The notes under the pieces were generated by a model. The model ran no database searches. It was not told the origin of the DNA and saw only the letters and a list, made by a program, of their open reading frames with translations. From Streptomyces sp. NBC_01233 (GTDB lineage Bacteria > Actinomycetota > Actinomycetes > Streptomycetales > Streptomycetaceae), in NCBI RefSeq assembly GCF_035989305.1, contig NZ_CP108514.1:9776501-9840500 (forward strand): a stretch of 64,000 nt of DNA, in the 5' to 3' direction. Positions 1 to 64,000 of this stretch are shown piece by piece (position 1 is the first letter of the stretch; each line of letters begins with the position of its first letter). Position numbers and translations under genes: made by a program.

Positions 1-1166
1 TCCCAGGAGTGGTGCAGCCCCGTGAACCGGTGGCCCGGCCCGACGGTGACCGCGGCCAGGAACACGCCGTCGGCCTGCCGGGCCGCCTCGACGCCGTGCA
101 CGGCGGCCACCCGGCCCGGCCCGGCCGAGAGGAACCGGACGGCGGCGCCGCCCTTCGCCCGCCGGGGCAGTTCGTCCGGCGGCTCCTCGCCCTTGAGCAC
201 CGCGTAGTAGCTGCGCAGGAGTTCCACCGGATAGGCCAGCTGGATGGTGTCGAGGATGCCGCCGCCGGGCAGCCGGCCCGCGCATTCCACGAGGTACGGG
301 ACGCCGTCCGGGACGATCCATTCGCAGTGGACGATCCCGTCGCGGAAGCCGACGGCTTCGACCAGCCGGGCCGTCTGCCCACCGAGCAGGTCCGCGAGCT
401 GCTGCGGGATGTCGGCCGGCACGGTGTGGGCCATCTCCACCGGGTGGGCTCCGGGGAACAGCTGTTTGCCCGTGACGTTGACGAAGAGCGCGCCGCCGTC
501 CCGTACGAGCATCTCGACGCTGTACTCGGGCCCCTCGACGTACTGTTCGGCCAGCATGGAGAGCTCCATGGGCCGGTCCGGCACGAAGACGCCCTCGTCC
601 TGGACGAGACAGTCCGCCCAGGCTCCCTCGACCTCGGCCGGGTCGTGGATCACCCGGGTGCCGACCGATGCCTGACGGTTCGCCGGCTTGAGCACGACCG
701 GGCCCGGCCGGCCGCGCAGGAAGGCCAGGACATCGGCCGGGTCCCGTACGGGGACACTGGCCGGGTTGGCGATGCCGGCGGCGGCGCTGACCCGCCGCAG
801 CAACGCCTTGTCGCGCAGGATCTGCGCGGCGCCGAGACCGGCGCCGGGCAGGCCGTAGCGCTCCGCGAGCCGGGCGGCGAACGGCGTCGCGTACTCGATG
901 GCGGGCACGACCGCCGCGGGGGCCAGTCCGGGGTGGGCGTTGAAGAACTCGTCGGCCTTTCCCGCGAGGTGGTACTCCCACTCGATCAGGCCGCGGACGA
1001 AGGCCACCCCGTCGATCTGGTCGCGTACCCCCCGCTTGCGGACGACGTCGGGCTCCTCGACGTAGACGACCGAGCCGTCCCCCTGGAACTCCCCGATGGC
1101 GGCCATCGTCACGCCGACGAAGCCGACGACCAGGACCGGCCCGTCCGTGGCGGGCCGCGCCTTCAC
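1..1166 (-). CDS. ATP-grasp ligase, 3' end outside the window
   Basis: Last gene seen of a five-gene minus-strand operon; about 388 codons are visible and the stop lies beyond base 1. The frame starts at a GTG (1164-1166) that overlaps the MFS stop as GTGA. Reading the minus strand gives an ATP-grasp protein: an N-terminal pre-ATP-grasp domain, VLKPANRQASVGTRV as the nucleotide-binding strand and loop, EYSVEMLV in the central subdomain, and VECAGRLPGGG, which corresponds to the metal-binding E-x-N-x-R segment with the Asn replaced by Ala. This family activates a carboxylate as acyl phosphate and couples it to an amine. Within the operon it would be expected to ligate an amino acid to the N-N or N-O product made by the upstream enzymes; that role is inferred from position. 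Substrate unknown. Confidence 0.85.
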   Translation of the reverse strand, partial: MKARPATDGPVLVVGFVGVTMAAIGEFQGDGSVVYVEEPDVVRKRGVRDQIDGVAFVRGLIEWEYHLAGKADEFFNAHPGLAPAAVVPAIEYATPFAARLAERYGLPGAGLGAAQILRDKALLRRVSAAAGIANPASVPVRDPADVLAFLRGRPGPVVLKPANRQASVGTRVIHDPAEVEGAWADCLVQDEGVFVPDRPMELSMLAEQYVEGPEYSVEMLVRDGGALFVNVTGKQLFPGAHPVEMAHTVPADIPQQLADLLGGQTARLVEAVGFRDGIVHCEWIVPDGVPYLVECAGRLPGGGILDTIQLAYPVELLRSYYAVLKGEEPPDELPRRAKGGAAVRFLSAGPGRVAAVHGVEAARQADGVFLAAVTVGPGHRFTGLHHSW

Positions 1167-2515
1167 GAGGCACCTCCGACGACTTCGGGCCTGCCCTCGT
1201 CCGCGTTCGCCTCCGGGTCCTCGGCGGGGGCCGGTTCGGGCGGTTGGCGTACGCCCGCCAGGGCGAGCAGCCCGGCGACGGCGGTCACGATGCCGCACAG
1301 CAGCCAGAAGCCGCTGCCGAGCGCGGTCCATGCGTAGACGCCGAACAGCGGGGCGACGGCGCCGGCCGCGCCGCCGACCGCCTGCATCGTGCCGATGTAG
1401 CGGGCCTTCACCGACGACGGGAACGTCGCCGGGTGTGCGAACATGCTCGGCGCGGCGATCATGATTCCGGACACCACCAGCACCGCGCCCGCGATCGTGA
1501 ACGCCCCGGACCGCGAGGACAGTCCGTAGACCGCGAGCCCGAGCGCCTCCACCAGGTGGCCGGTGATGACCCTGACGTGCTTGGGCAGTCTGCTGAGGTA
1601 AGCGGTGATCTTGAGCTCGCACGTGATCAGCACCACGGACGACACCGTGAGCACCGTGCTGTAGAAGCTGGTCGGGTAGTCGTCGGCGACCAGCTCCAGC
1701 GGCAGTGCGATGTGGCCCTGGGCGTAGGTGAGCGAGCCGAGCAGAACGGCGGCCAGATAGTAGAGGTACTTGCGGTCGCGCAGCATCGCCGCGTACCCCG
1801 AGCCGGTGCGCCGGGCCTCTTCGGCGCCGGCGCCCTTGCCGTCGGCCCCGGCGGAGGCCGCGCCGGCCGGTGCGGTTCCGCCCTCGGACGCGCCTTCCTC
1901 GTCGGCCCCGTCCTGCGCGGTCTGCTTCGGGAGCAGAGCGAAGGCCAGCAGCGCGTAGACCAGCGCGGTCCCGCCGTCGATCCAGAACAGCAGGTCCCAG
2001 TTGACCAGGATCAGCCCGGCGGCGATCAGCGGCGCCAGGGCCGCGCCGATGTTCAGCGCGATCCGCATCATCGAGAACGCCATGACCTGGTACCGGTCCG
2101 GCATCAGATCGCTCAGCATCACGGCCGCGGCCGGCCGGTACGCCTGCGTGAACAGGCCCGCCAGCCCGACGACGACGAGCAGCGGCCACAGCATCCCCGG
2201 CCCGCTCAGCCACGAGATCGCCGCCACCAGCGGGGCCGAACCGGCCATGGCCGTCACGATCGTGGCCCGGGGCCCGAACCGCTGGGTGAACTCACCGCCC
2301 AGCATCGTGCCGAAGACGGACCCCGCGCTGTAGGCGACCAGCGTCAGACCCGCGGCGGCCACCGACATGCCGCGGAAGGTCAGGTACAGCACGAGGAACG
2401 TCTGGACGAACGCGCCGAGCTGGTTGATCAGCACGCCCCCGAGGAGATACCGGACCGGTGCCGGGGTCGCCTTCAGCGCCTCGAACACACCGATCGGAGT
2501 GTCCTCCTTCTTCAT
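1163..2515 (-). CDS. MFS transporter of the N-hydroxylase operon
   Basis: A 450-residue, 12-helix major facilitator protein beginning MKKEDTPIGV, with a conserved first helix (RYLLGGVLINQLGAFVQTF), a GxxxGxxxxxR-type loop after TM2 and a long acidic and Ala-rich cytoplasmic loop between the two six-helix halves. The ATG at 2515 overlaps the stop of the oxidase gene as ATGA, and its own stop overlaps the ATP-grasp GTG, so it is translated in the operon. It resembles DHA1-type drug exporters. Its position suggests export of, or self-protection from, the operon's product; no substrate can be read from the sequence. Confidence 0.9.
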   Translation of the reverse strand: MKKEDTPIGVFEALKATPAPVRYLLGGVLINQLGAFVQTFLVLYLTFRGMSVAAAGLTLVAYSAGSVFGTMLGGEFTQRFGPRATIVTAMAGSAPLVAAISWLSGPGMLWPLLVVVGLAGLFTQAYRPAAAVMLSDLMPDRYQVMAFSMMRIALNIGAALAPLIAAGLILVNWDLLFWIDGGTALVYALLAFALLPKQTAQDGADEEGASEGGTAPAGAASAGADGKGAGAEEARRTGSGYAAMLRDRKYLYYLAAVLLGSLTYAQGHIALPLELVADDYPTSFYSTVLTVSSVVLITCELKITAYLSRLPKHVRVITGHLVEALGLAVYGLSSRSGAFTIAGAVLVVSGIMIAAPSMFAHPATFPSSVKARYIGTMQAVGGAAGAVAPLFGVYAWTALGSGFWLLCGIVTAVAGLLALAGVRQPPEPAPAEDPEANADEGRPEVVGGAS

Positions 2516-3582
2516 GCCGCTCCCTTCGTCAAGGCATCGACGATCCGCCCCGCGACGAGCGGGGCCTGACTGAAACCGGAGCCGCCGCAGGCCGCCCGCG
2601 ACCAGACGGCGGGCCCCACCCGGGCGAGCAGCGCACCGCCGGTGTCCGCGGCGCTCACGTAGTGGCACGGTTTCACCGCCGCCACGGTGTAGCGGTCCAG
2701 GCCGGCCAGCGGCGCCGCCCGGGCCAGCCGGGCCACCCAGGGCGACTGGTCCTCGTCCGCGCAGTCCGCGGTGGTGCCCGCGTCCCGGGACACGGCGTCG
2801 GAGCTGATCTTCAGGAGCGTGCCCTCGCCGGGTGGCATCACCCAGGCCCGCCCGTCCGCGCCGAGGCCGCCCGCCGCGGGCGCGCCCGCCCACCACCGTG
2901 CCGCGTCCGCGGGCGGCCGCAGGTACACCATGGTCTGGCGGTGCAGTACGACCGGATGGTCGACCAGATCGCGGGTCCACGGGCCGGCGGCGATCAGCAC
3001 CAGGTCGGCGCCGAGCTTCTCCCCGCCGGCCAGCAGGACGTGGGCCGAGTCGACGTCCACGTGCGTGACCGTGCTGTACGGCCGCAGGGCCACCGCGGGA
3101 TGTCCGGTCAGCCACCGGACCGCGGCCCGCAGGACCCGGTCCGCGAGCAGGACTCCGGCGTCGGCCTCGCGTACACCCGCCGAGCCGGCCGGGAACTCCA
3201 GGTACGGCAGGCGCTCCGGCTCCACCGTCTCCACGGACACGCCCGCCGCGGCAGCCGCGGTGGCCACCGCGGAGAGCTGCTCCCGCGGCCAGGCGGTCAC
3301 CACGCCCACGCGCCGGTAGAAGCCGGTGCCCAGCAGGGTCTGGAGTTCCAGCCACCGGCTCCGGGCGGCGGCCATCCGCCGGGTGGCGTCCGCGTCGTCC
3401 GGGCTGAAGGTGCGGATGACCCGGTGCTGGTCCGCCGAGCTCGACTCCGGATTGGGGATCGGGCCCCGGTCCAGCAGGGTCACGCGGTGGCCCGCGAGCG
3501 CGCATTCCACCGCGGTCAGCAGCCCGGTGACGCCCGCTCCCACGACGAGTACCTGCCGGGAGGCTGCCGCCGCCGCCCTCAC
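2512..3582 (-). CDS. FAD-dependent amine/amino-acid oxidase (DAO family)
   Basis: A 356-residue protein beginning VRAAAAASRQVLVVGAGV at a GTG that overlaps the upstream stop as GTGA. The dinucleotide-binding motif VVGAGVTGLLTA lies near residues 11-22, followed by an acidic end of strand 2 (LLDRG), a central substrate domain and the C-terminal GGSGFSQAP segment that closes over FAD in glycine and sarcosine oxidases. DAO-fold enzymes oxidise a C-N bond to an imine. In the s56-p1 (Spb38-40) and triacsin (Tri26-28) hydrazine pathways a related flavoenzyme releases hydrazinoacetate from the lysine-glycine N-N adduct. The co-location here with an N-hydroxylase and a MetRS-like protein supports the same kind of step. 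The catalytic assignment is inferred. Confidence 0.88.
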   Translation of the reverse strand: MRAAAAASRQVLVVGAGVTGLLTAVECALAGHRVTLLDRGPIPNPESSSADQHRVIRTFSPDDADATRRMAAARSRWLELQTLLGTGFYRRVGVVTAWPREQLSAVATAAAAAGVSVETVEPERLPYLEFPAGSAGVREADAGVLLADRVLRAAVRWLTGHPAVALRPYSTVTHVDVDSAHVLLAGGEKLGADLVLIAAGPWTRDLVDHPVVLHRQTMVYLRPPADAARWWAGAPAAGGLGADGRAWVMPPGEGTLLKISSDAVSRDAGTTADCADEDQSPWVARLARAAPLAGLDRYTVAAVKPCHYVSAADTGGALLARVGPAVWSRAACGGSGFSQAPLVAGRIVDALTKGAA

Positions 3583-5135
3583 GGCGCCGTCTCCGCCAGC
3601 CGTGGCAACCGTACGGGCGTGACCCGAGTGACGGGATCGGCGTCCGCGGCCCGCCGTGCGGCGGGGATCGCCGGGTCCGGGAAGGCCTCCCCGGCCAGAT
3701 CGATCAGGACCGGCCCCGCGCAGCGCAGGAACACCTCCACCTCGTGGCAGAAGTCGCCCGCGTCGTCGGGTCCCGCCTCCCACCGGTCCAGCCGCGCCAG
3801 CTGCTCGGACAGGGTGAAGGCCACCGCGGTCAGGCTGAACCGGCGGACGTCGTAGGCGGCGGAGAAACGTTCCAGCATGAGCCCGGCCGCGACCCTGGAC
3901 CGCTCGGACACCGGCAGCGGTCCCCGGTCCGTCCACGTGGCCACCTTGTCCGCCACCCGGTTCCACGGCCGCACGAGCCGTGCCCCGGTCACCTGATCCA
4001 GGGCCTCGCGGGTGAAGTTCGTGCGCTGGAAATCGGGGCTGGTCGCGGCGAGATAGAACCGGATGAGGTCCCTCGGCACCTCGGCGGCCAGCTCCCGCCC
4101 CGTCACGACGTGACCGCGGCTGGTGGAGAACTTGTCGTGGTCCAGCTCGTAGAACTCGTTGGTGACGAAGTGCCCGGGCAGGACGTAGCCGCCCAGTGCC
4201 AGCAGCATCGCGGCCCCGGCCACCGCGAAGGCGAAGCCGGCGTCGGAACCGAAGAAGTACACCACCTCGGAGCCCGCGTCGGAGAACCACAGCTCGTCGT
4301 CGGCGGCGAGCACCGCACCGCGGTGCTCGGCCGCCAGCGCGGTGCAGTGCATGCTCCACGCGATGGTCTCGGCGTCCGCGTAGATCACCTGGCCGACGAC
4401 CTCCGGGAAGGGCGCCGGGATGCCCCAGGCGATCGGCAGGGTGACGGGATAGTCCGGGAGCGGCCGGGAAAGGATCTCCTCGATCATCTGCGCCAGACGC
4501 GGCCGCATCGTCGCGCTCTGCTGCGCGAAGTACCCCACGAGGGCCTCGCGGTGGTCCTCCAGCGGCAGCACCAGCACCTGCTGCTCGCGCAGTTCCACCG
4601 GATCGTCGGGATCCAGGGTGGAGCGCGGTCCGATCAGGTCGCCGGAGGCGATCCAGTGCCCGCAGTTCTCGCACAGCCCGGCGCAGCCGTCGGCGAGGCA
4701 CACCGGGCAACCGCCCCGTACGTACGCATCCGTGAGGTACTCGCCCGTGCGCGGCGAGTACGGGAACCGCACCCCCTGCAGCCGGAGCTTGCCCGCGCTG
4801 TGCAGGCGCTCGAAGAAGTGCCGCACTGTCTTCACGTACCGGTCGCCGAACCGGACGAAACCGTCCGGCCGGATCCCCGCGGCCGCCAGGGTCTCCTCGA
4901 CCTGCCCGGCCGACCGCACGCGCAGGTCCTCCGGCTGCACGCCCAGCCTCCGTGCGGTCGTCACGATGTAGTTCTGCGTGAAGTGCACGCCCGTGCCGAA
5001 GAGCACGTCCCGGCCCGCGGCGCGCGCGTACCGCGCGCACACGTCCGCGGCCAGGAAGGGGCCGGCCAGGTGGCCCAGGTGCAAATCGCCGTTGGCGGTC
5101 GGTCCGGGGGCGATCACCACCAGGGTCCGCTTCAT
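3579..5135 (-). CDS. Methionyl-tRNA-synthetase-like protein, no fused cupin
   Basis: A 518-residue class I synthetase-like protein. It has an HLGH (HIGH) motif at residues 19-22 inside NGDLHLGHLAGPF, a cysteine cluster (C143, C146, C151, C155, C158) like the MetRS zinc knuckle, a Rossmann second half and a KMSKS-like KFSTS at 335-339. The C-terminus is a short helical anticodon-domain-like region; no EMAP or cupin domain follows. The ATG at 5135 overlaps the N-hydroxylase stop as ATGA. In bacterial hydrazine pathways MetRS-like domains adenylate an amino acid and transfer it to the hydroxylamine of N6-hydroxylysine, and an attached zinc cupin rearranges the ester to an N-N bond. Here the cupin is absent. 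A spare housekeeping MetRS is the alternative but fits the operon poorly. Confidence 0.85.
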   Translation of the reverse strand: MKRTLVVIAPGPTANGDLHLGHLAGPFLAADVCARYARAAGRDVLFGTGVHFTQNYIVTTARRLGVQPEDLRVRSAGQVEETLAAAGIRPDGFVRFGDRYVKTVRHFFERLHSAGKLRLQGVRFPYSPRTGEYLTDAYVRGGCPVCLADGCAGLCENCGHWIASGDLIGPRSTLDPDDPVELREQQVLVLPLEDHREALVGYFAQQSATMRPRLAQMIEEILSRPLPDYPVTLPIAWGIPAPFPEVVGQVIYADAETIAWSMHCTALAAEHRGAVLAADDELWFSDAGSEVVYFFGSDAGFAFAVAGAAMLLALGGYVLPGHFVTNEFYELDHDKFSTSRGHVVTGRELAAEVPRDLIRFYLAATSPDFQRTNFTREALDQVTGARLVRPWNRVADKVATWTDRGPLPVSERSRVAAGLMLERFSAAYDVRRFSLTAVAFTLSEQLARLDRWEAGPDDAGDFCHEVEVFLRCAGPVLIDLAGEAFPDPAIPAARRAADADPVTRVTPVRLPRLAETAP

Positions 5136-6418
5136 CGGGCGCTCCTGGGTTCGGTGACGGTTTCGCGGCGGGCGAGGAGGTCGGTGAGGATGTCGTGGGA
5201 GCGGTGGGCGAGGACGCTGATGAGGGAGTCGGCGATGCCGTGGGTCTCCTCGTTGACGCCTTGGAGGTAGACGGCGCCCCAGGCGGATTCGCCGAGGTCG
5301 ACGCGGTAGTTGCGGCTCACGGTGACCTCGTCGAGTCCGACCCGCGCCGCGAGGTCCCGTACGAGCGCGGGCTTGCGCGGGTCGTAGCCGGTGCCGAGCA
5401 GCACCAGGTCGCACCGCAGCGGCTCGATCTTGCCGCTGATCCGGTCCCGCAGATCGAGCACCACTTCGTCACCGTCGAGGCGGGCACCCACGACCTCGGT
5501 CATGGCCCGGACGGCCGACCGCTGCGGGCCGAGCATTTTCTCCCGGTAGAGCATCGTGTAGAGCTCGTCGAGGAACGGCGGCGCCACTCCCGCGTAGTTG
5601 GTGAACCGCATTTCGTCCAGGAGCTGCGAACGCACCTCCGGCGGACTGTCGTAGAACTCGTCGACGAAGGACGGGAAGAACAATTCGTTGACGAATTTGC
5701 TGGTCTGGTAGTTCTGCAGACCGATCGAGCGGACCACCATCGTCACCTGACTGGACGGCAGGTTCTCGCGCAATGCGAAGAACATCTCCGCGGCGCTCTG
5801 CGCTCCGCCCACGACCACGGCGCGAACGGGTTCGTCCTTCGGAATCCGTGCGATCCGCGTCCGGTACTGGGCACTGTGGACGAGCCGGTCCCCGGGGAGC
5901 GCGGCGAAGACGTCCGGCACCCGCGGATCGCGTCCGCCGCCGACCACCAGGTCGCGGCAGCGGATGGTGTCCCCGTCGGTGAGCCGCACGCTCCACCCGG
6001 ACACCGACCCGTCCGCCTCGCACACCGGGTCGATCTGCGCGGCGCGGGCGCCGTAGCGGATCTGGACCTGCTCCAGGGAGGCGGCGACCCACTGCAGGTA
6101 GTCGGAGAACTCCCACCGGAAGGGGTGGAAGGTCCCCAGGTTCACGAACTCGTCGAGCCGGCCCTGGGAATGGAGGAAATTGAGGAACGAGAACCTGCTG
6201 CTGGGATTCCGCAGCGTCACCAGGTCCTTGAGGAAGGACACCTGGCTGCGCGCCCACGGCATCAGCAGATCGCGCTGCCATTTGATGTCCGGGCTCTGCT
6301 CCAGCAGCAGGGTCCCGTCGGCCAGTTCGGTCGAACCCGACTCCTCGATGGCCACCGCGAGCGCCAGATTCGCCGGCCCCGCACCGATCGCCAGAACACC
6401 GACCTCCCGATCAGCCAC
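5132..6418 (-). CDS. L-lysine/L-ornithine N-monooxygenase (SidA/IucD/PvdA family)
   Basis: First gene of the operon, 428 residues, starting at GTG 6418 behind a GAGGGGGAA ribosome site. FAD motif IGAGPANLALAVA near residue 11, NADPH motif VVGGAQSAAEMFF in the middle, the family signature KFVNELFFPSFVDEFY, and LLGTGYDPRKP near the end match flavin-dependent N-hydroxylases of the side-chain amine of lysine or ornithine. These use FAD, NADPH and O2. Such enzymes usually feed hydroxamate siderophores, but no NRPS, IucA/C or acyltransferase follows; the MetRS-like and DAO-like neighbours instead match hydrazine pathways that begin with N6-hydroxylysine. Lysine versus ornithine cannot be decided by eye. 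Confidence 0.88.
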   Translation of the reverse strand: MADREVGVLAIGAGPANLALAVAIEESGSTELADGTLLLEQSPDIKWQRDLLMPWARSQVSFLKDLVTLRNPSSRFSFLNFLHSQGRLDEFVNLGTFHPFRWEFSDYLQWVAASLEQVQIRYGARAAQIDPVCEADGSVSGWSVRLTDGDTIRCRDLVVGGGRDPRVPDVFAALPGDRLVHSAQYRTRIARIPKDEPVRAVVVGGAQSAAEMFFALRENLPSSQVTMVVRSIGLQNYQTSKFVNELFFPSFVDEFYDSPPEVRSQLLDEMRFTNYAGVAPPFLDELYTMLYREKMLGPQRSAVRAMTEVVGARLDGDEVVLDLRDRISGKIEPLRCDLVLLGTGYDPRKPALVRDLAARVGLDEVTVSRNYRVDLGESAWGAVYLQGVNEETHGIADSLISVLAHRSHDILTDLLARRETVTEPRSAR

Positions 6419-6672
6419 ACTTCCCCCTCGATCACAGTGATCCGACTCACGGACAGGCAGTAGCGAGGCTAGATTTCCGCCGCTCCCGATCGATAGGGGA
6501 ACTTGTCCCTTCGACTGGGGAATCTCAGCGGGGAAATCGGTGCCGCCGGCTCAAGCGGTCTGATAAACATGGCTCGCTGCGCACCGGTCCTCGCACCGAC
6601 CGCCGCTGCGATCCCCGCACCGACCGCCGTGGCGCCCGCCCCGAGGCGCCCTCACGAGAGTCGCCCCGCACG
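6419..6672. promoter_or_regulatory. Divergent control region of the hydroxylase operon and the araC wreck
   Basis: 254 bases separate the N-hydroxylase GTG from the ATG of the broken AraC gene. A perfect palindrome GATCAC-A-GTGATC sits at 6430-6442, only 12 bases upstream of the hydroxylase start, and could be an operator or part of the leader. No convincing -10/-35 pair was identified on either strand. Divergent placement of an AraC gene next to a biosynthetic operon is the usual arrangement for a pathway regulator. Confidence 0.4.
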
Positions 6673-7228
6673 ATGACGGATGACCACCACTGGCTCCGGC
6701 CCGGGATGGCGGCCGCCGTCCCGCTCGACGAACCGCCCGCCGTCGTGAGCATCGGGGTCGGGCTGCACGGGGTCACCAGCGCGCTCGACGTATTCCGGCT
6801 GCCGGGCCTGTGGCAGCTGCACCTGTACCGGTACGCCGCCGAACTCACCGTCGGCGGGGTGCCGCACGCCATCCGGCCGGGCCATGTGAGCCTCGTACCG
6901 CCGGGCGCGGTGGTGCGCTACCGCTACCGCTACCGGGGCCGCTCCGAGCACCTGTACGCCCACCTGCGGCTGCCCGGAGCCGAGGAGGCGAGGCCGGCGA
7001 GCCGCGCTCCGGCGGGCCGCGGGCCGTGCCCGTGGTCCAGGACGCCGGGGCAGGGACCCCCGTCCTCTCCGAGCTCCTGCTGCGCGCCATCGCCGCCGCC
7101 CCGGGCGCCCCGCGCCGGGCGGACGCCGAGGTGTGGGGGGCGCTGTGGCGGGTCGCCGGGCCCGCCGGCCCCGGCGCCCGACCGCACGCCTCGGCGGCGG
7201 CAGCCATCGCCTCCGTCGAGTCCCACCG
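6673..7228 (+). pseudogene. AraC-family regulator, frameshifted and lacking its HTH
   Basis: The ATG at 6673 opens an AraC-type effector domain: residues 1-105 contain WQLHLYRYAAELTVGG, then LVPPGAVVRYRYRYRG and SEHLYAHLRLP, typical of the cupin-like sensor half. The frame breaks at about 6985-7010. The correct continuation (AVPVVQDAG, then SELLLRAIAAAPG and EVWGALWRVAG) lies in the -1 frame and reaches AAAAIASVESH, the usual entry into the AraC HTH. At about 7228 it stops abruptly and joins reversed alpha-fucosidase sequence, so both helix-turn-helix motifs are missing. It therefore cannot bind DNA as an AraC protein. It lies divergent to the hydroxylase operon, which may have lost its regulator. 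Confidence 0.75.
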
Positions 7229-7325
7229 TCCTCGCGGGGTCCGGGCCCGAGCAGGAGATTGCCTCCCATGCCGATCGTCTCGGTGAAGTGGCGCACGAGC
7301 CGGTGCACCGACTTGTGCCTAGGCC
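7228..7325 (-). pseudogene. Alpha-L-fucosidase remnant (GH29-like tail)
   Basis: On the minus strand about 30 codons read KSVHRLVRHFTETIGMGG and then GNLLLGPGPREDG, which matches the conserved segment near the end of the GH29 alpha-L-fucosidase catalytic domain (normally GNLLLNVGPxxDG). No start, no upstream domain and no continuation were found in any frame to about 7600. It abuts the truncated AraC gene, so the two were joined by a deletion or rearrangement. Assignment rests on this one motif. Confidence 0.55.
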
Positions 7326-7637
7326 GGGGCCCCCGCGGAGCGCGTGGGACCGGATCACCGGCCGTGGTCGGTCCTCACCCCGTGGCCGGGGGGCTCGGCA
7401 GCGAATTGACGGATGTCGGCAGCGCGTTGCAGCGACCTTCTCGAACAGGGCTCCGTCGAACTGCCCCACGGCCACCGGGCTCCGATGCCTCCGAACGGGG
7501 GCCGACGGGACACCCCTTCGAGGGAACCGGCGGCCTGAACCACGTCGGGCGGCCGTGAGCTGCCGAATGAAAGGGGGCGGCCCCCTCGGGGCCGCGCGGT
7601 GCTCCGGCATCGCTGTGCGGTTACAAGGAGATGTCAC
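7326..7637. other. Non-coding stretch upstream of the chaplin
   Basis: No frame on either strand shows recognisable protein sequence. An 8-bp GC hairpin with a 3-base loop (7577-7595) lies 43 bases before the chaplin start and may end transcripts coming from the left or be part of the chaplin leader. AAGGAG at 7625-7630 is the chaplin ribosome site. Confidence 0.5.
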
Positions 7638-7877
7638 GTGTCGCGTGTTCTGAAGAGTGCCGGTCTTGCCCTGGTGATGAGCCTGGCGGTCATCGGCGGT
7701 GCGTCCTCGGCGTCGGCGGACGCCAAGGCGGAGGGCGCCGCGATCGGCTCGCCCGGTGTCCTCTCGGGCAACCTGATCCAGATCCCGATCCACGTTCCGA
7801 GCAACCTGTGCGGGAACAGCGTCAACGTGATCGGCGCGCTCAACCCGACCGCCGGCAACGTCTGCGTCAACGCCTGA
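7638..7877 (+). CDS. Short chaplin
   Basis: A 79-residue secreted protein. The GTG at 7638 follows AAGGAG by 7 bases. A Sec signal peptide (VLKSAGLALVMSLAVIGG) ends at about residue 28 (SASA-DA), leaving roughly 50 residues that form one chaplin domain: GSPGVLSGNLIQIPIHVP, two cysteines in NLCGN and GNVCVN, and the GN/VN repeats. Lengths and cysteines fit the short chaplin class (ChpD-H), which assembles amyloid fibrils on aerial hyphae and lowers surface tension. There is no C-terminal sorting signal. Which paralogue it is cannot be fixed by eye. Confidence 0.95.
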   Translation: MSRVLKSAGLALVMSLAVIGGASSASADAKAEGAAIGSPGVLSGNLIQIPIHVPSNLCGNSVNVIGALNPTAGNVCVNA

Positions 7878-7890
7878 CGGTCGTGAAGCC

Positions 7891-7928
7891 CGGCTCATCC
7901 CGGTCGCGGACAGCGCCGGGATGAGCCG
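7891..7928. terminator. Bidirectional hairpin between chaplin and carbonic anhydrase
   Basis: A perfect 13-bp stem, CGGCTCATCCCGG at 7891-7903 and its complement at 7916-7928, with a 12-base loop, lies between two convergent genes. It should end both transcripts. No T-run follows, as is usual in Streptomyces. Confidence 0.85.
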
Positions 7929-7943
7929 CACGCGCCGCCGCCG

Positions 7944-8738
7944 TCAGGACAGGGTGCGGACGTGCTGGTCGCGCAGTTCGTAGCGGGCGGCGACCACGGC
8001 CAGCTCGCCCGCCGCCACCTTCACGGCGAGGTCGGGCTCGGCCGCCAGCCGGCGGCGCACTCCCCGGACGTGTGCGTTGATCGTCGCGTCGACGCGGGCG
8101 TCACCGTGCTGGCCGTGGTCGATGGACGGCCGTATCTGATCGGCCAGGTACTGGATGTGGGCGGGGAGCGGTTCGCCCGTTTCGTCCGCGTGGACGGTCG
8201 CGGCCACGGCTCCGCACGACTGGTGGGCCAGGACGAGCACCAGCGGTACGCGCAGCTCCAGAACCCCGTACGCGATGCTCCCCAGCACCGCCTCGTCGAG
8301 CACCTCGCCCGCCGACCGCTCGGTCAGCGGGTCGCCCAGCCCCTGGTCGAACACCAGCTCCGGCGGCACCCGCGAATCGACGCAGCCCAGCACGATCGCG
8401 AACGGCTGCTGGCCCTCGACGAGCCGGCGGCGCAGGTACGCGGACTCGTGCGGGTGCTCCTGGCGCAGCGTGCGCCAGCGCTGGTTGCCGGCCGCCAGCC
8501 GGCGCAGTGCCTGTGCGGGGGTGATGACGCGCTCGGCGCTCTCCTGGTCCCGCGAGGCGGCGGAAGCCGGAAAGACCGAACCGAGGGCCAGGCCCGCGCC
8601 GGCGGCGGCCGTGCCCGCAACTGCGGTGCGCAGCAGGGCGCGGCGGCTGCGCGGAACGGCGGCGGGGGTTCGTGTGTCGAAAGCGCGGCCGGACGGTAAC
8701 CCGGCAAGCGAGCAAGGGAGTTGGGGCCGTGGACGCAT
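7944..8738 (-). CDS. Secreted beta-class carbonic anhydrase
   Basis: 264 residues with a twin-arginine-type leader (SRRALLRTAVAG followed by a hydrophobic stretch, cleavage after PASA). The beta-carbonic anhydrase zinc site is visible as CVDSR, HQSCG (Cys, His and Cys ligands, with the Asp-Arg dyad). These enzymes interconvert CO2 and bicarbonate. The loop after FDQGLGD reads PLTERSAGEV rather than the usual LFTVRTAGxV, a small deviation near the active-site rim. The start at 8738 is the first ATG; the N-terminal 30 residues before the twin arginines are unusual and a shorter start is possible. It lies 22 bases behind padR and may be co-transcribed. Confidence 0.88.
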   Translation of the reverse strand: MRPRPQLPCSLAGLPSGRAFDTRTPAAVPRSRRALLRTAVAGTAAAGAGLALGSVFPASAASRDQESAERVITPAQALRRLAAGNQRWRTLRQEHPHESAYLRRRLVEGQQPFAIVLGCVDSRVPPELVFDQGLGDPLTERSAGEVLDEAVLGSIAYGVLELRVPLVLVLAHQSCGAVAATVHADETGEPLPAHIQYLADQIRPSIDHGQHGDARVDATINAHVRGVRRRLAAEPDLAVKVAAGELAVVAARYELRDQHVRTLS

Positions 8739-8760
8739 TGGCGGGATCCGCTCGGTGGCG

Positions 8761-9135
8761 CTACGGGGCGTGCCCGGGGGATTCGGGCGGTGCCGGAAGG
8801 GGGTCGTGGCCGGCCCGGCGGGCCGCGATCCGGCGGGCGGCGGCCCGTGCGCCCGAGGCCATCTGCCGCGCCTGCGCGGAAAGGGCTGCCTCGCCGCTGT
8901 CGGTGAGGCGGTAGTACCTGCGGAGCCGGCCCCGGTGCACCTCCTCGCGGTCCGGCTCGATGAGCCCGTCGGCCGCCAGCCGGTCCAGCACCCCGTAGAG
9001 CGTCCCGATCCGCACCCGGACCTGCCCCTGGGACAGGGCCTCGGTCTCCCGGACGATGCCGTAGCCGTGGCGGGGCTCGTCGGCCAGCGCCGACAGCACG
9101 TAGAACGCCGTACGCGTCATCTCCCGTGAAGCCAC
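8761..9135 (-). CDS. PadR-family transcriptional regulator
   Basis: A 124-residue winged-helix repressor. The text TAFYVLSALADEPRHGYGI, then GTLYGVLDRLAADGLI and GRLRRYYRLTDSG is the PadR N-terminal domain; the C-terminal dimerisation part is short (PadR-s2 type). The start may be GTG 9135, with AGGA just upstream, or the ATG five codons later. Three ATATC-type half-sites lie directly upstream of the start, which suggests autorepression. The carbonic anhydrase gene follows on the same strand. Confidence 0.9.
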   Translation of the reverse strand: MASREMTRTAFYVLSALADEPRHGYGIVRETEALSQGQVRVRIGTLYGVLDRLAADGLIEPDREEVHRGRLRRYYRLTDSGEAALSAQARQMASGARAAARRIAARRAGHDPLPAPPESPGHAP

Positions 9136-9166
9136 ATATCCTACAATATCCTGGAATGCAAGATAT
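9136..9166. promoter_or_regulatory. Probable PadR operator
   Basis: ATATCCTG (9146-9153) and CAAGATAT (9159-9166) form an inverted repeat with one mismatch, and a further direct copy ATATCCTA lies at 9136-9143. They overlap the padR start region in an AT-rich island that stands out from the GC-rich surroundings. Confidence 0.55.
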
Positions 9167-9182
9167 GGTGGAGCGGAGTCGG

Positions 9183-9553
9183 TCAGGCGGCCTGCGCGTG
9201 CGCCGTGGGGTGCCGGACGCGGCCTTGCCGGCCGCGTGGGGCCGCACCGTCAGGGACGACATCAGCTCCTTCACGATGCCCCAGCCGAAGCCGCCGCCGT
9301 TCTCGGCGTCCCCGGGGCGGGGAACGGGCCGGGCGCCGCTGCTGTCGTAGACCTCGACGACGAGGGCCTGCGGCCGGCAGGCCATCCGCAGCAGCCATCC
9401 GCCGTCCGTGTGGCGGACGACGTTGCCCAGCAGCTCGCTGACCACGAGCAGGACGTCGTGCACATCGGCCCACGGGCACCTGGCCTCCAGGAAACGCAGG
9501 GCGGCGCGTCGCGCCAGGGTGGTGTCCGCACGGGAAGAGTCGAGGAGCAGCAT
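9183..9553 (-). pseudogene. GHKL ATPase (RsbW-like anti-sigma kinase) with a C-terminal frameshift
   Basis: The ATG at 9553 is placed by AGGAG 9 bases upstream. The product reads MLLLDSSRADTTLARRAALR, then SELLGNVVRHTDGGWLL (N-box, Mg-ATP) and GGGFGWGIVKEL (G-box), which is the small HATPase_c family common in Streptomyces that acts as anti-sigma-factor or stand-alone protein kinase. The frame then has no stop for hundreds of codons and would cross padR and the anhydrase. The expected ending (TAHAQAA, stop at 9183) is in the neighbouring frame, reached by restoring one base near 9215-9225. So the gene has lost its normal last 8-10 codons or carries a base-calling error. Confidence 0.72.
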
Positions 9554-9759
9554 GAGAAGCGGCTCCTGCTCGGGAGGGAATGGCTGGAAGCGGGCCGAAC
9601 GGCCTCGTATCAGCGTCCCAGCCTCCGGGCCCGCCCGGCCATCGGCATTTCGGCCGAGGAACGAGGGCTGATGGGCCGATGGGCGGCAGGGCGGTGCCCC
9701 CGCTCGGGCCGCAGCCCCGGCGTGCGAGGCTTTGTCCCGGCAGAGGGAGGAGACACACC

Positions 9760-10407
9760 ATGCACACGCCGAGCCGACCCGAAGACCTCGACCACCCCGA
9801 GCTGTTGTGGGCGAGAGCGGTGACCATGGCCATGGTCGACGCCGCATGCTCGACCAGCACCGAATTCTCCCTGGACGACGAGGGCCTGTGGTGCCACTCC
9901 ACCGGCGCGGGCGGCTGGTGGCGGCTGACCGTGCTCGACGGGGAGCGCGCCGTGTTCTGCGGCCAGGACCCCGACGGCAGCCACACCCATGCCGCCGGCG
10001 AGCAGATCGACTTCCTGGCGGGCGGCCCCGCGTGGCTGCCCTGGGAGCTCCTGCGGGACGACGCCGCCGGGAACCTCTTCGGCTTCGTCTACTGGTGGGA
10101 GGGCGGCGCCTGGCACCGGATCCCGTACCCGGACGAGCTGAGGGAGGACGGGCTGGACGGGGCGGCACCCTGGGTCGGCTCGCACGAGGAGTTCCTCGAA
10201 CTCACCGTGGCTTCGTACGACGCCCCGTACGACCGGGCGCGCAGTCTGGGCGAAGCCGTGGCCCGGTTCGCGGCGCTGGCGCACGAGCGCAAGGCCGACG
10301 CGGACGCCGTGACGGCCCTGCTGGCTCCGGGCCGCACCGAAGGCCGCCCCGCGCCACGGCCGGAGGCGGCACTCGACCTCGCCACCCGCGCGGGCATCCT
10401 CGCGTAG
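9760..10407 (+). CDS. Conserved hypothetical protein
   Basis: A 215-residue soluble protein with no recognised domain. The ATG at 9760 follows GGGAGGAG by 7 bases, a strong ribosome site that overrides longer in-frame starts. The sequence is rich in Trp and acidic residues (GGWWRLTVLDGERAVFCG, FVYWWEGGAWHRIPYP) and ends with an Ala-rich helix. It is convergent with the chitinase gene. Function unknown. Confidence 0.8.
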   Translation: MHTPSRPEDLDHPELLWARAVTMAMVDAACSTSTEFSLDDEGLWCHSTGAGGWWRLTVLDGERAVFCGQDPDGSHTHAAGEQIDFLAGGPAWLPWELLRDDAAGNLFGFVYWWEGGAWHRIPYPDELREDGLDGAAPWVGSHEEFLELTVASYDAPYDRARSLGEAVARFAALAHERKADADAVTALLAPGRTEGRPAPRPEAALDLATRAGILA

Positions 10408-10524
10408 CACGCGACGGGACCGCCGCACGTCATGTGCGGCGGGCCCGTGGGCCGTTCGGCGCGGCTGCCCGAGTGCGGCTGCTTGAGCTCGCGATCTCTT
10501 GAGTTCGCGCGTACGTGAGCGCGA

Positions 10525-12015
10525 CTACTTGAGCGCCGCGAACGCCTTGGTGAAGGCCAGCGGCTGCTGGAGGATCGAACTGCACGTGGCATCGGCGTAG
10601 TTGACGGCGCCCGCCGCGCACTGCTTGTCGCGCGTCGAGGACCACATGGCCAGCCGGCCGATTCCCCTCGACGCCGCGAACTCCACCAGCTGCGTCGCGT
10701 CCTCGACGGTGAAGATCTCGCTCGTGACGTCGTTCACGCCGATCATCGGCGTGACGGCCACGGCCTTCCACGCCGCGGCGTCGGAGAGCCCGAGCACACC
10801 CTTGATCTGGGCCTGGGTGGCCGTCGCGGCCTGGATCGCGTACTGCCCCATGTCCCCGCTGTACGCCGGCCCGTAGTCCATCGCCATGATGTTGACGGCG
10901 TCCACCCGCACACCGTTCTTCTTGGCGTCGGCCAGCAGCGCCACACCGGGCTGGGTCAGCCCCTCGGGCATCACGGGCAGGGTGAAGGCGACGTCCAGGC
11001 CGGGGTGGGACTTCTGCAGCCGGGCGATGGCCTGCGCACGGCGCGCGTTGGCCGCGGTGTCCGGCAGGGCCGCGCCCTCGATGTCGAAGTCGACCTTGGT
11101 GAGCTTGTACTGGTCGACGACCTTTCCGTACGCGGCGGCCAGCTCGTCCACGGTGGCGCAGTTCAGCGCCAGTTCGTGTCCGGCGGCCCCGCCGAAGGAC
11201 ACCCGCACGTCGCCGCCCTTGGCGCGCAGGGCTCCGATCTGGGCGGCGACCTTGTCGCTCGCCAGGTCCGTGACACCGCCCCACAGGGGTGCGCAGCCGC
11301 CGCCGGAGGTGATGAAGGCGAGGTGGAACTCCTTCACGCCGGTCTTGGCCGCGGTGTCGACCAGGTCGTACGCGGGATAGAGGGAGGTGTCCACGTACGG
11401 GGCGAAGCGCGCGCCGCTGCCGCCGGGCGCGGGGGCCGGGGTGGTGGGAGTGGGCGTGGGGGAGGGCGCCGTGGTTCTGGTCGGCGCCGCGGAGGTGGCG
11501 GGCGCGGTCGGCGCCGCGGTCGCGGTGACGGTGGGACGGGCGGTGGGCCGCCCGCTCGGCTGGGCCGTCGCGCCCTGATCGACGGAGCACTTCACCCCGT
11601 TGATCAGGCACCCGGTCGGGTTGCCGGGGGAGCCGGACCCGCTGGTGACGAAGCCGACGGTGACGGAGGCCCCGGCCGCGAGCTGCTGGTTCCAGCTCGC
11701 GGGCTTCACGGTGACGCGCTGGCCGGAGACCGTGTGGGTGCCGTTCCACAGGGAGTCGATCTTCGTGCCCGCCGGCAGGTCGAACTGGAGCGTCCAGTCC
11801 GACTGGACCTGGCCGGTGTGGTTGGTGATGACGTACTGGCCGGTGTAACCACCACTCCAGGAGCTGGACTTCGTGTACACGGCGCCGACGGAAGCCGCCT
11901 GCGCGGTTCCGGTGAAGGCGAAGGCCGCGCCTGCGATCACCGCCGCCGCCACGATCGCTCCCGTGACCTTGGCCGTGCGGCTCGTCCTGCGCCGGTGTCC
12001 GACTGTGCTGCCCAT
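10525..12015 (-). CDS. Secreted chitinase, CBM2-linker-GH18
   Basis: 496 residues. A signal peptide (GAIVAAAVIAGAAFAFTG) is cut at about residue 40 (AQA-AS). Residues 41-140 are a CBM2 cellulose/chitin-binding domain (SSSWSGGYTGQYVITNHTG, two cysteines GCLINGVKC at its end), then about 60 residues of Pro/Thr linker, then a GH18 barrel. The GH18 active-site strand reads VDFDIEG, with Glu313 as the acid/base and the Asp residues that support the substrate-assisted mechanism. It hydrolyses chitin outside the cell. No clear TGGTCnAGACCA-type direct repeat or DasR site was found in the 195 bases upstream, so its regulation cannot be read here. Confidence 0.93.
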   Translation of the reverse strand: MGSTVGHRRRTSRTAKVTGAIVAAAVIAGAAFAFTGTAQAASVGAVYTKSSSWSGGYTGQYVITNHTGQVQSDWTLQFDLPAGTKIDSLWNGTHTVSGQRVTVKPASWNQQLAAGASVTVGFVTSGSGSPGNPTGCLINGVKCSVDQGATAQPSGRPTARPTVTATAAPTAPATSAAPTRTTAPSPTPTPTTPAPAPGGSGARFAPYVDTSLYPAYDLVDTAAKTGVKEFHLAFITSGGGCAPLWGGVTDLASDKVAAQIGALRAKGGDVRVSFGGAAGHELALNCATVDELAAAYGKVVDQYKLTKVDFDIEGAALPDTAANARRAQAIARLQKSHPGLDVAFTLPVMPEGLTQPGVALLADAKKNGVRVDAVNIMAMDYGPAYSGDMGQYAIQAATATQAQIKGVLGLSDAAAWKAVAVTPMIGVNDVTSEIFTVEDATQLVEFAASRGIGRLAMWSSTRDKQCAAGAVNYADATCSSILQQPLAFTKAFAALK

Positions 12016-12210
12016 CGCGTGCCTGCCTCTGTGTTACTGGGGAGTTGGAGGATGCGGCAGCACGCTAGCCGCACGGAAACGGACAATCGTTCGTTTCGGT
12101 GCGCTCCTGGTGAGTCTTAGGTTCCGCTTAAGGAAGGGGTAAGGAGGGGCTGAGGAACCTATACTCCCCCTGCTCGGCCGACAGGCTGCACAGGAGAGCG
12201 CGGGGGAAGC

Positions 12211-12330
12211 ATGGCGGAGTACGTGGAGATGTCGCCGGGCATGGGCGTCCTGGCCGTGGTCGGGCCGGCGTTGGCGGTGCGGCTGGTGTCGCTGCCGCTG
12301 CTGGTGCGGGCCCAGCTGGGGGTGCGTCAG
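12211..12330 (+). pseudogene. 5' fragment of a membrane Ser/Thr kinase cut by IS110
   Basis: ATG 12211 follows GGGGGAAG. Forty codons (MAEYVEMSPGMGVLAVVG and one hydrophobic segment) run in frame to CAG at 12328-12330, where the IS110 element begins. Removing the element joins codon 40 directly to GTG 13773 in the same frame, restoring one kinase of about 578 residues. Left alone, the fragment reads 14 more codons into the element and stops at a TAA at 12370-12372. Confidence 0.85.
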
Positions 12331-12360
12331 CGGGTCCTACGTTGTTGTGCGGGTTGGACG

Positions 12361-12535
12361 GGCCAGTCGTAAGGTCCAGAGATCCAGAGACGCCGGGTAT
12401 GGCTTTCAGCGGGTTGCACTCGATGGTTACCGCCACCTGGCCGCCCGGCGTCTCACGACGACTCGGCCGCTGATTAGGAGCTGCGAGCCCTGCGGGGCAT
12501 CGCTCAGTAGGACCACGCTGGCGAGGTCGTCCGGA
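12361..12535 (+). ncRNA. Candidate IS110 bridge RNA
   Basis: The non-coding left end of the element has the features known for IS110/IS621 bridge RNAs. A perfect 11-bp stem, GAGACGCCGGG (12387-12397) with its complement (12444-12454), encloses a 46-base loop that contains CCGCCACCT (12430-12438), the exact complement of the right target flank with its core (13771-13779). A second region holds ATTAGGAG (12473-12480), identical to the right end of the element plus core (13765-13772; CTxATTAGGAG matches at 10 of 11), and GTAGGACC (12507-12514), the exact complement of the left end (12333-12340). The left target guide is weak (TTTCAG against GTCAG). RNA boundaries are approximate. Confidence 0.72.
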
Positions 12536-12568
12536 CCATAAGCGCACATCGAGCGACCGGAGGAACCC

Positions 12569-13757
12569 GTGGCCCGGATCTGGGCAGGAACGGACATCGG
12601 CAAGAGCCACCACCATTGCGTGGTCCTGAACGCCGAAGGCGAGCGACTGCTGTCGCGGCGCGTGCTGAACGACGAGCCGGAGCTTCTCTCTCCTCGGGGA
12701 CGTCCTGGCTCTGGACGAAGACGTGGTCTGGGCCGTCGATGTCGCCGACAGCACGGCCGCTTTGTGGATCAGCGTGCTGCTCAACCACGGCCAGCGGCTC
12801 GTCTACATTCCGGGCCTCGCGGTCAACCGTGCGTCCGCCGGCTACCGGGGCATGGGCAAGACCGACGCCAAGGACGCCACCGTTATCGCCGACCAGGCCC
12901 GAATGCGCAGGGACCTGGCTGTCCTGCGGTCGGAAGACGAACTCACCATCGAGCTGAAGATACTCACCAACCGGCGAGCCGACCTGAACGCCGACCGCAC
13001 CCGCCGGATCAACCGTCTGCGTGGTCAACTCAACACCATCTTCCCGGCATTGGAACGCGTCCTTGATCTGGGCAACGTCGGCCCGCTGATCCTGCTGACC
13101 GGCTACCAGACCCCGGCTGCCCTGCGGCGCGTCGGCCGCAAACGGCTGGAGACCTGGCTGCGCAATCGCAAGGTCCGCAGCCCCGAAACCCTTGCCGCAG
13201 CCGCTCTGGAGGCTGCCGAGCGCCAGGCCACCGCCGTCCCCGGGGAGAAGATCGCCTCGCAGGTGATCCACACCCTGGCGAAGGAGGTGATGAGCCTCAA
13301 TGAGCAGATCGCCGAGATCGACAAGCTCATTGCGGCCCGGTTTCGCGAACACGACCTGGCCGAAGTGATCGAGAGCATGCCCGGCATCGGCCCCTTGCTG
13401 GGTGCCGAGTTCCTGGCCGCCACGGGCGGCGACATGAGCCGCTACGCAGACTCCGGCCGTCTGGCCAGCCTGGCCGGGGTCGCTCCGGTCCCACGCGATT
13501 CCGGCAACGTCAGCGGCAACCTGCACCGGCCCCGGCGTTACCACCGCGGCCTGCAACGCGTCTTCTGCACCTCCGCGCTCATCAGCATCCGCAACTGCGA
13601 CGCGTCGCGGCGCTTCTACGAACGCAAGCGCGGCGAAGGCAAACGGCACACCCAGGCCGTCCTCGCGTTGGCGAGGCGACGGGTCAACGTCCTCTGGGCC
13701 TTGATCCGTGACGGACGGTGCTACGAGCATGGACTCTCCGCTCCTGCTGCCGCTTGA
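12569..13757 (+). pseudogene. IS110 transposase (DEDD plus Tnp20), one frameshift
   Basis: GTG 12569 follows GGAGGA. The first 40 codons (WAGTDIGKSHHHCVVLNAEG) give the RuvC-like start with its first catalytic Asp. The frame must shift by +1 near 12687 to continue as LLGDVLALDEDVVWAVDVAD, then through GKTDAKDATVIAD to the C-terminal Tnp20 domain (SMPGIGPLLGAEFLAATGG, LASLAGVAPVPRDSG with its serine). In one frame it would be about 396 residues, the family's normal size. As read, the enzyme is split between two frames and probably inactive, unless the break is a sequencing error. Confidence 0.88.
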
Positions 13758-13772
13758 CAACCTCATTAGGAG

Positions 13773-15389
13773 GTGGCGGCCGGGGGAGCGGCGGTGGCCC
13801 GGCCGGGGGTCTCGGCGGCGGCTCTCGGGGAGCTGGCGCTGGCGTTCGTCGGCGGCATCGGCCTGCTGCTCTGGATGGCCTCCGACGTCATCCCCGGTTT
13901 CGACCTGCTGTTGCAGTCGATCGCCACGGGGAACGCGCGCACGCTGGCCATCGAGTTCGGCCTTCCCCTCGCCACGGCGCAGCTCTGGTTCCTCGGCGCC
14001 GCCATCCCGGTTCTGCTGGTCTGGATGGTGCTGTGGCTCCTGACGCAGCGCAATCTGCTGACCGCCGGCCCGTCCGCACAGGCCTGGGCCCCGCCCGCGG
14101 TGCGCCTGCGGCTGGCCGCCCTGCTCGCCCTCCGACTGGTGCTCGGTGTGTTCCTGCCGGCCGGACTGGTCATGGCGGCCCTGGCGTGCGAGATCGTCGC
14201 CCTGGTGGCCAGCGGGAGGAGCCGGCCCGTCGGTGGCGGCACCGCCGCGGTTCCGCCCCCGCCCGCGCAGTCCGCCCCGCCCGCGCAGTCCGCCCCGGAC
14301 GCACGGACGGCCGGGGCCGCGCAGCCCGTCCGGGCCCAGCCCCTCCACGCCCGGCCGCCCGGCCACCTGCCACCCGTGCCGTCCGCTCCGCCCGCGCAGC
14401 CGGTCGGGTACGTGCCGACGCAGGTCGACCGGGGCGTCGGTGCCGCCGGCAGTGCCGCTGCCGGGGCCGCGCCGCAGATCGCGTACCAGGAACTGCATCC
14501 GAACGAGCCGCGGGCGATCGGCGGGTACCGACTGCTCGGCCGGATCGGGGCCGGCGGGATGGGCACGGTGTACCTCGCCCGCCGCGAGGGGGCGGTGACC
14601 CAGGTGGCTCTGAAGACCATCCATCCCGAACTCCTCGACCACGCCGAGCTGTTGCAGCGCTTCGAACGCGAGGCGGAGGTGCTGGCCATGGTGTCCGGTG
14701 CCTACACCGCCAGGGTGCTCGACTCCGGAGTGGACTCCGGACGGCCGTACCTGGCCATGGAGTTGCTGGACGGGCGGCCGCTCGACGTACACCTGCGGGA
14801 GCAGGGGCCGATCCGCTCGCCCGAGGCGCTGAAGGCCCTGGCGCTAGCGCTGGCCGTGGCCCTGTCCGGCGTACACCGGCTCGGTCTGGTCCACCGGGAC
14901 CTCAAGCCCGCCAACATCATGCTCACCACCGCCGGACCGCGCCTGCTCGACTTCGGCATCGCGGCGATCGTCGACGGCACCCGGCTCACCCGGACCGGCG
15001 GCGGCCCGGGCACCCTGACGTACATGGCACCGGAGCAGTTCGGCGACGAGCGCGTCGGCACGGCCGCCGACGTATGGGCGTGGGCCTGCTGCGTGGTGTG
15101 CGCGGCGCACGGCACCAGCCCGTTCTCCGCGACGAGTACGGGCGCCGTGATCCGCCGGATCGTGGACACCGGACCCGAGCCCGCCGCGCTCGCGGCCGTG
15201 CAGGCGCTCGACCCGGCCCTCGCGGCGGCCGTCGCGAGGGCGCTGACCACCGACCCGGCGGCACGCCCGGCCGACGGTGCGGCCCTGGTGGAGCTGCTGA
15301 CGGCCGACCGGGCGCAGGAGCGGCCCACGCCCGACGCGCACGCCGTCCGCGAGCAGATCACCCAGGGCTGGCGCACGCTGGCGCTCTGA
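13773..15389 (+). pseudogene. 3' part of the IS110-split Ser/Thr kinase
   Basis: 538 codons. Three hydrophobic segments at the beginning (ALAFVGGIGLLLWMA, FLGAAIPVLLVWMVLWLL, LALRLVLGVFLPAGLVMAAL), a Pro/Ala-rich stretch, then a complete kinase domain: glycine loop IGAGGMGTVYLARR, Lys in VALKTIH, catalytic HRDLKPANIML, DFGIA and APEQF. No PASTA repeats or C-terminal sensor are present; unusually, the membrane part is N-terminal. All kinase residues are intact, so the gene was functional until the insertion. GTG 13794, behind GGGGGAG, could restart translation of a near-complete protein if a promoter reads out of the element. Confidence 0.85.
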
Positions 15390-15431
15390 TCCGGTACACG
15401 GGGCCCGGCCGGCGCCGACCCCGGCCAGCGC

Positions 15432-15803
15432 TCAGCCGTGGGTGGTGTCGATCACGCAGAAGCGGTTGCCCTCGGGATCGGCCAGCAGCACGAAATCGGG
15501 GTCCTCGGGATAGGAGTCCCAGTCCACGTGCCGCGCACCCAGCGCGACCAGGCGCGCCACCTCCGCCTCCTGCTCCGCCGCGTCGGCCACGTACAGGTCG
15601 AGGTGGACGCGAGGGCGTTCCTGTACGGGCGTGACGCTGCGGCCCAGTGCCAGACCGGGCCCGCCGCCGTCCGCGGGGACCAGGACGGTCCAGCCCTCGT
15701 CCACCTCGCCGTCGCGCGGGACGTAGCCCAGCGCCCGGCTCCAGAATTCCGCGGCCCGCCGCACGTCCGCGGCGCCCATGACGATCGTTCCGATGGTCAG
15801 CAT
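15432..15803 (-). CDS. VOC (glyoxalase/bleomycin-resistance) family protein
   Basis: 123 residues, ATG 15803. Two beta-alpha-beta-beta-beta units: an opening GTIVMGAADVRRAAEFWSRA and a second half RVHLDLYVADAAEQEAEVAR, ending FVLLADPEGNRFCVID. The His in HLDLY and the Glu in DPEGN occupy metal-ligand positions of the fold. Members include glyoxalases, dioxygenases and drug-binding proteins; the substrate cannot be predicted. It lies directly behind the phosphatase gene on the same strand. Confidence 0.87.
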   Translation of the reverse strand: MLTIGTIVMGAADVRRAAEFWSRALGYVPRDGEVDEGWTVLVPADGGGPGLALGRSVTPVQERPRVHLDLYVADAAEQEAEVARLVALGARHVDWDSYPEDPDFVLLADPEGNRFCVIDTTHG

Positions 15804-16976
15804 GATCCGATTCTGGCAAACCCCGGAACCGGTCCTGGACGGGCCGTGCGATCGCCGCCATCGCGGCATCGTCGCCGAGGGTGTTGCCGGTCGCGTGGGC
15901 GGGCAGGTCCTGGCACAGGTGGTCCAGCAGCGCCTGGGGGTGCATGCCGGTGCAGGCGGCCACGCGCTCCGCGAAGGGGTAGAAGGTCCCGTCCCGGTCA
16001 CGCGCCTCCATGACGGCGTCGGTGTAGAGGAGCAGGACGTCACCCGCCGCGAAGGCGAAGGTCTGCGCCGCGACGGGCGCGGCCACGAGCCCGGCGAGCC
16101 CCAGCGGCGGCCGGGGTGGGACACCTCCAGGCGTACGACCCCGCCGGCGCGGCGCAGGACCAGCGGCGGCGGATGGCCGCAGCTGACCAGGTGCAGCACC
16201 GGGTCCTCGTCGGGGACCTCCAGGACGGCCGCGGTCACGAAGCTCTCGCCGTCGTCGCCCGCGACGCCGGCGGGGCCCTCGTCATCCGAGCCGTCGAGGT
16301 CCGGGGAGACGGCGGCCTCCAGGCAGTCCACCAGGCCCGGCAGCTCGGCCTCCTGGTGGGCGGCCGCCCGGAAGGCGCCCAGGACGAGCGCGGCGTGCCC
16401 GACGGCCTCCAGGCCCTTGCCGCGGACGTCGCCGATGATCAGCCGGGTCCCCGTGGCCGTACGGGCGGCCGCGTACGGGTCGCCGCCGATCCGGGCCCCG
16501 GCCGCCGCCGCGAGGTACACGGAGGCGACGCCCAGCGGCCCCATCCGGTCGCGCAACGGCCGCAGGACCACCTGCTGGGCGGTCTCCGCCACCGAGCGCA
16601 GCTGGCTCCGTTCCTTCTCGTGCACCTCGCGCAGATGGGCGAAGAAGGTCACGAACACCGAGATCATGACCAGCGCGATGATCTGGAAGGTGTGGTTCAG
16701 ATCGGTCAGGCTGGTGCGCGTCGTCGCGACCACCACCTGGGCCAGCACGGCGACCAGGCCCACGAAGCCTGTCATCCGGGGCCCCGCGAACGAGGCCGTC
16801 ACCGCGGGTGCGGCGACCAGGAACGGCCCGAGGTGGACGTCCGGCGGAGCGAGGACGTCGACCACCGTCACGAGGGGGATCAGCGCGAACGGGCCCGCCA
16901 GCTGCAGGTGCCTTACGTGCCGGGCTCGCCGGTGAGGCGGGTGTGACGGCCGGAGATCCATCCCACCTGCATACAC
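15801..16976 (-). pseudogene. SpoIIE-type PP2C phosphatase, membrane bound, frameshifted
   Basis: The N-terminal 120 residues hold three to four hydrophobic segments (FALIPLVTVVDVLAPPD, TGFVGLVAVLAQVVVA, IIALVMISVFVTFFAHL), followed by a PP2C domain: GARIGGDPYAAARTATGTRL, IIGDVRGKGLEAVGHAAL, HLVSCGHPPPLVL. Near 16110 the frame is lost; the continuation GPPLGLAGLVA and then FAFAAGDVLLLYTDAVMEARD (the Asp metal site) is in the next frame, one base being missing. The second frame has no stop before 15358, so the true end near 15800 is unclear. Family members dephosphorylate anti-sigma-factor antagonists. The start is GTG 16976 or ATG 16961. Confidence 0.75.
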
Positions 16977-17048
16977 CGCGAGGCGATCCCGGTCCCCGAA
17001 GCCAGGCCGTCGGGGACCCCGGGGCCTGTCGTTCGGATCAGGCCGGTC

Positions 17049-17834
17049 CTACGGCCGACGGCGGGGCTTTCCGCTCTTGCCGCCCTTGCCCGCCTTGGCG
17101 CCGCCCGAAGCACCACGGGGGTTCTTGCCCGTCGGCTTCCCGGACGCGGTCTTCCGCTGGGCGCCGGACCCGGAGCCCGTTTCGGGGCGCTTGCGCTTCG
17201 CCTTCGGCTGCGGTGGCGTCGGGGGGCGCCCCCGCGTGCTGTTCACGGTCCGGCCGCGGACGATGCCGATGAACTCCTCCACCAGATCGGTGGTCTCCTC
17301 CTGCGGCCACGACAGCGCGACCCGCGACTCGGGCGCGTCCGAGACCGGCCGGTAGGTGAGGTCCTTGCGGTGGTGCAGGCGGGCCAGCGACTGCGGGACG
17401 ACCAGTACGCCCACCCCGGCCGCCACGAGCTCGATCGCGTCCGCCGTCGTCGCGGGGCGCTCGATCGCGGGCCGCCCCGGCAGCTGCTCCCACACGAGGG
17501 TGTCGTCGAGGGGATGCAGCACGATCTCGTCGGCCAGATCCTCGGTGGACACCTCTTCGGCCGTCGCCACCAGGTGGTCCTTGGGGACCACCACCACCGT
17601 GGTCTCGGTGTAGAGCGGGATCGCGCTGAGGTCCGTACGGTCGACCGGCAGCCGGACGAATCCCGCGTCGGCGCCGCCGCCCCGCAGTACGCCGAACGCC
17701 TCGCCCGGGGACACCGCGACAAGGGTCAGCGGGACGTCGGGCAGCCGCTCGTTCCAGATCCGCACCCACTTGCCGGGTGTCACCCCCGGGACATAAGCGA
17801 GCCGGAACGAATGGGGTACTTCCGAGCCTGTCAC
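17049..17834 (-). CDS. LysR-type effector-binding domain without HTH
   Basis: 261 residues starting at GTG 17834. Residues 1-200 are a periplasmic-binding-like LysR substrate domain (FRLAYVPGVTPGKWVRIW, ADAGFVRLPVDR, ETTVVVVPKDHLVA, ELVAAGVGVLVVPQSLA). There is no N-terminal winged helix. Instead the last 55 residues are a Lys/Arg/Gly tail (PKAKRKRPETGSG, GGAKAGKGGKSGKPRRR) that could bind nucleic acid non-specifically. It is divergent, by 58 bases, from a DUF5997 gene. Confidence 0.85.
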   Translation of the reverse strand: MTGSEVPHSFRLAYVPGVTPGKWVRIWNERLPDVPLTLVAVSPGEAFGVLRGGGADAGFVRLPVDRTDLSAIPLYTETTVVVVPKDHLVATAEEVSTEDLADEIVLHPLDDTLVWEQLPGRPAIERPATTADAIELVAAGVGVLVVPQSLARLHHRKDLTYRPVSDAPESRVALSWPQEETTDLVEEFIGIVRGRTVNSTRGRPPTPPQPKAKRKRPETGSGSGAQRKTASGKPTGKNPRGASGGAKAGKGGKSGKPRRRP

Positions 17835-17892
17835 CCCGCCAGGTTACCGGTCGTGGTCGGAGGTAGTGCACACGCTCGATACTCTTGACACC

Positions 17893-18297
17893 ATGACGTC
17901 GCACCAGAACACCCAGACGATGAAGCCCGCGACCGCGGCGAAGAAGCTGGGCGTGTACCTCGAGGCCACCCCCGCTGAGTTCCAGGAGGGTGTCGTCTCG
18001 CGCAGCGAATTGAGTGCGCTCCAGGCCGATCCGCCCGAGTGGCTGCAGGAGCTGCGCCGCAATGGCCCGCACCCCCGGCCGGTGGTCGCGGCCAAGCTCG
18101 GCGTTTCCATCGCCGGCCTTGCCCGTGGGGGAGTCACCGAGCCCCTCACCACCGAGCAGATCGAAGCGCTGAAGCAGGAATCTCCCGAGTGGCTGCAGCG
18201 GGAGCGCACCACCCAGGCCGAGGTCCGCAAGGAAGCGGTCCGGATCAAGGAGAAGAACGCGGAGCGTGCCGAGAAGGCCCGCGAGCAGCAGTCCTGA
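17893..18297 (+). CDS. DUF5997 family protein
   Basis: 134 residues from ATG 17893, a small soluble, charged, helical protein of unknown function found in actinobacteria. It contains two similar halves, each with a PPEWLQELRR/SPEWLQRERT-like motif preceded by a helix, and a Lys/Glu-rich C-terminal helix (EVRKEAVRIKEKNAERAEKA). GATACT at 17877-17882 lies 11 bases upstream of the ATG and could be a -10 box of a nearly leaderless transcript. Divergent from the LysR-like gene. Confidence 0.85.
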   Translation: MTSHQNTQTMKPATAAKKLGVYLEATPAEFQEGVVSRSELSALQADPPEWLQELRRNGPHPRPVVAAKLGVSIAGLARGGVTEPLTTEQIEALKQESPEWLQRERTTQAEVRKEAVRIKEKNAERAEKAREQQS

Positions 18298-18315
18298 CCC
18301 GCGGCTCCGGTTTCC

Positions 18316-18352
18316 GTCAGGCCTGGCCTCCCCCGGGGAGGCCAGGCCTGAC
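18316..18352. terminator. Strong hairpin after the DUF5997 gene
   Basis: GTCAGGCCTGGCCTCCCC pairs perfectly with GGGGAGGCCAGGCCTGAC across 18316-18352, with almost no loop, followed by GCCTTTCT. It lies 18 bases after the stop and before a convergent gene, so it can serve both strands. Confidence 0.9.
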
Positions 18353-18365
18353 GCCTTTCTCCGGT

Positions 18366-19184
18366 TCAGGCGCAGTCGAAGCGGTCCTTGTACGGGCGGC
18401 CCGGGCAGGTCCGGCACTCGAAGAGGTAGACCCCGCCCAGGTCTCCCAGCACCAGGCCGGGACCTTCGTACGCGACACCCTGATCCTCGACGGGAGTCCA
18501 GGCCGGCCGGGCCGCGGCGTCCGCCTCGGTGCTCTCCACGGTCAGCAGATGGTCCATCGGCTTCCCGCACCCCGAACAGTCCGGCCATTGCGGGTCCTGA
18601 CTCCAGCCGGGGTATCCGCCCAGCTTGATCCCCGGAGCGGTGGACAAGTGGTACTGGTAGTCCCACCCCGTCTCTGCCTCCACCTGCCCGAAACGCGGCT
18701 CCAGGGCGTCCCAGAGCCCGTCGGGGAGGTCCCAGCCGGGGTACTCCGTGACCGGCTCCGGATGCACGACGCACGGCTTCGGTACATGTCCGGACGGGAC
18801 CCCGACGGGGAGCGGCGGTGCGTCGCGGGCCTTCCCGACCGCCTCCGCATCCCGCCAGTGCACCTCGGGAACGACCCATCGGCCGTCGTGATCGCGCGGG
18901 CACCACAGCACCTGGAGCAGGTCGCATCCAGGGGGGAACGGCACGATCCCCAGCGCGTCGGCGGCGTGGAGCTGGACCACCGGCACCATCGGCGAACGAT
19001 GGTGCTCCGGACACACGGGCCAGGCCTCGTGTTCGGGCCACGACAGCGGACCGCCCACCGAACTGTCCCGCCGCGTCGGGCTGCCCACTCGGGGATGCAG
19101 CCGCAGCGCCTGCTTCCGAAGCGGGGCGACCTCGGGGAAGAGCCCCTCGACGTCCACGGGTCGGGGAGGAGTGCGGCGGGTCAC
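18366..19184 (-). CDS. YwqG/DUF1963-like hypothetical protein
   Basis: 272 residues, GTG 19184 overlapping the upstream YdeI stop as GTGA. Features are VPVVQLHAADALGIVPFPPG, a CPRDHDGR stretch, a repeated W-rich region (GWDYQYHLSTAPGIKLGGYP) and two Cys pairs (CSGCGKP and ECRTCPG) that might bind zinc. This layout is typical of the DUF1963/YwqG group, whose function is not known. It is co-translated with the YdeI gene. Confidence 0.65.
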   Translation of the reverse strand: MTRRTPPRPVDVEGLFPEVAPLRKQALRLHPRVGSPTRRDSSVGGPLSWPEHEAWPVCPEHHRSPMVPVVQLHAADALGIVPFPPGCDLLQVLWCPRDHDGRWVVPEVHWRDAEAVGKARDAPPLPVGVPSGHVPKPCVVHPEPVTEYPGWDLPDGLWDALEPRFGQVEAETGWDYQYHLSTAPGIKLGGYPGWSQDPQWPDCSGCGKPMDHLLTVESTEADAAARPAWTPVEDQGVAYEGPGLVLGDLGGVYLFECRTCPGRPYKDRFDCA

Positions 19185-19756
19185 GGGGCCGCGCCCGACG
19201 TCAGCAGGTGCAGGGCCCTGGTGAGCCGGGCCTGCCTGCTCTCCGGCCTGAGGGCCTGGAGCAGGGGCAGGATCAGCTGGTAGCGCCCGGTCCTGTCGAG
19301 CGCCTCGAACGCCTTCCGGGCCCCGGGGCGCGCGTCGAGGGCCGCCGCGAGATCCGGCGGTACCGCCGCCGTCTTCTGCGACTCGTAGGCGCCCGCCCAC
19401 CGTCCGTCCGCCTGCGCCCTGCGCACCTCGGCGAGCCCGGGTTCGCGCATCCGCCCCGCGGCCGTCAGCGCCGCCACCTTGTCCACGTTCACCTGCGACC
19501 ACAGGCTCTTGGGGCGGCGCGGCACGTACTTCTGCAGGTAGTGCCGCTCGTCGAGGGCGCGCCGCTGGCCGGAGATCCAGCCGTAGCACAGCCCGATGTC
19601 GACCAACTCGTCGTCGGTGACCGACGGAAGGCCGGACTTCTTCTTGGCGACCTTGACCCATACGCCCTCGTGGCGCGTGTGGTGCTCGGCGAGCCAGCCC
19701 TCGAACGCCTCGGCGTCCGCGAAGCCGACGATCTCCACCCCGTCCAGTTCGTCCAT
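19181..19756 (-). CDS. YdeI/OmpD-associated family protein
   Basis: 191 residues. The family's conserved regions are visible: EGWLAEHHTRHEGVWVKVAKK, then DIGLCYGWISGQRRALDE and YVPRRPKSLWSQVNVDKV. The C-terminus has the helical bundle (LAAALDARPGARKAFEAL). Bacterial members are small cytosolic proteins of uncertain, possibly stress-related, function. It is the first gene of the pair with the DUF1963-like gene. Confidence 0.85.
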   Translation of the reverse strand: MDELDGVEIVGFADAEAFEGWLAEHHTRHEGVWVKVAKKKSGLPSVTDDELVDIGLCYGWISGQRRALDERHYLQKYVPRRPKSLWSQVNVDKVAALTAAGRMREPGLAEVRRAQADGRWAGAYESQKTAAVPPDLAAALDARPGARKAFEALDRTGRYQLILPLLQALRPESRQARLTRALHLLTSGAAP

Positions 19757-19760
19757 GCGC

Positions 19761-20708
19761 TCAGGCTATCTCCCGAGCCGGCCCGTGACCGTCCTCACCG
19801 GGGTGACCGTACTCCCGGGCTCCCGCCGCGAGCTCGTGCAGCACCTCCTCCAACGAGGGCCTGCGGGTGTCGAGTTCGAGAAGCACGATCCCGTGTTCGG
19901 TGGCGAGCGCGCCGACGTGCTCCGCCGTCATGCCGGTCACGGCGAGCCGCCCGCGCCCCGACAGCGCGGCTCGGACGACCGTGGCGCCCTCGGCAGCCAG
20001 TACGGCGGCCAGCTCGGCCCCGCGCGCAGTGCCCACCACGACCCGGGCCGCGGCGCCCCGCGCGGCGAACTCGTCAGCGGACTGCGCCGCGACCACCCGG
20101 CCCCGCCCGAGGACGACGATCCGGTCGGCGGTGTCCGCCGCCTCCGCCGCACGCTCGCCGGTGATCGCGACCGTACGGCCCTCCGCGGCCAGCGTGCGAA
20201 GGAGCCGGCGGGCCCATCGCACGCCCTCGGCGTCCAGCCCGGCCAGCGGCTCGTCCAGCAGCAGCACGGGCGGATCCCCGAGCAGTGCGGCGGCGATCCG
20301 CAGCCGCTGCCGCATCGCGGGGGAGTACGTCGCCACGCGCCGCCGCGGCTCCCGCGCCAGCCCCGTCTCCGCGAGGACCTCGGCCACCCGGCCGGCCCCG
20401 ATGCCGTGGGCGCGGGCCAGCGCCCGCAGGCAGGCCCCCGCGGTGCGCCGGCCGCGCAGCGCGGCCGGCTCGGGCAGGGCCCCGATCTGGTGCGGGCTGC
20501 GCGGGCGGCCGCGCAGCGGGACGCCGCCCACGGCGACCGTGCCCGCGGTCGGGGAGTCCAGCCCCAGGATCAGACGCAGCGCGCTGGTCTTGCCGGCCCC
20601 GGCGGGGCCGAGCACCGCCGTGACCGTCCCCGGTCCCGCCGTGAGGGACAGCCGGTCGACGGCGGCGCGGCCGCCGTGCATCTTGGTGAGTTCCTTGACC
20701 TCGATCAC
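19761..20708 (-). CDS. ABC transporter ATP-binding protein (BcrA/DrrA-like), no permease nearby
   Basis: 315 residues from GTG 20708 (IEVKELTKMHGGRAAVD). Walker A is GPAGAGKTS and Walker B VLLLDEPLAGLD, but the signature motif, normally LSGGQ, reads YSPAMRQ, as in the drug-export (BcrA, DrrA, YxlF) branch with a relaxed signature. The C-terminal 100 residues are a regulatory domain ending in RRPSLEEVLHEL. These subunits work with a separate membrane protein; none is encoded next to it in this window. It is divergent from the two-component pair, so a sensing/export link is possible but unproven. Confidence 0.9.
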   Translation of the reverse strand: MIEVKELTKMHGGRAAVDRLSLTAGPGTVTAVLGPAGAGKTSALRLILGLDSPTAGTVAVGGVPLRGRPRSPHQIGALPEPAALRGRRTAGACLRALARAHGIGAGRVAEVLAETGLAREPRRRVATYSPAMRQRLRIAAALLGDPPVLLLDEPLAGLDAEGVRWARRLLRTLAAEGRTVAITGERAAEAADTADRIVVLGRGRVVAAQSADEFAARGAAARVVVGTARGAELAAVLAAEGATVVRAALSGRGRLAVTGMTAEHVGALATEHGIVLLELDTRRPSLEEVLHELAAGAREYGHPGEDGHGPAREIA

Positions 20709-20841
20709 GCGGCCCACCCTGCCGGGAGACCCGCCCCGAGGACATCGGGCCGTCGGCGGCAAGCACGGGGGGAGCCACCGCCCCGGGGTGTAAGCCCGGG
20801 GGCCGATGTCCGCACGTGGGCCCGCTGGTTACCGTCACGGC

Positions 20842-22107
20842 ATGGACACCCCACCCAGGAATGCGAAGAGCACGGAGCGCGCCGAGAGCGCCGACCAGCG
20901 TGTGCAGGGCTCCGGCGGCCCCGCGCCGAAACCGGCGTCGGCCGCCGCGGCGTGGGGCGGAGCCGTCCTCTACCTCCTCATCCCGGGCCTGCTGATCGGA
21001 GGCGTCCCGTACGCGGCCGGGCCGCTCCTCGGGGCGGTGCTGCTGCTCGCCGTGACCCCGCTCTACGGACTGCTGCGGCGCCGGCCCCTGGTGGCGCTGA
21101 CCTTGACCCTCCTCGGGGGCGCGCTCGTCGCGGGCGCTAGCAGGGACCACACCCCGGGCCGGTTCCTGGTGTTCATGGCCTCGGACCTCGCGCTCGGCTT
21201 CATCGTCGCCACGCGCTCCCGGCGGGACGCGCTCATCGCCACCGCCATGGTGGTCGTCATCGAGCTCCCCGCCGTCGGACTGCTGTCGGTCGGGCCCTAC
21301 GACATGATGAGCACCGGCCTGATCGCCTCCCTCTCCCTGGGCGCCGTCTACATGACCGGTCTGCGGTTCCGCGAGCGCCGGGAGCACACGGTGGAACTGC
21401 GGTCGAAGGAGGTCTCCGAGGCGGTGACCGCGGAACGGCTGCGCATCGCACGCGAGTTGCACGACATGGTCGCCCACAGCGTCGGCGTGATCGCCATCCA
21501 GGCCGGTGTGGGCAGCCGGGTCATCGAGACGCAGCCGGCGGAGGCCCGCGCCGCCCTGCAGGCCATCGAGGCCACCAGCCGGGAAACCCTGTCGGGCCTT
21601 CGCCGTACACTGGTGGCACTGCGTCAGGCGCAGCCGGACGGCCTCCACGGGCAGGCGCCGCTCGGCCCCGCCCCCGGACTGGCGGACCTCGGCGCCCTCG
21701 TGGCCACGACCGCCGCCGCCGGGGTACGGGTCGACGTGCGGCGGGAGGGGGAGGAGCGCCAACTCCCTCCCGACATCGACCTGTCGGCGTACCGCATCGT
21801 GCAGGAGGCGCTGACCAACGTGGTCCGCCACGCGGGTACCGGGCACTGCCGGGTCACCATCGGATACGGGGAACAGGAGCTGACCGTGGAGGTCGTCGAC
21901 GACGGGCGCGGGACGACCGAGGACATCGGGAGCACGGGATTCGGCATCACCGGGATGCGGGAGCGGGTCAGCCTGCTGCACGGCCGGTTCGCTGCCGGGC
22001 CGCGTTCCACCGGCGGATTCCTGGTCGAGGCGGCGCTGCCGCTGCCGCCGCTGCTGCCGGTCACCGCGGCTGCAGCCGGGGCCGAGGGTGGGGGAGGGGC
22101 CCGGTGA
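20842..22107 (+). CDS. Sensor histidine kinase, NarL-partner type
   Basis: 421 residues, ATG 20842. Five to six hydrophobic segments between residues 38 and 172 form the membrane sensor. HisKA_3 follows with RIARELHDMVAHSVGV (phospho-accepting His207) and a HATPase domain (ALTNVVRHAGTG N-box, VVDDGRG, GFGITGMRERV). Its GTGA overlap with the response regulator shows they are translated together. No separate sensory domain is present, so the stimulus is probably in or near the membrane. Confidence 0.93.
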   Translation: MDTPPRNAKSTERAESADQRVQGSGGPAPKPASAAAAWGGAVLYLLIPGLLIGGVPYAAGPLLGAVLLLAVTPLYGLLRRRPLVALTLTLLGGALVAGASRDHTPGRFLVFMASDLALGFIVATRSRRDALIATAMVVVIELPAVGLLSVGPYDMMSTGLIASLSLGAVYMTGLRFRERREHTVELRSKEVSEAVTAERLRIARELHDMVAHSVGVIAIQAGVGSRVIETQPAEARAALQAIEATSRETLSGLRRTLVALRQAQPDGLHGQAPLGPAPGLADLGALVATTAAAGVRVDVRREGEERQLPPDIDLSAYRIVQEALTNVVRHAGTGHCRVTIGYGEQELTVEVVDDGRGTTEDIGSTGFGITGMRERVSLLHGRFAAGPRSTGGFLVEAALPLPPLLPVTAAAAGAEGGGGAR

Positions 22108-22814
22108 GCGGGGTTCGCGCGAGGCCGGTCCGCGTACTCCTGGTGGACGACCAGCCGCTGGTCCGCTCCGGCCTGCGCGTACTGATCGCGGACACCGCCG
22201 ACCTGGAGGTCGTCGGAGAGGCCGGTACGGGCACGGAGGCGGTCCGCCTCGCCGCGGAACTGCGCCCCGACGTGGTCGTGATGGACATCCGGATGCCGGG
22301 AATGGACGGGATCGAGGCCACCCGGCTGATCACTGCGGGGAGCGGGGGGAGGGGTGGCGCCGGGGGGACCGAGGACGTCAGGATCCTCGTCCTGACCACC
22401 TTCGACGAGGACGCCCACGTCTACGGGGCGCTGCGCGCCGGCGCGAGCGGGTTCGCGGTGAAGGACATGGCCCTGGAGGAGATCCTCGCGGCGATCAGGG
22501 TCGTCGCCGCCGGAGACGCCCTGATCGCGCCGGGTGTGACGCGCCGGCTGATCGCGGACTTCGTCCGGCAGCCGGGGCTCCCGGCGGCGGAGCCGGCCCT
22601 GAGGTCCGTCGCCGGTATCACCGGGCGGGAGCGGGAGGTCCTCACCCTGGTCGGGCGGGGCCGCTCGAACGGGGAGATAGCCGAGGAACTGTTCATCTCG
22701 GCCGCCACGGCCAAATCCCACGTATCACGCCTGTTCACCAAGCTCGGCGCCCGGGACCGGGTCCAACTCGTCATCACGGCCTACGAGATGGGGCTGGTCG
22801 CACCGCCCCGATGA
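22104..22814 (+). CDS. NarL/LuxR-family response regulator
   Basis: 236 residues, GTG 22104 overlapping the kinase stop. Receiver domain with VLLVDDQ, the phospho-acceptor Asp in VVMDIRMPG, Thr in VLTTFDED and Lys in FAVKDMA; a Gly-rich insertion (AGSGGRGGAGG) sits before strand 4. The C-terminal LuxR HTH reads ITGREREVLTLVGRGRSNG and ATAKSHVSRLFTKLG. It should control target genes when phosphorylated by the adjacent kinase; the divergent ABC ATPase gene is the nearest candidate. Confidence 0.94.
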   Translation: MSGVRARPVRVLLVDDQPLVRSGLRVLIADTADLEVVGEAGTGTEAVRLAAELRPDVVVMDIRMPGMDGIEATRLITAGSGGRGGAGGTEDVRILVLTTFDEDAHVYGALRAGASGFAVKDMALEEILAAIRVVAAGDALIAPGVTRRLIADFVRQPGLPAAEPALRSVAGITGREREVLTLVGRGRSNGEIAEELFISAATAKSHVSRLFTKLGARDRVQLVITAYEMGLVAPPR

Positions 22815-22865
22815 GGGGGCCGGACGCCGGAGCAGATGAGGGGCAGGCGACGGGGAAACGATTCC

Positions 22866-23321
22866 TCAGGCGGTCACGGTGTCCGTGCGGGCTTCGTCCC
22901 GGCGCCCGGCGGACGCGGCCGGGCGCGAGGCGAACAGCCCGTCCACGGCGAGGGCGCCGGGGCCGGTGAAGACCAGCAGGAGGAAGGCCCAGCAGAACAT
23001 CGCGGAGGCTTCGCCGCCGTTCTGCAGCGGCCAGAGCGCACCGGGCTGGTGCACGGTGAAGTAGGCGTACGCCATCGAGCCGGAGGCGACGAAGGCGGCC
23101 GACCGGGTGCCGAGGCCCAACAGGACCAGGGCGCCGGCGACCAGCTGGATGGCGGCGGCGTACCACCCCGGCCAGGTGCCGGCGGCGACCGTGCCGCCGC
23201 CGTGGGCGCCGCCGAGGACGCCGAAGAGGGAGGCGGCGCCGTGGGAGGCGAACAGCAGTCCCGTGACGATCCGGAACAGGCCGACGGCATAGGGCTGGGC
23301 GTGCTGGAGACGTGTGTTCAT
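22866..23321 (-). CDS. DoxX family membrane protein
   Basis: 151 residues with four hydrophobic helices. LFRIVTGLLFASHGAASLFG is the DoxX opening motif, followed by WYAAAIQLVAGALVLLGLG and FCWAFLLLVFTGPGALAVD. DoxX proteins are small quinone- or thiol-related membrane proteins, in mycobacteria part of a redox complex. It converges with the response regulator. The ATG at 23321 follows GGAGGCTCCCCCC. Confidence 0.9.
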   Translation of the reverse strand: MNTRLQHAQPYAVGLFRIVTGLLFASHGAASLFGVLGGAHGGGTVAAGTWPGWYAAAIQLVAGALVLLGLGTRSAAFVASGSMAYAYFTVHQPGALWPLQNGGEASAMFCWAFLLLVFTGPGALAVDGLFASRPAASAGRRDEARTDTVTA

Positions 23322-23392
23322 GGGGGGAGGCTCCTTCGGTTGGGGACGGGTCCCGAAGTCGTGCCGAGATGCTCAAGCGGAGCGAGCCAAAG

Positions 23393-23408
23393 GTTAGGTA
23401 GGCCTAAC
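23393..23408. promoter_or_regulatory. Inverted repeat upstream of doxX
   Basis: GTTAGG-TAGG-CCTAAC, a 6-bp perfect inverted repeat with a 4-base centre, lies 72 bases before the doxX start in a locally AT-richer spot. It may be an operator. It resembles half of an iron-regulator box but lacks the correct spacing. Confidence 0.35.
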
Positions 23409-23559
23409 TGGCCTGGCAAGCGCGAGTTTCGGCCACAGGCCGAGGGGATCCGACGCTACCCCGCGGGCGGAAGGCGGCACCGGCGGCGCGCGCGGAGCTC
23501 CCCTCCTCGGCGACAGCCGGCGGATCACGGGGCGGGCGGACCGGGCCGGGAGCCGAGTG

Positions 23560-23970
23560 CGGCATCAGGTGGCGATCCGGCAGGAAGCCGGGCGGGCCGG
23601 GCGGGGCGGGCAGCGATCCGGCAGCGGCCGGGCGGACGGGGCAGGGCCTCGACGGGCGGGCCGGAAGCCGGGTGGACCGGGCAGAGGCCGAGCGGGAGCT
23701 GGGAGGGCTGGGCAGGGGCCGGGCAGAAGCGGGGAGGGCTGGGCAGGTTCCGGGTGGAAACCGGGAAGACCAGCAGGGGCCGGGCGGAAGCCGGGTGGAC
23801 CGGGTAGCGGCCGGGCAGAAGCGGGGAGGGCTGGGCACGGCCGGGCGGGAGCTGGGAAGGCCGGCAGGAGTCGGGCAAGGGTGGGGCCGAGGCTGGGAGG
23901 ACGGGGTGGAAACCCGGCGAGGGGCCGAGGTTGGGAAGGCCGGGCGGGAGACGGGCCAGGGCAGGGGCGG
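23560..23970. repeat. G-rich degenerate tandem repeat tract
   Basis: About 400 bases built of variable 15-30-base units of the type GGCCGGGCAGAAGCGGGGA followed by GGGCTGGGCA. One 29-base copy is exact at 23717-23745 and 23809-23837, and near-copies occur around 23660, 23777 and 23850. The plus strand is very purine-rich (G runs of 3-5), while the minus strand would be C-rich. Frames through it give only low-complexity Gly/Arg/Glu peptides on one strand and Pro-rich ones on the other, without start signals, so it is read as non-coding. Confidence 0.8.
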
Positions 23971-23977
23971 CGATCGG

Positions 23978-24016
23978 GACCTGCCGGTCCGTTCCCCTGT
24001 GACGGACCGGCAGGTC
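23978..24016. terminator. 14-bp hairpin at the end of the repeat tract
   Basis: GACCTGCCGGTCCG (23978-23991) pairs perfectly with CGGACCGGCAGGTC (24003-24016) around an 11-base loop, followed by CTCGTCTCCTCC. It is typical of a Streptomyces terminator, yet no gene ends just before it on either strand. It may protect the transporter operon from read-through of the repeat tract. Confidence 0.75.
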
Positions 24017-24181
24017 CTCGTCTCCTCCTGAGCCTAGGACCGGGCCGCGCCTGCGCATGTGCATCGTGTGCAGGCTCCGTTGATCTTCCGTGCAGATCGT
24101 TTGAGCCGACCGGAGGGGGCGTGCCCCGCCGGGCGGCCCCGCCCGCTGGCGCCGCGCGCAGCGGTGCGGTCCGCTGGAGGG

Positions 24182-25162
24182 GTGAGCATCCCTCCCGGCC
24201 GCGGCTGGTGGACCGGGCTCCCGCCCGCGGCGGGAGCCGCCGTCATGGCGGCCGGCATCATCTCCGTCGGCCTGCACCTGACCGGGCACGAGACGGCCTC
24301 GCTGGTCGCCCTCGTCCTCGCCGTTGCCCTGTGGCTCGTGCTCGCCGCCGACTTCACGGCCCGGCTGGTCGGCGACCGCGGCCGGTTCCGCGCCGAGGCC
24401 GACACCCCGGCCGCGCTGACGGCCATCGCCGCCACCACGGTCGTCGGCACCCGGCTCTCCATGCTCGGATGGCAGACCGTGGCGGCCGCCCTGCTCGCGC
24501 TCTCCGCGGCGCTTTGGCCCGGGCTGTTGCTGAACGTCGTACGGCACTGGGGGCGGCGGATGCCGGGGGCGGCGTTCCTCGGCTGCGTGGCCACCCAGGG
24601 TCTGGCCGTCCTCGCGACGGCCGTCGCCGCCGCCGGCGGTTACGACTGGATGGCCCGGGCGGCCCTGGCCGCCTTCTGCCTCGGGCTGGTGCTCTACGCG
24701 GCGGCCTTCCTCCGCTTCGACCTGCGCGAGGTGGTGGGCGGCGCGGGCGACCACTGGGTCGCGGGCGGGGCGCTGTCCATCTCCGCCCTGGCCGGATCCA
24801 AGCTCACGGCGTCACCCGTATGGACGGGTACGGCGCACGAGGTCCTGCGCGACGTCACACTGGCGCTGCTCGCCCTGTCCCTCGTCTGGTACGTCGTCCT
24901 CCTCACCGCCGAACTGCGCCACCCGCGGCCGCGCTACGACATCCGGCGCTGGGCCACCGTCTTCCCGCTCGGCATGACCGCCGTGGCCTGCCTTTCCGCG
25001 GCCGCCCCGGCCGGCGTCGCCTGGCTGCTCCCGCTGGGCGAGGTTCTGCTGTGGATCGCCGTGGGCGCCTGGCTGCTGACCTTCGCCGCACTGGTCGCCT
25101 CCCACGTCAAGGCCCGCCTCGGCTCCCGGCGCCCGCCCGGCCCGGGGACAATGGCCCGATGA
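24182..25162 (+). CDS. TDT-family (tellurite-resistance/C4-dicarboxylate type) transporter
   Basis: About 326 residues with ten predicted membrane helices. The first, GAAVMAAGIISVGLHLTG, matches the opening helix of the TehA/Mae1/SLAC1 fold, and later helices carry Arg and Phe (AAAFLRFDLREVVGGAGDHW). The family includes anion channels, malate and sulfite permeases. The start is uncertain: GTG 24182 directly follows GGAGGG, ATG 24059 would add 41 unlikely residues, and ATG 24245 would cut into TM1. Its stop overlaps the methyltransferase start as ATGA. Confidence 0.8.
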   Translation: MSIPPGRGWWTGLPPAAGAAVMAAGIISVGLHLTGHETASLVALVLAVALWLVLAADFTARLVGDRGRFRAEADTPAALTAIAATTVVGTRLSMLGWQTVAAALLALSAALWPGLLLNVVRHWGRRMPGAAFLGCVATQGLAVLATAVAAAGGYDWMARAALAAFCLGLVLYAAAFLRFDLREVVGGAGDHWVAGGALSISALAGSKLTASPVWTGTAHEVLRDVTLALLALSLVWYVVLLTAELRHPRPRYDIRRWATVFPLGMTAVACLSAAAPAGVAWLLPLGEVLLWIAVGAWLLTFAALVASHVKARLGSRRPPGPGTMAR

Positions 25163-25857
25163 CGACGCCTCACCTCCTGCCCGCGTACGAGCTGGAACGC
25201 ACCTCGGTGGTCGCGAACAACACGATGAACCGCGAACGCGGGCTCGCCGGCGTCAACAGCTACGCCCGCGAACTCGGCCTCGACCCCGTGGCCCACCTCA
25301 CCGCCCGCTCCGCCACCCCGTCCTGGCTCGACCTCTGCAGCGGCGAGGGCCGCGCCCTGCGCGAGGCCCGGTCCCGGCTGCCCGCCGGAGCCGTCCTCAC
25401 CGGCGTCGACCTCGTGGGCCCTCCGGTCCCGACCCCCACCCCGGCCGGGGTGGAACTGCTGACGGCCTCCGTCGCGCACTGGTCCCCGTACCGGACGTAC
25501 GACCTGATCACCTGCGTTCACGGCCTGCACTACGTCGGCGACCAGCTCGGACTCCTCGCCCGGGCCGCCTCCTGGCTCGCCGCCGACGGCCTGCTGATCG
25601 CCCACGTCGACCCCGCGTCGCTGCGCGGGGCCGACGGCGCCCCGGCCGGGCGGGCCGCCCTGGCGGTGCTTCGCGCGGCCGGGTTCCGCTACAGCGCGCG
25701 CCACCACCGGCTCTCCCTCCACGGCCCGCGCACCGTGCGGCTGCCCTTCCGCTACCTCGGGGCCGATCCGGCCGCCGGGCCCAACTACACCGGGCAGCCC
25801 GCCGTTGCCTCGTACTACGAGCCCGTTCCGGTGGCGGCCGCGGGTGCCCCTCAATAG
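25159..25857 (+). CDS. SAM-dependent methyltransferase
   Basis: 232 residues. A class I fold: motif I WLDLCSGEGRALREA near residue 54, LTGVDLVGPP after strand 2, YDLITCVHGLHYVGD around motif IV and a C-terminal lobe ending in ASYYEPVP. The ATG overlaps the transporter stop (ATGA), so they are coupled. The acceptor substrate is unknown. Followed at 9 bases by a VOC gene, forming one operon that originally also included the NYN gene. Confidence 0.9.
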   Translation: MTTPHLLPAYELERTSVVANNTMNRERGLAGVNSYARELGLDPVAHLTARSATPSWLDLCSGEGRALREARSRLPAGAVLTGVDLVGPPVPTPTPAGVELLTASVAHWSPYRTYDLITCVHGLHYVGDQLGLLARAASWLAADGLLIAHVDPASLRGADGAPAGRAALAVLRAAGFRYSARHHRLSLHGPRTVRLPFRYLGADPAAGPNYTGQPAVASYYEPVPVAAAGAPQ

Positions 25858-25866
25858 GGTCCCGGC

Positions 25867-26301
25867 ATGGCATACACGTTCCAGGTGACCATCGACTCGG
25901 CCGATCCGCACACGCTCGCCGACTGGTGGGCGGACGCACTCGGATGGGAAGTGGAGCCCAGCGACGAGAAGTTCATCCGCAGCATGGTCGAGGCGGGGCA
26001 GGCGACCGAGGCGGACACCACCACCCACCGGGGCACCCTCGTCTGGAAGGCGGGCGCGGGCATCCGGCACCCGGAGGGCCTGCAGCGCGCCCCCCGCATC
26101 CTCTTCCAGTTCGTCCCGGAGCCCAAGACGGTCAAGAACCGGGTCCACCTCGACGTCCGCACCGGCGCCGACGACCCGCGGACCGTGGTCGAACGCCTCA
26201 TCGCCAAGGGGGCCCGGCACCTCCACGAAGGCAGCCAGGGTCCCAGCACCTGGACGACACTCGCCGACCCCGAGGGCAACGAGCTCTGCGTCTCGCACTA
26301 G
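25867..26301 (+). CDS. VOC family protein
   Basis: 144 residues. The opening YTFQVTIDSADPHTLADWWA and closing TTLADPEGNELCVSH are hallmarks of the glyoxalase/dioxygenase-fold group, here of the small actinobacterial subfamily with W-W-A-D. The stop TAG (26299-26301) is part of the CTAG at which two insertion sequences entered, so the coding sequence was spared exactly while downstream transcription was cut. Confidence 0.88.
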   Translation: MAYTFQVTIDSADPHTLADWWADALGWEVEPSDEKFIRSMVEAGQATEADTTTHRGTLVWKAGAGIRHPEGLQRAPRILFQFVPEPKTVKNRVHLDVRTGADDPRTVVERLIAKGARHLHEGSQGPSTWTTLADPEGNELCVSH

Positions 26302-27692
26302 TACTGCAACCGCATGTGGCGTGACGGTCGGTGAGGTTGCTCGTTGTTGTGACTGTGTGATGAATCGCTGACGGTTGAGCAGATCGAGTCGTGGTCCGAG
26401 GGTGTAGCGGGGTTGCATGCCCGGTTCGGGCATCGTTTTGGCAGGTCGGAGCCACGTGATCGGGCTCTGGACTACATGACGGGCCTGCTTGCGCCGCTAG
26501 AGAAGAAGAACGGGTGGACGCTGGCCGAGCAGGTCGGCCAGCTCCGCCCGGACGGTGTGCAACGCCTGCTCAACCACTCCGAATGGGACGAGAACGCGGT
26601 CCGCGACGATGTCCGGGACTTCGTCGTGGAGACCATCGGCGCCAAGGATGGCGTGCTCATCGGGGACGACACCGGGTTCCTGAAGAAGGGCACCAGGTCA
26701 GCAGGGGTCCAGCGGCAGTATTCCGGCACCGCTGGCCGCACCGAGAACTGCCAGATCGGCACCTTCCTCGCCTACGCATCCGCCAAAGGGCGGGCGCTGA
26801 TCGACCGGGAACTCTACGTCCCGAAGTCCTGGACGGACGACCGCGACCGCTGCCGGGCAGCCGGGATCGACGACACCGTGCCGTTCGCCACGAAGATCGA
26901 GCACCTCAAGTGGATGCTGCAACGCGCCATCGACGCGGCTGTTCCCTTCGCCTGGGTGACCGCGGACGAGGCATACGGGCAGGTCAAGCACTTCCGCGCC
27001 TGGCTGGAAGAACGCCAGGCCGCGTATGTGCTGGCCACCAAGGTCAACGACACCGTGATCACCGCCGACGGCCGGGACGCCCGCGTCGACGAGCTGATCG
27101 CGGCCCTGCCGAAGCAGGCATGGAAGCGGATCTCCGCCGGAGCAGGCGCCCACGGCCAGCGGATCTACCACTGGGCCCGCGTCGCGATCCGGCCCGCCTG
27201 GGAGGGCGGATCCGGGCACTGGGTGCTCGCCCGCCGCAATCTGTCCGACCCCACCGACATCGCCTACTACGTCTGCTATGGCCCCGTCACTTCCCGGCTG
27301 AAAGACCTGGTCAGGACCGCCGGAGCCAGGTGGGCGGTGGAGGAATGCTTCCAGACCGCGAAGGGTGAATGCGGGCTCGATCACTACCAGGTGCGGCTCT
27401 ACCGGGCCTGGTACCGGCACATCACCCTGGCCATGGCCGTCCTGGCCTACCTCACGGCCATCCGTGCCGCAGAAGCCGCAAAAGGGGCAGCGGAGATGAC
27501 GAGCAAGACCTCATACCCCTCAGCGTCCCGGAGATCCGCCGGATGATCGGGCACGTCGTCGTCACGCCCCGCTGCCACAGCAACGAGCACCGTCTGCACT
27601 GGTCACGCTTCCGGCGCCGCAGCCAGGCCCGAGCCCGCCGCTGCCATTACCAACGCCGAGGCCACGACCCACACATGCGGTTGCAGTACTAG
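26298..27692 (+). mobile_element. IS701-family insertion sequence
   Basis: The element spans 26302-27688, with perfect 17-base terminal inverted repeats beginning TACTGCAACCGCATGTG. It is flanked by CTAG at 26298-26301 and 27689-27692, fitting the 4-bp YTAR target duplication known for IS701. Its one transposase gene is frameshifted near the end. About 110 bases separate the left end from the readable start. Confidence 0.92.
26413..27692 (+). pseudogene. IS701-family DDE transposase, frameshifted near its 3' end
   Basis: The frame opens at TTG 26413 or earlier and carries the IS701 core: GVLIGDDTGFLKKGTRSAG with the first catalytic Asp, RQYSGTAGRTENCQIG, WVTADEAYGQ with the second Asp, and RWAVEECFQTAKGECGLD with the Glu. 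At the run AAAAGGGG (about 27480) the frame slips; the normal ending DLIPLSVPEIRRMIG, then HWSRFRRRSQARARRCHYQRR, follows in the -1 frame. That frame stops at TAG 27690-27692, made partly of the flanking target bases. As read, the last 65 residues are replaced by a short tail. The start is not well defined because a stop lies upstream and no ATG precedes the conserved part. Confidence 0.88.
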
Positions 27693-27711
27693 GGCCTGTT
27701 CTGAGTTGAGA

Positions 27712-28709
27712 TCACGGGAGGGCTGGCAGGCTGCGTAACCAGAGGATGGATCCGCGCAGGTGGAGCCCGGCGGCATAGCTCTCAGGTGTCTTGTCGTAGC
27801 GGGTGGCCAGCCCCCGCCATTCCTTGAACTTGTTGATGGCGCGCTCGACGGTGTTGCGATCTTTGTAGAGCGTGCCGTCGTGGCTGACCGGGCGGCCGCC
27901 GGAGCGTCCCTTCTTCTTGCGATTGGCAGCCTGGTCGGCCTTTTCCGGGATCACCGCCTTGATGTTGCGTCTGCGCAGGTGGGCGCGGTTGGCTCGGGAG
28001 GAGTACGCCTTGTCGCCGGCCACTGCGTCCGGCCGGGTCCTGGGGCGGCCGATCCGGCCGCGCACCTTGATCTTCTTGAGGACAGGGATGAAGTGCGGGC
28101 TGTCCGCGGCCTGCCCGGGGGTAAGGATGATGGACAGCGGGCGGCAGCGCCGCTCGACGGCAAGGTGGATCTTGCTGGTGAGCCCGCCCCGGGAGCGGCC
28201 CAGTTCGGCGGCCCGCAGTCGGGCCCTGCGGCGCCGGCGCACGGCTCGGCGCTGTTCCCGCTCGGGGTCCTCCCTGTCCGCGGATCCCTCGCCTACGGGG
28301 TCGTTTTGTCCCTTTGTTGCAGCCCCTTTTCCTCCGCCACGGCCTTCTCCAGATCCTCAAGGAGCTCCGGGGCGACCGCCATGCCCGCCGCGTGGTGATG
28401 CGCCCGAGCAACGGTCGAGTCCACGCTCACCAGGCTGAGATCGACATCGTCGCGAGCCTCCGCCTCGGCGATCATCGCGTCCATGAGGGTCTGGAAGACC
28501 TCGTCACGCGCCCACATCCGGAACCGGTCGTAGATCGTCGACCAGGAGCCGTAGCTCTCCGGCACATCCCGCCAGGGACTGCCGGTCCGGAACCTCCACA
28601 TCACCGCGCTGAAGTAGCGGCGCAGGTCAGGGATCGGTCCGAACGCCCCCAGCGGCAGGTGCGGCTCGATCAACTCCCACTCGGCATCGGTCAGATCATC
28701 ACGAGTCAT
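27712..28709 (-). CDS. IS5-family transposase, OrfA-OrfB by -1 frameshift
   Basis: OrfA (28709-28293, 138 residues) begins MTRDDLTDAEWELIEPHLP and carries the DUF4096 domain and the first catalytic Asp in VSVDSTVARAHHHA. It ends at TAG 28293-28295. The second part in the -1 frame includes LGRSRGGLTSKIHLA, AVAGDKAYSSRANR with the second Asp, and DRNTVERAINKFKEWRGLATRYDK with the Glu, ending at 27712. Joining at the slippery CAAAACG gives one intact DDE enzyme (DKNDPVGEG across the junction). A GTG at 28242 could start OrfB alone. No damage is seen, so this copy may be active. Confidence 0.9.
28302..28308 (-). other. Programmed -1 frameshift site of the IS5 transposase
   Basis: On the minus strand the bases read C-AAA-ACG; slipping back one base turns GAC AAA ACG into GAC AAA AAC. 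It lies three codons before the OrfA stop, the usual place in the IS427 group, and leads in frame into OrfB. Confidence 0.7.
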
Positions 28710-28793
28710 GCGACCGGTCTACCCCGGCCAGCACCCTCCTGAAGCGAGAATGACCGATCCCGTGATCTCAACTCAGAACAGGCCCTAGCCGTC

Positions 28794-29144
28794 ATGCCGG
28801 GCGTGCTGATCGTGGACGGCGCGAACGTCGTCGGCTCGGTGCCCGACGGCTGGTGGCGGGACCGCCGGGGCGCGGCCGAGCGGCTGCGCGACCGGCTGGC
28901 CGGGCGGGACGGCGACGAGGAGATCATCCTCGTCGTCGAAGGCGCCGCCCGGGGCGTCGAGTCCGTTCCCGGGGTACGCGTGGACGCGGCCCCCGGGAGC
29001 GGCGACGACCGGATCGTGGAACTGGCCGCGGCCCATGCGGACCGCGGCTGCGTCGTGGTCACGGCGGACCGGGAACTGCGCGAGCGGGTCCGGGCGTACG
29101 GAGTGGAGTGCGTGGGGCCCCGTACCGTACGCCCGGCGGACTGA
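28794..29144 (+). CDS. NYN/PIN-like nuclease domain protein
   Basis: 116 residues: GVLIVDGANVVGSVPDGWW gives the first acidic residue and the DGxNV motif of NYN (YacP-like) domains; a middle EIILVVEGAARG, then SGDDRIVELAAAHADRG and VVVTADRELRERV provide the remaining acidic pocket (D-D and AD). These domains cut RNA. Before the insertions its ATG followed the VOC stop by only 5 bases, so it belonged to the transporter-methyltransferase-VOC operon and is now 2.49 kb away. Expression now needs a new promoter. Confidence 0.87.
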   Translation: MPGVLIVDGANVVGSVPDGWWRDRRGAAERLRDRLAGRDGDEEIILVVEGAARGVESVPGVRVDAAPGSGDDRIVELAAAHADRGCVVVTADRELRERVRAYGVECVGPRTVRPAD

Positions 29145-29151
29145 CCCGGGG

Positions 29152-29592
29152 TCAGCGGCAGTACTTGACCTCGGAGAGGTTCTTGACGTAGCGCGCGGAG
29201 ACCCAGCGCTCCTTGTCGTAGGCGGCGCGGCCGGCGCTGTCGGTGCCGTTCATCAGGTTCTCGTCGTCGTACAGCCGGTACCAGATGCGGTTGCCGTCGA
29301 CCTTCTCGCCGTACTTCTTGCACTCGATCTCGAGCTTGTTGTTCGGGTACACGTGGCCGAGGGACTGCGAGTGGGTGGTCGGCTTGCTGCGGACCTTCAG
29401 CGGGCCCTTGGAGACGACCTTGCCGATGGCGTGCTTGAAGTCGGGGTAGGTGCCGGGCTGGCCGTCACCGACGACGATCTCACGCGGCGGCACGTCGTCA
29501 CCGTCGTCCGCGACGGCGGCGCCCGCTCCGGCCAGACCGAGAACCAGGCTTCCGGTGGCGAGAGCGAGGATGGTTCTGGTGGGCTTCAGCAT
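29152..29592 (-). CDS. Secreted SH3-like domain protein
   Basis: 146 residues with a Sec signal peptide (ILALATGSLVLGLAGAGAAVA, cut near residue 28). The mature part contains a bacterial SH3 fold: GPLKVRSKPTTHSQSLGHVYP, then KLEIECKKYGEKVDGNRIWY and KERWVSARYVKNL, with two Cys that could pair. Such proteins bind peptidoglycan or peptides outside the cell. It converges with the NYN gene, only 7 bases apart. Confidence 0.88.
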   Translation of the reverse strand: MLKPTRTILALATGSLVLGLAGAGAAVADDGDDVPPREIVVGDGQPGTYPDFKHAIGKVVSKGPLKVRSKPTTHSQSLGHVYPNNKLEIECKKYGEKVDGNRIWYRLYDDENLMNGTDSAGRAAYDKERWVSARYVKNLSEVKYCR

Positions 29593-30149
29593 GAGCCGGC
29601 TCCTCTACGAAGACGTCCGCCCGGCCGCGTCGCGCGGCGCGTGGCGGCAACCAGGCGGTTGCCAGGCACGACTATGACGAGGGCGGGGGCCGTAGCCCCG
29701 GTGGCTCACCGTGGTTTAGCCCGATATGACCAACCTGTGCCGTCGCGTCGCGGCGGCCGTGCCCGCCCCCGGACGGGCACGGCCGCGCAGCGGAGCCCCG
29801 GGGGGACAGGGCCGGTGCCGGCCGGTGAACCGGCGGAGGCAGATCTACGGGCGGACCGCGCCCGGCCGCGCCCATCCACGGGTTGAGACCGGCCTACCAC
29901 CTTGGGTGTCGACGCTAAACAACCAGGGGGGTACACAAGGGGGGTGACGTGCACTTCGTCAGACGTCCGGCCGCGGTCCGGATCCGCGCCGGGCTTCCGA
30001 CCGCCGGCGGGATCGTGTGTGCCGTCGGCTCGCCGCGCCCGCACGGGGCCTCGGCCCGGGCCGCGGTATCACGACCCTGGCCGTACTCCTGTGGGGCACC
30101 GGCGCGCACGGCGGGACACGCCGGCGCCACCACCCGGAAACCGCCGGTC
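29593..30149. other. Gene-free stretch with hairpin and possible wreckage
   Basis: About 560 bases without a supported gene. It contains the upstream region of the SH3 gene, a strong hairpin at 29753-29786, a G-run direct repeat (GGGGGGTA, GGGGGGTG near 29925-29945) and GC-rich sequence leading into the histidine-kinase remnant. Part of it may be worn kinase DNA, but no motif could be identified. Confidence 0.5.
29753..29786. terminator. 13-bp GC hairpin
   Basis: GCGGCCGTGCCCG (29753-29765) pairs perfectly with CGGGCACGGCCGC (29774-29786) around an 8-base loop. It sits in the gap between the SH3 gene (minus) and the kinase remnant (plus). No gene ends just before it. Confidence 0.65.
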
Positions 30150-30304
30150 AGGGGTTGATCGACATGGGCGAACGGGCGACGATCCACCACGGCACGGTGA
30201 CCGCCGAGCCCGCCCCCGAGGGCGGCTCCGAGGTCAGCCCACGGGTCCCCGTGCCGCAACCGGGAGGGGGTGAAGCGCATGCCGTCCGTGCTCGTCGTCG
30301 ATGA
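30150..30304 (+). pseudogene. C-terminal remnant of a sensor histidine kinase
   Basis: About 45 codons read GLIDMGERATIHHGTVTAEP, then PEGGSEVSPRVPVP and end at TGA 30302-30304. This is the G2-box and last strand of a NarL-partner kinase (normally GLxGMRERAxLxGG). No H-box, N-box or sensor is found upstream, so nearly the whole gene is lost. It precedes and overlaps the response-regulator start as in intact kinase-regulator pairs, which identifies it as the former partner. Confidence 0.75.
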
Positions 30305-30944
30305 CCGGTTCCTGATCCGGTCCGGACTGACCGCGCTGCTGACCGCCGCACCCGGCTACGAGGTCGTCGGCGAGGCCTGCGACGGCGAGGAGGCGGTCCG
30401 GCTCGCCGCCGAGACCCGGCCCGACGTCGTCCTCATGGACATCCGGATGCCCGGCACCGACGGGATCGCCGCCACCGAGCGGATCCTGGCCGGCCGGGAG
30501 GACCCCGCGGACGGCGGGCCCAAGGTGCTCGTCCTGACCACCTTCGACTCCGACGAGCACGTCTTCCTCGCGCTGCGGGTCGGCGCCAGCGGCTTCCTCG
30601 TCAAGGACACTCCGCCCGAGCGGCTCCTCGCCGCCATCTCCACCGTGCACGCCGGCGAGATGCTGTTCGGCCCCCGCGCCCTGCGCGGGCTGATCGACGC
30701 CTACGCCGCCCCGGCCGCCCGGGCCCCGCGCCCCGGCCTGGACACCCTGACCCCGCGCGAGCGCGAGGTGCTCGCCCTGGTCGGCGCCGGACTGTCCAAC
30801 GCCCAGATCGCCGTACGGCTCGTCCTCAGCCCGGCCACCGTCAAGACGCACGTGCACCGCTGCATGAGCAAGCTGGCGCTGTCCAGCCGCGCCCAGGCCG
30901 TCGTCGTGGCACACGAGTTCGGCCTCGCCGCCCGAATGCCGTGA
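30279..30944 (+). CDS. Orphaned NarL/LuxR-family response regulator
   Basis: 221 residues from ATG 30279, chosen because GGGAGGGGG ends 9 bases upstream; GTG 30270 is too close to it. Receiver: VLVVDDRF, Asp in VVLMDIRMPG, Thr in VLTTFDSD, Lys in FLVKDTP. LuxR HTH: LTPREREVLALVGAGLSN and ATVKTHVHRCMSKLA. All key residues are intact, but the adjacent cognate kinase is reduced to a stub, so it must be phosphorylated by another donor or work unphosphorylated. Confidence 0.93.
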   Translation: MPSVLVVDDRFLIRSGLTALLTAAPGYEVVGEACDGEEAVRLAAETRPDVVLMDIRMPGTDGIAATERILAGREDPADGGPKVLVLTTFDSDEHVFLALRVGASGFLVKDTPPERLLAAISTVHAGEMLFGPRALRGLIDAYAAPAARAPRPGLDTLTPREREVLALVGAGLSNAQIAVRLVLSPATVKTHVHRCMSKLALSSRAQAVVVAHEFGLAARMP

Positions 30945-30996
30945 CCGCGCGGCTCCCCGGATGCGGGCGGCGGCGGCCCGGGCGAGAGTGGGTGGC

Positions 30997-31371
30997 ATGG
31001 GTATCGAAGACTACGGCGGCGGGGCCGGGGCACAAGAGACCGGCGTACTCGTCGTCACGACCAACGACGTCCCCGGCTACCGGGTCGAGCAGGTCATCGG
31101 CGAGGTCTTCGGCCTCACCGTGCGCTCCCGCCACCTGGGCAGCCAGATCGGCGCGGGCCTGAAGTCGATGATCGGCGGCGAGCTGAAGGGCCTCACCAAG
31201 ACCCTGGTGCAGACCCGCAACCAAGCCATGGAGCGGCTCATCGAGCAGGCGAAGGCACGCGGCGCGAACGCCGTGCTGATGATGCGCTTCGACGTCACCG
31301 ACGCCGCCGACGTCGGGACCGAGGTGTGCGCGTACGGGACGGCCGTCGTCCTGGTCCCCGCATCCGCCTGA
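30997..31371 (+). CDS. YbjQ/UPF0145 family protein
   Basis: 124 residues. The sequence VLVVTTNDVPGYRVEQVIGE, then GQIGAGLKSMIGGELKG-like and ARGANAVLMMRFDVTDA match the YbjQ family, small pentameric proteins of unknown function (called heavy-metal-binding by homology). The start is ATG 30997, 53 bases after the response regulator. Confidence 0.88.
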   Translation: MGIEDYGGGAGAQETGVLVVTTNDVPGYRVEQVIGEVFGLTVRSRHLGSQIGAGLKSMIGGELKGLTKTLVQTRNQAMERLIEQAKARGANAVLMMRFDVTDAADVGTEVCAYGTAVVLVPASA

Positions 31372-31384
31372 CCCCTCCGGACAC

Positions 31385-32119
31385 TCCGGACTCGTCTACC
31401 GCACCCTCCCGCAGACCCTGCGGCTGACCAGGGGCGCTCGTACAAGGTGACCTTCTCCTGCGAGAGCGGCTTCAGCGGCGACTACCGGTTCGTCACGGGA
31501 TCCGGGACCACCGAAACCGCCACCACCCTCGACCAGGCCGGTACGCCCGCCCCCTTCACCCGGACCTTCACCGCCGGCGCCTGGATCGGCGTACGGAAGG
31601 TCACCCCCGAGGACTCCCACAACGAGGCCGATCTGATCCTCGACGACCTGACCGCGGACGACGTCGGACCGGCCGGCGGCGGCGAACTCCTCGTCTCCCA
31701 GGGACAGATGGGCGTCAAGGCGGTCGACAGCCAGGATACCGCCGGTGAGGACGGCGCCGCCGCCAACGTCCTCGACGGCGACGCCGCCACGATCTGGCAC
31801 ACCCCGTGGTACGCCGCCACCGCACCCATGCCGCACGAGATCACCCTCGGCGCCGCCTACGACGTCTGCGCCCTGCACTACCTGCCCCGGCAGTCGCAGA
31901 GCAACGGACGTGTCTCCGGCCACCAGGTGTTCACCGTCCACCGACGGGATCACCTGGGGGACGGCCGCTGCCACCGGGACCTTCCCGAACACGACGGCTC
32001 AGCGGGACGTCTCCCTCACGGCGCGCACCGCCCGCTACGTCAGGCTCCGGGCCGCCAGCGAGGTGGCCGGCAATCCGTGGACCTCGATCGCGGAACTCAA
32101 CATCGGATACCGGCCGTAG
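31385..32119 (+). pseudogene. C-terminal remnant of a large secreted glycosidase (GH101-like tail with F5/8C domain)
   Basis: The tail of a large carbohydrate-active enzyme, without its catalytic part. Readable pieces are LVYRTLPQTLRLTRG, then in another frame SYKVTFSCESGFSGDYRFV and AGAWIGVRKVTPEDSHNEAD (a galactose-binding-like domain found in endo-alpha-N-acetylgalactosaminidases), then AANVLDGDAATIWHTPWY and, after another frame change near 31930, DGITWGTAAATG to SIAELNIGYRP, an F5/8 type C (discoidin) domain. Frame breaks lie near 31437 and 31930. No start or signal peptide. Homology to GH101 is by overall pattern only. Confidence 0.65.
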
Positions 32120-32149
32120 AAGCGGGCTCCGGCAGGCAGACTGGGTGCC

Positions 32150-33562
32150 GTGACGACATTGCACAAAGGCGCCAACCTGGCCGTCGGAGCCACCTCCGTG
32201 CGGGCCGTGCTCTGCTGGTCGGCCGGGCCCGGCGTGCCGGACGTGGACGCGTCCGCACTCCTGCTGACGGCGGCCGGACGGGTCCGCTCCGACGACGACT
32301 TCGTCTTCTACAACCAGCCGCGCCACGCGTCCGGAGCCGTACGGCACCTCGGCAAGCAGCCCGGCGCCGACACCATCGGGGTCGACCTGGGAACGCTGGA
32401 ACCCGGCATCGAGCGCGTCGTGCTGTGCGCGTCCGCCGACGGCGGCACCTTCGGCCAGGTCCCCGGGCTGCACCTGCGGCTGCTGGACGCGGTGTCCGCG
32501 GCCGAGCTCGCCCGCTTCGACATGGACGCCGGACCGGAGACGGCCTTCCTGAGCGGAGAGCTCTACCGGCGGGCGGGCGTCTGGAAGTTCCGGGCCGTCG
32601 GCCAGGGGTACGCGAGCGGCCTGGCCGGGCTGGCGCGGGACTTCGGCATCACCGTGGACGAGGAGCCGCGGCCCGCTGCCCCGCGGCCCGCCGCCCCGGT
32701 GGCTCCGTCCCCGACGGTCCCCGCGCCGGTCGTCTGGCCCGCCCCGGCCCCGGCCGCACCGGAACCCCCGCCCCCGCCGCCGGCCCCGACGGTACGGATG
32801 GCCAAGGGCGAGGAACAACTGCCGCCCGCCGTGCGCGAACTCCTCTCCCTGCGCAAGCAGCAGGTCGCGGTCAGCCTGCGCAAACAGGGCGTCACGACCC
32901 TGACCGCCCGCGTCGTCCTCGTCCTCGACGCCTCCGGTTCGATGGCGGGCCACTACACCCGCGGCACCGTCGCGGGCGTAGCCGAGCGCATGGCCGCCGT
33001 CGCGGCACAGCTCGACGACGACGGGCAGATGCAGGCCTGGACCTTCGCCACGAACCCGGCCCGCCTGCCGGACCTGGAGATCGGCGAGCTGCCCGCATGG
33101 CTGCGCCTGCACGTACGCGTCGGCCAGATCGGGTTGTTCGGGCGCCGGAAACCGCCCAAGGGGCTGGTCCCCGGCCAGGTCGACATGCGCGCGGTCGGCA
33201 TCGGCAACGAGGAGCAGAAGGTCATCGCGCAGGTGCGCGCCTTCGTACGGGACCCCCCGGTGCCCGCCCCGACGCTGGTGCTCTTCTTCTCCGACGGCGG
33301 CGTCTACCGCAACGCCGAGATCGAGCGGGAGCTGCGGGAGGCCGTCGAGGAGCCGCTGTTCTGGCAGTTCATCGGCCTGGGCCGGGCCCAGTACGGGGTC
33401 CTGGAGTACTTCGACACCCTGCCCGGACGGCGGGTCGACAACGTGGGCTTCTTCGCGGTCGACGACATCGACCGGCTTCCCGACCCGGAGCTGTACGACC
33501 GGCTGCTGTCGGAGTTCCCGTCCTGGGTGCGCGCCGCCCGCGCGGCGGGCATCCTGCGCTGA
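32150..33562 (+). CDS. TerD-vWA fusion protein (TerF-like)
   Basis: 470 residues, GTG 32150. Residues 1-170 are a TerD domain ([20 protein letters not shown], a Ca-binding acidic loop), 175-225 a Pro/Ala linker, and 250-470 a von Willebrand A domain with a MIDAS motif DASGSMAG and the Thr/Asp positions downstream (LFFSDGG). TerD and vWA proteins belong to tellurite and stress-response systems built around Ca2+ binding; the exact role in Streptomyces is unsettled. A separate TerD gene lies at 47488. Confidence 0.92.
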
Positions 33563-33588
33563 CGGCCCGCGGCCGGCAGGCGGGCACG

Positions 33589-34444
33589 TCACCGGGCGGG
33601 CCCCCGGACCGACTGCTGGGCGCGGAAGCGTACGGGTGCCATGCCCACCCGGCGGCTGAACAGCCGGCTGAAGTGGGCCGGGTCCTCGTAGCCGGCCCGC
33701 CGGGCGTTCCCGGCGACCGGCAGGTCGGTGCGGGCCGGCAGCTCCTTCGCCCGGCTCAGCCTGATCCCGAGGAGGTACTCCTTGACCCCCTCCCCGCAGT
33801 TGCGCCGCACACCCCGGCGCAACTGCGGCAGCGGCATCCCGAGGCGGGCGGCGTGCTCGGTCACGGATATCGGCAGCAGGGCGTCCCGCGCCAGCGCGTC
33901 CATCACGGCGTCCCCGTGCCCGGACGTCTCCGCACGGGCGCAGCGCAGGGCCACGAGCAGCCCGTGCACGGCGGCCGCGGCCTCGACCTCCAGCAGCGGT
34001 CCGCCGCGCCGGGCGGCCCGGACGATCCCGTCGACGACGTGCTGCACCCCGGCCGTCGCGCCGAACGGCACCAGCGGGCGGTCCGGGGTGACGTAGCCCC
34101 GGTCGGTGTACGCGGCCACGGCGGGCCCGGCGAAGTCCACGAAGCACTCGTCCGGCCGGTCAGCGGATCGGGCCCGTAGTGGTGTTCCACTCCCGGCACC
34201 AGCCACAGCAGCGCGGCCGCGGTCACCGGCGCGGCGGCCGGCCCCCGTGGCTGAACCAGCCCCGGCCGCGGGTGACGACCACGGCGACGTGGTGGTCGAG
34301 CGCGCGCGGCCCGACCACCGGCAGCACGCCCTGCTGGACCCCCACCCCGAGGCAGACCGGGCCGAGCCTGCGGTGGTTGGCGGTGGGGGAGAAGTACCGC
34401 ATCCAGCTGCTGTACGGGGGCGCGTGGCGAGCGGGCGTCGGCAT
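33589..34444 (-). pseudogene. AraC-family regulator with two frameshifts
   Basis: Reading from ATG 34444: MPTPARHAPPYSSWMRYF, then QQGVLPVVGPRALDHHVAVVV up to about 34235, where the frame shifts to TAAALLWLVPGVEHHYG; near 34159 it shifts again to DECFVDFAGPAVAAYTDRG and continues to the stop at 33589. The C-terminal HTH pair is complete (ISVTEHAARLGMPLPQL; AGNARRAGYEDPAHFSRLF). The protein would be a normal 285-residue AraC activator if both breaks were repaired. Its target is unknown; it converges on the TerD-vWA gene. Confidence 0.78.
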
Positions 34445-34498
34445 CTGCGGATTGTGATCCACGAGCCCGGGCGCCCTCAAGGGGATGCGGCCACCCGG

Positions 34499-35460
34499 TC
34501 ACCGCGCGGAGTCCGCGTGGGCACCGCGGGGCGTCCGCGCGGGCGTTGCGGGGGTCGGGCCCGGGCGCAGGCCCAGGGCCAGCCCCGCGACCACCACCAG
34601 CAGCCCCAGCCACACCGCCGGTCCCGGCACCCCGCTGCCGGTCAGGACCCCGGCGCCGGCCGCGGCCGGCGGCGCGACCCCGGTCAGCAGCCCGGCGCGG
34701 CCCGCGCCCACGGAGGCCACCGTGCGGTACCAGAGCAGGAAGGCCACCGCCGTCACCATGACGGCGAGGTACCCCGCCGCCCCCCACTGGACCGGCCCCA
34801 GCGAGCCCAGGTCGGCAGGGCGCTCGAATGCCACCGCGAGCCCCGCCAGCATCAGCGCCCCCAGCCACACCGCGTGCACGGACACCCCCCACGCGCCGTG
34901 CCGGCGCAGCACCGGCACGGCGAGCAGGGTGAACCCGGCCTCGCAGCCCAGTGCGACCGCGGCCCAGCCCACCCCAGCGGCGTCCGTCCGGCCCGTCCCC
35001 TCGACCAGCACCGCCCCGGCCACCACCACCGGAGCCGCCAGCAGCACCTGGCGGCTGGGCCGCCGCCCCTCCAGGAACGGGCCGATCAGCCCCAGCAGAA
35101 TCGGTACGGAGGCCACCGCGACGGCGATGACGGCAGGTTCGGCGTGCGCCACCCCGCGCACGACGGCCACGTTGAACAGCACCAGCCCGGTGGCCGCGAT
35201 CCCGGCCAGCCACAGCCACTCCCGCCCGCGCGGCCGCAGGACCGGCACCCGCGCGGCCCGGGCCAGGGCGAACAGCAACAGCGCGGCGGCGGCGTACCGG
35301 ACGGCCTGCGTGCGAACAGCGGGGCGTCGACGAGCGAGCGGGAGACGGTGACGCTGCTGCCGACCAGCGCCATCCCCGCGATGCCGGGGGCCAGGTCCCG
35401 GAAGGCGGTGGAGGCTCCGGTCGTGGTCGTGGTCGTGTTCGTCGTGGAGGTTTTCTGCAT
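34499..35460 (-). pseudogene. EamA/DMT-family exporter, one frameshift
   Basis: The ATG at 35460 begins a polar, Thr-rich tail (TSTTNTTTTTTGAST), then FRDLAPGIAGMALVGSSVTV as TM1. Near 35312 the frame shifts and continues TQAVRYAAAALLLFALA with the remaining eight helices to 34499. Two EamA repeats would be present in the repaired protein (about 320 residues). It is divergent from a MocR regulator, a common pairing in which MocR controls the exporter. Confidence 0.78.
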
Positions 35461-35483
35461 GAGATCCAGCGTGGCTCCACAAT

Positions 35484-35525
35484 GGTCCGATGAGCAGGTC
35501 CAATGAAGGCGTGATGCAGGGGTCC
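35484..35525. promoter_or_regulatory. Possible MocR operator, three GGTCC copies
   Basis: GGTCC occurs at 35484-35488 (AATGGTCCG), 35497-35501 (AGGTCCAAT) and 35521-35525 (GGGTCCAAA), around the start of the mocR gene and 24 bases from the eamA start. MocR proteins bind direct repeats in divergent promoters. If so, the true mocR start may be ATG 35514 or later. Confidence 0.4.
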
Positions 35526-37007
35526 AAAAGCCCGAGCGGCTCGGACTTCCTCCAGCTCGACCTCGGCCAGGCCCCGCCGGGCGGCCGCACCGACTGGCTG
35601 GCGGGCCGGCTCCGCGCGGCCATCGCCGACGGCCGGCTGCCCGTCGGCAGCCGGCTCCCGGCCAGCCGCGTCCTCGCCGCCGAACTGCGCGTCTCCCGCG
35701 GGCTCGTCACCGAGGCCTACCAGCGGCTCGCGGAGACCGGCCAGGTCCGCGGCCGCGGCCGGGGCGGCACCGTGGTGGTCGCCGCCCCGCCGCCGGCGGC
35801 CGGGCCGACGCCCGCCCCGGACCGCGGCGGGCTGGTGGACGCCCTGCGCGCCGTGCCCTGCCGGATCGACCTCTCGCCCGGGGTCCCCGACCTCACCGCC
35901 TTCCCCCGTACGGCCTGGCTGCAGGCCGAGCGGCGGGTGCTCGCCGGTCTGACGCCGGCGGATTTCGGCTACGGCAACCCCCAGGGCGCGCCCGCCCTGC
36001 GCGAGGCGGTCGCCGGCTGGCTGGCCCGCAACCGCGGCATCCGCGCCGACCCCGACGAGGTGGTGATCGTCGCGGGCGTCGCCCAGGCCCTGGGGCTGCT
36101 GGCGCAGGTCCTGCGCGAGGAGGGCGTGCACCGGGTCGCGGTGGAGGACCCCGGCTCGCTCGGGGCCCGGCAGCAGCTCGAGTACGGGCGGCTGGAGACC
36201 GTTCCCGTACGGGTGGACGAGGCCGGGCTCGACGTGGCCGGGCTCCGCGCGAGCGGGGCCGGGGCCGTGCTGCTCACTCCGGCGCATCAGTTCCCGACCG
36301 GGGTGGTCCTCGACGGCGGGCGCCGCCGGGACCTGCTCGGCTGGGCGGCCGCCGGGGGCCTGGTCATCGAGGACGACTACGACGCCGAGCACCGCTACGA
36401 CCGCGCCCCCGTCCCCGCGCTGCGCGCCCTGCACCCCGAGGCCGTCTGCTACGCCGGGAGCGTCTCCAAACTCCTCGCCCCCGCCCTGCGCCTGGGCTGG
36501 CTGCTCGTGCCGCCGCGGCTGCGTGACGCGGTGACGGCCGCCAAGCGCTACGCCGACCTCGGCAACCCGGTCCTCGCCCAGCTGGTCCTCGCCCGGCTGA
36601 TGGACTCGGGCGAGCTGGAGCGGCACCTGCGCCACGTCCGCCGCCGCCACCGCCGTCGCCGCGACGCCATGCTCCGGGCCCTCGCCGACCACCTGCCGGG
36701 GGCCCGGGTGCACGGCGCGGCGGCCGGCCTGCACCTGATGGTCACCTTTGACGCGGCCGGTTTCGAGGACACGGCCCTGGCCTCGGCGGCGCTGGCCCTG
36801 GGCGTCAAGACCCACCCGCTGTCGTGGCACCGCGTCCGGCCGGGCCCGCCGGGCCTGATCCTCGGCTACGCGGCGGGCTCGGCCGGCGAGATCGAGGAGG
36901 GCGTCGCCACCCTGGGTACCGCCCTGCGCGGGCTGCCGGGAACCGGGCGACAAGTTTTTCCGGATCGGCGGCAACCTCCCGGAGGGTCGCGCGTCGTGCG
37001 GGGGTGA
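35490..37007 (+). CDS. MocR/GntR-family regulator with aminotransferase domain
   Basis: 505 residues. N-terminal GntR winged helix (WLAGRLRAAIADGRLPVGSRLP, then SRGLVTEAYQRLAETG), a linker, and a fold-type I PLP domain: VPDLTAFPRTAWLQAERRVL, GYGNPQG, DDYDAEHRYDR and the Schiff-base Lys in AGSVSKLLAPALRLGW. All PLP contacts seem kept. Members such as PdxR and GabR sense PLP or its amino-acid adducts. The divergent EamA exporter is the probable target. The tail (FPDRRQPPGG) after the last helix is unusual but short. Confidence 0.92.
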   Translation: MSRSNEGVMQGSKSPSGSDFLQLDLGQAPPGGRTDWLAGRLRAAIADGRLPVGSRLPASRVLAAELRVSRGLVTEAYQRLAETGQVRGRGRGGTVVVAAPPPAAGPTPAPDRGGLVDALRAVPCRIDLSPGVPDLTAFPRTAWLQAERRVLAGLTPADFGYGNPQGAPALREAVAGWLARNRGIRADPDEVVIVAGVAQALGLLAQVLREEGVHRVAVEDPGSLGARQQLEYGRLETVPVRVDEAGLDVAGLRASGAGAVLLTPAHQFPTGVVLDGGRRRDLLGWAAAGGLVIEDDYDAEHRYDRAPVPALRALHPEAVCYAGSVSKLLAPALRLGWLLVPPRLRDAVTAAKRYADLGNPVLAQLVLARLMDSGELERHLRHVRRRHRRRRDAMLRALADHLPGARVHGAAAGLHLMVTFDAAGFEDTALASAALALGVKTHPLSWHRVRPGPPGLILGYAAGSAGEIEEGVATLGTALRGLPGTGRQVFPDRRQPPGGSRVVRG

Positions 37008-37050
37008 AGGGCGCAGTCCCGCGTCCTCGACCCGACCGTGGAGAACCACC

Positions 37051-37518
37051 GTGAAGAACCTGAAGCGTGCCCTGCGCGCCCCCCTGGCCGTCCGTCGGAC
37101 GGCCGTGATCGCCGCCGCGGCGGCAGTGGCCGTCTCCCTCGCCGGTCCGGCCTCCGCCGCGAGCGGCAGCTCGCCCGCGCCCGCTCCGTCGGTCAGCGTC
37201 CCGGCCAGTGCCTCTCCCAGCGGGGGCGGGGCCAAGCCGGTTCCCTCGGTCAGCACCCCGCCGAGCGAGGGTTCGGGCGCGAAGAGCGCGGCTCCCGGCG
37301 CCGCTCCCAGCGCGGCCCCCAGCGTCGACGCGTCGAGCCCGGGGACGCCCGGTCCGGGGCCCAGCGCCTCCCCGTCCGAGGCGGGCCCCGCCGCCGGGGG
37401 GGCCGAGCTCGCGCATACTGGCTCCTCGGCGACCACCATGGCCCTCGGGGCGGGGGCCACCGGTCTGGTCCTCGCCGGCGCCGGAGCCCTGTACGCCGTG
37501 CGGCGCCGCGCGAACTGA
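37051..37518 (+). CDS. Sortase-anchored LAHTG surface protein
   Basis: 155 residues. A signal peptide (RRTAVIAAAAAVAVSLAG, cut after ASA) precedes 80 residues of Pro/Ser/Ala-rich, unstructured sequence. The C-terminus has LAHTG, a hydrophobic helix (ATTMALGAGATGLVLAGAGALY) and RRRAN, the class E sorting signal (LAxTG) of Streptomyces. After cleavage by sortase it would be linked to peptidoglycan. The GTG at 37051 follows GGAG. The ECF sigma gene begins 8 bases after its stop, so they share a transcript. Confidence 0.87.
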   Translation: MKNLKRALRAPLAVRRTAVIAAAAAVAVSLAGPASAASGSSPAPAPSVSVPASASPSGGGAKPVPSVSTPPSEGSGAKSAAPGAAPSAAPSVDASSPGTPGPGPSASPSEAGPAAGGAELAHTGSSATTMALGAGATGLVLAGAGALYAVRRRAN

Positions 37519-37526
37519 GGATTCCC

Positions 37527-38207
37527 GTGCTCCACCTCGCACCACCCGTCGGCCCCCTCACGCCCGGCTTCGGCCGGGCGTGGCGGGGCCTGTGGTCGTT
37601 GCTGCGCCGAGAGCGTTCCGCCCCGCCGGCCTCGCCGCGGTCGCACGAGGACCCGTACGGGCCTCCGGACGGGTCCTCGTACGGAGACCCGTACGGGCAC
37701 ACGGGCCACGGCGAACCGCAGCCGCCCACCGTCACCGAGCTCTACCACGCGCACCGGCTGCGGATGGTCCGGCTGGCGGTGCTGCTCGTCGACGACCTGG
37801 CCACGGCCGAGGACGTGGTCCAGGACGCCTTCACCGCCCTGTACCGGCGCCACGGTGAGCAGATCACCGAGGTCGACAACGCCCTCGGCTACCTGCGCAC
37901 CGCGGTCGTCAACACCTCGCGCTCCGTACTGCGCCGCCGGCGCACCGTACGGGCCTGGACCCCGTCGCCGGAGGCCGACGTGCCGTCCGCCGAGGACCAC
38001 GTGGTCCTGGACGAGGCGCACCGCGAGGTGCTCGCCGCGCTCGGCCGGCTCACGGCGCGCCGCCGCCAGGTCCTGGTGCTGCGCTACTGGGCCGACCTCA
38101 GCGAGGCGGAGATCGCGGCCACCCTCGGGATCAGCCGGGGAGCGGTCAAGTCCAATGCGAGCCGCGGTCTGGACGCGCTGGAACGGATTCTGGAGGGACG
38201 GATATGA
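37527..38207 (+). CDS. ECF (SigE-like) RNA polymerase sigma factor
   Basis: 226 residues from GTG 37527, with GAGG six bases upstream. A Pro/Gly/Tyr-rich N-terminal extension of about 70 residues comes first. Sigma region 2 reads HRLRMVRLAVLLVDDLATAEDVVQDAFTALYR-like (seen as DLATAEDVVQDAFTAL) and region 4 LTARRRQVLVLRYWADLSE and ISRGAVKSNASRGLDAL. It is coupled by ATGA to the next gene, a membrane protein that probably holds it inactive. Targets are unknown. Confidence 0.9.
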   Translation: MLHLAPPVGPLTPGFGRAWRGLWSLLRRERSAPPASPRSHEDPYGPPDGSSYGDPYGHTGHGEPQPPTVTELYHAHRLRMVRLAVLLVDDLATAEDVVQDAFTALYRRHGEQITEVDNALGYLRTAVVNTSRSVLRRRRTVRAWTPSPEADVPSAEDHVVLDEAHREVLAALGRLTARRRQVLVLRYWADLSEAEIAATLGISRGAVKSNASRGLDALERILEGRI

Positions 38208-38725
38208 CGCGTGACGGCGAACGCCTCGCCGAACGGCCGGTCGAGCGGCGGCTGCGGCAGGCCCTCGACGCCCGCGCGGACAGCATCGACGTCCGCCGGC
38301 TGCGCCCCGCGGATCCGCCGGGACCGCAGGTGAGGCGGCTGCCCGTGGAAAGGCTGCGGCGGTTCGCGCTGCCCCTGGCGGGTCTGGCGGCCGTTGCGGC
38401 CGCCGGGATCGGCTACCTGCTGCTCGCCCCGGATCCGGCGCCCGGCCCGACGCCTCCGGCCACCCCGCCGAAGGTCACGGGTCCCGGCCCGTCCCCGGAG
38501 TCCTCGCCGACGCCCTCGCCGAGTTCCGCCGGGTCGGCGCAGCCGAGCCCGGGCGTGGACGCGTCGGGGCGCCCGGTGGAATCGGATCCTCCGGCCGCGT
38601 CGGCGAGCCCCCCGACCGCGCCCCCCTCGAAGGGCTCGGGGTCGGTCTCGCCGTCGGCGGTCCCGTCCACCCCGTCGGGCCGGGCGGTGACCTCCTCGCC
38701 GCCGGCCACCGGCGGTCCGCGCTAG
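38204..38725 (+). CDS. Putative anti-sigma factor or sigma-linked membrane protein
   Basis: 173 residues. A cytoplasmic N-terminus of about 50 residues (ERLAERPVERRLRQALDARA), one membrane helix (FALPLAGLAAVAAAGIGYLLL) and a Pro/Ser/Thr-rich outer segment. No zinc-binding HxxxCxxC motif is seen, so it is not a ZAS-type anti-sigma factor. Position and 4-base overlap with the ECF gene suggest it regulates that sigma factor; this is inference. Confidence 0.75.
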   Translation: MTRDGERLAERPVERRLRQALDARADSIDVRRLRPADPPGPQVRRLPVERLRRFALPLAGLAAVAAAGIGYLLLAPDPAPGPTPPATPPKVTGPGPSPESSPTPSPSSAGSAQPSPGVDASGRPVESDPPAASASPPTAPPSKGSGSVSPSAVPSTPSGRAVTSSPPATGGPR

Positions 38726-38762
38726 GAGCCGGACCGCGCCGGTATCCGGCGCCGCGCCGGGG

Positions 38763-39215
38763 TCAGCGGCGCAGGTTCTCCACGGCCGACACCAGCGGGG
38801 CGAGTTCCGGGTTGCGCGAGGCCTCGTCCAGGGCCTCGCGCAGCGCGGTGTCGTTCGTGGGCCGGGCCGCGGCCAGGAGGGCCAGACCCGCCTCGCTCAC
38901 GTCGGTGTAGATGCCCCGGCGGTCGGTGTCGCAGATGTAGCGGTTCAGCAGGCCGCGGTCCTCCAGCCTGCTGACCAGCCGCGTCGTCGCGCTCTGGCTG
39001 AGCACCACCGAGTCGGCGACCTGGTGCATCCGCAGGTGCCCGCCCGGGCCGCTGTGCTGGCGGCTGAGGACGTCGAGGAGCGAGTACTCGCGCACGCTCA
39101 GGCCGTGCCCGGCCTGCAGGGCCCGTTCGATGTGCGTCTCGATCCGCCCGTGCAGGAGGGAGAGGGCGCACCAGCCCTGGGAGAGGGCGGTGAGCGCGCT
39201 GTCCGTGGCCGTCAT
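38763..39215 (-). CDS. MarR-family transcriptional regulator
   Basis: 150 residues, ATG 39215 after GAGGAAG. Winged helix: LSVREYSLLDVLSRQHSG, then MHQVADSVVLSQSATTRLVS and the wing RYICDTDRRGIYTDVSEAG. Flanking helices form the dimer interface. It is divergent from the MFS exporter gene, and repeated TGCAAT-type sites lie between them, so it probably represses both. Ligand unknown. Confidence 0.92.
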   Translation of the reverse strand: MTATDSALTALSQGWCALSLLHGRIETHIERALQAGHGLSVREYSLLDVLSRQHSGPGGHLRMHQVADSVVLSQSATTRLVSRLEDRGLLNRYICDTDRRGIYTDVSEAGLALLAAARPTNDTALREALDEASRNPELAPLVSAVENLRR

Positions 39216-39274
39216 GGGCTTCCTCCGTCGAAGCGTGCTGCCGGGTGCGGGGTGTGTGATCCCAGGATAGGGCA

Positions 39275-39317
39275 CGTCTGCAATAGCCCGCGCTTGCAAA
39301 TATCTCGCGTCTGCAAT
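39275..39317. promoter_or_regulatory. MarR operator region with repeated TGCAA sites
   Basis: CGTCTGCAAT occurs twice (39275-39284 and 39308-39317), with CTTGCAAAT (39293-39301) in between. TTGCA (39294-39298) and TGCAA (39312-39316) also form an inverted pair. The region is markedly AT-richer than its surroundings and lies 60 bases from marR and 87 from the MFS start. Confidence 0.6.
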
Positions 39318-39403
39318 TAATGTGGACGCATGTAAGCGGCGATCGCAATCGTGTGCCGCTTGCTGCACCCGCACCGCCACCTCCCCTGAAGGGCACCTCC
39401 CCC

Positions 39404-40624
39404 ATGCCTCTCGCACTCCTCGCCCTCGCCGTCGGGGCCTTCGGGATCGGCACCACCGAGTTCGTGATCATGGGCCTGCTCCCCGAGGTCGCCGGTACGT
39501 ACGGCGTCTCGATCCCCACCGCGGGCTTCCTGGTCACCGGCTACGCCCTCGGCGTCGTCCTCGGCGCGCCGCTCATGACCGTCCTCGGCACCCGCATCCC
39601 GCGCAAGCGCATGCTGATGCTGCTCATGGGCCTCTTCATCGCGGGCAACGTGCTCTCCGCCCTCGCCCCCTCCTTCGGCGTCATGCTGGCCGGCCGCGTC
39701 GTCGCCTCCCTCGCGCACGGCGCCTTCTTCGGCATCGGCGCGGTCGTCGCCGCCGAACTCGTCGCCCCGCAGAAGAAGGCCGGAGCCATCGCCATGATGT
39801 TCACCGGCCTGACCGTGGCCAACGTCGTCGGCGTCCCGCTCGGCACCTTCGTCGGGCAGACCCTCGGCTGGCGCGTCACCTTCCTGATCGTCGCCTCGCT
39901 CGGTGTCGCCGGGCTGCTCGGCATCGCCCGCCTGGTCCCCGAACTGCCCCGGCCCGAGGGCGGCGTACGGATCCGCCGGGAGCTCGCCGCCTTCCGCAAC
40001 GTGCAGGTGCTGCTCGCGATGGCGATGACCGTGCTCGGCTTCGGCGGCGTCTTCGCCGCGATCACCTACATCACCCCGATGATGACCAACGTCGCCGGCT
40101 TCGCCGACTCCTCCGTCACCTGGCTCCTCGTCCTCTTCGGCCTGGGCATGGTCGCCGGCAACCTCATCGGCGGCCGGTACGCCGACCGCGCGCTCATGCC
40201 GATGCTGTACGTGTCCCTCGGCGCGCTCGCCGTCACCCTGGCCGTCTTCACGCTCACCGCCCACACCAAGGCCGGCGCCGCCGTCACCGTGGTGCTGATC
40301 GGCGCCCTCGGCTTCGCGACCGTGCCGCCGCTCCAGAAGCGGGTCCTGGACCAGGCCGCCGGGGCGCCCACCCTGGCCTCTGCCGTCAACATCGGCGCCT
40401 TCAACCTCGGCAACGCCCTCGCCGCCTGGCTCGGCGGGCTCGTGATCGCCGCCGGACTCGGCTGGACCGCCCCGAACTGGGTCGGCGCGGCGCTGGCCGC
40501 CTCCGCCCTGGTCCTCGCCCTCGTCTCCGGCGCACTGGAACGCCGTACGACCGGGCGCGCCGGCCGGGTCGTCGCGGCAGCCGCGGCCCGCGAGGCGACC
40601 GCCGCCGCACCCGCCCGCCACTGA
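39404..40624 (+). CDS. MFS exporter (AraJ/CmlA-like, DHA1)
   Basis: 406 residues, 12 helices: LALLALAVGAFGIGTTEFVIMG, the typical opening of AraJ/YdhP-type exporters, GTRIPRKRMLMLLMG as the conserved loop, and the second half beginning VLLAMAMTVLGFGGVFAA. Probable proton-driven efflux of small organic compounds. The ATG at 39404 is the first in frame with the family start. Followed at 45 bases by HbpS, with which it probably forms an operon under MarR control. Confidence 0.92.
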   Translation: MPLALLALAVGAFGIGTTEFVIMGLLPEVAGTYGVSIPTAGFLVTGYALGVVLGAPLMTVLGTRIPRKRMLMLLMGLFIAGNVLSALAPSFGVMLAGRVVASLAHGAFFGIGAVVAAELVAPQKKAGAIAMMFTGLTVANVVGVPLGTFVGQTLGWRVTFLIVASLGVAGLLGIARLVPELPRPEGGVRIRRELAAFRNVQVLLAMAMTVLGFGGVFAAITYITPMMTNVAGFADSSVTWLLVLFGLGMVAGNLIGGRYADRALMPMLYVSLGALAVTLAVFTLTAHTKAGAAVTVVLIGALGFATVPPLQKRVLDQAAGAPTLASAVNIGAFNLGNALAAWLGGLVIAAGLGWTAPNWVGAALAASALVLALVSGALERRTTGRAGRVVAAAAAREATAAAPARH

Positions 40625-40669
40625 TCCACCCCTCATCCCCGTACGCAACCCCCGCAAGGAGAAACCGGC

Positions 40670-41098
40670 ATGTCCACCTCCCCCCGCACCGCCGTCGCCG
40701 CCCTGACCACCGAGGACGCCGAGCTGCTCGTCGGCGTCGCCAAGTCCGCCGCAGAAGCGGCCGGGGCCACGGTCAGCGTCACCGTCCTCGACGCCGGCGG
40801 CCACCTGCTCGCCTTCCGCCGTGACGACCGGGCCGTACTGATCTCCGGCGAGACCAGCATCCGCAAGGCCTACACGGCCCTCCAGCTGAACGCGCCCACC
40901 GCCGACCTCGTCGACGCGGTCCGCCCCGGAGGCCCCTTCCACACGCTGCCCACGGCCCTGGACCGTCCCCTGCTGTTCATCGCGGGCGGGCTGCCCGTCC
41001 ACCGCGACGGCCGGCTCGTAGGTGCCATCGGCGTCGGCGGCGGAGCCCCCGACCTGGACCACGCCCTCGCCGCCACGGCGCTCGACGCCCTGGTCTGA
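40670..41098 (+). CDS. GlcG/HbpS heme-degrading domain protein
   Basis: 142 residues, ATG 40670 after AAGGAG. Family pattern: ATVSVTVLDAGGHLLAFRRDD, KAYTALQLNAPT, FIAGGLPVHRDGRLVGAIGVGGG, DHALAATALDAL. HbpS of Streptomyces binds heme and modulates a redox sensor kinase; this paralogue has no signal peptide and no SenS/SenR neighbours. Its link to the MFS gene suggests a detoxification role, by context only. Confidence 0.9.
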   Translation: MSTSPRTAVAALTTEDAELLVGVAKSAAEAAGATVSVTVLDAGGHLLAFRRDDRAVLISGETSIRKAYTALQLNAPTADLVDAVRPGGPFHTLPTALDRPLLFIAGGLPVHRDGRLVGAIGVGGGAPDLDHALAATALDALV

Positions 41099-41157
41099 CA
41101 CCGCCGGGTCGCGCGCCCGTGTCCCCCGTGCCAGGTTGGGTACGGGGACACAGGTGC

Positions 41158-42795
41158 ATGATGCGGAAACCGAGGCTTCACAGGAGGGTCCACACCATCG
41201 CGACGGCAACGGCCGCCGCGCTGGTGACTCTCGCCGTTCCGAGCTGCACGGCCGCCTCGGACGAGGCGCGTGCCCCCGCCGCCCCGGGCTCCTCCACGAC
41301 GGCGGCCGGCCCGGCCGAAGCCGCCCCGACACCGCCCACCCCCACCCCCACCCCCGCCCCGACGCAGTCCTACCCGCTGTCCACCGCTCCGCGCACCATC
41401 CCCGCCGTACGGGAGCACGCGCCGGCCCGCGGCCCCGGCTGGAAGCCCGCCCCCGACGCCCGCGTGGTCGTCGCACAGGGCGACGCCGCCGCCCTGTCCG
41501 ACGAGGCCAAACTGCTTGCCGGGGAACTGGGCCTCAAGTACGGCGACTCGGCGGCGCCGCGCGCCGGCGACGTGGAGCTCTCCCTCGGGGGTGCGGGCAA
41601 GCCCGAGTCGTACACCCTCACCGTCAAGGACCGCACGGTCCGGATCAAGGGCCCCGACGAGGCCGGGGTCTTCTACGGCACCCGCACCCTCAAACAGGCG
41701 GTGAAGAGCGCCGGTTCGGCACCCGAGGGCACCGTGAACGACGCCCCGGCCAAGCCCCAGCGCGGCCTCAACCTCGACATAGCGCGCAAGCACTTCACCC
41801 CCGACTGGATAGAGGACCGGCTGCGCGAGATGGCCGACCTCAAACTCAACCAGCTCGGCCTGCACTTCTCCGACGACCAGGCCTTCCGCATCCAGTCCGA
41901 CACCCACCCCGAGATCGTCTCCACTCCGCACCTCACCAAGGCGCAGGTGCGTGAGATCACGGCGCTCGCCTCCCGGCTGCACATCACCGTGGTCCCCGAG
42001 ATCGACTCGCCCGGACACCTCGGCGCGGTGCTGCGCGCCCACCCCGACCTGCAACTGCGCGACGTACAGGGCAGGGCGGTCAAGGGAGCGGTGGACATAT
42101 CCAACCCGGCGGCCGCGAAGCTCGTCGACGACCTGCTGCGCGAGTACCGGCCGCTGTTCCCCGGCGGAGCCTGGCACCTGGGCGCCGACGAGTACCAGGC
42201 GCTGGTCTACCGGGACCCGCAGGCTTCCTTCCCGCAGCTCGCCCGCGCGGCGCAGCAGCGGTACGGCCCCTCGGCGCGCGTGCAGGACCTGGCCACGGGC
42301 TGGCTGAACGACCGCGCCGACGTGGTCCGCCCGTCGGGCAAGGCGCTGAAGGCGTGGAACGACGGCTTCTTCTCGGGCGGGGTGACGAGCGCGGCCAAGG
42401 ACATCCAGGTCGAGTACTGGACCGGCAAGGAGATCGGCGCCCGGCCGCCGCTGGAGTACCTGCGCGAGGGCCGCAAGCTGGTGAACCTCAACGACGAGTA
42501 CCTGTACTACGTGCTCGGCGAGCCGAACGAGTTCACCTATCCCACCGGCCGGCGGATCTACGAGCAGTGGACACCGCTGGTCCTGCGCGGCACCACCCCC
42601 GTGCCGGCCTCCTACGGCGACCAGATCCTGGGCGGGCGCCTCGCGGTCTGGGCCGACCTGTCCGGCGCCCAGACCCAGGCCCAGGTGGCGGAGGGCATCC
42701 GGCTGCCGCTGGCCGCGCTCTCCCAGAAGGTCTGGGACTCCCGCGCACCCCAGCTGCCCTGGTCCGGCTTCCAGTCCCTCGCCGACCGGCTCTGA
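41158..42795 (+). CDS. Secreted beta-N-acetylhexosaminidase (GH20), possible lipoprotein
   Basis: 545 residues. N-terminal signal (ATATAAALVTLAVPSC) with a weak lipobox (VPSC), followed by a Pro/Thr linker, a GH20b domain (YTLTVKDRTVRIKG, EAGVFYGTRTLKQ) and a TIM barrel: PQRGLNLDIARKHFTPDW, VVPEIDSPGHLG, and the catalytic pair Asp344-Glu345 in HLGADEY. It removes terminal GlcNAc/GalNAc from chitooligomers or glycoproteins, complementing the chitinase in this window. The ATG pair at 41158/41161 leaves the start ambiguous by one codon. Confidence 0.92.
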   Translation: MMRKPRLHRRVHTIATATAAALVTLAVPSCTAASDEARAPAAPGSSTTAAGPAEAAPTPPTPTPTPAPTQSYPLSTAPRTIPAVREHAPARGPGWKPAPDARVVVAQGDAAALSDEAKLLAGELGLKYGDSAAPRAGDVELSLGGAGKPESYTLTVKDRTVRIKGPDEAGVFYGTRTLKQAVKSAGSAPEGTVNDAPAKPQRGLNLDIARKHFTPDWIEDRLREMADLKLNQLGLHFSDDQAFRIQSDTHPEIVSTPHLTKAQVREITALASRLHITVVPEIDSPGHLGAVLRAHPDLQLRDVQGRAVKGAVDISNPAAAKLVDDLLREYRPLFPGGAWHLGADEYQALVYRDPQASFPQLARAAQQRYGPSARVQDLATGWLNDRADVVRPSGKALKAWNDGFFSGGVTSAAKDIQVEYWTGKEIGARPPLEYLREGRKLVNLNDEYLYYVLGEPNEFTYPTGRRIYEQWTPLVLRGTTPVPASYGDQILGGRLAVWADLSGAQTQAQVAEGIRLPLAALSQKVWDSRAPQLPWSGFQSLADRL

Positions 42796-42924
42796 GCGGG
42801 GACACAGGTCCGCGATCTGCAACAGTCCGACACCGGGCCGGTGACGAACGACTTTCGGCCATCGTTCCGGCCTGATCCCGGCGCTACGTTGACGCTCCGC
42901 TTCGACGTGGCAAAGGGAGACGGC

Positions 42925-43551
42925 ATGAGAGTGGTGCGCAGCCGGAGACGGGCGCGCGGGCGGGCCGGACTGGCCGCCCTCGCGGCGTGCGGGATGCTGG
43001 GGCTCACGGCCTGCCAGGGCGGTGACGACGCGGCCCCGGCCGCTTCCGAGGCCGGCCCGACCGGCTCGTCGGCCACGGCCACGCCCTCCGCCGGCTCCTC
43101 CGCCACCGCCGTGACGCCCTCGGCGTCGAAGTCGCCCGCGAAGGCAACGGCGACCGCCGCGACGGCGAAGAAGAGCGCTTCCGCCACCCCCGGGTCCGGT
43201 GCCACCTGCGACCACAAGATGCCGATCGCGCCCGACCTGATCGCCGTCCGCCGGTACACGCCCGAGGGTGCCGCGCACCATCTGATCGTCCATCACGGGA
43301 ACTGGGGCTGCACTCCCGACGGGGACGGGACGTACTTCGAGCCGGTGGGCAAGGAGACCTTCCTCCCTCTCGCGGACGACGCCGGGATCACCGCCACCGC
43401 CCCGGTCGTCGAGGGTTCGGCGCCCAAGAAGATCAGCGTCCAGCAGCTCGTCGACTGGGTGGTCGCCCACCCGGACTCCGGGCTGCCGTTCCGCTACCAC
43501 CTGGGCGCCGACGGGGCGATCGACACCCTCGACGAGGTCTACCTCCCGTAG
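42925..43551 (+). CDS. Secreted lipoprotein, conserved hypothetical
   Basis: 208 residues. Arg-rich n-region, hydrophobic core and a clear lipobox LTAC. Then about 60 residues of Ala/Ser/Thr-rich spacer and a small globular domain (TCDHKMPIAPDLIAVRRY, HHLIVHHGNWGCTPDGDG) with two Cys, which ends with VDWVVAHPDSGLPFRYHLG. No known family. ATG 42925 follows AAAGGGAGA. Confidence 0.8.
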   Translation: MRVVRSRRRARGRAGLAALAACGMLGLTACQGGDDAAPAASEAGPTGSSATATPSAGSSATAVTPSASKSPAKATATAATAKKSASATPGSGATCDHKMPIAPDLIAVRRYTPEGAAHHLIVHHGNWGCTPDGDGTYFEPVGKETFLPLADDAGITATAPVVEGSAPKKISVQQLVDWVVAHPDSGLPFRYHLGADGAIDTLDEVYLP

Positions 43552-43604
43552 GCCGTCCGGCTGCCACCGGACGGGGCGGCCGCCGTGACGGCGGCCGCAC
43601 CGGG

Positions 43605-44423
43605 TCACCAGATGGAGTTGACCCACTCCGGGTGGTCGATGAACGGGTTGCGGTTGTGCTGGTAGGTGTCGAATATGACCTGGTTGCGGCGCTGCTCGAA
43701 GGCGTCCGGCGGGTCCATCTGGTTCCACTGCTTCAGCAGGCTGATCCGGCCGAAGAGCGGCGCGGAGCCGTTGTTGACCTTGTCGTTCATCTCCAGGTCC
43801 GCGAAGCCGTCGCCGCCGTCGTAGCGGACGGCCATGTAGAGCAGCATCCGGGCCACGTCGCCCTTGACCGCGTCCCGCGGCTCGAAGGAGTCGGCGTCGG
43901 TCAGGCTGCCGGGGGCTTCGCTGACGGGGCTGCCGCCGTTGTCGAAGTCCTTGTTGCCCCGGGTGCTGTTGACGGTCACGTCCTCCGGGCGCAGGTGGTG
44001 CAGGTCGGTGCCCGGGCCGGTGGCGGTGCCGAAGTCGCCGTGGCTCTTGGCCCAGACGTGCTCGCGGTTCCAGTCGTTGACGCCGCCGCCGTTCGTCGCC
44101 TTGGACTGGGAGCGGCCCGAGTAGACGAGGATGACGTTGTTGGGGTTCGCCGGGTCCTGGTCGGTGACCTTCAGGGCGTTCCACACACCGTCGTAGGTCA
44201 CCTTGGACTGGTTCTTGATGATGGTGTGCAGGGCGGTCTTGAGCGCGGCCCCGGTCTTGCCCTGGGCGCTCGCGTAGTAGTCCGCGTACGGGTCCACCGC
44301 GGCGGCCGTCGGGTTCTCGGGAGTGGTCGTGCGCTGCTGGCCGGCGGACGCGGCCGCCGGTACGGCGAACAGGGCGGCGGCGGCGAGGGCGGCCGCCCAG
44401 GGGGTCAGGCGCGAGATTCTCAT
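43605..44423 (-). CDS. Secreted endonuclease I (EndA/NucM family)
   Basis: 272 residues, ATG 44423. Signal peptide (LTPWAAALAAAALFAVPAAA, cut after ASA). The nuclease core carries NREHVWAKSHGDFG, with the catalytic His of the beta-beta-alpha-metal motif, DLHHLRPEDVTVNSTRGN and FEPRDAVKGDVARMLLYMA. These enzymes cleave extracellular DNA or RNA with a divalent metal. Length and motif order are normal. Converges with the lipoprotein gene. Confidence 0.93.
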   Translation of the reverse strand: MRISRLTPWAAALAAAALFAVPAAASAGQQRTTTPENPTAAAVDPYADYYASAQGKTGAALKTALHTIIKNQSKVTYDGVWNALKVTDQDPANPNNVILVYSGRSQSKATNGGGVNDWNREHVWAKSHGDFGTATGPGTDLHHLRPEDVTVNSTRGNKDFDNGGSPVSEAPGSLTDADSFEPRDAVKGDVARMLLYMAVRYDGGDGFADLEMNDKVNNGSAPLFGRISLLKQWNQMDPPDAFEQRRNQVIFDTYQHNRNPFIDHPEWVNSIW

Positions 44424-44640
44424 CGGGTGGGGGGTACCTCTCCATACGCACCGTCCCCGCCCGGGGAATTGGCGGAGTGTCAGTGGCAGAGCGAGGGTCA
44501 CATTGTCATGTGCCGAACAGGTGAAAACCACGTGTCGGTAGGGGGGATCTTCGTGTGTGCAGGCTGTCCGCGGCGGGCAGGGTAGGGGTGGCCCCGGGCG
44601 GGGCCGGACCGACCACGACCAGCCCTATCTGGAGCAGCCC

Positions 44641-45207
44641 ATGGCAGTGAAGATCCTCATCGTGACCGGCGACGCGGCCGAGTCGCTGGAGGTCCTGTAC
44701 CCGTACCAGCGCCTGCGCGAGGAGGGGTACGAGGTCCACATCGCGGCGCCGCAGGTGAAGAAGCTGCGGTTCGTGGTCCACGACTTCGAGGAGGGCTTCG
44801 ACACCTACACCGAGAAGCCCGGATACACCTGGCCGGCCGACCTGTCCTTCACGGAGGTGGTCACGGAGGACTACGCGGCCCTGGTGGTGCCGGGCGGCCG
44901 GGCGCCGGAGTACCTGCGCAACGATCCCGAGGTGCGGCGCATCGTGGCGGCCTTCGCCGACTCCGACAAGCCGATCGCCCAGATCTGTCACGGCCCGCTC
45001 ATCACCGCCGCGGCCGGGGGCCTGACCGGCCGTCGCGTGACCGCGTACCCGGCTCTGGAGCTGGACATGAAGGCGGCCGGGGCCGAGTTCGAGGACTCCG
45101 AGACCGTGGTCGACGGCACCCTGGTCTCGGCCCGGGCCTGGCCCGACCACTCACGCTGGATGAGGGAGTTCCTGACCGTACTGCGCAGCAAGGCCCCGGT
45201 GGTCTGA
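44641..45207 (+). CDS. DJ-1/PfpI family protein
   Basis: 188 residues, ATG 44641. Glutamine-amidotransferase-like fold: KILIVTGDAAESLEVLYPYQ with the Glu (E16) used to polarise the nucleophile, DYAALVVPGGRAPEYLR, and the nucleophilic elbow AQICHGPL (Cys116-His117). Family members act as glyoxalases/deglycases, proteases or chaperones against reactive carbonyls; the activity is not predictable. The stop codon lies inside a terminator hairpin. Confidence 0.92.
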   Translation: MAVKILIVTGDAAESLEVLYPYQRLREEGYEVHIAAPQVKKLRFVVHDFEEGFDTYTEKPGYTWPADLSFTEVVTEDYAALVVPGGRAPEYLRNDPEVRRIVAAFADSDKPIAQICHGPLITAAAGGLTGRRVTAYPALELDMKAAGAEFEDSETVVDGTLVSARAWPDHSRWMREFLTVLRSKAPVV

Positions 45208-45218
45208 CCACCGGGGCC
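45192..45218 (+). terminator. Hairpin overlapping the DJ-1 stop codon
   Basis: GGCCCCGGTGGT (45192-45203) pairs perfectly with ACCACCGGGGCC (45207-45218) around CTG. The TGA stop (45205-45207) lies in the loop and first base of the 3' arm, so ribosomes ending translation cover the hairpin. Confidence 0.75.
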
Positions 45219-45252
45219 GGGGGCGGGGCGGGGGAACGGCCCCGCCCCCGGC
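45216..45252. terminator. Second hairpin between two convergent genes
   Basis: GCCGGGGGCGGGGC (45216-45229) pairs with GCCCCGCCCCCGGC (45239-45252), 14 bp with a 9-base loop, immediately before the end of the binding-protein gene on the other strand. It shares bases with the preceding hairpin, so the two are alternative folds. Confidence 0.8.
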
Positions 45253-45257
45253 TGTCG

Positions 45258-46073
45258 TCAGCTGACCGTGGTGATCGCCGGAGCGGGCTCGTACTTGTAG
45301 TTCGGGCCGAAGTTCTTCTTCACGGCCGCCTCCCAGGAGCCGTCCTTGACCATCTTCTTCAGCGCGTCGTTGATCTTGCGCTGGAGCTCCTTGTTGCCCT
45401 TCTTGACGCCGATGCCGTAGTTCTCGTTGCTGAGGCTCTGGCCCGTCAGCTTGAACTTGCCCTCGTTGCCCTTGCGGGCGGCGTACCCGGCCAGGATGGC
45501 GTTGTCCGTGGTCATTGCGTCGACGCGGCTCTCCTGAAGGGCGACGAGGCAGTCCGAGTAGCCGCCGAGCTCCAGCAGGGCCGCCTTGGGGGCGAGGTTC
45601 TTCTTGAGGTTCTCGGCCGAGGTGGAGCCGGTCACCGAGCACATCGTCTTCGTGTTGAGGTCCTCGGCCTTGTTGATGGAGGTGTCGTCGGCACGGGTCA
45701 GCAGGTCCTGGTGCGCGACGAAGTACGGGCCGGCGAAGTCGACCTTCTCCTTGCGCTTCTCGTTGATCGAGTAGCTCGCGACGACGAACTTCACCTCGTT
45801 GTACTGCAGGAGCAGCTCGCGGTCGTTGCTGAGGACCTGCTTGAACTCGATCCGGTCCGGCTTGTAGCCGAGCTCCTTGGCCACGTAGGTGGCGACGTCC
45901 ACGTCGAAGCCGGAGAAGGTGCCGCCGGTCTCCCGCATGCCGATGCCCGGCTGGTCGAACTTGATGCCGATGGAGAGGGTCCCCTGGTCCTCCTCATCGC
46001 CGAAGACACACCCGGAGGCGGTCAGGGCGATGGCGATCACTGCGGCGACCGCACCGGCCTGGGGAACCTTCAT
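45258..46073 (-). CDS. Glutamate/polar amino-acid ABC substrate-binding lipoprotein
   Basis: 271 residues, ATG 46073. Lipobox TASGC near residue 22. SBP_bac_3 domain: LSIGIKFDQPGIGMRE, GTFSGFDVDVATYVAKELG, VDFAGPYFVAHQDLLTR, VDAMTTDNAILAGY. It resembles GluB-type glutamate receptors of actinobacteria. The permease and ATPase genes normally beside it are absent here, so it would work with a system encoded elsewhere or act as an orphan sensor. Confidence 0.9.
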   Translation of the reverse strand: MKVPQAGAVAAVIAIALTASGCVFGDEEDQGTLSIGIKFDQPGIGMRETGGTFSGFDVDVATYVAKELGYKPDRIEFKQVLSNDRELLLQYNEVKFVVASYSINEKRKEKVDFAGPYFVAHQDLLTRADDTSINKAEDLNTKTMCSVTGSTSAENLKKNLAPKAALLELGGYSDCLVALQESRVDAMTTDNAILAGYAARKGNEGKFKLTGQSLSNENYGIGVKKGNKELQRKINDALKKMVKDGSWEAAVKKNFGPNYKYEPAPAITTVS

Positions 46074-46277
46074 GCTGCACTCTTTCCTGGGAAACGCGGG
46101 AGGAGCCACCGGGATCGCCGGGGCGTGTGGAACCGCGGAAACGCGGGTGACGTCGATACGTGTGTACGAGGAAGCTAGGAAGCCCGCGGGCACAGCGTCA
46201 CTAGATTTGAGCGAAACTTGAGGATAACGATCCGGTTCAGTCGCAGATCCTCCGGTTGAACCGGGCCGGAGCGGGAG

Positions 46278-47399
46278 ATGGGGGCGGGCGTGGGAACAGG
46301 GTCCGTACGCGTGGACGGGAATGCGCTGCTACTGGGCGAAGGGGTACAGATCCGGTTTATCCGGACGCTGAGGCTCCCTGAGTCGGGCACCCACGCACTG
46401 CCGCCGGGGCTGGGGGAGTTCCCGCTGCGACGGGTGGAGGACCACCCGGACACGGTGCCGCCCGAGTGGCTGGCGAAGGGCGGCGTGATGCTGCCCGTGT
46501 ACCTGCGCGAAGCGATGTGGCTCAGTTTCGGCGGGACCCGCGAGCCGGCCGCCCTCCAGGTCGGGGTCGGCAAGGTGTGCGCCGTATCCGGCGAGCGCTG
46601 GACGGGAAGCCTGGCGCGCGATCCGCAGAACTACGTGGTGCTGCCCCGGCAGCCGTGGCTGGACGGGATCAACTCCGGGGACGGGACGGTGCGCCAGTTC
46701 GTCGCCGTACCGCTGGGGCTCGGAGCCACGGTCGAGGGGCAGGTCACCGGCGAGGAGACCACCGGCGGCGTCCAGCTCCAGGCGTTCCCGCTCGGGGCGG
46801 CGGCGCTGGCGAGGTGGCGCCAGGCTGAGCGGGCGCGCCTGACGCCGCCGCGGCCGGTCGGCGGCGAAGGGCTCTACGGGGCTCCGCCCGCCCCGGGCTC
46901 CACGGGCTCCATCGGCTTCGCGGGCTACGGCGGCCCGGTGCCCGCGCCGATGATGGCGCAGCCGGGCGCGGTTCCCGGCGCGCCCCGTCCTGTGGGCAGG
47001 ACGCCCGCGGCTCCGGCGATGGGGCTCGGCGTCGGCGGCTCCATGCGCCAGGAGGTCTACCGGGACGAGCGGCCGCTGTCCGACTGGGCCGGGGAGCCGG
47101 CCGGGCGGGTCTTCGTCCACCTCGTGCCGCCGCCCGCGTGGCGCCGTATCACCGGGGAGGACGCCCCGCCCTCGCCGGTCGACCGGGCCGCCTACACCCG
47201 GGCCGGGCTGCCCTGGTTCGACCACTACGACGAGTCCGCCGCCGACCTCGCGCCGGCCGACGCCCTGAGCGGGGTCAAGCCGGTGGGGGAGTGGCTCGGG
47301 GACGACCACACCCCGTGGGAGGAGCCGTCGCCCGGGCAGGTCGAGCCGCTCGGCAACGCCCCGAGGCCGGGCAAACCCGTACAGGACGGCGACTGGTAA
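46278..47399 (+). CDS. Conserved actinobacterial hypothetical protein
   Basis: 373 residues, soluble. The N-terminal 190 residues form a compact region (VQIRFIRTLRLPESG, EWLAKGGVMLPVYLREAMWL, CAVSGERWTGSLARDPQNYV), followed by a Gly/Pro-rich linker and a second charged region (RVFVHLVPPPAWRRITGE, GLPWFDHYD). No catalytic motif recognised. The start is ATG 46278 or GTG 46290, the latter better spaced from GGGGGCGGG. A TerD gene follows 88 bases downstream; this pairing suggests a stress-related role. Confidence 0.8.
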   Translation: MGAGVGTGSVRVDGNALLLGEGVQIRFIRTLRLPESGTHALPPGLGEFPLRRVEDHPDTVPPEWLAKGGVMLPVYLREAMWLSFGGTREPAALQVGVGKVCAVSGERWTGSLARDPQNYVVLPRQPWLDGINSGDGTVRQFVAVPLGLGATVEGQVTGEETTGGVQLQAFPLGAAALARWRQAERARLTPPRPVGGEGLYGAPPAPGSTGSIGFAGYGGPVPAPMMAQPGAVPGAPRPVGRTPAAPAMGLGVGGSMRQEVYRDERPLSDWAGEPAGRVFVHLVPPPAWRRITGEDAPPSPVDRAAYTRAGLPWFDHYDESAADLAPADALSGVKPVGEWLGDDHTPWEEPSPGQVEPLGNAPRPGKPVQDGDW

Positions 47400-47487
47400 C
47401 CGGCCGGGAACGTACGGTCCTTCGGGTCGCGGCGGTGGCCCGTGGGATCATGCAGGGGCAAGTCCTGGTGAACGAAGGGGGAGTTCG

Positions 47488-48033
47488 GTGACTGGTGTAC
47501 GCAAGGGCCTGGCCAAGGTGGAATTCGCGCTGCGGTGGGACCCCAGCCCTGCGGGCACGCCCGCGAACGACCTCGACATAGTCGCCGCGGTCTACGGCGC
47601 CGGGGACCTCCACGGCGCGCCGGCCCAGCTGGTCCACTTCGGCAGCCGGTCCCCCGACGGGACCATCACCCTGAACCGGGACAGCCACACCGGCCAGGGC
47701 TTCGGCTTCGACGAGGTGATGATCTTCGAGCTGGACCGGATGCGGTCCGAGCTGTGCCGGGTGGTGGTCGGCGTGGTCATCCAGGGCGTGGGCGCGGACA
47801 CGGGCGCGGGCCGAGCGAAGACCTTCGCCGACATCGCCGGCACGGGGTTCCGGATCCGCGAGGGGCACACCGACCTCGCCCAGAGCGACTTCGCGTCCGT
47901 GCCCTCCGCCACCGCGGCCACCGTCGCCGAGTTCACCCGCGACGCGTCGGGCGCCTGGTCGTTCGAGGTGCGGCTGCGCGGGTTCGACACCGACCCGGAG
48001 GAGTTCGCCCGGGTCATGGGCGGTGTCCGCTGA
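47488..48033 (+). CDS. TerD family protein
   Basis: 181 residues, GTG 47488. TerD domain: KVEFALRWDPSPAG, NDLDIVAAVYGAGD, VHFGSRSPDGTITLNRDS, GFDEVMIFELDRM. The acidic Ca-binding positions (DLD, D in PDG, DEV) are present. TerD proteins bind calcium and belong to stress and tellurite systems; in Streptomyces several paralogues affect differentiation. It has no signal peptide. Confidence 0.93.
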   Translation: MTGVRKGLAKVEFALRWDPSPAGTPANDLDIVAAVYGAGDLHGAPAQLVHFGSRSPDGTITLNRDSHTGQGFGFDEVMIFELDRMRSELCRVVVGVVIQGVGADTGAGRAKTFADIAGTGFRIREGHTDLAQSDFASVPSATAATVAEFTRDASGAWSFEVRLRGFDTDPEEFARVMGGVR

Positions 48034-48067
48034 ACACGACCGCCGGGGCGGGCGCGGTGCCGCACAG

Positions 48068-48110
48068 ACCGGGCGGCGGCCACTCCTCGTGTGAGTGGCC
48101 GCCGCCCGGT
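48068..48110. terminator. 18-bp perfect hairpin between terD and tetR
   Basis: ACCGGGCGGCGGCCACTC (48068-48085) pairs with GAGTGGCCGCCGCCCGGT (48093-48110) around a 7-base loop, between convergent genes. It is among the strongest terminators in the window. Confidence 0.9.
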
Positions 48111-48190
48111 CCGGGTGGCGCGCTGCCGCCGCCCCCACGAGGCAGCGCGGGCGGGTCGCCGTCAGGTCATCGGGACGGCGGCCCGCCGGT

Positions 48191-48823
48191 TCAGGGGGTC
48201 CGTCCGGCCGGGGGCCGGGCGGGGCGGGAAGGTGTCAGACCCAGGGACGGGAGCATGACCGCGTCGACGAACCGGACCAGGTAGTCGGCGTCCGCGTACC
48301 GTCCTTCCAGCAACGGCCGGATCCGGAGCACGCCCATCAGCTGGGCCGGCAGGAACTCGACGGCCGGATAGTCCGCGGCGATCTCGCCGCGCGCCACGGC
48401 CCGCCGCACCATCACGTCGAACGCGGCGAGCTCGGGCTCGACCAGTGCCTCGCGCAGGGCCGCCTGGAGTTCCTCGTCACTGAGCACGGCGTGTCCGAGG
48501 GCCTGCGTCAGCCGGGTGTCGCGCCCGGAGGTGCCGGCCGCGATCCGGGCCGCCTCGCGCAGGTCACCCGCCAGCGTCCCGGTGTCCACCGCGACGAGGG
48601 TGCCGCGCCGGCCGGCGCGCAGGGCGGCGGCGACGAGCTGGGGCTTGGTCTTCCACTGGCGGTAGAGCGTGGACTTGCCGCAGCTGGCCCGGGCGGCGAC
48701 GCCCTCCATGGTCAGCGCCTCGTAGCCGTGCTCGCGCAGCTGCTCCAGGACGGCGTCGTAGAACTCCTGCTCCCGCTCCGGGGTGATCTTGGAGCGGCGC
48801 GCGGGGGTCGGCGTCGACGTCAT
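48191..48823 (-). CDS. TetR-family repressor
   Basis: 210 residues, ATG 48823. HTH: EHGYEALTMEGVAARASC, then GKSTLYRQWKTKPQLVAAAL; the C-terminal ligand domain (TetR_C_16-like) reads LTQALGHAVLSDEELQAAL and AVEFLPAQLMGVLRIRPLL. The start lies 67 bases from an array of four 16-bp units containing GTATCGATAC palindromes, which is the likely operator for itself and for the divergent PAP2-EamA operon. Ligand unknown. Confidence 0.93.
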   Translation of the reverse strand: MTSTPTPARRSKITPEREQEFYDAVLEQLREHGYEALTMEGVAARASCGKSTLYRQWKTKPQLVAAALRAGRRGTLVAVDTGTLAGDLREAARIAAGTSGRDTRLTQALGHAVLSDEELQAALREALVEPELAAFDVMVRRAVARGEIAADYPAVEFLPAQLMGVLRIRPLLEGRYADADYLVRFVDAVMLPSLGLTPSRPARPPAGRTP

Positions 48824-48889
48824 GGCTGCGGCTCTCCTCGGGGGCTCCTCGGCGGCGGTTCCACTACGGAAGTGTACGGGAACGCGACC

Positions 48890-48953
48890 GTATCGGTACA
48901 CCAGCGTATCGGTACACCAGCGTATCGATACGCCAATGTATCGATACACTGGC
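48890..48953. promoter_or_regulatory. Operator array: four tandem 16-bp units
   Basis: Four contiguous 16-bp units begin at 48890, 48906, 48922 and 48938. Each opens with GTATCGGTAC (units 1-2, near-palindrome) or GTATCGATAC (units 3-4, perfect palindrome), followed by ACCAGC, GCCAAT or ACTGGC. A degenerate fifth copy (GTGTCGCAGT) starts at 48954. The array fills the centre of the tetR-PAP2 divergent promoter, 38 bases before the PAP2 start. Confidence 0.85.
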
Positions 48954-48991
48954 GTGTCGCAGTGCGCGTAAACAGGAAGAGAGACCGGGGG

Positions 48992-49873
48992 ATGACCTCC
49001 CACACCACACCCGCCGTGCCGGAGGCCGGGCCGGCCGGACCGAGAGCCGCGCGCCGTCGCCTCATACGCGAGCTGCTGCTCGTCGCGGGTTTCTTCATCG
49101 TGTACAAGGCCGGCCGGCTGCTCTCGACGGACCGCACCGGGGAGGCCTTCCGCAACGCGGAGCGAATATGGGACGCCGAGAGAACCCTGCGCCTGCCCGG
49201 TGAAGGCGCGGTTCAGCGGCTGCTGCTGCACGGGGACGCCCTCGTGCACACCGCGAACACCTACTACGCGGTCGTTCACTTCCCCGCGACCGCGCTCTTC
49301 CTGATCTGGCTCTACATCCGCCGCCCCGCGCACTACCTGTGGACCCGCCGGGTCCTGGCCGTGCTCACCGGAGCCGCCCTCGTCCTGCACCTCGCCTTCC
49401 CCCTCGCGCCCCCGCGGATGCTCGAAGCCGCGCAGCTCATCGACACCGGGCAGGTCTACGGGCCCACCGTCTACCGGGCCGCGCCGGACGCCGACACCCT
49501 GGCCAACCAGTTCGCCGCGATGCCCTCGCTGCACTTCGGCTGGGCGCTGATGCTCGCGCTCGGCGTGATCGCCGCCACCCGCACCGAGTCCCCGGGCGGG
49601 AAGACCCCCTCCCGGTGGCGCCTGCTGTGGCTGCTGCACCCGCTGCTGACCCTGCTGGTCATAGTCGGCACGGCCAACCACTACTGGCTCGACGCGGTCG
49701 TGGCCGCGGTCCTGCTCGGCGCGGCCCTGCTGCTGGTCCCGAGGCCGCGCGCGAGCGGTCCCGGCAGCGTCCCGGGCGCGGACCCGGACCCGGGCGCCGA
49801 CGCCGATGCGGACGCCGTACGAGGGCTGCCGGACCGGCAGGGTGCCGCGGCCGCCGTGGGGGCCGGGCAGTGA
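48992..49873 (+). CDS. PAP2-superfamily membrane phosphatase
   Basis: 293 residues, ATG 48992 after CCGGGG. Five to six helices; the phosphatase motifs appear as YTGPTVYR-like, AMPSLHFGWALMLALGVI (SxxH) and GTANHYWLDAVVAAVLLG (HxxxD), the PAP2_3 (inositol-phosphorylceramide-synthase-like) subgroup. These enzymes remove or transfer phosphate from lipids such as undecaprenyl pyrophosphate or phosphatidic acid. The gene is coupled to an EamA-like gene by a GTGA overlap and lies under the TetR operator array. Confidence 0.9.
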   Translation: MTSHTTPAVPEAGPAGPRAARRRLIRELLLVAGFFIVYKAGRLLSTDRTGEAFRNAERIWDAERTLRLPGEGAVQRLLLHGDALVHTANTYYAVVHFPATALFLIWLYIRRPAHYLWTRRVLAVLTGAALVLHLAFPLAPPRMLEAAQLIDTGQVYGPTVYRAAPDADTLANQFAAMPSLHFGWALMLALGVIAATRTESPGGKTPSRWRLLWLLHPLLTLLVIVGTANHYWLDAVVAAVLLGAALLLVPRPRASGPGSVPGADPDPGADADADAVRGLPDRQGAAAAVGAGQ

Positions 49874-50763
49874 ACGACACCGTCCTCGCCCTCGCGCTCT
49901 GCCTCGCCTCGGCCTTGGCCTACGCGGCCGGCGCCGTCGCCCAGGAGCGCCTCGCCCGCGCCGCCGTCGCGCGCAGCGCCAAGGCCCTGATGGGCTCCGG
50001 CGCCTGGTGGTGGTCGGCCGGGCTGAACGCGTCCGCCGCGCTCCTGCACGCGGCAGCCCTGCGCTACGGCCCCCTCACCCTGGTGCAGCCGCTCGGCGCG
50101 CTCACCCTGGTCGCCGCCGTCCCGCTGGGCGCGCGCCGGGCCGGACGCCGGGTGGCGGCCACCGAATGGCGGGGGACCCTGGCCACCGTCGCCGGGCTCG
50201 GCCTGCTGCTCCTGCCGGCCTCCGGGCCGGCTCCCGACGACACCCTCACCCTGGCCGAGGCGCTGGCCGTCTCCGGGGCGACGGCCGCGGTGATCCTGGC
50301 GCTGACCGCGTCCAAGGACCCGCGCTCGGGACTGCGGCACGCGACGGCGTCCGGGCTGGCCTCCGCGGCGGCCTCCGCACTGACCCAGACCGTGGCCGTG
50401 GCGGGCGGCCGCGGCGGGGCCCTGCTCAGCGTCCGGGTCGTCGCGGTGGCCCTGCTCGTCGTGTTCTTCGCCGTGGGCGGGATGCTCCTGTCGCAGCGGG
50501 CCTACCGCGGCGGACTCGGCGCCCCGCTCGCCGTGGTGAACCTGGCCAATCCGCTCGCCGCGGCCGCCATCGGCATGGTCCTGCTCGGCGAACGCCTCCA
50601 GGGCGGAGCCCCGGGGATGCTGCTGGCCGCGGCCGGAGCCCTCCTGGCGGCCCGCGGGGTGGTCCTGCTGACCCGGACGCCCTCCGGCGGGGCGGTTCTC
50701 CCGCGGGCGGTGCCCGACGTGGCCCCGGCCGCCGCCGAGCCCGTCGGCCGCGTGGCGGTCTGA
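49870..50763 (+). CDS. DMT-superfamily (EamA/NIPA-like) transporter
   Basis: 297 residues, GTG 49870. Nine to ten helices in two repeats: LALALCLASALAYAAGAVAQE, LTLVQPLGALTLVAAVPLG and, in the second half, GGMLLSQRAYRGGLGAPLAVV and NLANPLAAAAIGMVLLGERL. Such proteins export metabolites or carry cations. It is translated together with the PAP2 gene, suggesting that both act on the cell envelope when TetR is released. Confidence 0.88.
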   Translation: MNDTVLALALCLASALAYAAGAVAQERLARAAVARSAKALMGSGAWWWSAGLNASAALLHAAALRYGPLTLVQPLGALTLVAAVPLGARRAGRRVAATEWRGTLATVAGLGLLLLPASGPAPDDTLTLAEALAVSGATAAVILALTASKDPRSGLRHATASGLASAAASALTQTVAVAGGRGGALLSVRVVAVALLVVFFAVGGMLLSQRAYRGGLGAPLAVVNLANPLAAAAIGMVLLGERLQGGAPGMLLAAAGALLAARGVVLLTRTPSGGAVLPRAVPDVAPAAAEPVGRVAV

Positions 50764-50838
50764 GCCGGAGAGAACCGTTTCGGCAACGGTCGCGTCCTCC
50801 CTGGTGAACGTCCGGGTGCAAAGAACGGCTGGACGGCG

Positions 50839-50902
50839 ACCGAAGCACCGAAGCACCGAACGACCGAACGACCGAACGACCGAACCACCGAACCACCGAA
50901 GC
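50839..50902. repeat. Eight tandem 8-bp repeats (ACCGAAnn) before glsB
   Basis: Eight contiguous 8-bp units: ACCGAAGC twice, ACCGAACG three times, ACCGAACC twice and ACCGAAGC once. They fill the leader of the next gene, ending 13 bases before its ATG. This short simple repeat could vary in copy number. Confidence 0.9.
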
Positions 50903-50915
50903 GGAGTGACTGGGC

Positions 50916-51182
50916 ATGGGGATCGTCAGCTGGATCATCCTGGGACTGCTGGCCGGCGGCATCGCCAAGGTCCTGTTGCCCGGCCGGGACCCCGGCGGCC
51001 TGATCGGCACCACCCTCATCGGCGTCGCCGGCGCGTTCATCGGCGGCTGGCTCTCGGCGAAGGTCCTGGACAAGCCGATCCAGACGGAGTTCTTCGACAT
51101 GGCGACCTGGGGCTCCGCCATCGCGGGCTCGCTCGTCCTGCTCATCGGCTACCGCATCCTGTTCGGCAACTCGCGGGACTGA
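50916..51182 (+). CDS. GlsB/YeaQ/YmgE family membrane protein
   Basis: 88 residues, ATG 50916. Three helices with the family glycine pattern: [53 protein letters not shown]. Members are small stress-induced membrane proteins (transglycosylase-associated in older annotation) without a proven activity. The preceding 64 bases are simple repeats. Confidence 0.93.
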
Positions 51183-51345
51183 CCCGGCTCCGCGGGCCGG
51201 CACCCGCACCACGACCCGTCAGGTTCCGGCCGACGTCCGGGTGCGGGCCGGGCACGGTACCCCTCGCCGCGCCGGACGAAGGCCCCACTACCCTGGCCGG
51301 ACCGCGCGATGTACGAGAACGAGCAGCGAGGAAACCGGTACCGAC

Positions 51346-51825
51346 ATGAGCGTCACCCCCGTCCCCACGGCCGATCTGTACGACGAGTACGGCGAATCCC
51401 TCGGCATCTGTGCCACCGCGTTCCGCCAGTTCGGCGGCCGCCGCCTGTTCGCCGGCCCCGTACGGACCGTCCGCTGCCACGAGGACAACGCCCTGCTGCG
51501 CGCCCTCGTCCACACACCGGGCGAGGGCGCCGTGCTCGTCGTGGACGGCGCCGGTTCGCCCCGGACCGCCCTGGTCGGCGGCCTCCTCGCCGGTGCGGCC
51601 GAGAGCAACGGCTGGGCGGGCCTGATCATCAACGGCTCGGTCCGCGACAGCGTCGCCCTCGGCGGGCTCGACCTCGGCATCAAGGCGCTGGGCACGGTCC
51701 CGCGCAAGAGCGGCAAGACCGGCGCCGGCGCCGTGGACGAGCCCGTCACCATCGGGGACGTCACCTTCCGCCCCGGGGACACGGTCCACGCGGATGACGA
51801 CGGCGTGGTCGTCCTGCGCGGCTGA
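51346..51825 (+). CDS. rraA: RraA-like protein
   Basis: 159 residues, ATG 51346. Full-length RraA/MenG-like fold: [80 protein letters not shown] ending. RraA of E. coli inhibits RNase E; related proteins are 4-hydroxy-4-methyl-2-oxoglutarate aldolases that carry a Gly-x-x-R-D motif, present here as NGSVRD. Both functions remain possible. Confidence 0.88.
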
Positions 51826-51897
51826 CGGCGAGAACAGGCCAGGGTCCGCGCACCGGCCCTGGCACGGCCGGCCCGGCCCGGGTTTCACTTCGGGTCC

Positions 51898-53586
51898 ATG
51901 AGACGACACAGGATCACGGGCCTGCTCGGCGCGATCGCGCTGGCCGCCGGCACCCTGGCCGCCGCGGGACCCGCGCACGGCCTCACTCCGGCCGACCCGC
52001 CGTCCGCGCACGGCCTCTCCCGGGCCGACCCGGCGCCCGCGCCCGGCCGGACCCCGGCCGACCCGCCGCCCGCCGAGTTCGGCACCGACTGGCACGACCC
52101 CCTCACCCCCGCCCCGCCCGTCACCCGGCCCGCGACCCGGTCCTGCGAGGTGACCCTCGCCGAGGCGCAGTTCCGCGACTTCACCCCGTACCAGGGCAGC
52201 TACGCGCCGCCCGCCGGTTGTGGCGCCGGCCCCTGGGCGAAGGTGGTCCTGCGTCTCGACGGCAAGGTCAAGGGCCGCCAGTACGACCGGCTCGGCCACC
52301 TCTCCCTCGGCGGCGCCGAGATCCTGCGGACCTCCACCCCCCAGCCCTCACCCGACGGGATCACCTGGTCCGTGGAGAAGGACGTCACCCGCTACCGCGA
52401 CACCCTCGCCCGCCCGCAGCCCGTCGAGATGCTCATCGGCAACGTCGTCGACGACACCTACACCGGTGTCATCGACGTCAAGGTGACCCTGACCTTCTAC
52501 GCCGCGGAGGGTGGCACCGCGGCCCCCGACACCCCCGACCGCGTCCTGCCCCTCACCTCCCCGTCGGTCACCACCCCGCGCAACACCGAGCGCCTCCTGG
52601 CCGAGGTGTACGCCACCGGCTCCGGCGGCGGCTGCGAGGAGTACTGGTACATGACCACCCCGGACGCGGCCCCGTACTCCTGCAAGGCCGCCGGCGGCCC
52701 CCACCGCGAGGTCCGCGTCTCCGTCGACGGGCGGCTCGCGGGCATCGCCGCGCCCTTCCCCACGGTCTGGACCGGCGGCTGGTCCAACCCCTTCCTGTGG
52801 TACGTCACGCCCGGCCCGCGCGCCTTCGACGTGCAGCCGATCCGCTACGACCTGACCCCCTACGCCGCCCTGCTCAACGACGGCCGCCCGCACCGGATCG
52901 AGGTGTCCGTCGCCGGGGTGCCGGCCGGCCAGAGCGGCTGGAGCACCCCCACCAACCTGCTGCTGTGGCAGGACGAGGCCCGGCAGGTCGTCACCGGCGC
53001 TCTGACCCGGCACGAGCAGAGCGCTCCGACGGGCCACTCCCGCTGGACGCCCGCCGCGCCCGGCGGACAGCACCGACTGGACACCGAGGGAGGCCACCGG
53101 CTGACCGTCGCCGGGCACCTGGACACCTCCCACGGCCGGGTGGCCACCACCGTCACCCGCACCGTGCGGGGCACCTCCGTCCACCGCTGGACCGAAGGCG
53201 AGAACCTCGACGCGCTCGAGGCCACCTGGACCGACGAGGAGAGCGTCACGCACGGGCCGACCACCACCCGGACCGCCCGCACCTACACGATGGACGGCGA
53301 GACCACCCTCGGCGCCGGTGACCGGCTGCGCACCGTCCTCTCGCTCGGCGACCGCGCGGACACCGTCACCCTGCGCGGCGGCCGGCCGGTGGACTCCTCC
53401 CGGCTCGACGACCGGTACACGGGTGACGCCACCTACACGGCGAACGTCCCGCGCGACCAGCGGCACGCGGTCGCCACCACCACGGCGCGCTACCGGCTGT
53501 ACGGGCCGCAAGCGCCCGGCGGGTGCTACGACCGCACGGTGAACACCGTCCAGGGAACGGTCATGGCGGACCGCCGACGCTGCTGA
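51898..53586 (+). CDS. Secreted peptide-N4-(GlcNAc)asparagine amidase A-like protein
   Basis: 562 residues, ATG 51898. Signal peptide (LLGAIALAAGTLAAAG, cut near AHG), a low-complexity repeat region at residues 30-60 (ADPPSAHG, ADPAPAPG, ADPPPAEF), then the PNGase A domain: SCEVTLAEAQFRDFTPYQG, GPWAKVVLRLDGKVKGRQYD, TYTGVIDVKVTLTFY, SNPFLWYVTPG. The family, best known from plants (PNGase A of almond), removes N-glycans from glycopeptides. Streptomyces copies have been noted but are hardly studied. Several Cys (CEEYW, YSCKA) could form disulfides outside the cell. Confidence 0.85.
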   Translation: MRRHRITGLLGAIALAAGTLAAAGPAHGLTPADPPSAHGLSRADPAPAPGRTPADPPPAEFGTDWHDPLTPAPPVTRPATRSCEVTLAEAQFRDFTPYQGSYAPPAGCGAGPWAKVVLRLDGKVKGRQYDRLGHLSLGGAEILRTSTPQPSPDGITWSVEKDVTRYRDTLARPQPVEMLIGNVVDDTYTGVIDVKVTLTFYAAEGGTAAPDTPDRVLPLTSPSVTTPRNTERLLAEVYATGSGGGCEEYWYMTTPDAAPYSCKAAGGPHREVRVSVDGRLAGIAAPFPTVWTGGWSNPFLWYVTPGPRAFDVQPIRYDLTPYAALLNDGRPHRIEVSVAGVPAGQSGWSTPTNLLLWQDEARQVVTGALTRHEQSAPTGHSRWTPAAPGGQHRLDTEGGHRLTVAGHLDTSHGRVATTVTRTVRGTSVHRWTEGENLDALEATWTDEESVTHGPTTTRTARTYTMDGETTLGAGDRLRTVLSLGDRADTVTLRGGRPVDSSRLDDRYTGDATYTANVPRDQRHAVATTTARYRLYGPQAPGGCYDRTVNTVQGTVMADRRRC

Positions 53587-53613
53587 CGGTGGCGGCGCCT
53601 ACGATGATCCGCC

Positions 53614-55314
53614 ATGGACACGAGTGAGGCCGACAGACAGCTGATCGACGGGCGCTTCGAACTGGTCGCGCCCCTGGGCAGCGGCGGCATGGGTACCGTT
53701 TGGCGGGCGCGCGACATAGCCCTGCACCGAGAGGTCGCACTCAAGGAGGTACGCCCGCCGGACCCGGCGACCGCCGCCGCCCAGCCCGGCCTCGCGGACC
53801 AGCTGCGCGAACGCGCCGTCCGCGAGGCCCGCGCCCTCGCCCGCCTCGCCCACCCCCACGTCGTGACGATCCACCACATCGTCGAACCGGCGGAAGGTGC
53901 CGGCGGGCACCCGTGGATCGTCATGGAGATGGTCAGGGGCGGCTCCCTGTACGACCGCCTGGAGTCCGGACCGATGCCGCCCGTGCAGGCGGTGCGGCTC
54001 GGCCTCGACGTCCTGTCCGCGCTGCGCGCCGCGCACGCGGAGGGCATCCTCCACCGTGACGTGAAGCCCGCCAACGTACTGCTGCGCCCCGACGGGTCGG
54101 CCGTCCTGACCGACTTCGGCATCGCCGCGCTGCACGACTCCACCGGGCTCACCGCGACCGGAGTGCTGATCGGCTCACCGGAGTACATCGCACCCGAGCG
54201 GGTCCGCGGGGAGGAGGGGCTGGCCGCCTCGGACCTGTGGTCGCTCGGCATGCTCCTGTACGTGGCCGCCGAGGGGGCCAATCCGCTGCGCCGGGCCACC
54301 AGCCTGGCCACGGTCGTCGCCGTGCTCGACGAGCCGATCCCGGCGCCGGTTCGCTCCGGCCCGCTGGGGCCCGTACTGCAACGGCTGCTCGTGCGGGACC
54401 CGGCCGCGCGGCCCGACGGAGCGCAGCTGGAACAACTGCTCCGCGACGCGAGCGCTGCTCTCGGTTCCGGTACCGGCCCCGGCCCCGCGCCCGTCGTCCC
54501 GCCGTCCGTCGCCTCCCCGGTCGTGCCGGGCCCGTACGGGCAGTTCGGTCCGTACGCGCCGGCCGGCACGCCGCACACCCCGCCGCCGTACAGCTCCGGT
54601 GGCTCCTCGTACGCGGCGGCCACGACGCCCGTTCCGGTGGCGTCCGCCCCGCGCAGGCGCCCAGCCCTGATCGGCGCCGCGATCACCGCGGTCCTGGCGG
54701 CCGGCGTCGTCGGCATCGTCCAGCTCCTGCCCGACGGGAACTCCGGCGACGACGACGCGAAGGGCGGCGCCGCGACCCGCCCGGCCGTCGCCACCCCCGC
54801 CGCACCGTCCGTGCGGGACGCCTCCTCGACCCCGTCCCCGAAGGCGAGTGCGCAGAAGGCGGACGCGCCCCGGGGCAGCATGATGACGCCGGAGAACATC
54901 CGCACCGCCCTGGAGGCGTTCAAGAAGCAGGCGGGGACGACCACGTTCGTCGACATGACGCTCTATGACGGCTACATCCTCGCCTCCATCCCCACCGCCG
55001 CCGGCGCCGAGACCGTCGACTCCTGGCAGTACCGGGACGGGGCGGCCTCGCGCACGGGCCCGGACGGCACGGTCGAGGAGGGGGAGCCGCTGATCGACAT
55101 GGCCACGGTCAACTGGGACGCGCTGCCCGGCATGCTTGAGCAGTCCAAGAAGGACCTGAAGGTCGAGAAGCCGACCTCGCGCCACGTCATCGTCGACCCG
55201 TGGATGATGGACCAGGTCCCCTCCGTCCGCACCTACCTCAGCGACGAGTACGGGCGCGGCGGCTACGTCCTGTGGAAGACCGACGGCAGCCTCAGGAAGG
55301 TCACCGCCACCTGA
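53614..55314 (+). CDS. Receptor-type Ser/Thr protein kinase
   Basis: 566 residues, ATG 53614. Kinase domain 13-275: glycine loop LGSGGMGTVWRARD, Lys in VALKEVR, HRDVKPANVLL, DFGIA, SPEYIAPER. A Pro/Tyr-rich linker, one helix (LIGAAITAVLAAGVVGIVQLL) near residue 357 and an outer C-terminal domain (TPENIRTALEAFKKQAGTT, DSWQYRDGAASRTGPDG) with no PASTA repeat. It resembles the membrane kinases common in Streptomyces. Its ligand and substrates are unknown. Followed at 97 bases by the prenyl synthase gene. Confidence 0.93.
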   Translation: MDTSEADRQLIDGRFELVAPLGSGGMGTVWRARDIALHREVALKEVRPPDPATAAAQPGLADQLRERAVREARALARLAHPHVVTIHHIVEPAEGAGGHPWIVMEMVRGGSLYDRLESGPMPPVQAVRLGLDVLSALRAAHAEGILHRDVKPANVLLRPDGSAVLTDFGIAALHDSTGLTATGVLIGSPEYIAPERVRGEEGLAASDLWSLGMLLYVAAEGANPLRRATSLATVVAVLDEPIPAPVRSGPLGPVLQRLLVRDPAARPDGAQLEQLLRDASAALGSGTGPGPAPVVPPSVASPVVPGPYGQFGPYAPAGTPHTPPPYSSGGSSYAAATTPVPVASAPRRRPALIGAAITAVLAAGVVGIVQLLPDGNSGDDDAKGGAATRPAVATPAAPSVRDASSTPSPKASAQKADAPRGSMMTPENIRTALEAFKKQAGTTTFVDMTLYDGYILASIPTAAGAETVDSWQYRDGAASRTGPDGTVEEGEPLIDMATVNWDALPGMLEQSKKDLKVEKPTSRHVIVDPWMMDQVPSVRTYLSDEYGRGGYVLWKTDGSLRKVTAT

Positions 55315-55411
55315 CCCCGCGTGCCCGCACGGGGCCGCACGGAGCCGGGCGAGGGCGCTCACGCGCGCGCCCTCCCATCCGCCCACGCGTACACCGAGGA
55401 GTTCGACCACC

Positions 55412-56350
55412 ATGCCCAGCTGGCGCACCACCCTCACGGCGGCCGGGATGTCCGGCCCCCGGCTGCGGGACGACTACACGCATGCCGCCCGCCGGGTGCT
55501 CCGCCGCGAACCCGCCCCGTACCTCGCGCTCCGGCTGCTGGCCGCGCCGCCGCTGGTGCCGTACCTCGCCGCGGGACTCGCCTTCATGAACCTGGTCGAC
55601 GACGTGGCCGAGACCGGAACCCCGCAGCAGCGGGCCGCGGGCCTCGCCGCGCTGACCGAGCGGACCGAGGCGGCCCTGACGTCCGGGGACAGCCCCGACC
55701 CCGTGCTGCGCGCCTACGCCCACGCGGTGGACTCCCGCGCACTCCCCGCGCACTGGGTCTCCCGCTTCCTGGAGGGCGCCGCCACCGCCGAGGCCGCCTT
55801 CGACGGCTTCGCGGCCGAGGAGGACTTCCAGCACTATCTCGACGCCTACGCGTGGCCCGGCGTACTGGTCTTCACCGGACTCCAGTACCAGGGCGGCCCC
55901 GACCCCGAACAGGCCGCCGGCTGGCGGCGGTTCGTCGACGCCGCCCAGCGCGTCGACTTCCTCGCAGACCTCTGCGGGGACCTCGCGCAGGGCCGGCTCT
56001 GCATCCCGCGCGACCGGCTCGCCGAGCACTCCGTGACCCGCGCCGACCTCGAACGGGCCCGTGACACCCCGGGCGTGCGCGCCCTCCTCGCCGCCGAGAG
56101 CCGGCGTGCGCGCACGGCCCTCGACGCCACCCACGGCATCCTCGGCCTCGCCGAACCCGGACTGCGTCCGGTCATCGAGACCATGAGGGAGCTCATGGAG
56201 CACCAGCTGACCCGCGTGGAGCGGGCGGGCGTGGGTGCCCTGCGCCGGGACGTCGGCTACGGCCTGGCGGCGCCCCTGCGGATCCTCGTCCGCGCCGCCC
56301 GTCGGTCCGCGCCGCCCGTCACCGAAGCGGGGTCTAGTAGGGCCCGTTGA
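55412..56350 (+). CDS. Squalene/phytoene synthase family protein
   Basis: 312 residues, ATG 55412. Head-to-head prenyl synthase pattern: RLRDDYTHAARRVLRRE, first aspartate site AFMNLVDDVAETG, second site VDFLADLCGDLAQGRLCIP. In phytoene and squalene synthases these are DxxxD sites that bind Mg and prenyl diphosphate; here the first reads DDVAE and the second DLCGD, so the chemistry is probably kept. No carotenoid or hopanoid genes lie nearby. The 3' end overlaps the convergent LysM gene by 17 bases. Confidence 0.88.
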   Translation: MPSWRTTLTAAGMSGPRLRDDYTHAARRVLRREPAPYLALRLLAAPPLVPYLAAGLAFMNLVDDVAETGTPQQRAAGLAALTERTEAALTSGDSPDPVLRAYAHAVDSRALPAHWVSRFLEGAATAEAAFDGFAAEEDFQHYLDAYAWPGVLVFTGLQYQGGPDPEQAAGWRRFVDAAQRVDFLADLCGDLAQGRLCIPRDRLAEHSVTRADLERARDTPGVRALLAAESRRARTALDATHGILGLAEPGLRPVIETMRELMEHQLTRVERAGVGALRRDVGYGLAAPLRILVRAARRSAPPVTEAGSSRAR

Positions 56351-57086
56351 CGTTGTCGATCGAGCCGTAACGGGCTGCCGCGTAGTTGCAGGCGGCGGTG
56401 ATGTTGGCGACCGGGTCGTAGGAGTTCTGCGAGGTGCCGGGCACGTGGTAGGCCCGGAAGGTCGGGTCGATGACCTGGAGCAGACCCTTGGACGGGATCC
56501 CGTTCTGGGCGTTGATGTCCCAGTTGTTGATCGCCATCGGATTGCCCGAGGACTCCCGCATCACATTGCGGTGAATTCCGTTGTAGCTACCGGGAATACC
56601 GTGCTTGGCCATCACGTCGAGGGACTCGCGGATCCACCCGTCGAGGTTGTTCGGGTACGCGCTGGCGGGCTTCGCGGCGGGCTTGGCAGCGGGCTTGAGG
56701 GCGGGCCGGGCGGCGGACCTGCTCGCACGGGCGGTCTCCGCCTGGGTGCCGAGCTTCAGTTTGATGCCGGGCCGGATGATCGACGGGTTGTCGCCGATGA
56801 CGCTCCGGTTCGTCGCGTAGAGCTGCTTCCAGCCGCCGCTCACGGAATGGTCCGCCGCGATTTCGGACAGGGTGTCGCCGGCGACCACGGAATACGTCGT
56901 GGGAGTGGCGGCGAGGGCCGCGGGGGCGGCGGTCTGAGCCACGGGAGCGGTGGTCGGCTGCACCGCCCCGGCGGTGGTCGCGCTGATCAGCGGCAGAGTG
57001 AGGGCCGCGCCACCGGTGCCGGCCAGGGCCAGCTTGCGGGTGATCCGGTGGTGCTTCGGCCGACGGTGCTTACCCTTTGCAGGCAT
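56334..57086 (-). CDS. Secreted LysM-transglycosylase (SLT) protein
   Basis: 250 residues, ATG 57086. Signal peptide (KLALAGTGGAALTLPLIS, cut near AGA). LysM at 63-112 (TYSVVAGDTLSEIAADHS, IRPGIKLKLG), an Ala/Lys/Pro linker, and an SLT-type domain at 145-250 with the catalytic Glu in MRESSGNPMAINNWD and GLLQVIDPTFRAY. It cleaves peptidoglycan and may act in spore germination or growth. Its leader was checked for a ydaO (c-di-AMP) riboswitch without a convincing match. Confidence 0.93.
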   Translation of the reverse strand: MPAKGKHRRPKHHRITRKLALAGTGGAALTLPLISATTAGAVQPTTAPVAQTAAPAALAATPTTYSVVAGDTLSEIAADHSVSGGWKQLYATNRSVIGDNPSIIRPGIKLKLGTQAETARASRSAARPALKPAAKPAAKPASAYPNNLDGWIRESLDVMAKHGIPGSYNGIHRNVMRESSGNPMAINNWDINAQNGIPSKGLLQVIDPTFRAYHVPGTSQNSYDPVANITAACNYAAARYGSIDNVNGPY

Positions 57087-57164
57087 GGCGGAATTCCTCG
57101 CGTGGGGGGACGGGAGAGCCCGGGCGGCGGCCTATTCGGCGAGCGGACCACCTGGAGTGAGGTG

Positions 57165-57194
57165 ACCGTAAGTGAGCCCTGACGGCGGGAACAA
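57165..57194 (-). promoter_or_regulatory. Candidate promoter of the LysM gene
   Basis: On the minus strand TTGTTC (57194-57189) and TACGGT (57170-57165) are separated by 18 bases, a fair match to a primary-sigma promoter. It would start the transcript about 72 bases before the ATG. Confidence 0.35.
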
Positions 57195-57268
57195 GCCCCG
57201 AATTCCACCCATAGATCGACATCCCGCTATCGGCCCGTTAAATGACCATGAAGGCTCCTCGGTGAAAT

Positions 57269-57302
57269 AGCCGATTCCCTTTCCGGGAAAAGGGAATCGG
57301 CT
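57269..57302. terminator. 14-bp hairpin downstream of dapA
   Basis: AGCCGATTCCCTTT (57269-57282) pairs perfectly with AAAGGGAATCGGCT (57289-57302) around a 6-base loop, 130 bases past the dapA stop. On the minus strand it is followed by ATTTC. It separates dapA from the LysM gene. Confidence 0.8.
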
Positions 57303-57433
57303 GTTCTGTGGAAATGATGTTGGTCCGTCCCGCGTGACTCACATCACGGGCCGGGCTCCTTTGCGCAATACGGGCAAGTCCAATCCCGATGCGGCGTATT
57401 CGGGCTAGGGGCGCTTAGGTGGCGAATCGCCCA

Positions 57434-58408
57434 TCACGGACTCTTTCCGGCATGTGCAGCCTGCTGCGGCGGGCCGACGGGAAGCTCGCCCAGCCGCTCC
57501 AGGGTGGCCGCCACCACCGCCTGCGAGGCAGGCAGCAGCGGGAGCCGTACGCCGGGGCCCGGAATGCGGCCCTGCGCGTGCAGCACGCCCTTGACGACCG
57601 CCGGATTGGGTTCGGCGAAGGCCGCGGCCGACATCCGCGCCAGCGCGTGCCCGAGCTGCCGCGCTCCGGAGACGTCACCGGACCGCCATGCCGCCGCGAG
57701 CTCCACGAAGTGCTCCGTCGCCAGATGCGCCGAGGCGAGGATCCCGCCCGCCGCGCCCAGCGCCAGCAGTGGAGACAGGTACGCGTCGTCGCCCGCCAGC
57801 ACCTCGAACCCGGCCGGCAGGTCCCCGAGCAGTGCCACCGCGTCCTGGTCGATGCCGCCGCCGGCGTACTTCATCCCGGCCACCCCGGGGAGCGCCCCGA
57901 GGGCCCGCAGCGCGGCCGCGTCCAGCGGCTGCCCGGTGCGATAGGGGATGTGATAAACGATCAGCGGTACGGGGCTCACCTCCGCCAGCCGCGCGAAGTG
58001 CGCCAACACCCCCGGCGCCGAAGGCCGTACGAACGCGGGCACGGTCACCAGCGCCGCCCGCGCCTGCGGCCACCGCGCGAGCCGGGCCAGCGAGGCCTCG
58101 GCGGCCCGGGTGCCGCTCGCCCCGGCGCCGACCGTCAGCAGCGCCCCCCGCTCCCGGCAGACCTCGGCGCACACGCCGGTGACCAGGTCGCGCTCCGCCT
58201 CGTCGAGGGAGGCCGCCTCCGCGGTGGTGCCGAGGGCGACGATCCCGGTGGCGCCCGCGTCGAGCACCTCGTGGGCGAGCGCCTCCAGGGCCCCGGCGGC
58301 GACCTCCCCGGCGGGGGTGAAGGGGGTGACGAGCGGTACGTGGATCCCGTGGAGCGGGAGGTCGTCTGCGATGTGCGGTGTCGCGTGCCGTGTCGTGTCC
58401 TGTCCCAT
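57434..58408 (-). CDS. Dihydrodipicolinate synthase family aldolase
   Basis: 324 residues, ATG 58408, favoured over GTG 58423 because GGTGAGG lies 8 bases upstream. TIM barrel: GIHVPLVTPFTPAGEV, IVALGTTAEAASLDEAER, catalytic Tyr in IVYHIPYRTG and Schiff-base Lys in GMKYAGGGIDQD. The full-length enzyme matches DapA but the family also includes N-acetylneuraminate lyases and aldolases for sugar acids. The position next to a LysR regulator, not in a lysine operon, suggests a catabolic or specialised role. Confidence 0.88.
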   Translation of the reverse strand: MGQDTTRHATPHIADDLPLHGIHVPLVTPFTPAGEVAAGALEALAHEVLDAGATGIVALGTTAEAASLDEAERDLVTGVCAEVCRERGALLTVGAGASGTRAAEASLARLARWPQARAALVTVPAFVRPSAPGVLAHFARLAEVSPVPLIVYHIPYRTGQPLDAAALRALGALPGVAGMKYAGGGIDQDAVALLGDLPAGFEVLAGDDAYLSPLLALGAAGGILASAHLATEHFVELAAAWRSGDVSGARQLGHALARMSAAAFAEPNPAVVKGVLHAQGRIPGPGVRLPLLPASQAVVAATLERLGELPVGPPQQAAHAGKSP

Positions 58409-58454
58409 GCCGAAGAGCCTCACCCGCCCCGAGCATCAAATCCAGCTCGCATTC

Positions 58455-58471
58455 CTTACTGAAACCGTAAG
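58455..58471. promoter_or_regulatory. LysR-type operator between dapA-like and lysR
   Basis: CTTAC-N7-GTAAG (58455-58471) is a perfect inverted repeat containing TTAC-N7-GTAA, the T-N11-A form bound by LysR proteins. It lies 9 bases before the lysR start and 47 before the dapA-like start. Confidence 0.75.
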
Positions 58472-58479
58472 CTGAGCCG

Positions 58480-59412
58480 ATGCTCGATGTACGACGCCTG
58501 CGCCTGCTGCGCGAACTCGCCCGCCGCGGCACCATCGCCGCCGTGGCCGAAGCCCTCGCTTTCAGCCCTTCGGCCGTCTCCCAGCAGCTCGGCGTGCTGG
58601 AACGGGAGGCCGGCCTGCCGCTGCTGGAGCGCACCGGCCGCCGGGTGAGGCTCACCCCGGCGGGGGAGAACCTGGTCCGGCACGCCGAGGCCATCCTCGA
58701 ACGGCTCGAACAGGCCGACGCCGACCTCGCCCGGGCACGCGGCGGCCTGGCCGGAGCCCTGCGGATCGGCGCCTTCCCCACCGCCACGCGCGCCATCGTC
58801 CCGGCCGCCCTGGCCGCCCTCGCCCGGCACCACCCCGCCCTGGAGCCGATGGTCTCCGAGACCGACCCGGCGGCGGTGGCGCACGCCCTGCGGGCGGGCG
58901 ACCTGGACGTGGCCCTGGTCCACGAGTACGACTTCGTCCCCGCCCCGCAGGAGCCGGGCCTGGCCACCGAGCCCCTCTTCGCCGAGGCGATGTACCTGGC
59001 CGCACCCGCCGGGGAGACACCCGAGCCGTCCGAGGGGCACGACCAGGGCGCGGCCCTGCGCACCCACGCGCGGGAGCCCTGGATCACCGCCACGCCCGGC
59101 ACCCTCTGCCACGCCATGACCGTACGGGCCTGCCAGGCCGCCGGTTTCACGCCGAGGGTCCGCCACCAGGTCGACGAGTTCGCCACCGTGCTCGCGCTGG
59201 TCGCGGCCGGCCAGGGCGTGGCCCTCGTACCGCAGCTCGGGGTCACCGGCCCCGCGGATCCGGCCGTGCGCCTCACCCGTCTGCCCGTGCGGCGCCGTAC
59301 CGGCCTCGCCTTCCGCAGCGGGGCCGGCGCCCATCCCGCCGTGGCCGCCTTCGGCGCGGCGCTCCGGGCCGCCGTACCGCCGGATCTGGTCGGGTCGCGC
59401 GCCGAAACGTGA
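58480..59412 (+). CDS. LysR-family transcriptional regulator
   Basis: 310 residues, ATG 58480. [40 protein letters not shown], the effector domain from [20 protein letters not shown]. It is divergent from the dapA-like gene, with a LysR-type palindrome between them, so it probably autoregulates and activates dapA-like transcription in response to its substrate. Confidence 0.94.
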
Positions 59413-59485
59413 CACAACTCCCGTACCGAGTGCCGCCCGTGTACGTTCGTTGATCCAGACCGATTCGATCAGAGCGGGGTACGAA

Positions 59486-60571
59486 GTGACGCATCGCGTA
59501 CGAGGGGTCATCGCCCGGAGCAAGGGCGCACCGGTGGAGACGACGACGATCCTCGTGCCCGACCCGGGACCCGGCGAGGCGCTCGTCAGGGTCCAGGCCT
59601 GCGGGGTCTGCCACACCGACCTCCACTACCGCGAGGGCGGGATCAACGACGAGTTCCCGTTCCTGCTCGGCCACGAGGCCGCCGGGATCGTCGAATCCGT
59701 CGGCCCGGACGTCACCTCCGTGACCCCCGGAGACTTCGTCGTCCTCAACTGGCGCGCGGTGTGCGGCACCTGCCGCGCCTGCAAGCGCGGGCGGCCCTGG
59801 TACTGCTTCGCCACGCACAACGCCACCCAGTCCATGACCCTGGAGGACGGCACTCCGCTGTCCCCGGCCCTGGGCATCGGCGCCTTCGCCGAGAAGACCC
59901 TGGTGGCGGCCGGCCAGTGCACGAAGGTGGACCCGGCCGCGGCCCCCGCCGCCGCCGGACTCCTCGGCTGCGGGGTGATGGCCGGCCTCGGCGCCGCCCT
60001 GAACACCGGCAACGTCGGCCGGGGCGACTCCGTCGCCGTCATCGGCTGCGGGGGAGTGGGCAACGCGGCCGTGGCCGGTGCCCGGCTCGCGGGCGCATCG
60101 AAGATCATCGCGGTGGACCTGGACGACCGGAAGCTGGAGTGGGCCCGCGGCCTGGGCGCAACCCACACCGTCAACGGCCGCACGGAGGACGTGGTCAAGG
60201 CCGTCCAGGGCCTGACCGAAGGCAACGGCGCGGACGTGGTCATCGACGCCGTGGGCCGCCCCGAGACCTACCGGCAGGCCTTCTACGCGCGCGACCTCGC
60301 CGGGACGGTGGTCCTGGTCGGCGTGCCGACCCCGGAGATGAAGCTCGAACTCCCGCTCCTCGACGTCTTCGGCCGCGGCGGCGCCCTCAAGTCCTCCTGG
60401 TACGGGGACTGTCTGCCCGAGCGCGACTTCCCGCTGCTCATCGACCTCTACCTGCAGGGCCGGCTCGACCTGGACGCCTTCGTCTCCGAGACCATCCCGC
60501 TCGACGGGGTCGAGGACGCCTTCGCCCGGATGGAACGCGGCGAGGTGCTCCGCTCGGTCGTCGAGTTCTGA
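59486..60571 (+). CDS. S-(hydroxymethyl)mycothiol dehydrogenase
   Basis: 361 residues from GTG 59486 ([16 protein letters not shown], the usual family start). Zinc-dependent medium-chain dehydrogenase: catalytic zinc ligands in CGVCHTD and GHEAAGIVE, structural zinc loop [18 protein letters not shown] motif [14 protein letters not shown]. The sequence [11 protein letters not shown] and [19 protein letters not shown] is typical of the mycothiol-dependent formaldehyde dehydrogenase of actinobacteria, which oxidises the formaldehyde-mycothiol adduct. No close partner esterase is adjacent. Confidence 0.9.
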
Positions 60572-60718
60572 CACCGTGCCCGCCGGCCGGGCCGGACCCA
60601 CCGGGCCCGGCCCGGCCGGCAGGGCACCCCATAGACTCGGCGGACCGCCACAACCGCGCCCCCGCCGCCACCCGGCCGGGGCGCGGAATTCCGCACCTCG
60701 TACCCCAGGGGGCCGCCC

Positions 60719-62029
60719 GTGACCATCGCCCACAGCTACCGCCAGCCCGGCACGGTCCTCACCGACCACCGGTTCACCGTCCCCCTGGACCACGCCCGTC
60801 CGGACGGGGAGCGGATCGAGCTGTACGGCCGCGAGGTCGCGGCCACCGGCAAGGACCCCGAGACACTCCCGTGGCTGCTGTACCTGGAGGGCGGCCCGGG
60901 CTTCGGCGCCCGCCGGTTCATCGGCCGCCAGGCCTGGCTGGAGAGGGCCCTGACGGAGTACCGGGTCCTGCTGCTCGACCAGCGCGGAACCGGCCGGTCC
61001 ACCCCGGTGAACCGGCAGACCCTGCCCCTGCGCGGCACCCCCGCCCAGCAGGCGGAGTACCTCTCCCACTTCCGCTCCGACTCCATCGTGCGCGACGCCG
61101 AGACCATTCGCCCCGGCCTGACCGGCGGCGCCCCCTGGACCGTGCTCGGCCAGAGCTTCGGCGGTTTCTGCACCACCCACTACCTCTCCACCGCGCCCGA
61201 GGGCCTCAGTGCCGCGCTGATCACGGGCGGCCTGCCGTCGCTGACCGCCACCGCCGACGAGGTGTACGAGGCCGCGTTCCCCCGCATCGAGCGCAAGAAC
61301 CTGGCCCACTACGCCCGCTACCCGATGGACGTCGAGCGCGCCCGCCGGATCGCCGCCCACCTCGCGGAGCACCCGGCCGAACTCCCCGGCGGCCACCGCC
61401 TCACCGTCGAGGGCTTCCAGTCCCTCGGCATCCTCCTCGGCGGCGGCGACGGCAGCCACCAGCTCCACTACCTGCTGGAGGACGCCTTCGTGCCGACCCC
61501 GGTAGGCCCGGCCCTCTCCGACGCCTTCCTGGAGGGCGCCCGCGCCCTGCTCTCCTTCGCCGGTCACCCCCTCTACGCGCTGGTCCACGAGGCGATCTAC
61601 GCCCAGGACCCGGCCACACCCACCGCATGGGCCGCCGAGCGGGTCCGCGCGGGGCACCCCCGTTTCGACGCGGCCAAGGCCCTCGCGGGCGACGAGCCGG
61701 TGCTCTTCACCGGCGAGACCATCCACCCCTGGCACTTCACCACCGACCCGGCCCTCGCCCCGCTGCGCGAGACCGCGGAACTCCTGGCCGCCCGCACCGG
61801 CTGGCAGCCGCTCTACGACCCGGCGCGCCTGGCCGCCAACGAGGTGCCGGTGGCCGCCGCCGTCTACCACGACGACATGTACGTGGACACCGCGCACTCG
61901 CTGCAGACGGCCCGCTCCATCCGGGGCCTGCGGACCTGGGTGACGGACGAGTTCGAGCACGACGGCGTCCGCGCGGGCGGCCCCCGCGTCCTGGACCGGC
62001 TGCTGTCCCTCGTGCGCGACGAGGCCTGA
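60719..62029 (+). CDS. pip: Proline iminopeptidase-like alpha/beta hydrolase
   Basis: 436 residues, GTG 60719. Alpha/beta hydrolase: oxyanion LLYLEGGPGFGARRF, VLLLDQRGTGRSTP, nucleophile Ser in LGQSFGGFCTTHYL, cap domain, late Asp and His (DDMYVDTAHS). It has the length and GGPG motif of the longer prolyl aminopeptidases (Streptomyces lividans type), which remove N-terminal proline. Cytosolic, no signal peptide. Confidence 0.9.
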   Translation: MTIAHSYRQPGTVLTDHRFTVPLDHARPDGERIELYGREVAATGKDPETLPWLLYLEGGPGFGARRFIGRQAWLERALTEYRVLLLDQRGTGRSTPVNRQTLPLRGTPAQQAEYLSHFRSDSIVRDAETIRPGLTGGAPWTVLGQSFGGFCTTHYLSTAPEGLSAALITGGLPSLTATADEVYEAAFPRIERKNLAHYARYPMDVERARRIAAHLAEHPAELPGGHRLTVEGFQSLGILLGGGDGSHQLHYLLEDAFVPTPVGPALSDAFLEGARALLSFAGHPLYALVHEAIYAQDPATPTAWAAERVRAGHPRFDAAKALAGDEPVLFTGETIHPWHFTTDPALAPLRETAELLAARTGWQPLYDPARLAANEVPVAAAVYHDDMYVDTAHSLQTARSIRGLRTWVTDEFEHDGVRAGGPRVLDRLLSLVRDEA

Positions 62030-62103
62030 GACCGCCCCGGCGCAGTGCGTGAAGATCGGCTCGGGCGCCGGCCGGGCGGCATCGACCGCGACGGCACCTG
62101 CGT

Positions 62104-62922
62104 TCAGCAGGGCCGGTCCGGCGGCGCGTCCCCGGGCGGCTCCACGAACGCGTGGGTCAGGTGCGCGGTGGCCAGCAGGGCGCCGCGCTCCCGGGCCCGC
62201 GCCAGCAGGGCCTCGCGCGAGGCCCGGGCGGTTTCCCGGTCGCGCTCGTGGGAGTACGGCACCGACGGGTCGCCCAGCTGCACCGCGTGCACCAGCACGT
62301 CCCCGGTGACCACCACGTCCCGGGCCCCGGCGCCCTGATCCACCAGCACCGACTGGTGACCGGGGGTGTGCCCGGGCGTCGGGAGCAGGGTGATGCCGGG
62401 GGCCAACCGGTGGTTCCCGTCCACCTCGTGCAGCCGGCCGCTCGCCAGCAGCGGCGCCACCGTCCAGTCCCACACCGGATCCGTCCGGTCCAGCGCGGCC
62501 ACCTCGGCGCGCTGGACGACGTACCGGGCATCCGGGAAGAACGGCTCGCCGTCGGCCCCCGACGTCCAGCCCGCGTGGTCCTCGTGAAGGTGGGTCAGGA
62601 CCACCGCCTCCACGTCGGCCGGGGCGATGCCGGCCGCCGTGAGGGCGTCCGGCAGCCGCCCCGGCACCGGCGCCCACGCGGCGGCGGGGGACCGGGCCGG
62701 CCCGACCCCGGCGTCCACCAGCACCCAGCGGCCGCCGGGCCGGGCGATCGCGAAGCACCGGAAGTCCAGCCTCCACGCCCCGTCCGGTCCGGCCGCGCCC
62801 GGATCCAGCAGTGCGGCCCGGGCCCACGCGGCCTCGTCCGCGCCGGGGAAGGCGGTGCGAACCGGCTCGAAGAAGATCCCCGTGGCGTCGAGCAGCGCCA
62901 CCACCTGTCCATGACGGTTCAT
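62104..62922 (-). CDS. Metallo-beta-lactamase fold hydrolase
   Basis: 272 residues, ATG 62922. Zinc motif THLHEDHAG near residue 113, then PTPGHTPGHQS (His), TGDVLVH (Asp) and the late His in TAHLTHAF. It belongs to the lactonase (AttM/AhlA-like) branch by its spacing. The start is 18 bases from the divergent PIG-L gene. The substrate cannot be read. Confidence 0.9.
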   Translation of the reverse strand: MNRHGQVVALLDATGIFFEPVRTAFPGADEAAWARAALLDPGAAGPDGAWRLDFRCFAIARPGGRWVLVDAGVGPARSPAAAWAPVPGRLPDALTAAGIAPADVEAVVLTHLHEDHAGWTSGADGEPFFPDARYVVQRAEVAALDRTDPVWDWTVAPLLASGRLHEVDGNHRLAPGITLLPTPGHTPGHQSVLVDQGAGARDVVVTGDVLVHAVQLGDPSVPYSHERDRETARASREALLARARERGALLATAHLTHAFVEPPGDAPPDRPC

Positions 62923-62933
62923 TCGCCTATTGT
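62905..62933 (+). promoter_or_regulatory. Possible leaderless promoter of the PIG-L gene
   Basis: CTGTCC (62905-62910) and TATTGT (62928-62933) are spaced by 17 bases, with the -10 seven bases from ATG 62941. The short divergent gap leaves no room for a normal leader. Confidence 0.35.
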
Positions 62934-62940
62934 GCGAGAC

Positions 62941-63702
62941 ATGACCGAACAACCTGATCAGCAGCCCGCCTTGCAGCCCATGCCCACCGACTGGACGCGC
63001 GCGCTCGCGGTGGTCGCGCACCCCGACGACCTGGAGTACGGGTGCGCGGCGGCCATCGCGGACTGGACGGACGGGGGCCGGGAAGTCGTCTACCTCCTCG
63101 CCACGCGCGGCGAGGCGGGCATCGACAGCATCGCCCCCGCCGACTGCGGTCCGCTGCGGGAGGCGGAGCAGCGGGCCAGCGCCGCGGTCGTCGGCGTGTC
63201 CGAGGTGGAGTTCCTGGACTACCGCGACGGCGTCGTCGAGTACGGCCTCGACCTGCGAAGGGACATCGCCGCGGCCGTCCGGCGGCACCGGCCCGAGCTG
63301 ATCGTCACCCTCAACCACCGTGACACGTGGGGCGGCGCGCAGGGCGGCGGCTACTGGAACACCCCCGACCACAAAGCCGTCGGCCGGGCCGTCTTGGACG
63401 CGGCCGGGGACGCCGGGAACCGCTGGATCTTCCCCGAGCTCATCGAGCAGGGCCTGGAGCCCTGGAACGGCGTGCGCTGGGTCGCGGTGGCCGGATCCAC
63501 CACGCCGACGCACGCGGCCGACGCCGGTCCCGGGCTGGAGCGTTCGGTGAAGTCGCTGCTGGAGCACAAGGCGTACATCGAGGTGCTCACGGACCAGGAC
63601 CCGGAGGAGTACGTCCGTACCTTCCTCACCGGGAACGCCCAGCAGGCGGCGGCCCGCTTCGGCGGCCGTCCGGCCGTGCCGTTCGAGGTCTTCCCCCGCT
63701 GA
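62941..63702 (+). CDS. PIG-L (LmbE-like) deacetylase
   Basis: 253 residues, ATG 62941. Zinc motif VVAHPDDLEYG near residue 27, then HRDTWGGAQGGGYWNTPDHKAVGR supplying the third ligand. Family members deacetylate GlcNAc-inositol (mycothiol MshB), mycothiol conjugates (Mca) or antibiotics. This one is shorter than MshB and lacks neighbours of mycothiol synthesis. TATTGT lies 7 bases before the ATG, so the mRNA may be leaderless. Confidence 0.9.
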   Translation: MTEQPDQQPALQPMPTDWTRALAVVAHPDDLEYGCAAAIADWTDGGREVVYLLATRGEAGIDSIAPADCGPLREAEQRASAAVVGVSEVEFLDYRDGVVEYGLDLRRDIAAAVRRHRPELIVTLNHRDTWGGAQGGGYWNTPDHKAVGRAVLDAAGDAGNRWIFPELIEQGLEPWNGVRWVAVAGSTTPTHAADAGPGLERSVKSLLEHKAYIEVLTDQDPEEYVRTFLTGNAQQAAARFGGRPAVPFEVFPR

Positions 63703-63717
63703 CCGACCACCCCTAGT

Positions 63718-63732
63718 CTGACGAGTCGTCAG
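63718..63732. promoter_or_regulatory. Palindromic operator before the enoyl-CoA hydratase gene
   Basis: CTGACG-AGT-CGTCAG is a perfect 6-bp inverted repeat, overlapping TAGTCT (63714-63719), a possible -10 box. A further CGTCAG copy follows at 63743-63748. It fits a TetR-type repressor of fatty-acid genes. Confidence 0.5.
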
Positions 63733-63762
63733 TTCATCAGGTCGTCAGCCATCGGGCCGGGG

Positions 63763-64000
63763 GTGCGGGACACGGTGATCGACACCATCTCCACGGAGAT
63801 CGCGGAGGGTGAGGAGCGGATCCGGCTGGAGGTAGCGGACGGCCTCGCGGTCCTCACCCTGTGCCGCCCGGACAAGCTCAACGGCTGGAGCTGGGAGTCC
63901 ACCCGCCAGCTCGGCCTGCTCGCGGACCGGATCCGCTTCGACGCGTCCGTCCGGGCGGTGCTGCTGAGGGCCGAGGGCCGGGCCTTCTGCGCGGGCATCG
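63763..64000 (+). CDS. Enoyl-CoA hydratase/isomerase family protein, 5' part
   Basis: The first 79 codons are seen and the gene runs off the right edge. From GTG 63763 (or GTG 63775): EERIRLEVADGLAVLTLCRP, DKLNGWSWESTRQLGLL, AVLLRAEGRAFCAGI. The last piece is the oxyanion-hole strand (FCAGxD) of the crotonase superfamily, which hydrates or isomerises acyl-CoA. The catalytic Glu lies outside the window. Confidence 0.88.
   Translation, partial: MRDTVIDTISTEIAEGEERIRLEVADGLAVLTLCRPDKLNGWSWESTRQLGLLADRIRFDASVRAVLLRAEGRAFCAGI

Follow-up and report, generated by a model that had tools for sequence, protein, structure and literature searches.

At its left edge, the window (the whole stretch of 64,000 nucleotides from the soil bacterium Streptomyces sp. 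NBC_01233 analyzed here) encodes an N-hydroxylase, a MetRS-like protein, a DAO-type flavin oxidase, an MFS exporter and an ATP-grasp ligase. This raises the question whether these proteins make a nitrogen-nitrogen bond and, if so, into which kind of product it is built. Enzymes that link one nitrogen to another are few, and the range of their reactions determines what biology can make. A sequence-only reading of the locus had proposed a hydrazine-type pathway without a cupin. Judged from its genes, the cluster very probably joins two nitrogens by a known two-protein machine. We favor, with a probability of about 0.78, a split ATP-dependent hydrazine synthetase pathway that is fused to a 2-methyltryptophan pathway.

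Layout and conservation of the cluster

All five genes (5/5) were found on the minus strand, and they form an operon, as had been claimed, because neighbors overlap by 4 nt at all four junctions (NMO/MetRS, MetRS/DAO, DAO/MFS and MFS/ATP-grasp). The gene of ATP-grasp ligase A runs leftwards out of the window, the edge of which splits the cluster. The DNA left of base 1, where the sequence-only reading had suggested looking for a cupin, NRPS or tailoring genes, holds a cupin gene and tailoring genes, with no NRPS match among the cluster proteins searched (Table 1). In total, the conserved cluster spans 16.6 kb, and the overlapping genes for ligase A, N-hydroxylase B, ligase B and flavin monooxygenase 1 interleave the hydrazine-type and the tryptophan-type sets. 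For the small conserved protein, a fold search gave a best E of only 0.23.

Table 1 Features of the cluster. L007 coordinates cover the DNA left of base 1; window position equals L007 position minus 18000.
Feature	Position	Strand	Remarks
N-hydroxylase A (Lys/Orn N-monooxygenase family)	5132..6418	-	PF13434, 2.4e-86
MetRS-like protein, standalone	3579..5135	-	PF09334, 1.9e-59; HLGH and KFSTSR motifs
DAO-type FAD oxidase	2512..3582	-	PF01266, 5e-27; start codon
MFS exporter (predicted)	1163..2515	-	PF07690, 9e-32; start codon
ATP-grasp ligase A, L-amino acid ligase type	1..1166 (whole gene L007:17895-19166)	-	PF13535 + LAL_C2
N-hydroxylase B	L007:16615-17898	-	
ATP-grasp ligase B	L007:15317-16615	-	
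Flavin monooxygenase 1, HsaA/XiaF-like	L007:14070-15320	-	start possibly 15284
Flavin monooxygenase 2, HsaA/XiaF-like	L007:12836-14047	-	
TsrM-type tryptophan 2-C-methyltransferase	L007:11074-12795	-	
LuxR-type regulator	L007:10112-10879	-	
Cupin, standalone, zinc-type	L007:9579-9998	-	start possibly 9947
Small conserved protein	L007:9259-9582	-	
BBE-type FAD oxidase	L007:7853-9262	-	
Tandem operator, TTCCC-N(6-9)-GGGA-N4-TTCCC-N(6-9)-GGGA	6484..6522	-	upstream of N-hydroxylase A; then TCTAGCCT
Second operator copy	L007:10041-10080		left of window, precedes cupin gene; strong hairpin possible

The order MetRS-DAO-MFS-ATP-grasp A recurred in 15 of the 26 named loci, nine of which have an N-hydroxylase gene directly upstream, and this recurrence is not due to chance. 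The gene set is conserved in four genera (Streptomyces, Actinacidiphila, Kitasatospora and Kutzneria), and a gene for the BBE oxidase occurred in 10 of 11 loci. A second type of cluster (type B) combines the hydrazine genes with ligase B and the BBE oxidase without TsrM; its hosts are Micromonospora, Dactylosporangium, Amycolatopsis, Actinokineospora and Pseudosporangium.

One copy of a tandem operator precedes the N-hydroxylase/MetRS operon and the other the cupin gene. The pattern matches the 10.34-Mb genome at exactly two places, both in the cluster; genomes G199 and G269 likewise have exactly two sites each, and 11 genomes carrying clusters of other types have none. In Kitasatospora, the operator was missing before the cupin gene in the three loci read (L093-L095), and exact matches were lacking in five of seven genomes. 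Such a cluster-specific operator could serve to switch the genes on.

The MetRS-like subunit and its cupin partner

Both by sequence and by fold, the best solved match of the MetRS-like protein was the MetRS-like C-terminal domain of PyrN (9l8v). The sequence-only reading had named a grouping with housekeeping MetRS as evidence against its proposal. In our tree, three housekeeping MetRS separated from the MetRS-like protein with 100/100 support, and a housekeeping identity was rejected on the basis of this split; PyrN sits on a long branch whose precise position is unsure. The class I motifs are preserved among the MetRS-like relatives listed (HxGH in 119/120, KFS[TS]S[RK] in 120/120). A fused cupin was present in none of the 120 closest relatives listed: among the matches listed, PF07883 occurred in 120/120 relatives of the fused enzyme versus 0/120 of the MetRS-like protein. 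No characterized producer stood out among the listed relatives of the fused enzyme.

The predicted amino-acid pocket is unlike that of the glycine-type enzymes and unlike that of PyrN. It contains His and Asp, whereas in the fused enzymes L069-L071 and L080, as in housekeeping MetRS, these positions hold Asp and Trp (Asp52 and Trp253, with numbering and roles as in E. coli MetRS). Their architecture suggests that these four enzymes use glycine; a carrier domain was found in L070, L071 and L080. The missing Asp52 cannot be taken to prove a non-alpha-amino substrate, since the glutamate-using PyrN also lacks this residue. A pocket His common to PyrN, seen in one pairwise alignment, did not hold in the multiple alignment.

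The operon had been described as cupin-less. However, roughly 8 kb to the left of base 1, at the opposite end and 11.6 kb from the MetRS-like gene, the cluster encodes a standalone cupin. This protein carries the motif HxHx3E and a His 34 residues on, a Glu-to-His spacing equal to that of RHS1 (E69/H103) and PyrN (E56/H90); its first predicted metal ligand is a His, as is H50 in PyrN, where RHS1 has Asp63. The motif followed by a His 33-36 residues on was found in 97 of 100 cupin relatives; the three exceptions measure 78, 98 and 185 aa. The standalone cupin RHS1 (5uqp), for which N-N bond formation has been demonstrated (PMC8664883), was the third solved match by sequence and ranked 4-5 by fold. 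The nearest solved relatives, well ahead of RHS1, were the functionally uncharacterized cupins 4rd7 and 4mv2.

We searched 392 genomes of the same genus (Streptomyces) for close relatives of the cupin and the MetRS-like protein. Both occurred in the identical 18 genomes with 21 copies each, and a cupin relative was present in all 26 genomes of the MetRS-like clade examined. Because of this co-occurrence and the shared operator, the cupin belongs with the MetRS-like protein, and the two would therefore form a split hydrazine synthetase. The hydrazine-type assignment is supported by the PyrN-like MetRS, the cupin and their co-occurrence. Among the explanations offered for the missing cupin, the trans-acting cupin is supported; a different N-N step and a stable O-acyl hydroxylamine product are not.

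A split hydrazine synthetase is of a published kind, and the cluster itself is apparently undescribed. PyrN, Spb40, Tri28, AzsN and NngM combine the same two catalytic modules with an NMO (some also with an FAD oxidase partner, namely Spb39, NngL and AzsM), but there cupin and MetRS are fused in one protein, which in some cases also bears a carrier domain, whereas the modules are separate here. Separate genes do not exclude membership in the family, because it also includes standalone pairs according to the available part of PMC8664883. One such pair is RHS1 and a standalone MetRS-like protein in Rhodococcus jostii RHA1 (PMC8664883), where a separate MetRS-like protein, a zinc cupin and a lysine N-hydroxylase gene likewise occur. 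The RHA1 system uses glutamate and was found via its saccharopine-dehydrogenase partner; the cluster studied here differs by its DAO-type partner, a pocket unlike PyrN, the distance of the cupin gene and the TsrM arm. For albofungin, the accessible parts of PMC11705231 and PMC9469721 likewise describe separate genes for a MetRS-like protein, a cupin, an FAD oxidoreductase and a lysine hydroxylase (afn8/afn9/afn18; abf orfDEF, abf6), a likeness by description only. There, an asparagine-synthase-like enzyme puts the hydrazine on a polyketide, a gene absent here.

The cluster also contains a dedicated N-hydroxylase gene, as the hydrazine synthetase family requires. The best solved matches of N-hydroxylase A were PvdA (ornithine; 296 bits), followed by MbtG (lysine; 252 bits). 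For the oxidase, the sequence-only reading had named a grouping with catabolic enzymes as evidence against its proposal. The DAO-type oxidase, a conserved partner of the split enzymes, had no solved relative at 1e-8, and its matches to named oxidases were all below the cut-off. It matched the DAOs adjoining three other MetRS-like genes (L062, L073, L083) at 7e-16 to 6e-21, and only distantly, at best 4e-4 (L071, L080), the DAOs of the same superfamily beside azaserine-type fused enzymes. This distant likeness leaves the side of cleavage uncertain.

The proposed tryptophan arm

The TsrM-type protein scored 1019.5 bits against a curated equivalog cut-off of 500, and aligned with the TsrM structure 6wte at 1018 bits across residues 5-566. 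In this ungapped alignment, CX3CX2C and the equivalents of Arg69 and Glu273 are kept, to which the available part of PMC8992657 assigns roles in TsrM. Of the 16 T-type loci, 13 contain TsrM and the remaining three stop before or within its gene; among the 392 genomes, TsrM was found at 92-100% in three T-type genomes and at 58% in one other. The known role of TsrM is in thiostrepton; here, a TsrM-type enzyme stands in a pathway with no thiopeptide gene among the cluster proteins searched. TsrM, the two flavin monooxygenases and the second ATP-grasp ligase, all outside the sequence available to the sequence-only reading, set the cluster apart from the pathways which that reading had named, s56-p1 and triacsin among them. 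Our literature search returned nothing relevant joining 2-methyltryptophan with hydrazine, or methyltryptophan with an N-N bond.

A model of the pathway and its alternatives

Gene content, family membership, catalytic motifs, co-occurrence and the shared operator are the observed basis of our model. By analogy to published relatives, an N-hydroxylase would produce N6-hydroxylysine (or N5-hydroxyornithine), and the MetRS-like protein would adenylate an amino acid and load it onto the oxygen of the hydroxylamine to form an ester that is unstable. The standalone zinc cupin, under the same operator, would rearrange this ester to form the N-N bond, and the DAO-type oxidase would then cleave a C-N bond, releasing the lysine part and leaving a hydrazino acid. 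The proposed N-N step is strongly supported; the identity of the substrate, the tryptophan arm and the ligations are more tentative. TsrM might provide 2-methyltryptophan, the indole of which (or else the hydrazine) the two HsaA/XiaF-like flavoproteins might oxidize. The ATP-grasp ligases could couple the parts via amide or hydrazide bonds, before the BBE oxidase finishes the product and the MFS protein exports it. The product may be an undescribed natural product with an N-N unit and a modified tryptophan. We see an even chance that the cluster represents an undescribed NRPS-free class, defined by a split synthetase, a new amino-acid specificity and ATP-grasp coupling to oxidized 2-methyltryptophan under one operator. 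Such a compact cluster is small enough for whole transfer and would offer a cupin/MetRS pair with a distinct pocket.

An azaserine-like pathway, in which glycine yields hydrazinoacetic acid and the acyl-CoA-dehydrogenase-like flavoproteins oxidize the N-N unit (to a hydrazone, diazo or nitramine) rather than the indole, is unlikely but the most serious alternative. The azs cluster, as far as given in the available part of PMC10445470, likewise has an NMO, an FAD oxidoreductase, an MFS protein, an ATP-grasp enzyme, an acyl-CoA-dehydrogenase-like protein and a LuxR regulator, and relatives of ligase A (34-36%) and of the MFS protein (33-34%) adjoin three fused enzymes (L069, L075, L078). However, azs uses a fused three-domain enzyme with NRPS machinery, and a tryptophan methyltransferase is absent from the available part of its gene table. 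The His and Asp of the pocket, the absence of carrier-protein, NRPS and saccharopine-dehydrogenase matches among the cluster proteins searched, and a TsrM gene left without a role all speak against it.

The type B clusters, which dispense with TsrM, would fit two unrelated neighbors: one pathway for the hydrazine and another, equipped with a ligase and oxygenases to itself, for 2-methyltryptophan. We consider this improbable, as the two sets are interleaved by genes that overlap, all four genera retain the gene set, and the operon containing both sets carries the same operator as that of the cupin. Still further behind is a cupin-free route to a stable O-acyl hydroxylamine: fused cupins are indeed missing from the 120 closest relatives listed, but a cupin partner accompanied the MetRS-like protein in every clade genome examined (26/26; 18/18), and the ester of PyrN is described as highly unstable in the available part of PMC8664883. 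An ordinary hydroxamate siderophore cluster, which the sequence-only reading had named as a finding on the left that would speak against its proposal and which would suit the siderophore family of the N-hydroxylase, is scarcely credible, as no siderophore synthetase was among the cluster genes searched to the left and no protein encoded in the conserved 16.6 kb matched an NRPS, NIS synthetase or acyltransferase.

Beyond the pathway itself, the cluster suggests a function for 4rd7 and 4mv2, the orphan structural-genomics cupins closest to its own.

Cluster content and gene order

The five genes named in the sequence-only reading were all found, in the order and on the strand given there, with 4-nt overlaps between them. 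The operon is interrupted by the edge of the window (the window being bases 9776501-9840500 of contig 1; genome of 10.3 Mb) inside the first ATP-grasp gene, and its same-strand continuation lies on L007, the DNA extending to the left (window position = L007 position - 18000). In order, L007 encodes ATP-grasp ligase A, N-hydroxylase (NMO) B, ATP-grasp ligase B, two flavin monooxygenases (FMO1, FMO2) and a B12/radical-SAM protein; next come genes for a LuxR-type regulator, the cupin, an unknown small protein and a BBE-type oxidase. The operon had been described as cupin-less, which did not hold: the cupin gene is present left of the window on the same strand.

A scan with the MetRS-like protein as query yielded 26 named loci, of which 16 are T-type (with a TsrM-type tryptophan 2-C-methyltransferase), eight are B-type (hydrazine genes and ligase B) and two, L034 and L036, are more distant. 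The order MetRS-DAO-MFS-ligase A is kept in 15 T-type loci, the exception being Kutzneria L024 with ligase A placed after TsrM; further on, where the DNA reaches, ligase B-FMO1-FMO2-TsrM follows. TsrM is present in 13 of the 16, and the remaining three stop before or within it. The N-hydroxylase lies upstream, between the ligases, or both, varying by genus. All eight B-type loci show NMO-MetRS-DAO-ligase B-BBE and lack TsrM; in seven the cupin gene separates NMO from MetRS, in L029 it is 9 kb off, and five also carry an FMO2 relative. Ligase B relatives occur in 24 of the 26 loci, the two lacking them being 6-kb contigs. At the left end, cupin, LuxR, TsrM and the small protein were found in all 11 loci read across (L087-L097) and BBE in ten; Kutzneria L092 lacks it and also has an altered gene order. 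Upstream of the first operon, no gene family recurs in more than five loci, the N-hydroxylase excepted (13 T-type loci and our own).

Coordinates of features in and around the cluster
Feature	Location	Strand	Remark
Operator copy 1	window 6484-6522		before N-hydroxylase A
Operator copy 2	L007:10041-10080		before cupin
N-hydroxylase, window copy	window 5132-6418		
N-hydroxylase, L007 copy	L007:16615-17898		
Flavin monooxygenase genes	L007:12836-15320		tandem pair, DNA identity 80.9%
Flavin reductase	L028:15689-16186		paired with flavin monooxygenase gene in one B-type cluster
Small protein	L007:9259-9582		107 aa
Second split hydrazine synthetase locus (L098)	contig 1, 4632001-4652000		same genome
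AraC-like frame	window 6673-7653	+	ORF list, by eye
IS110-like frames	window 12569-13757	+	by eye

The cupin and the MetRS-like protein

The cupin belongs with the MetRS-like protein. A cupin relative (E <=1e-10) occurred in all 26 genomes behind the named loci, and among 392 same-genus genomes cupin relatives (E <=1e-15) and MetRS-like relatives (E <=1e-110, chosen post hoc at the gap between 1.8e-115 and 2.7e-99) were found in the same 18, at 21 places each. At 1e-50, 60 genomes matched the MetRS-like protein; the 42 past the 1e-110 cut had no cupin at 1e-15, and a weaker cupin relative lay near many of their MetRS-like genes, among those read. By coordinates, the two genes were neighbours in 18 of the 21 pairs and about 12 kb apart in the other three, all in T-type genomes. 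Of 100 cupin relatives, 97 carried the metal motif HxHx3E followed, 33-36 residues later, by a His, and the Glu-to-His spacing of our cupin, 34, is that of RHS1 and PyrN (numbering from PMC8664883). The standalone-cupin profile was matched by domains of nine fused cupin-MetRS enzymes (1.4e-10 to 5.2e-16). Nearest by sequence among solved structures were 4rd7, 4mv2 and then RHS1 (5uqp), and a fold search with the predicted model (mean pLDDT 77.9) gave the same proteins on top, RHS1 taking ranks 4-5 with its chains. The two nearest, 4rd7 from Salinispora arenicola and 4mv2 (plu4264) from Photorhabdus, are orphan structural-genomics cupins in the PDB that may form N-N bonds.

For the MetRS-like protein, 9l8v/9vq4 ranked first by sequence among solved structures (175 bits), before Pyrococcus MetRS (121) and other MetRS (<=96). 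Foldseek on its predicted model (mean pLDDT 81.9) placed chains of 9l8v, an entry named for PyrN's C-terminal domain and L-glutamyl-sulfamoyl-adenosine, at ranks 1-3. In a tree of 42 rows selected from the sequences collected, the three housekeeping MetRS separated with 100/100 support, so that the protein indeed stands apart from them; it fell into the T clade (100/99), beside the B-type proteins (joint branch 90/81), and the position of PyrN is unsure because of its long branch. No cupin domain appeared in the Pfam lists of the best 120 of 969 MetRS-like relatives, and relatives of a fused enzyme carried one in 120 of 120 matches listed.

We compared two sites that form part of the amino-acid pocket of E. 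coli MetRS. Asp and Trp occupy them in the three housekeeping MetRS, in those fused enzymes that were aligned and in this genome's second copy, His and Asp in our T-type clade, Gln and Asn in B-type proteins (Gln and Arg in L032), and Val and Ala in PyrN. As the residues of our clade differ from those of the fused enzymes, we infer that the amino acid used is probably other than glycine. Fused enzymes bearing a carrier domain were assigned to the glycine type by architecture, as PMC13274452 and PMC10445470 describe it for N-nitroglycine and azaserine.

TsrM and the proposed pathway

The B12/radical-SAM protein scored 1019.5 bits against a curated tryptophan 2-C-methyltransferase cut-off of 500. 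At E <=1e-100, TsrM matches were found in four of 392 genomes: our own, G199 and G269 (92-100% identity), and G066 (58%). The first three are also the genomes in this set whose MetRS-like protein is T-type. The flavin monooxygenases resemble Rv3094c, HsaA and XiaF, an indole hydroxylase; no flavin reductase was found among the T-cluster proteins searched. Aligned with KsTsrM, our TsrM retains CX3CX2C, Arg69 and Glu273, residues treated in PMC8992657.

As described in PMC8664883, a MetRS-like protein joins an amino acid and N6-hydroxylysine as an unstable ester; rearrangement to the N-N product is then the work of a zinc cupin, either fused or standalone. By analogy, our pair would follow this scheme, and the DAO, with a weak sequence link to Spb39-type precedent, could perform the release step as Spb39 does (PMC11705231). 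A flavin monooxygenase step, suggested by the likeness to XiaF, and two amide or hydrazide bonds formed by the two ligases may complete the pathway. The N-N machine itself is known, since standalone pairs are published (PMC8664883; for albofungin, PMC11705231 and PMC9469721). Searches of open PMC papers yielded none linking 2-methyltryptophan or TsrM to a hydrazine pathway.

A shared putative operator and duplicated genes

A tandem inverted repeat, TTCCC-N(6-9)-GGGA-N4-TTCCC-N(6-9)-GGGA, precedes N-hydroxylase A and also the cupin gene, each copy followed by CTAGCCT. A whole-genome search matched exactly these two places and a reversed control pattern none; since the pattern was defined after both sites were seen, this count reflects rarity and is not an independent test. 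Independently, matches occurred in 14 of 30 chosen genomes, all among the 19 T-type, and in none of the 11 whose clusters are of other types. Both G199 and G269 gave exactly two matches. The neighbour check covered all but two of the 33 matches listed, these being in draft genomes (G392 C1:1354005, G393 C39:1019); the match at G199 C1:7961628 is in the expected place, upstream of DNA beyond the part read. Five of seven Kitasatospora genomes gave no exact match, and in three loci read a looser form stands before the N-hydroxylase, not before the cupin. The LuxR-type protein may bind this putative operator.

The two N-hydroxylase copies share 93.5% DNA identity, and pairs elsewhere 99.0% (G269), 93.1% (L014) and 90.7% (L015). 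Copies between genomes are about 72-91% alike; the closer likeness within genomes suggests gene conversion, L015 being the weakest case.

The second locus encodes an NMO, a cupin, a MetRS-like protein (about 50% identical to the first copy, with the pocket Asp and Trp), an MFS protein and ATP-grasp ligases. It also holds two proteins with weak similarity to arginine deiminase/DDAH, a solute-binding protein, a DAO and the small protein seen in the main cluster. The small protein, without Pfam family and with no solved relative found, accompanies T-type loci, B-type loci and this second locus (21 of 87 searched, a set with many short or overlapping loci). Next to the window operon, an open frame opens with what looks like an AraC-type regulator's sensor half, after which the reading frame seems to break; farther right, two overlapping frames resemble an IS110-type transposase.
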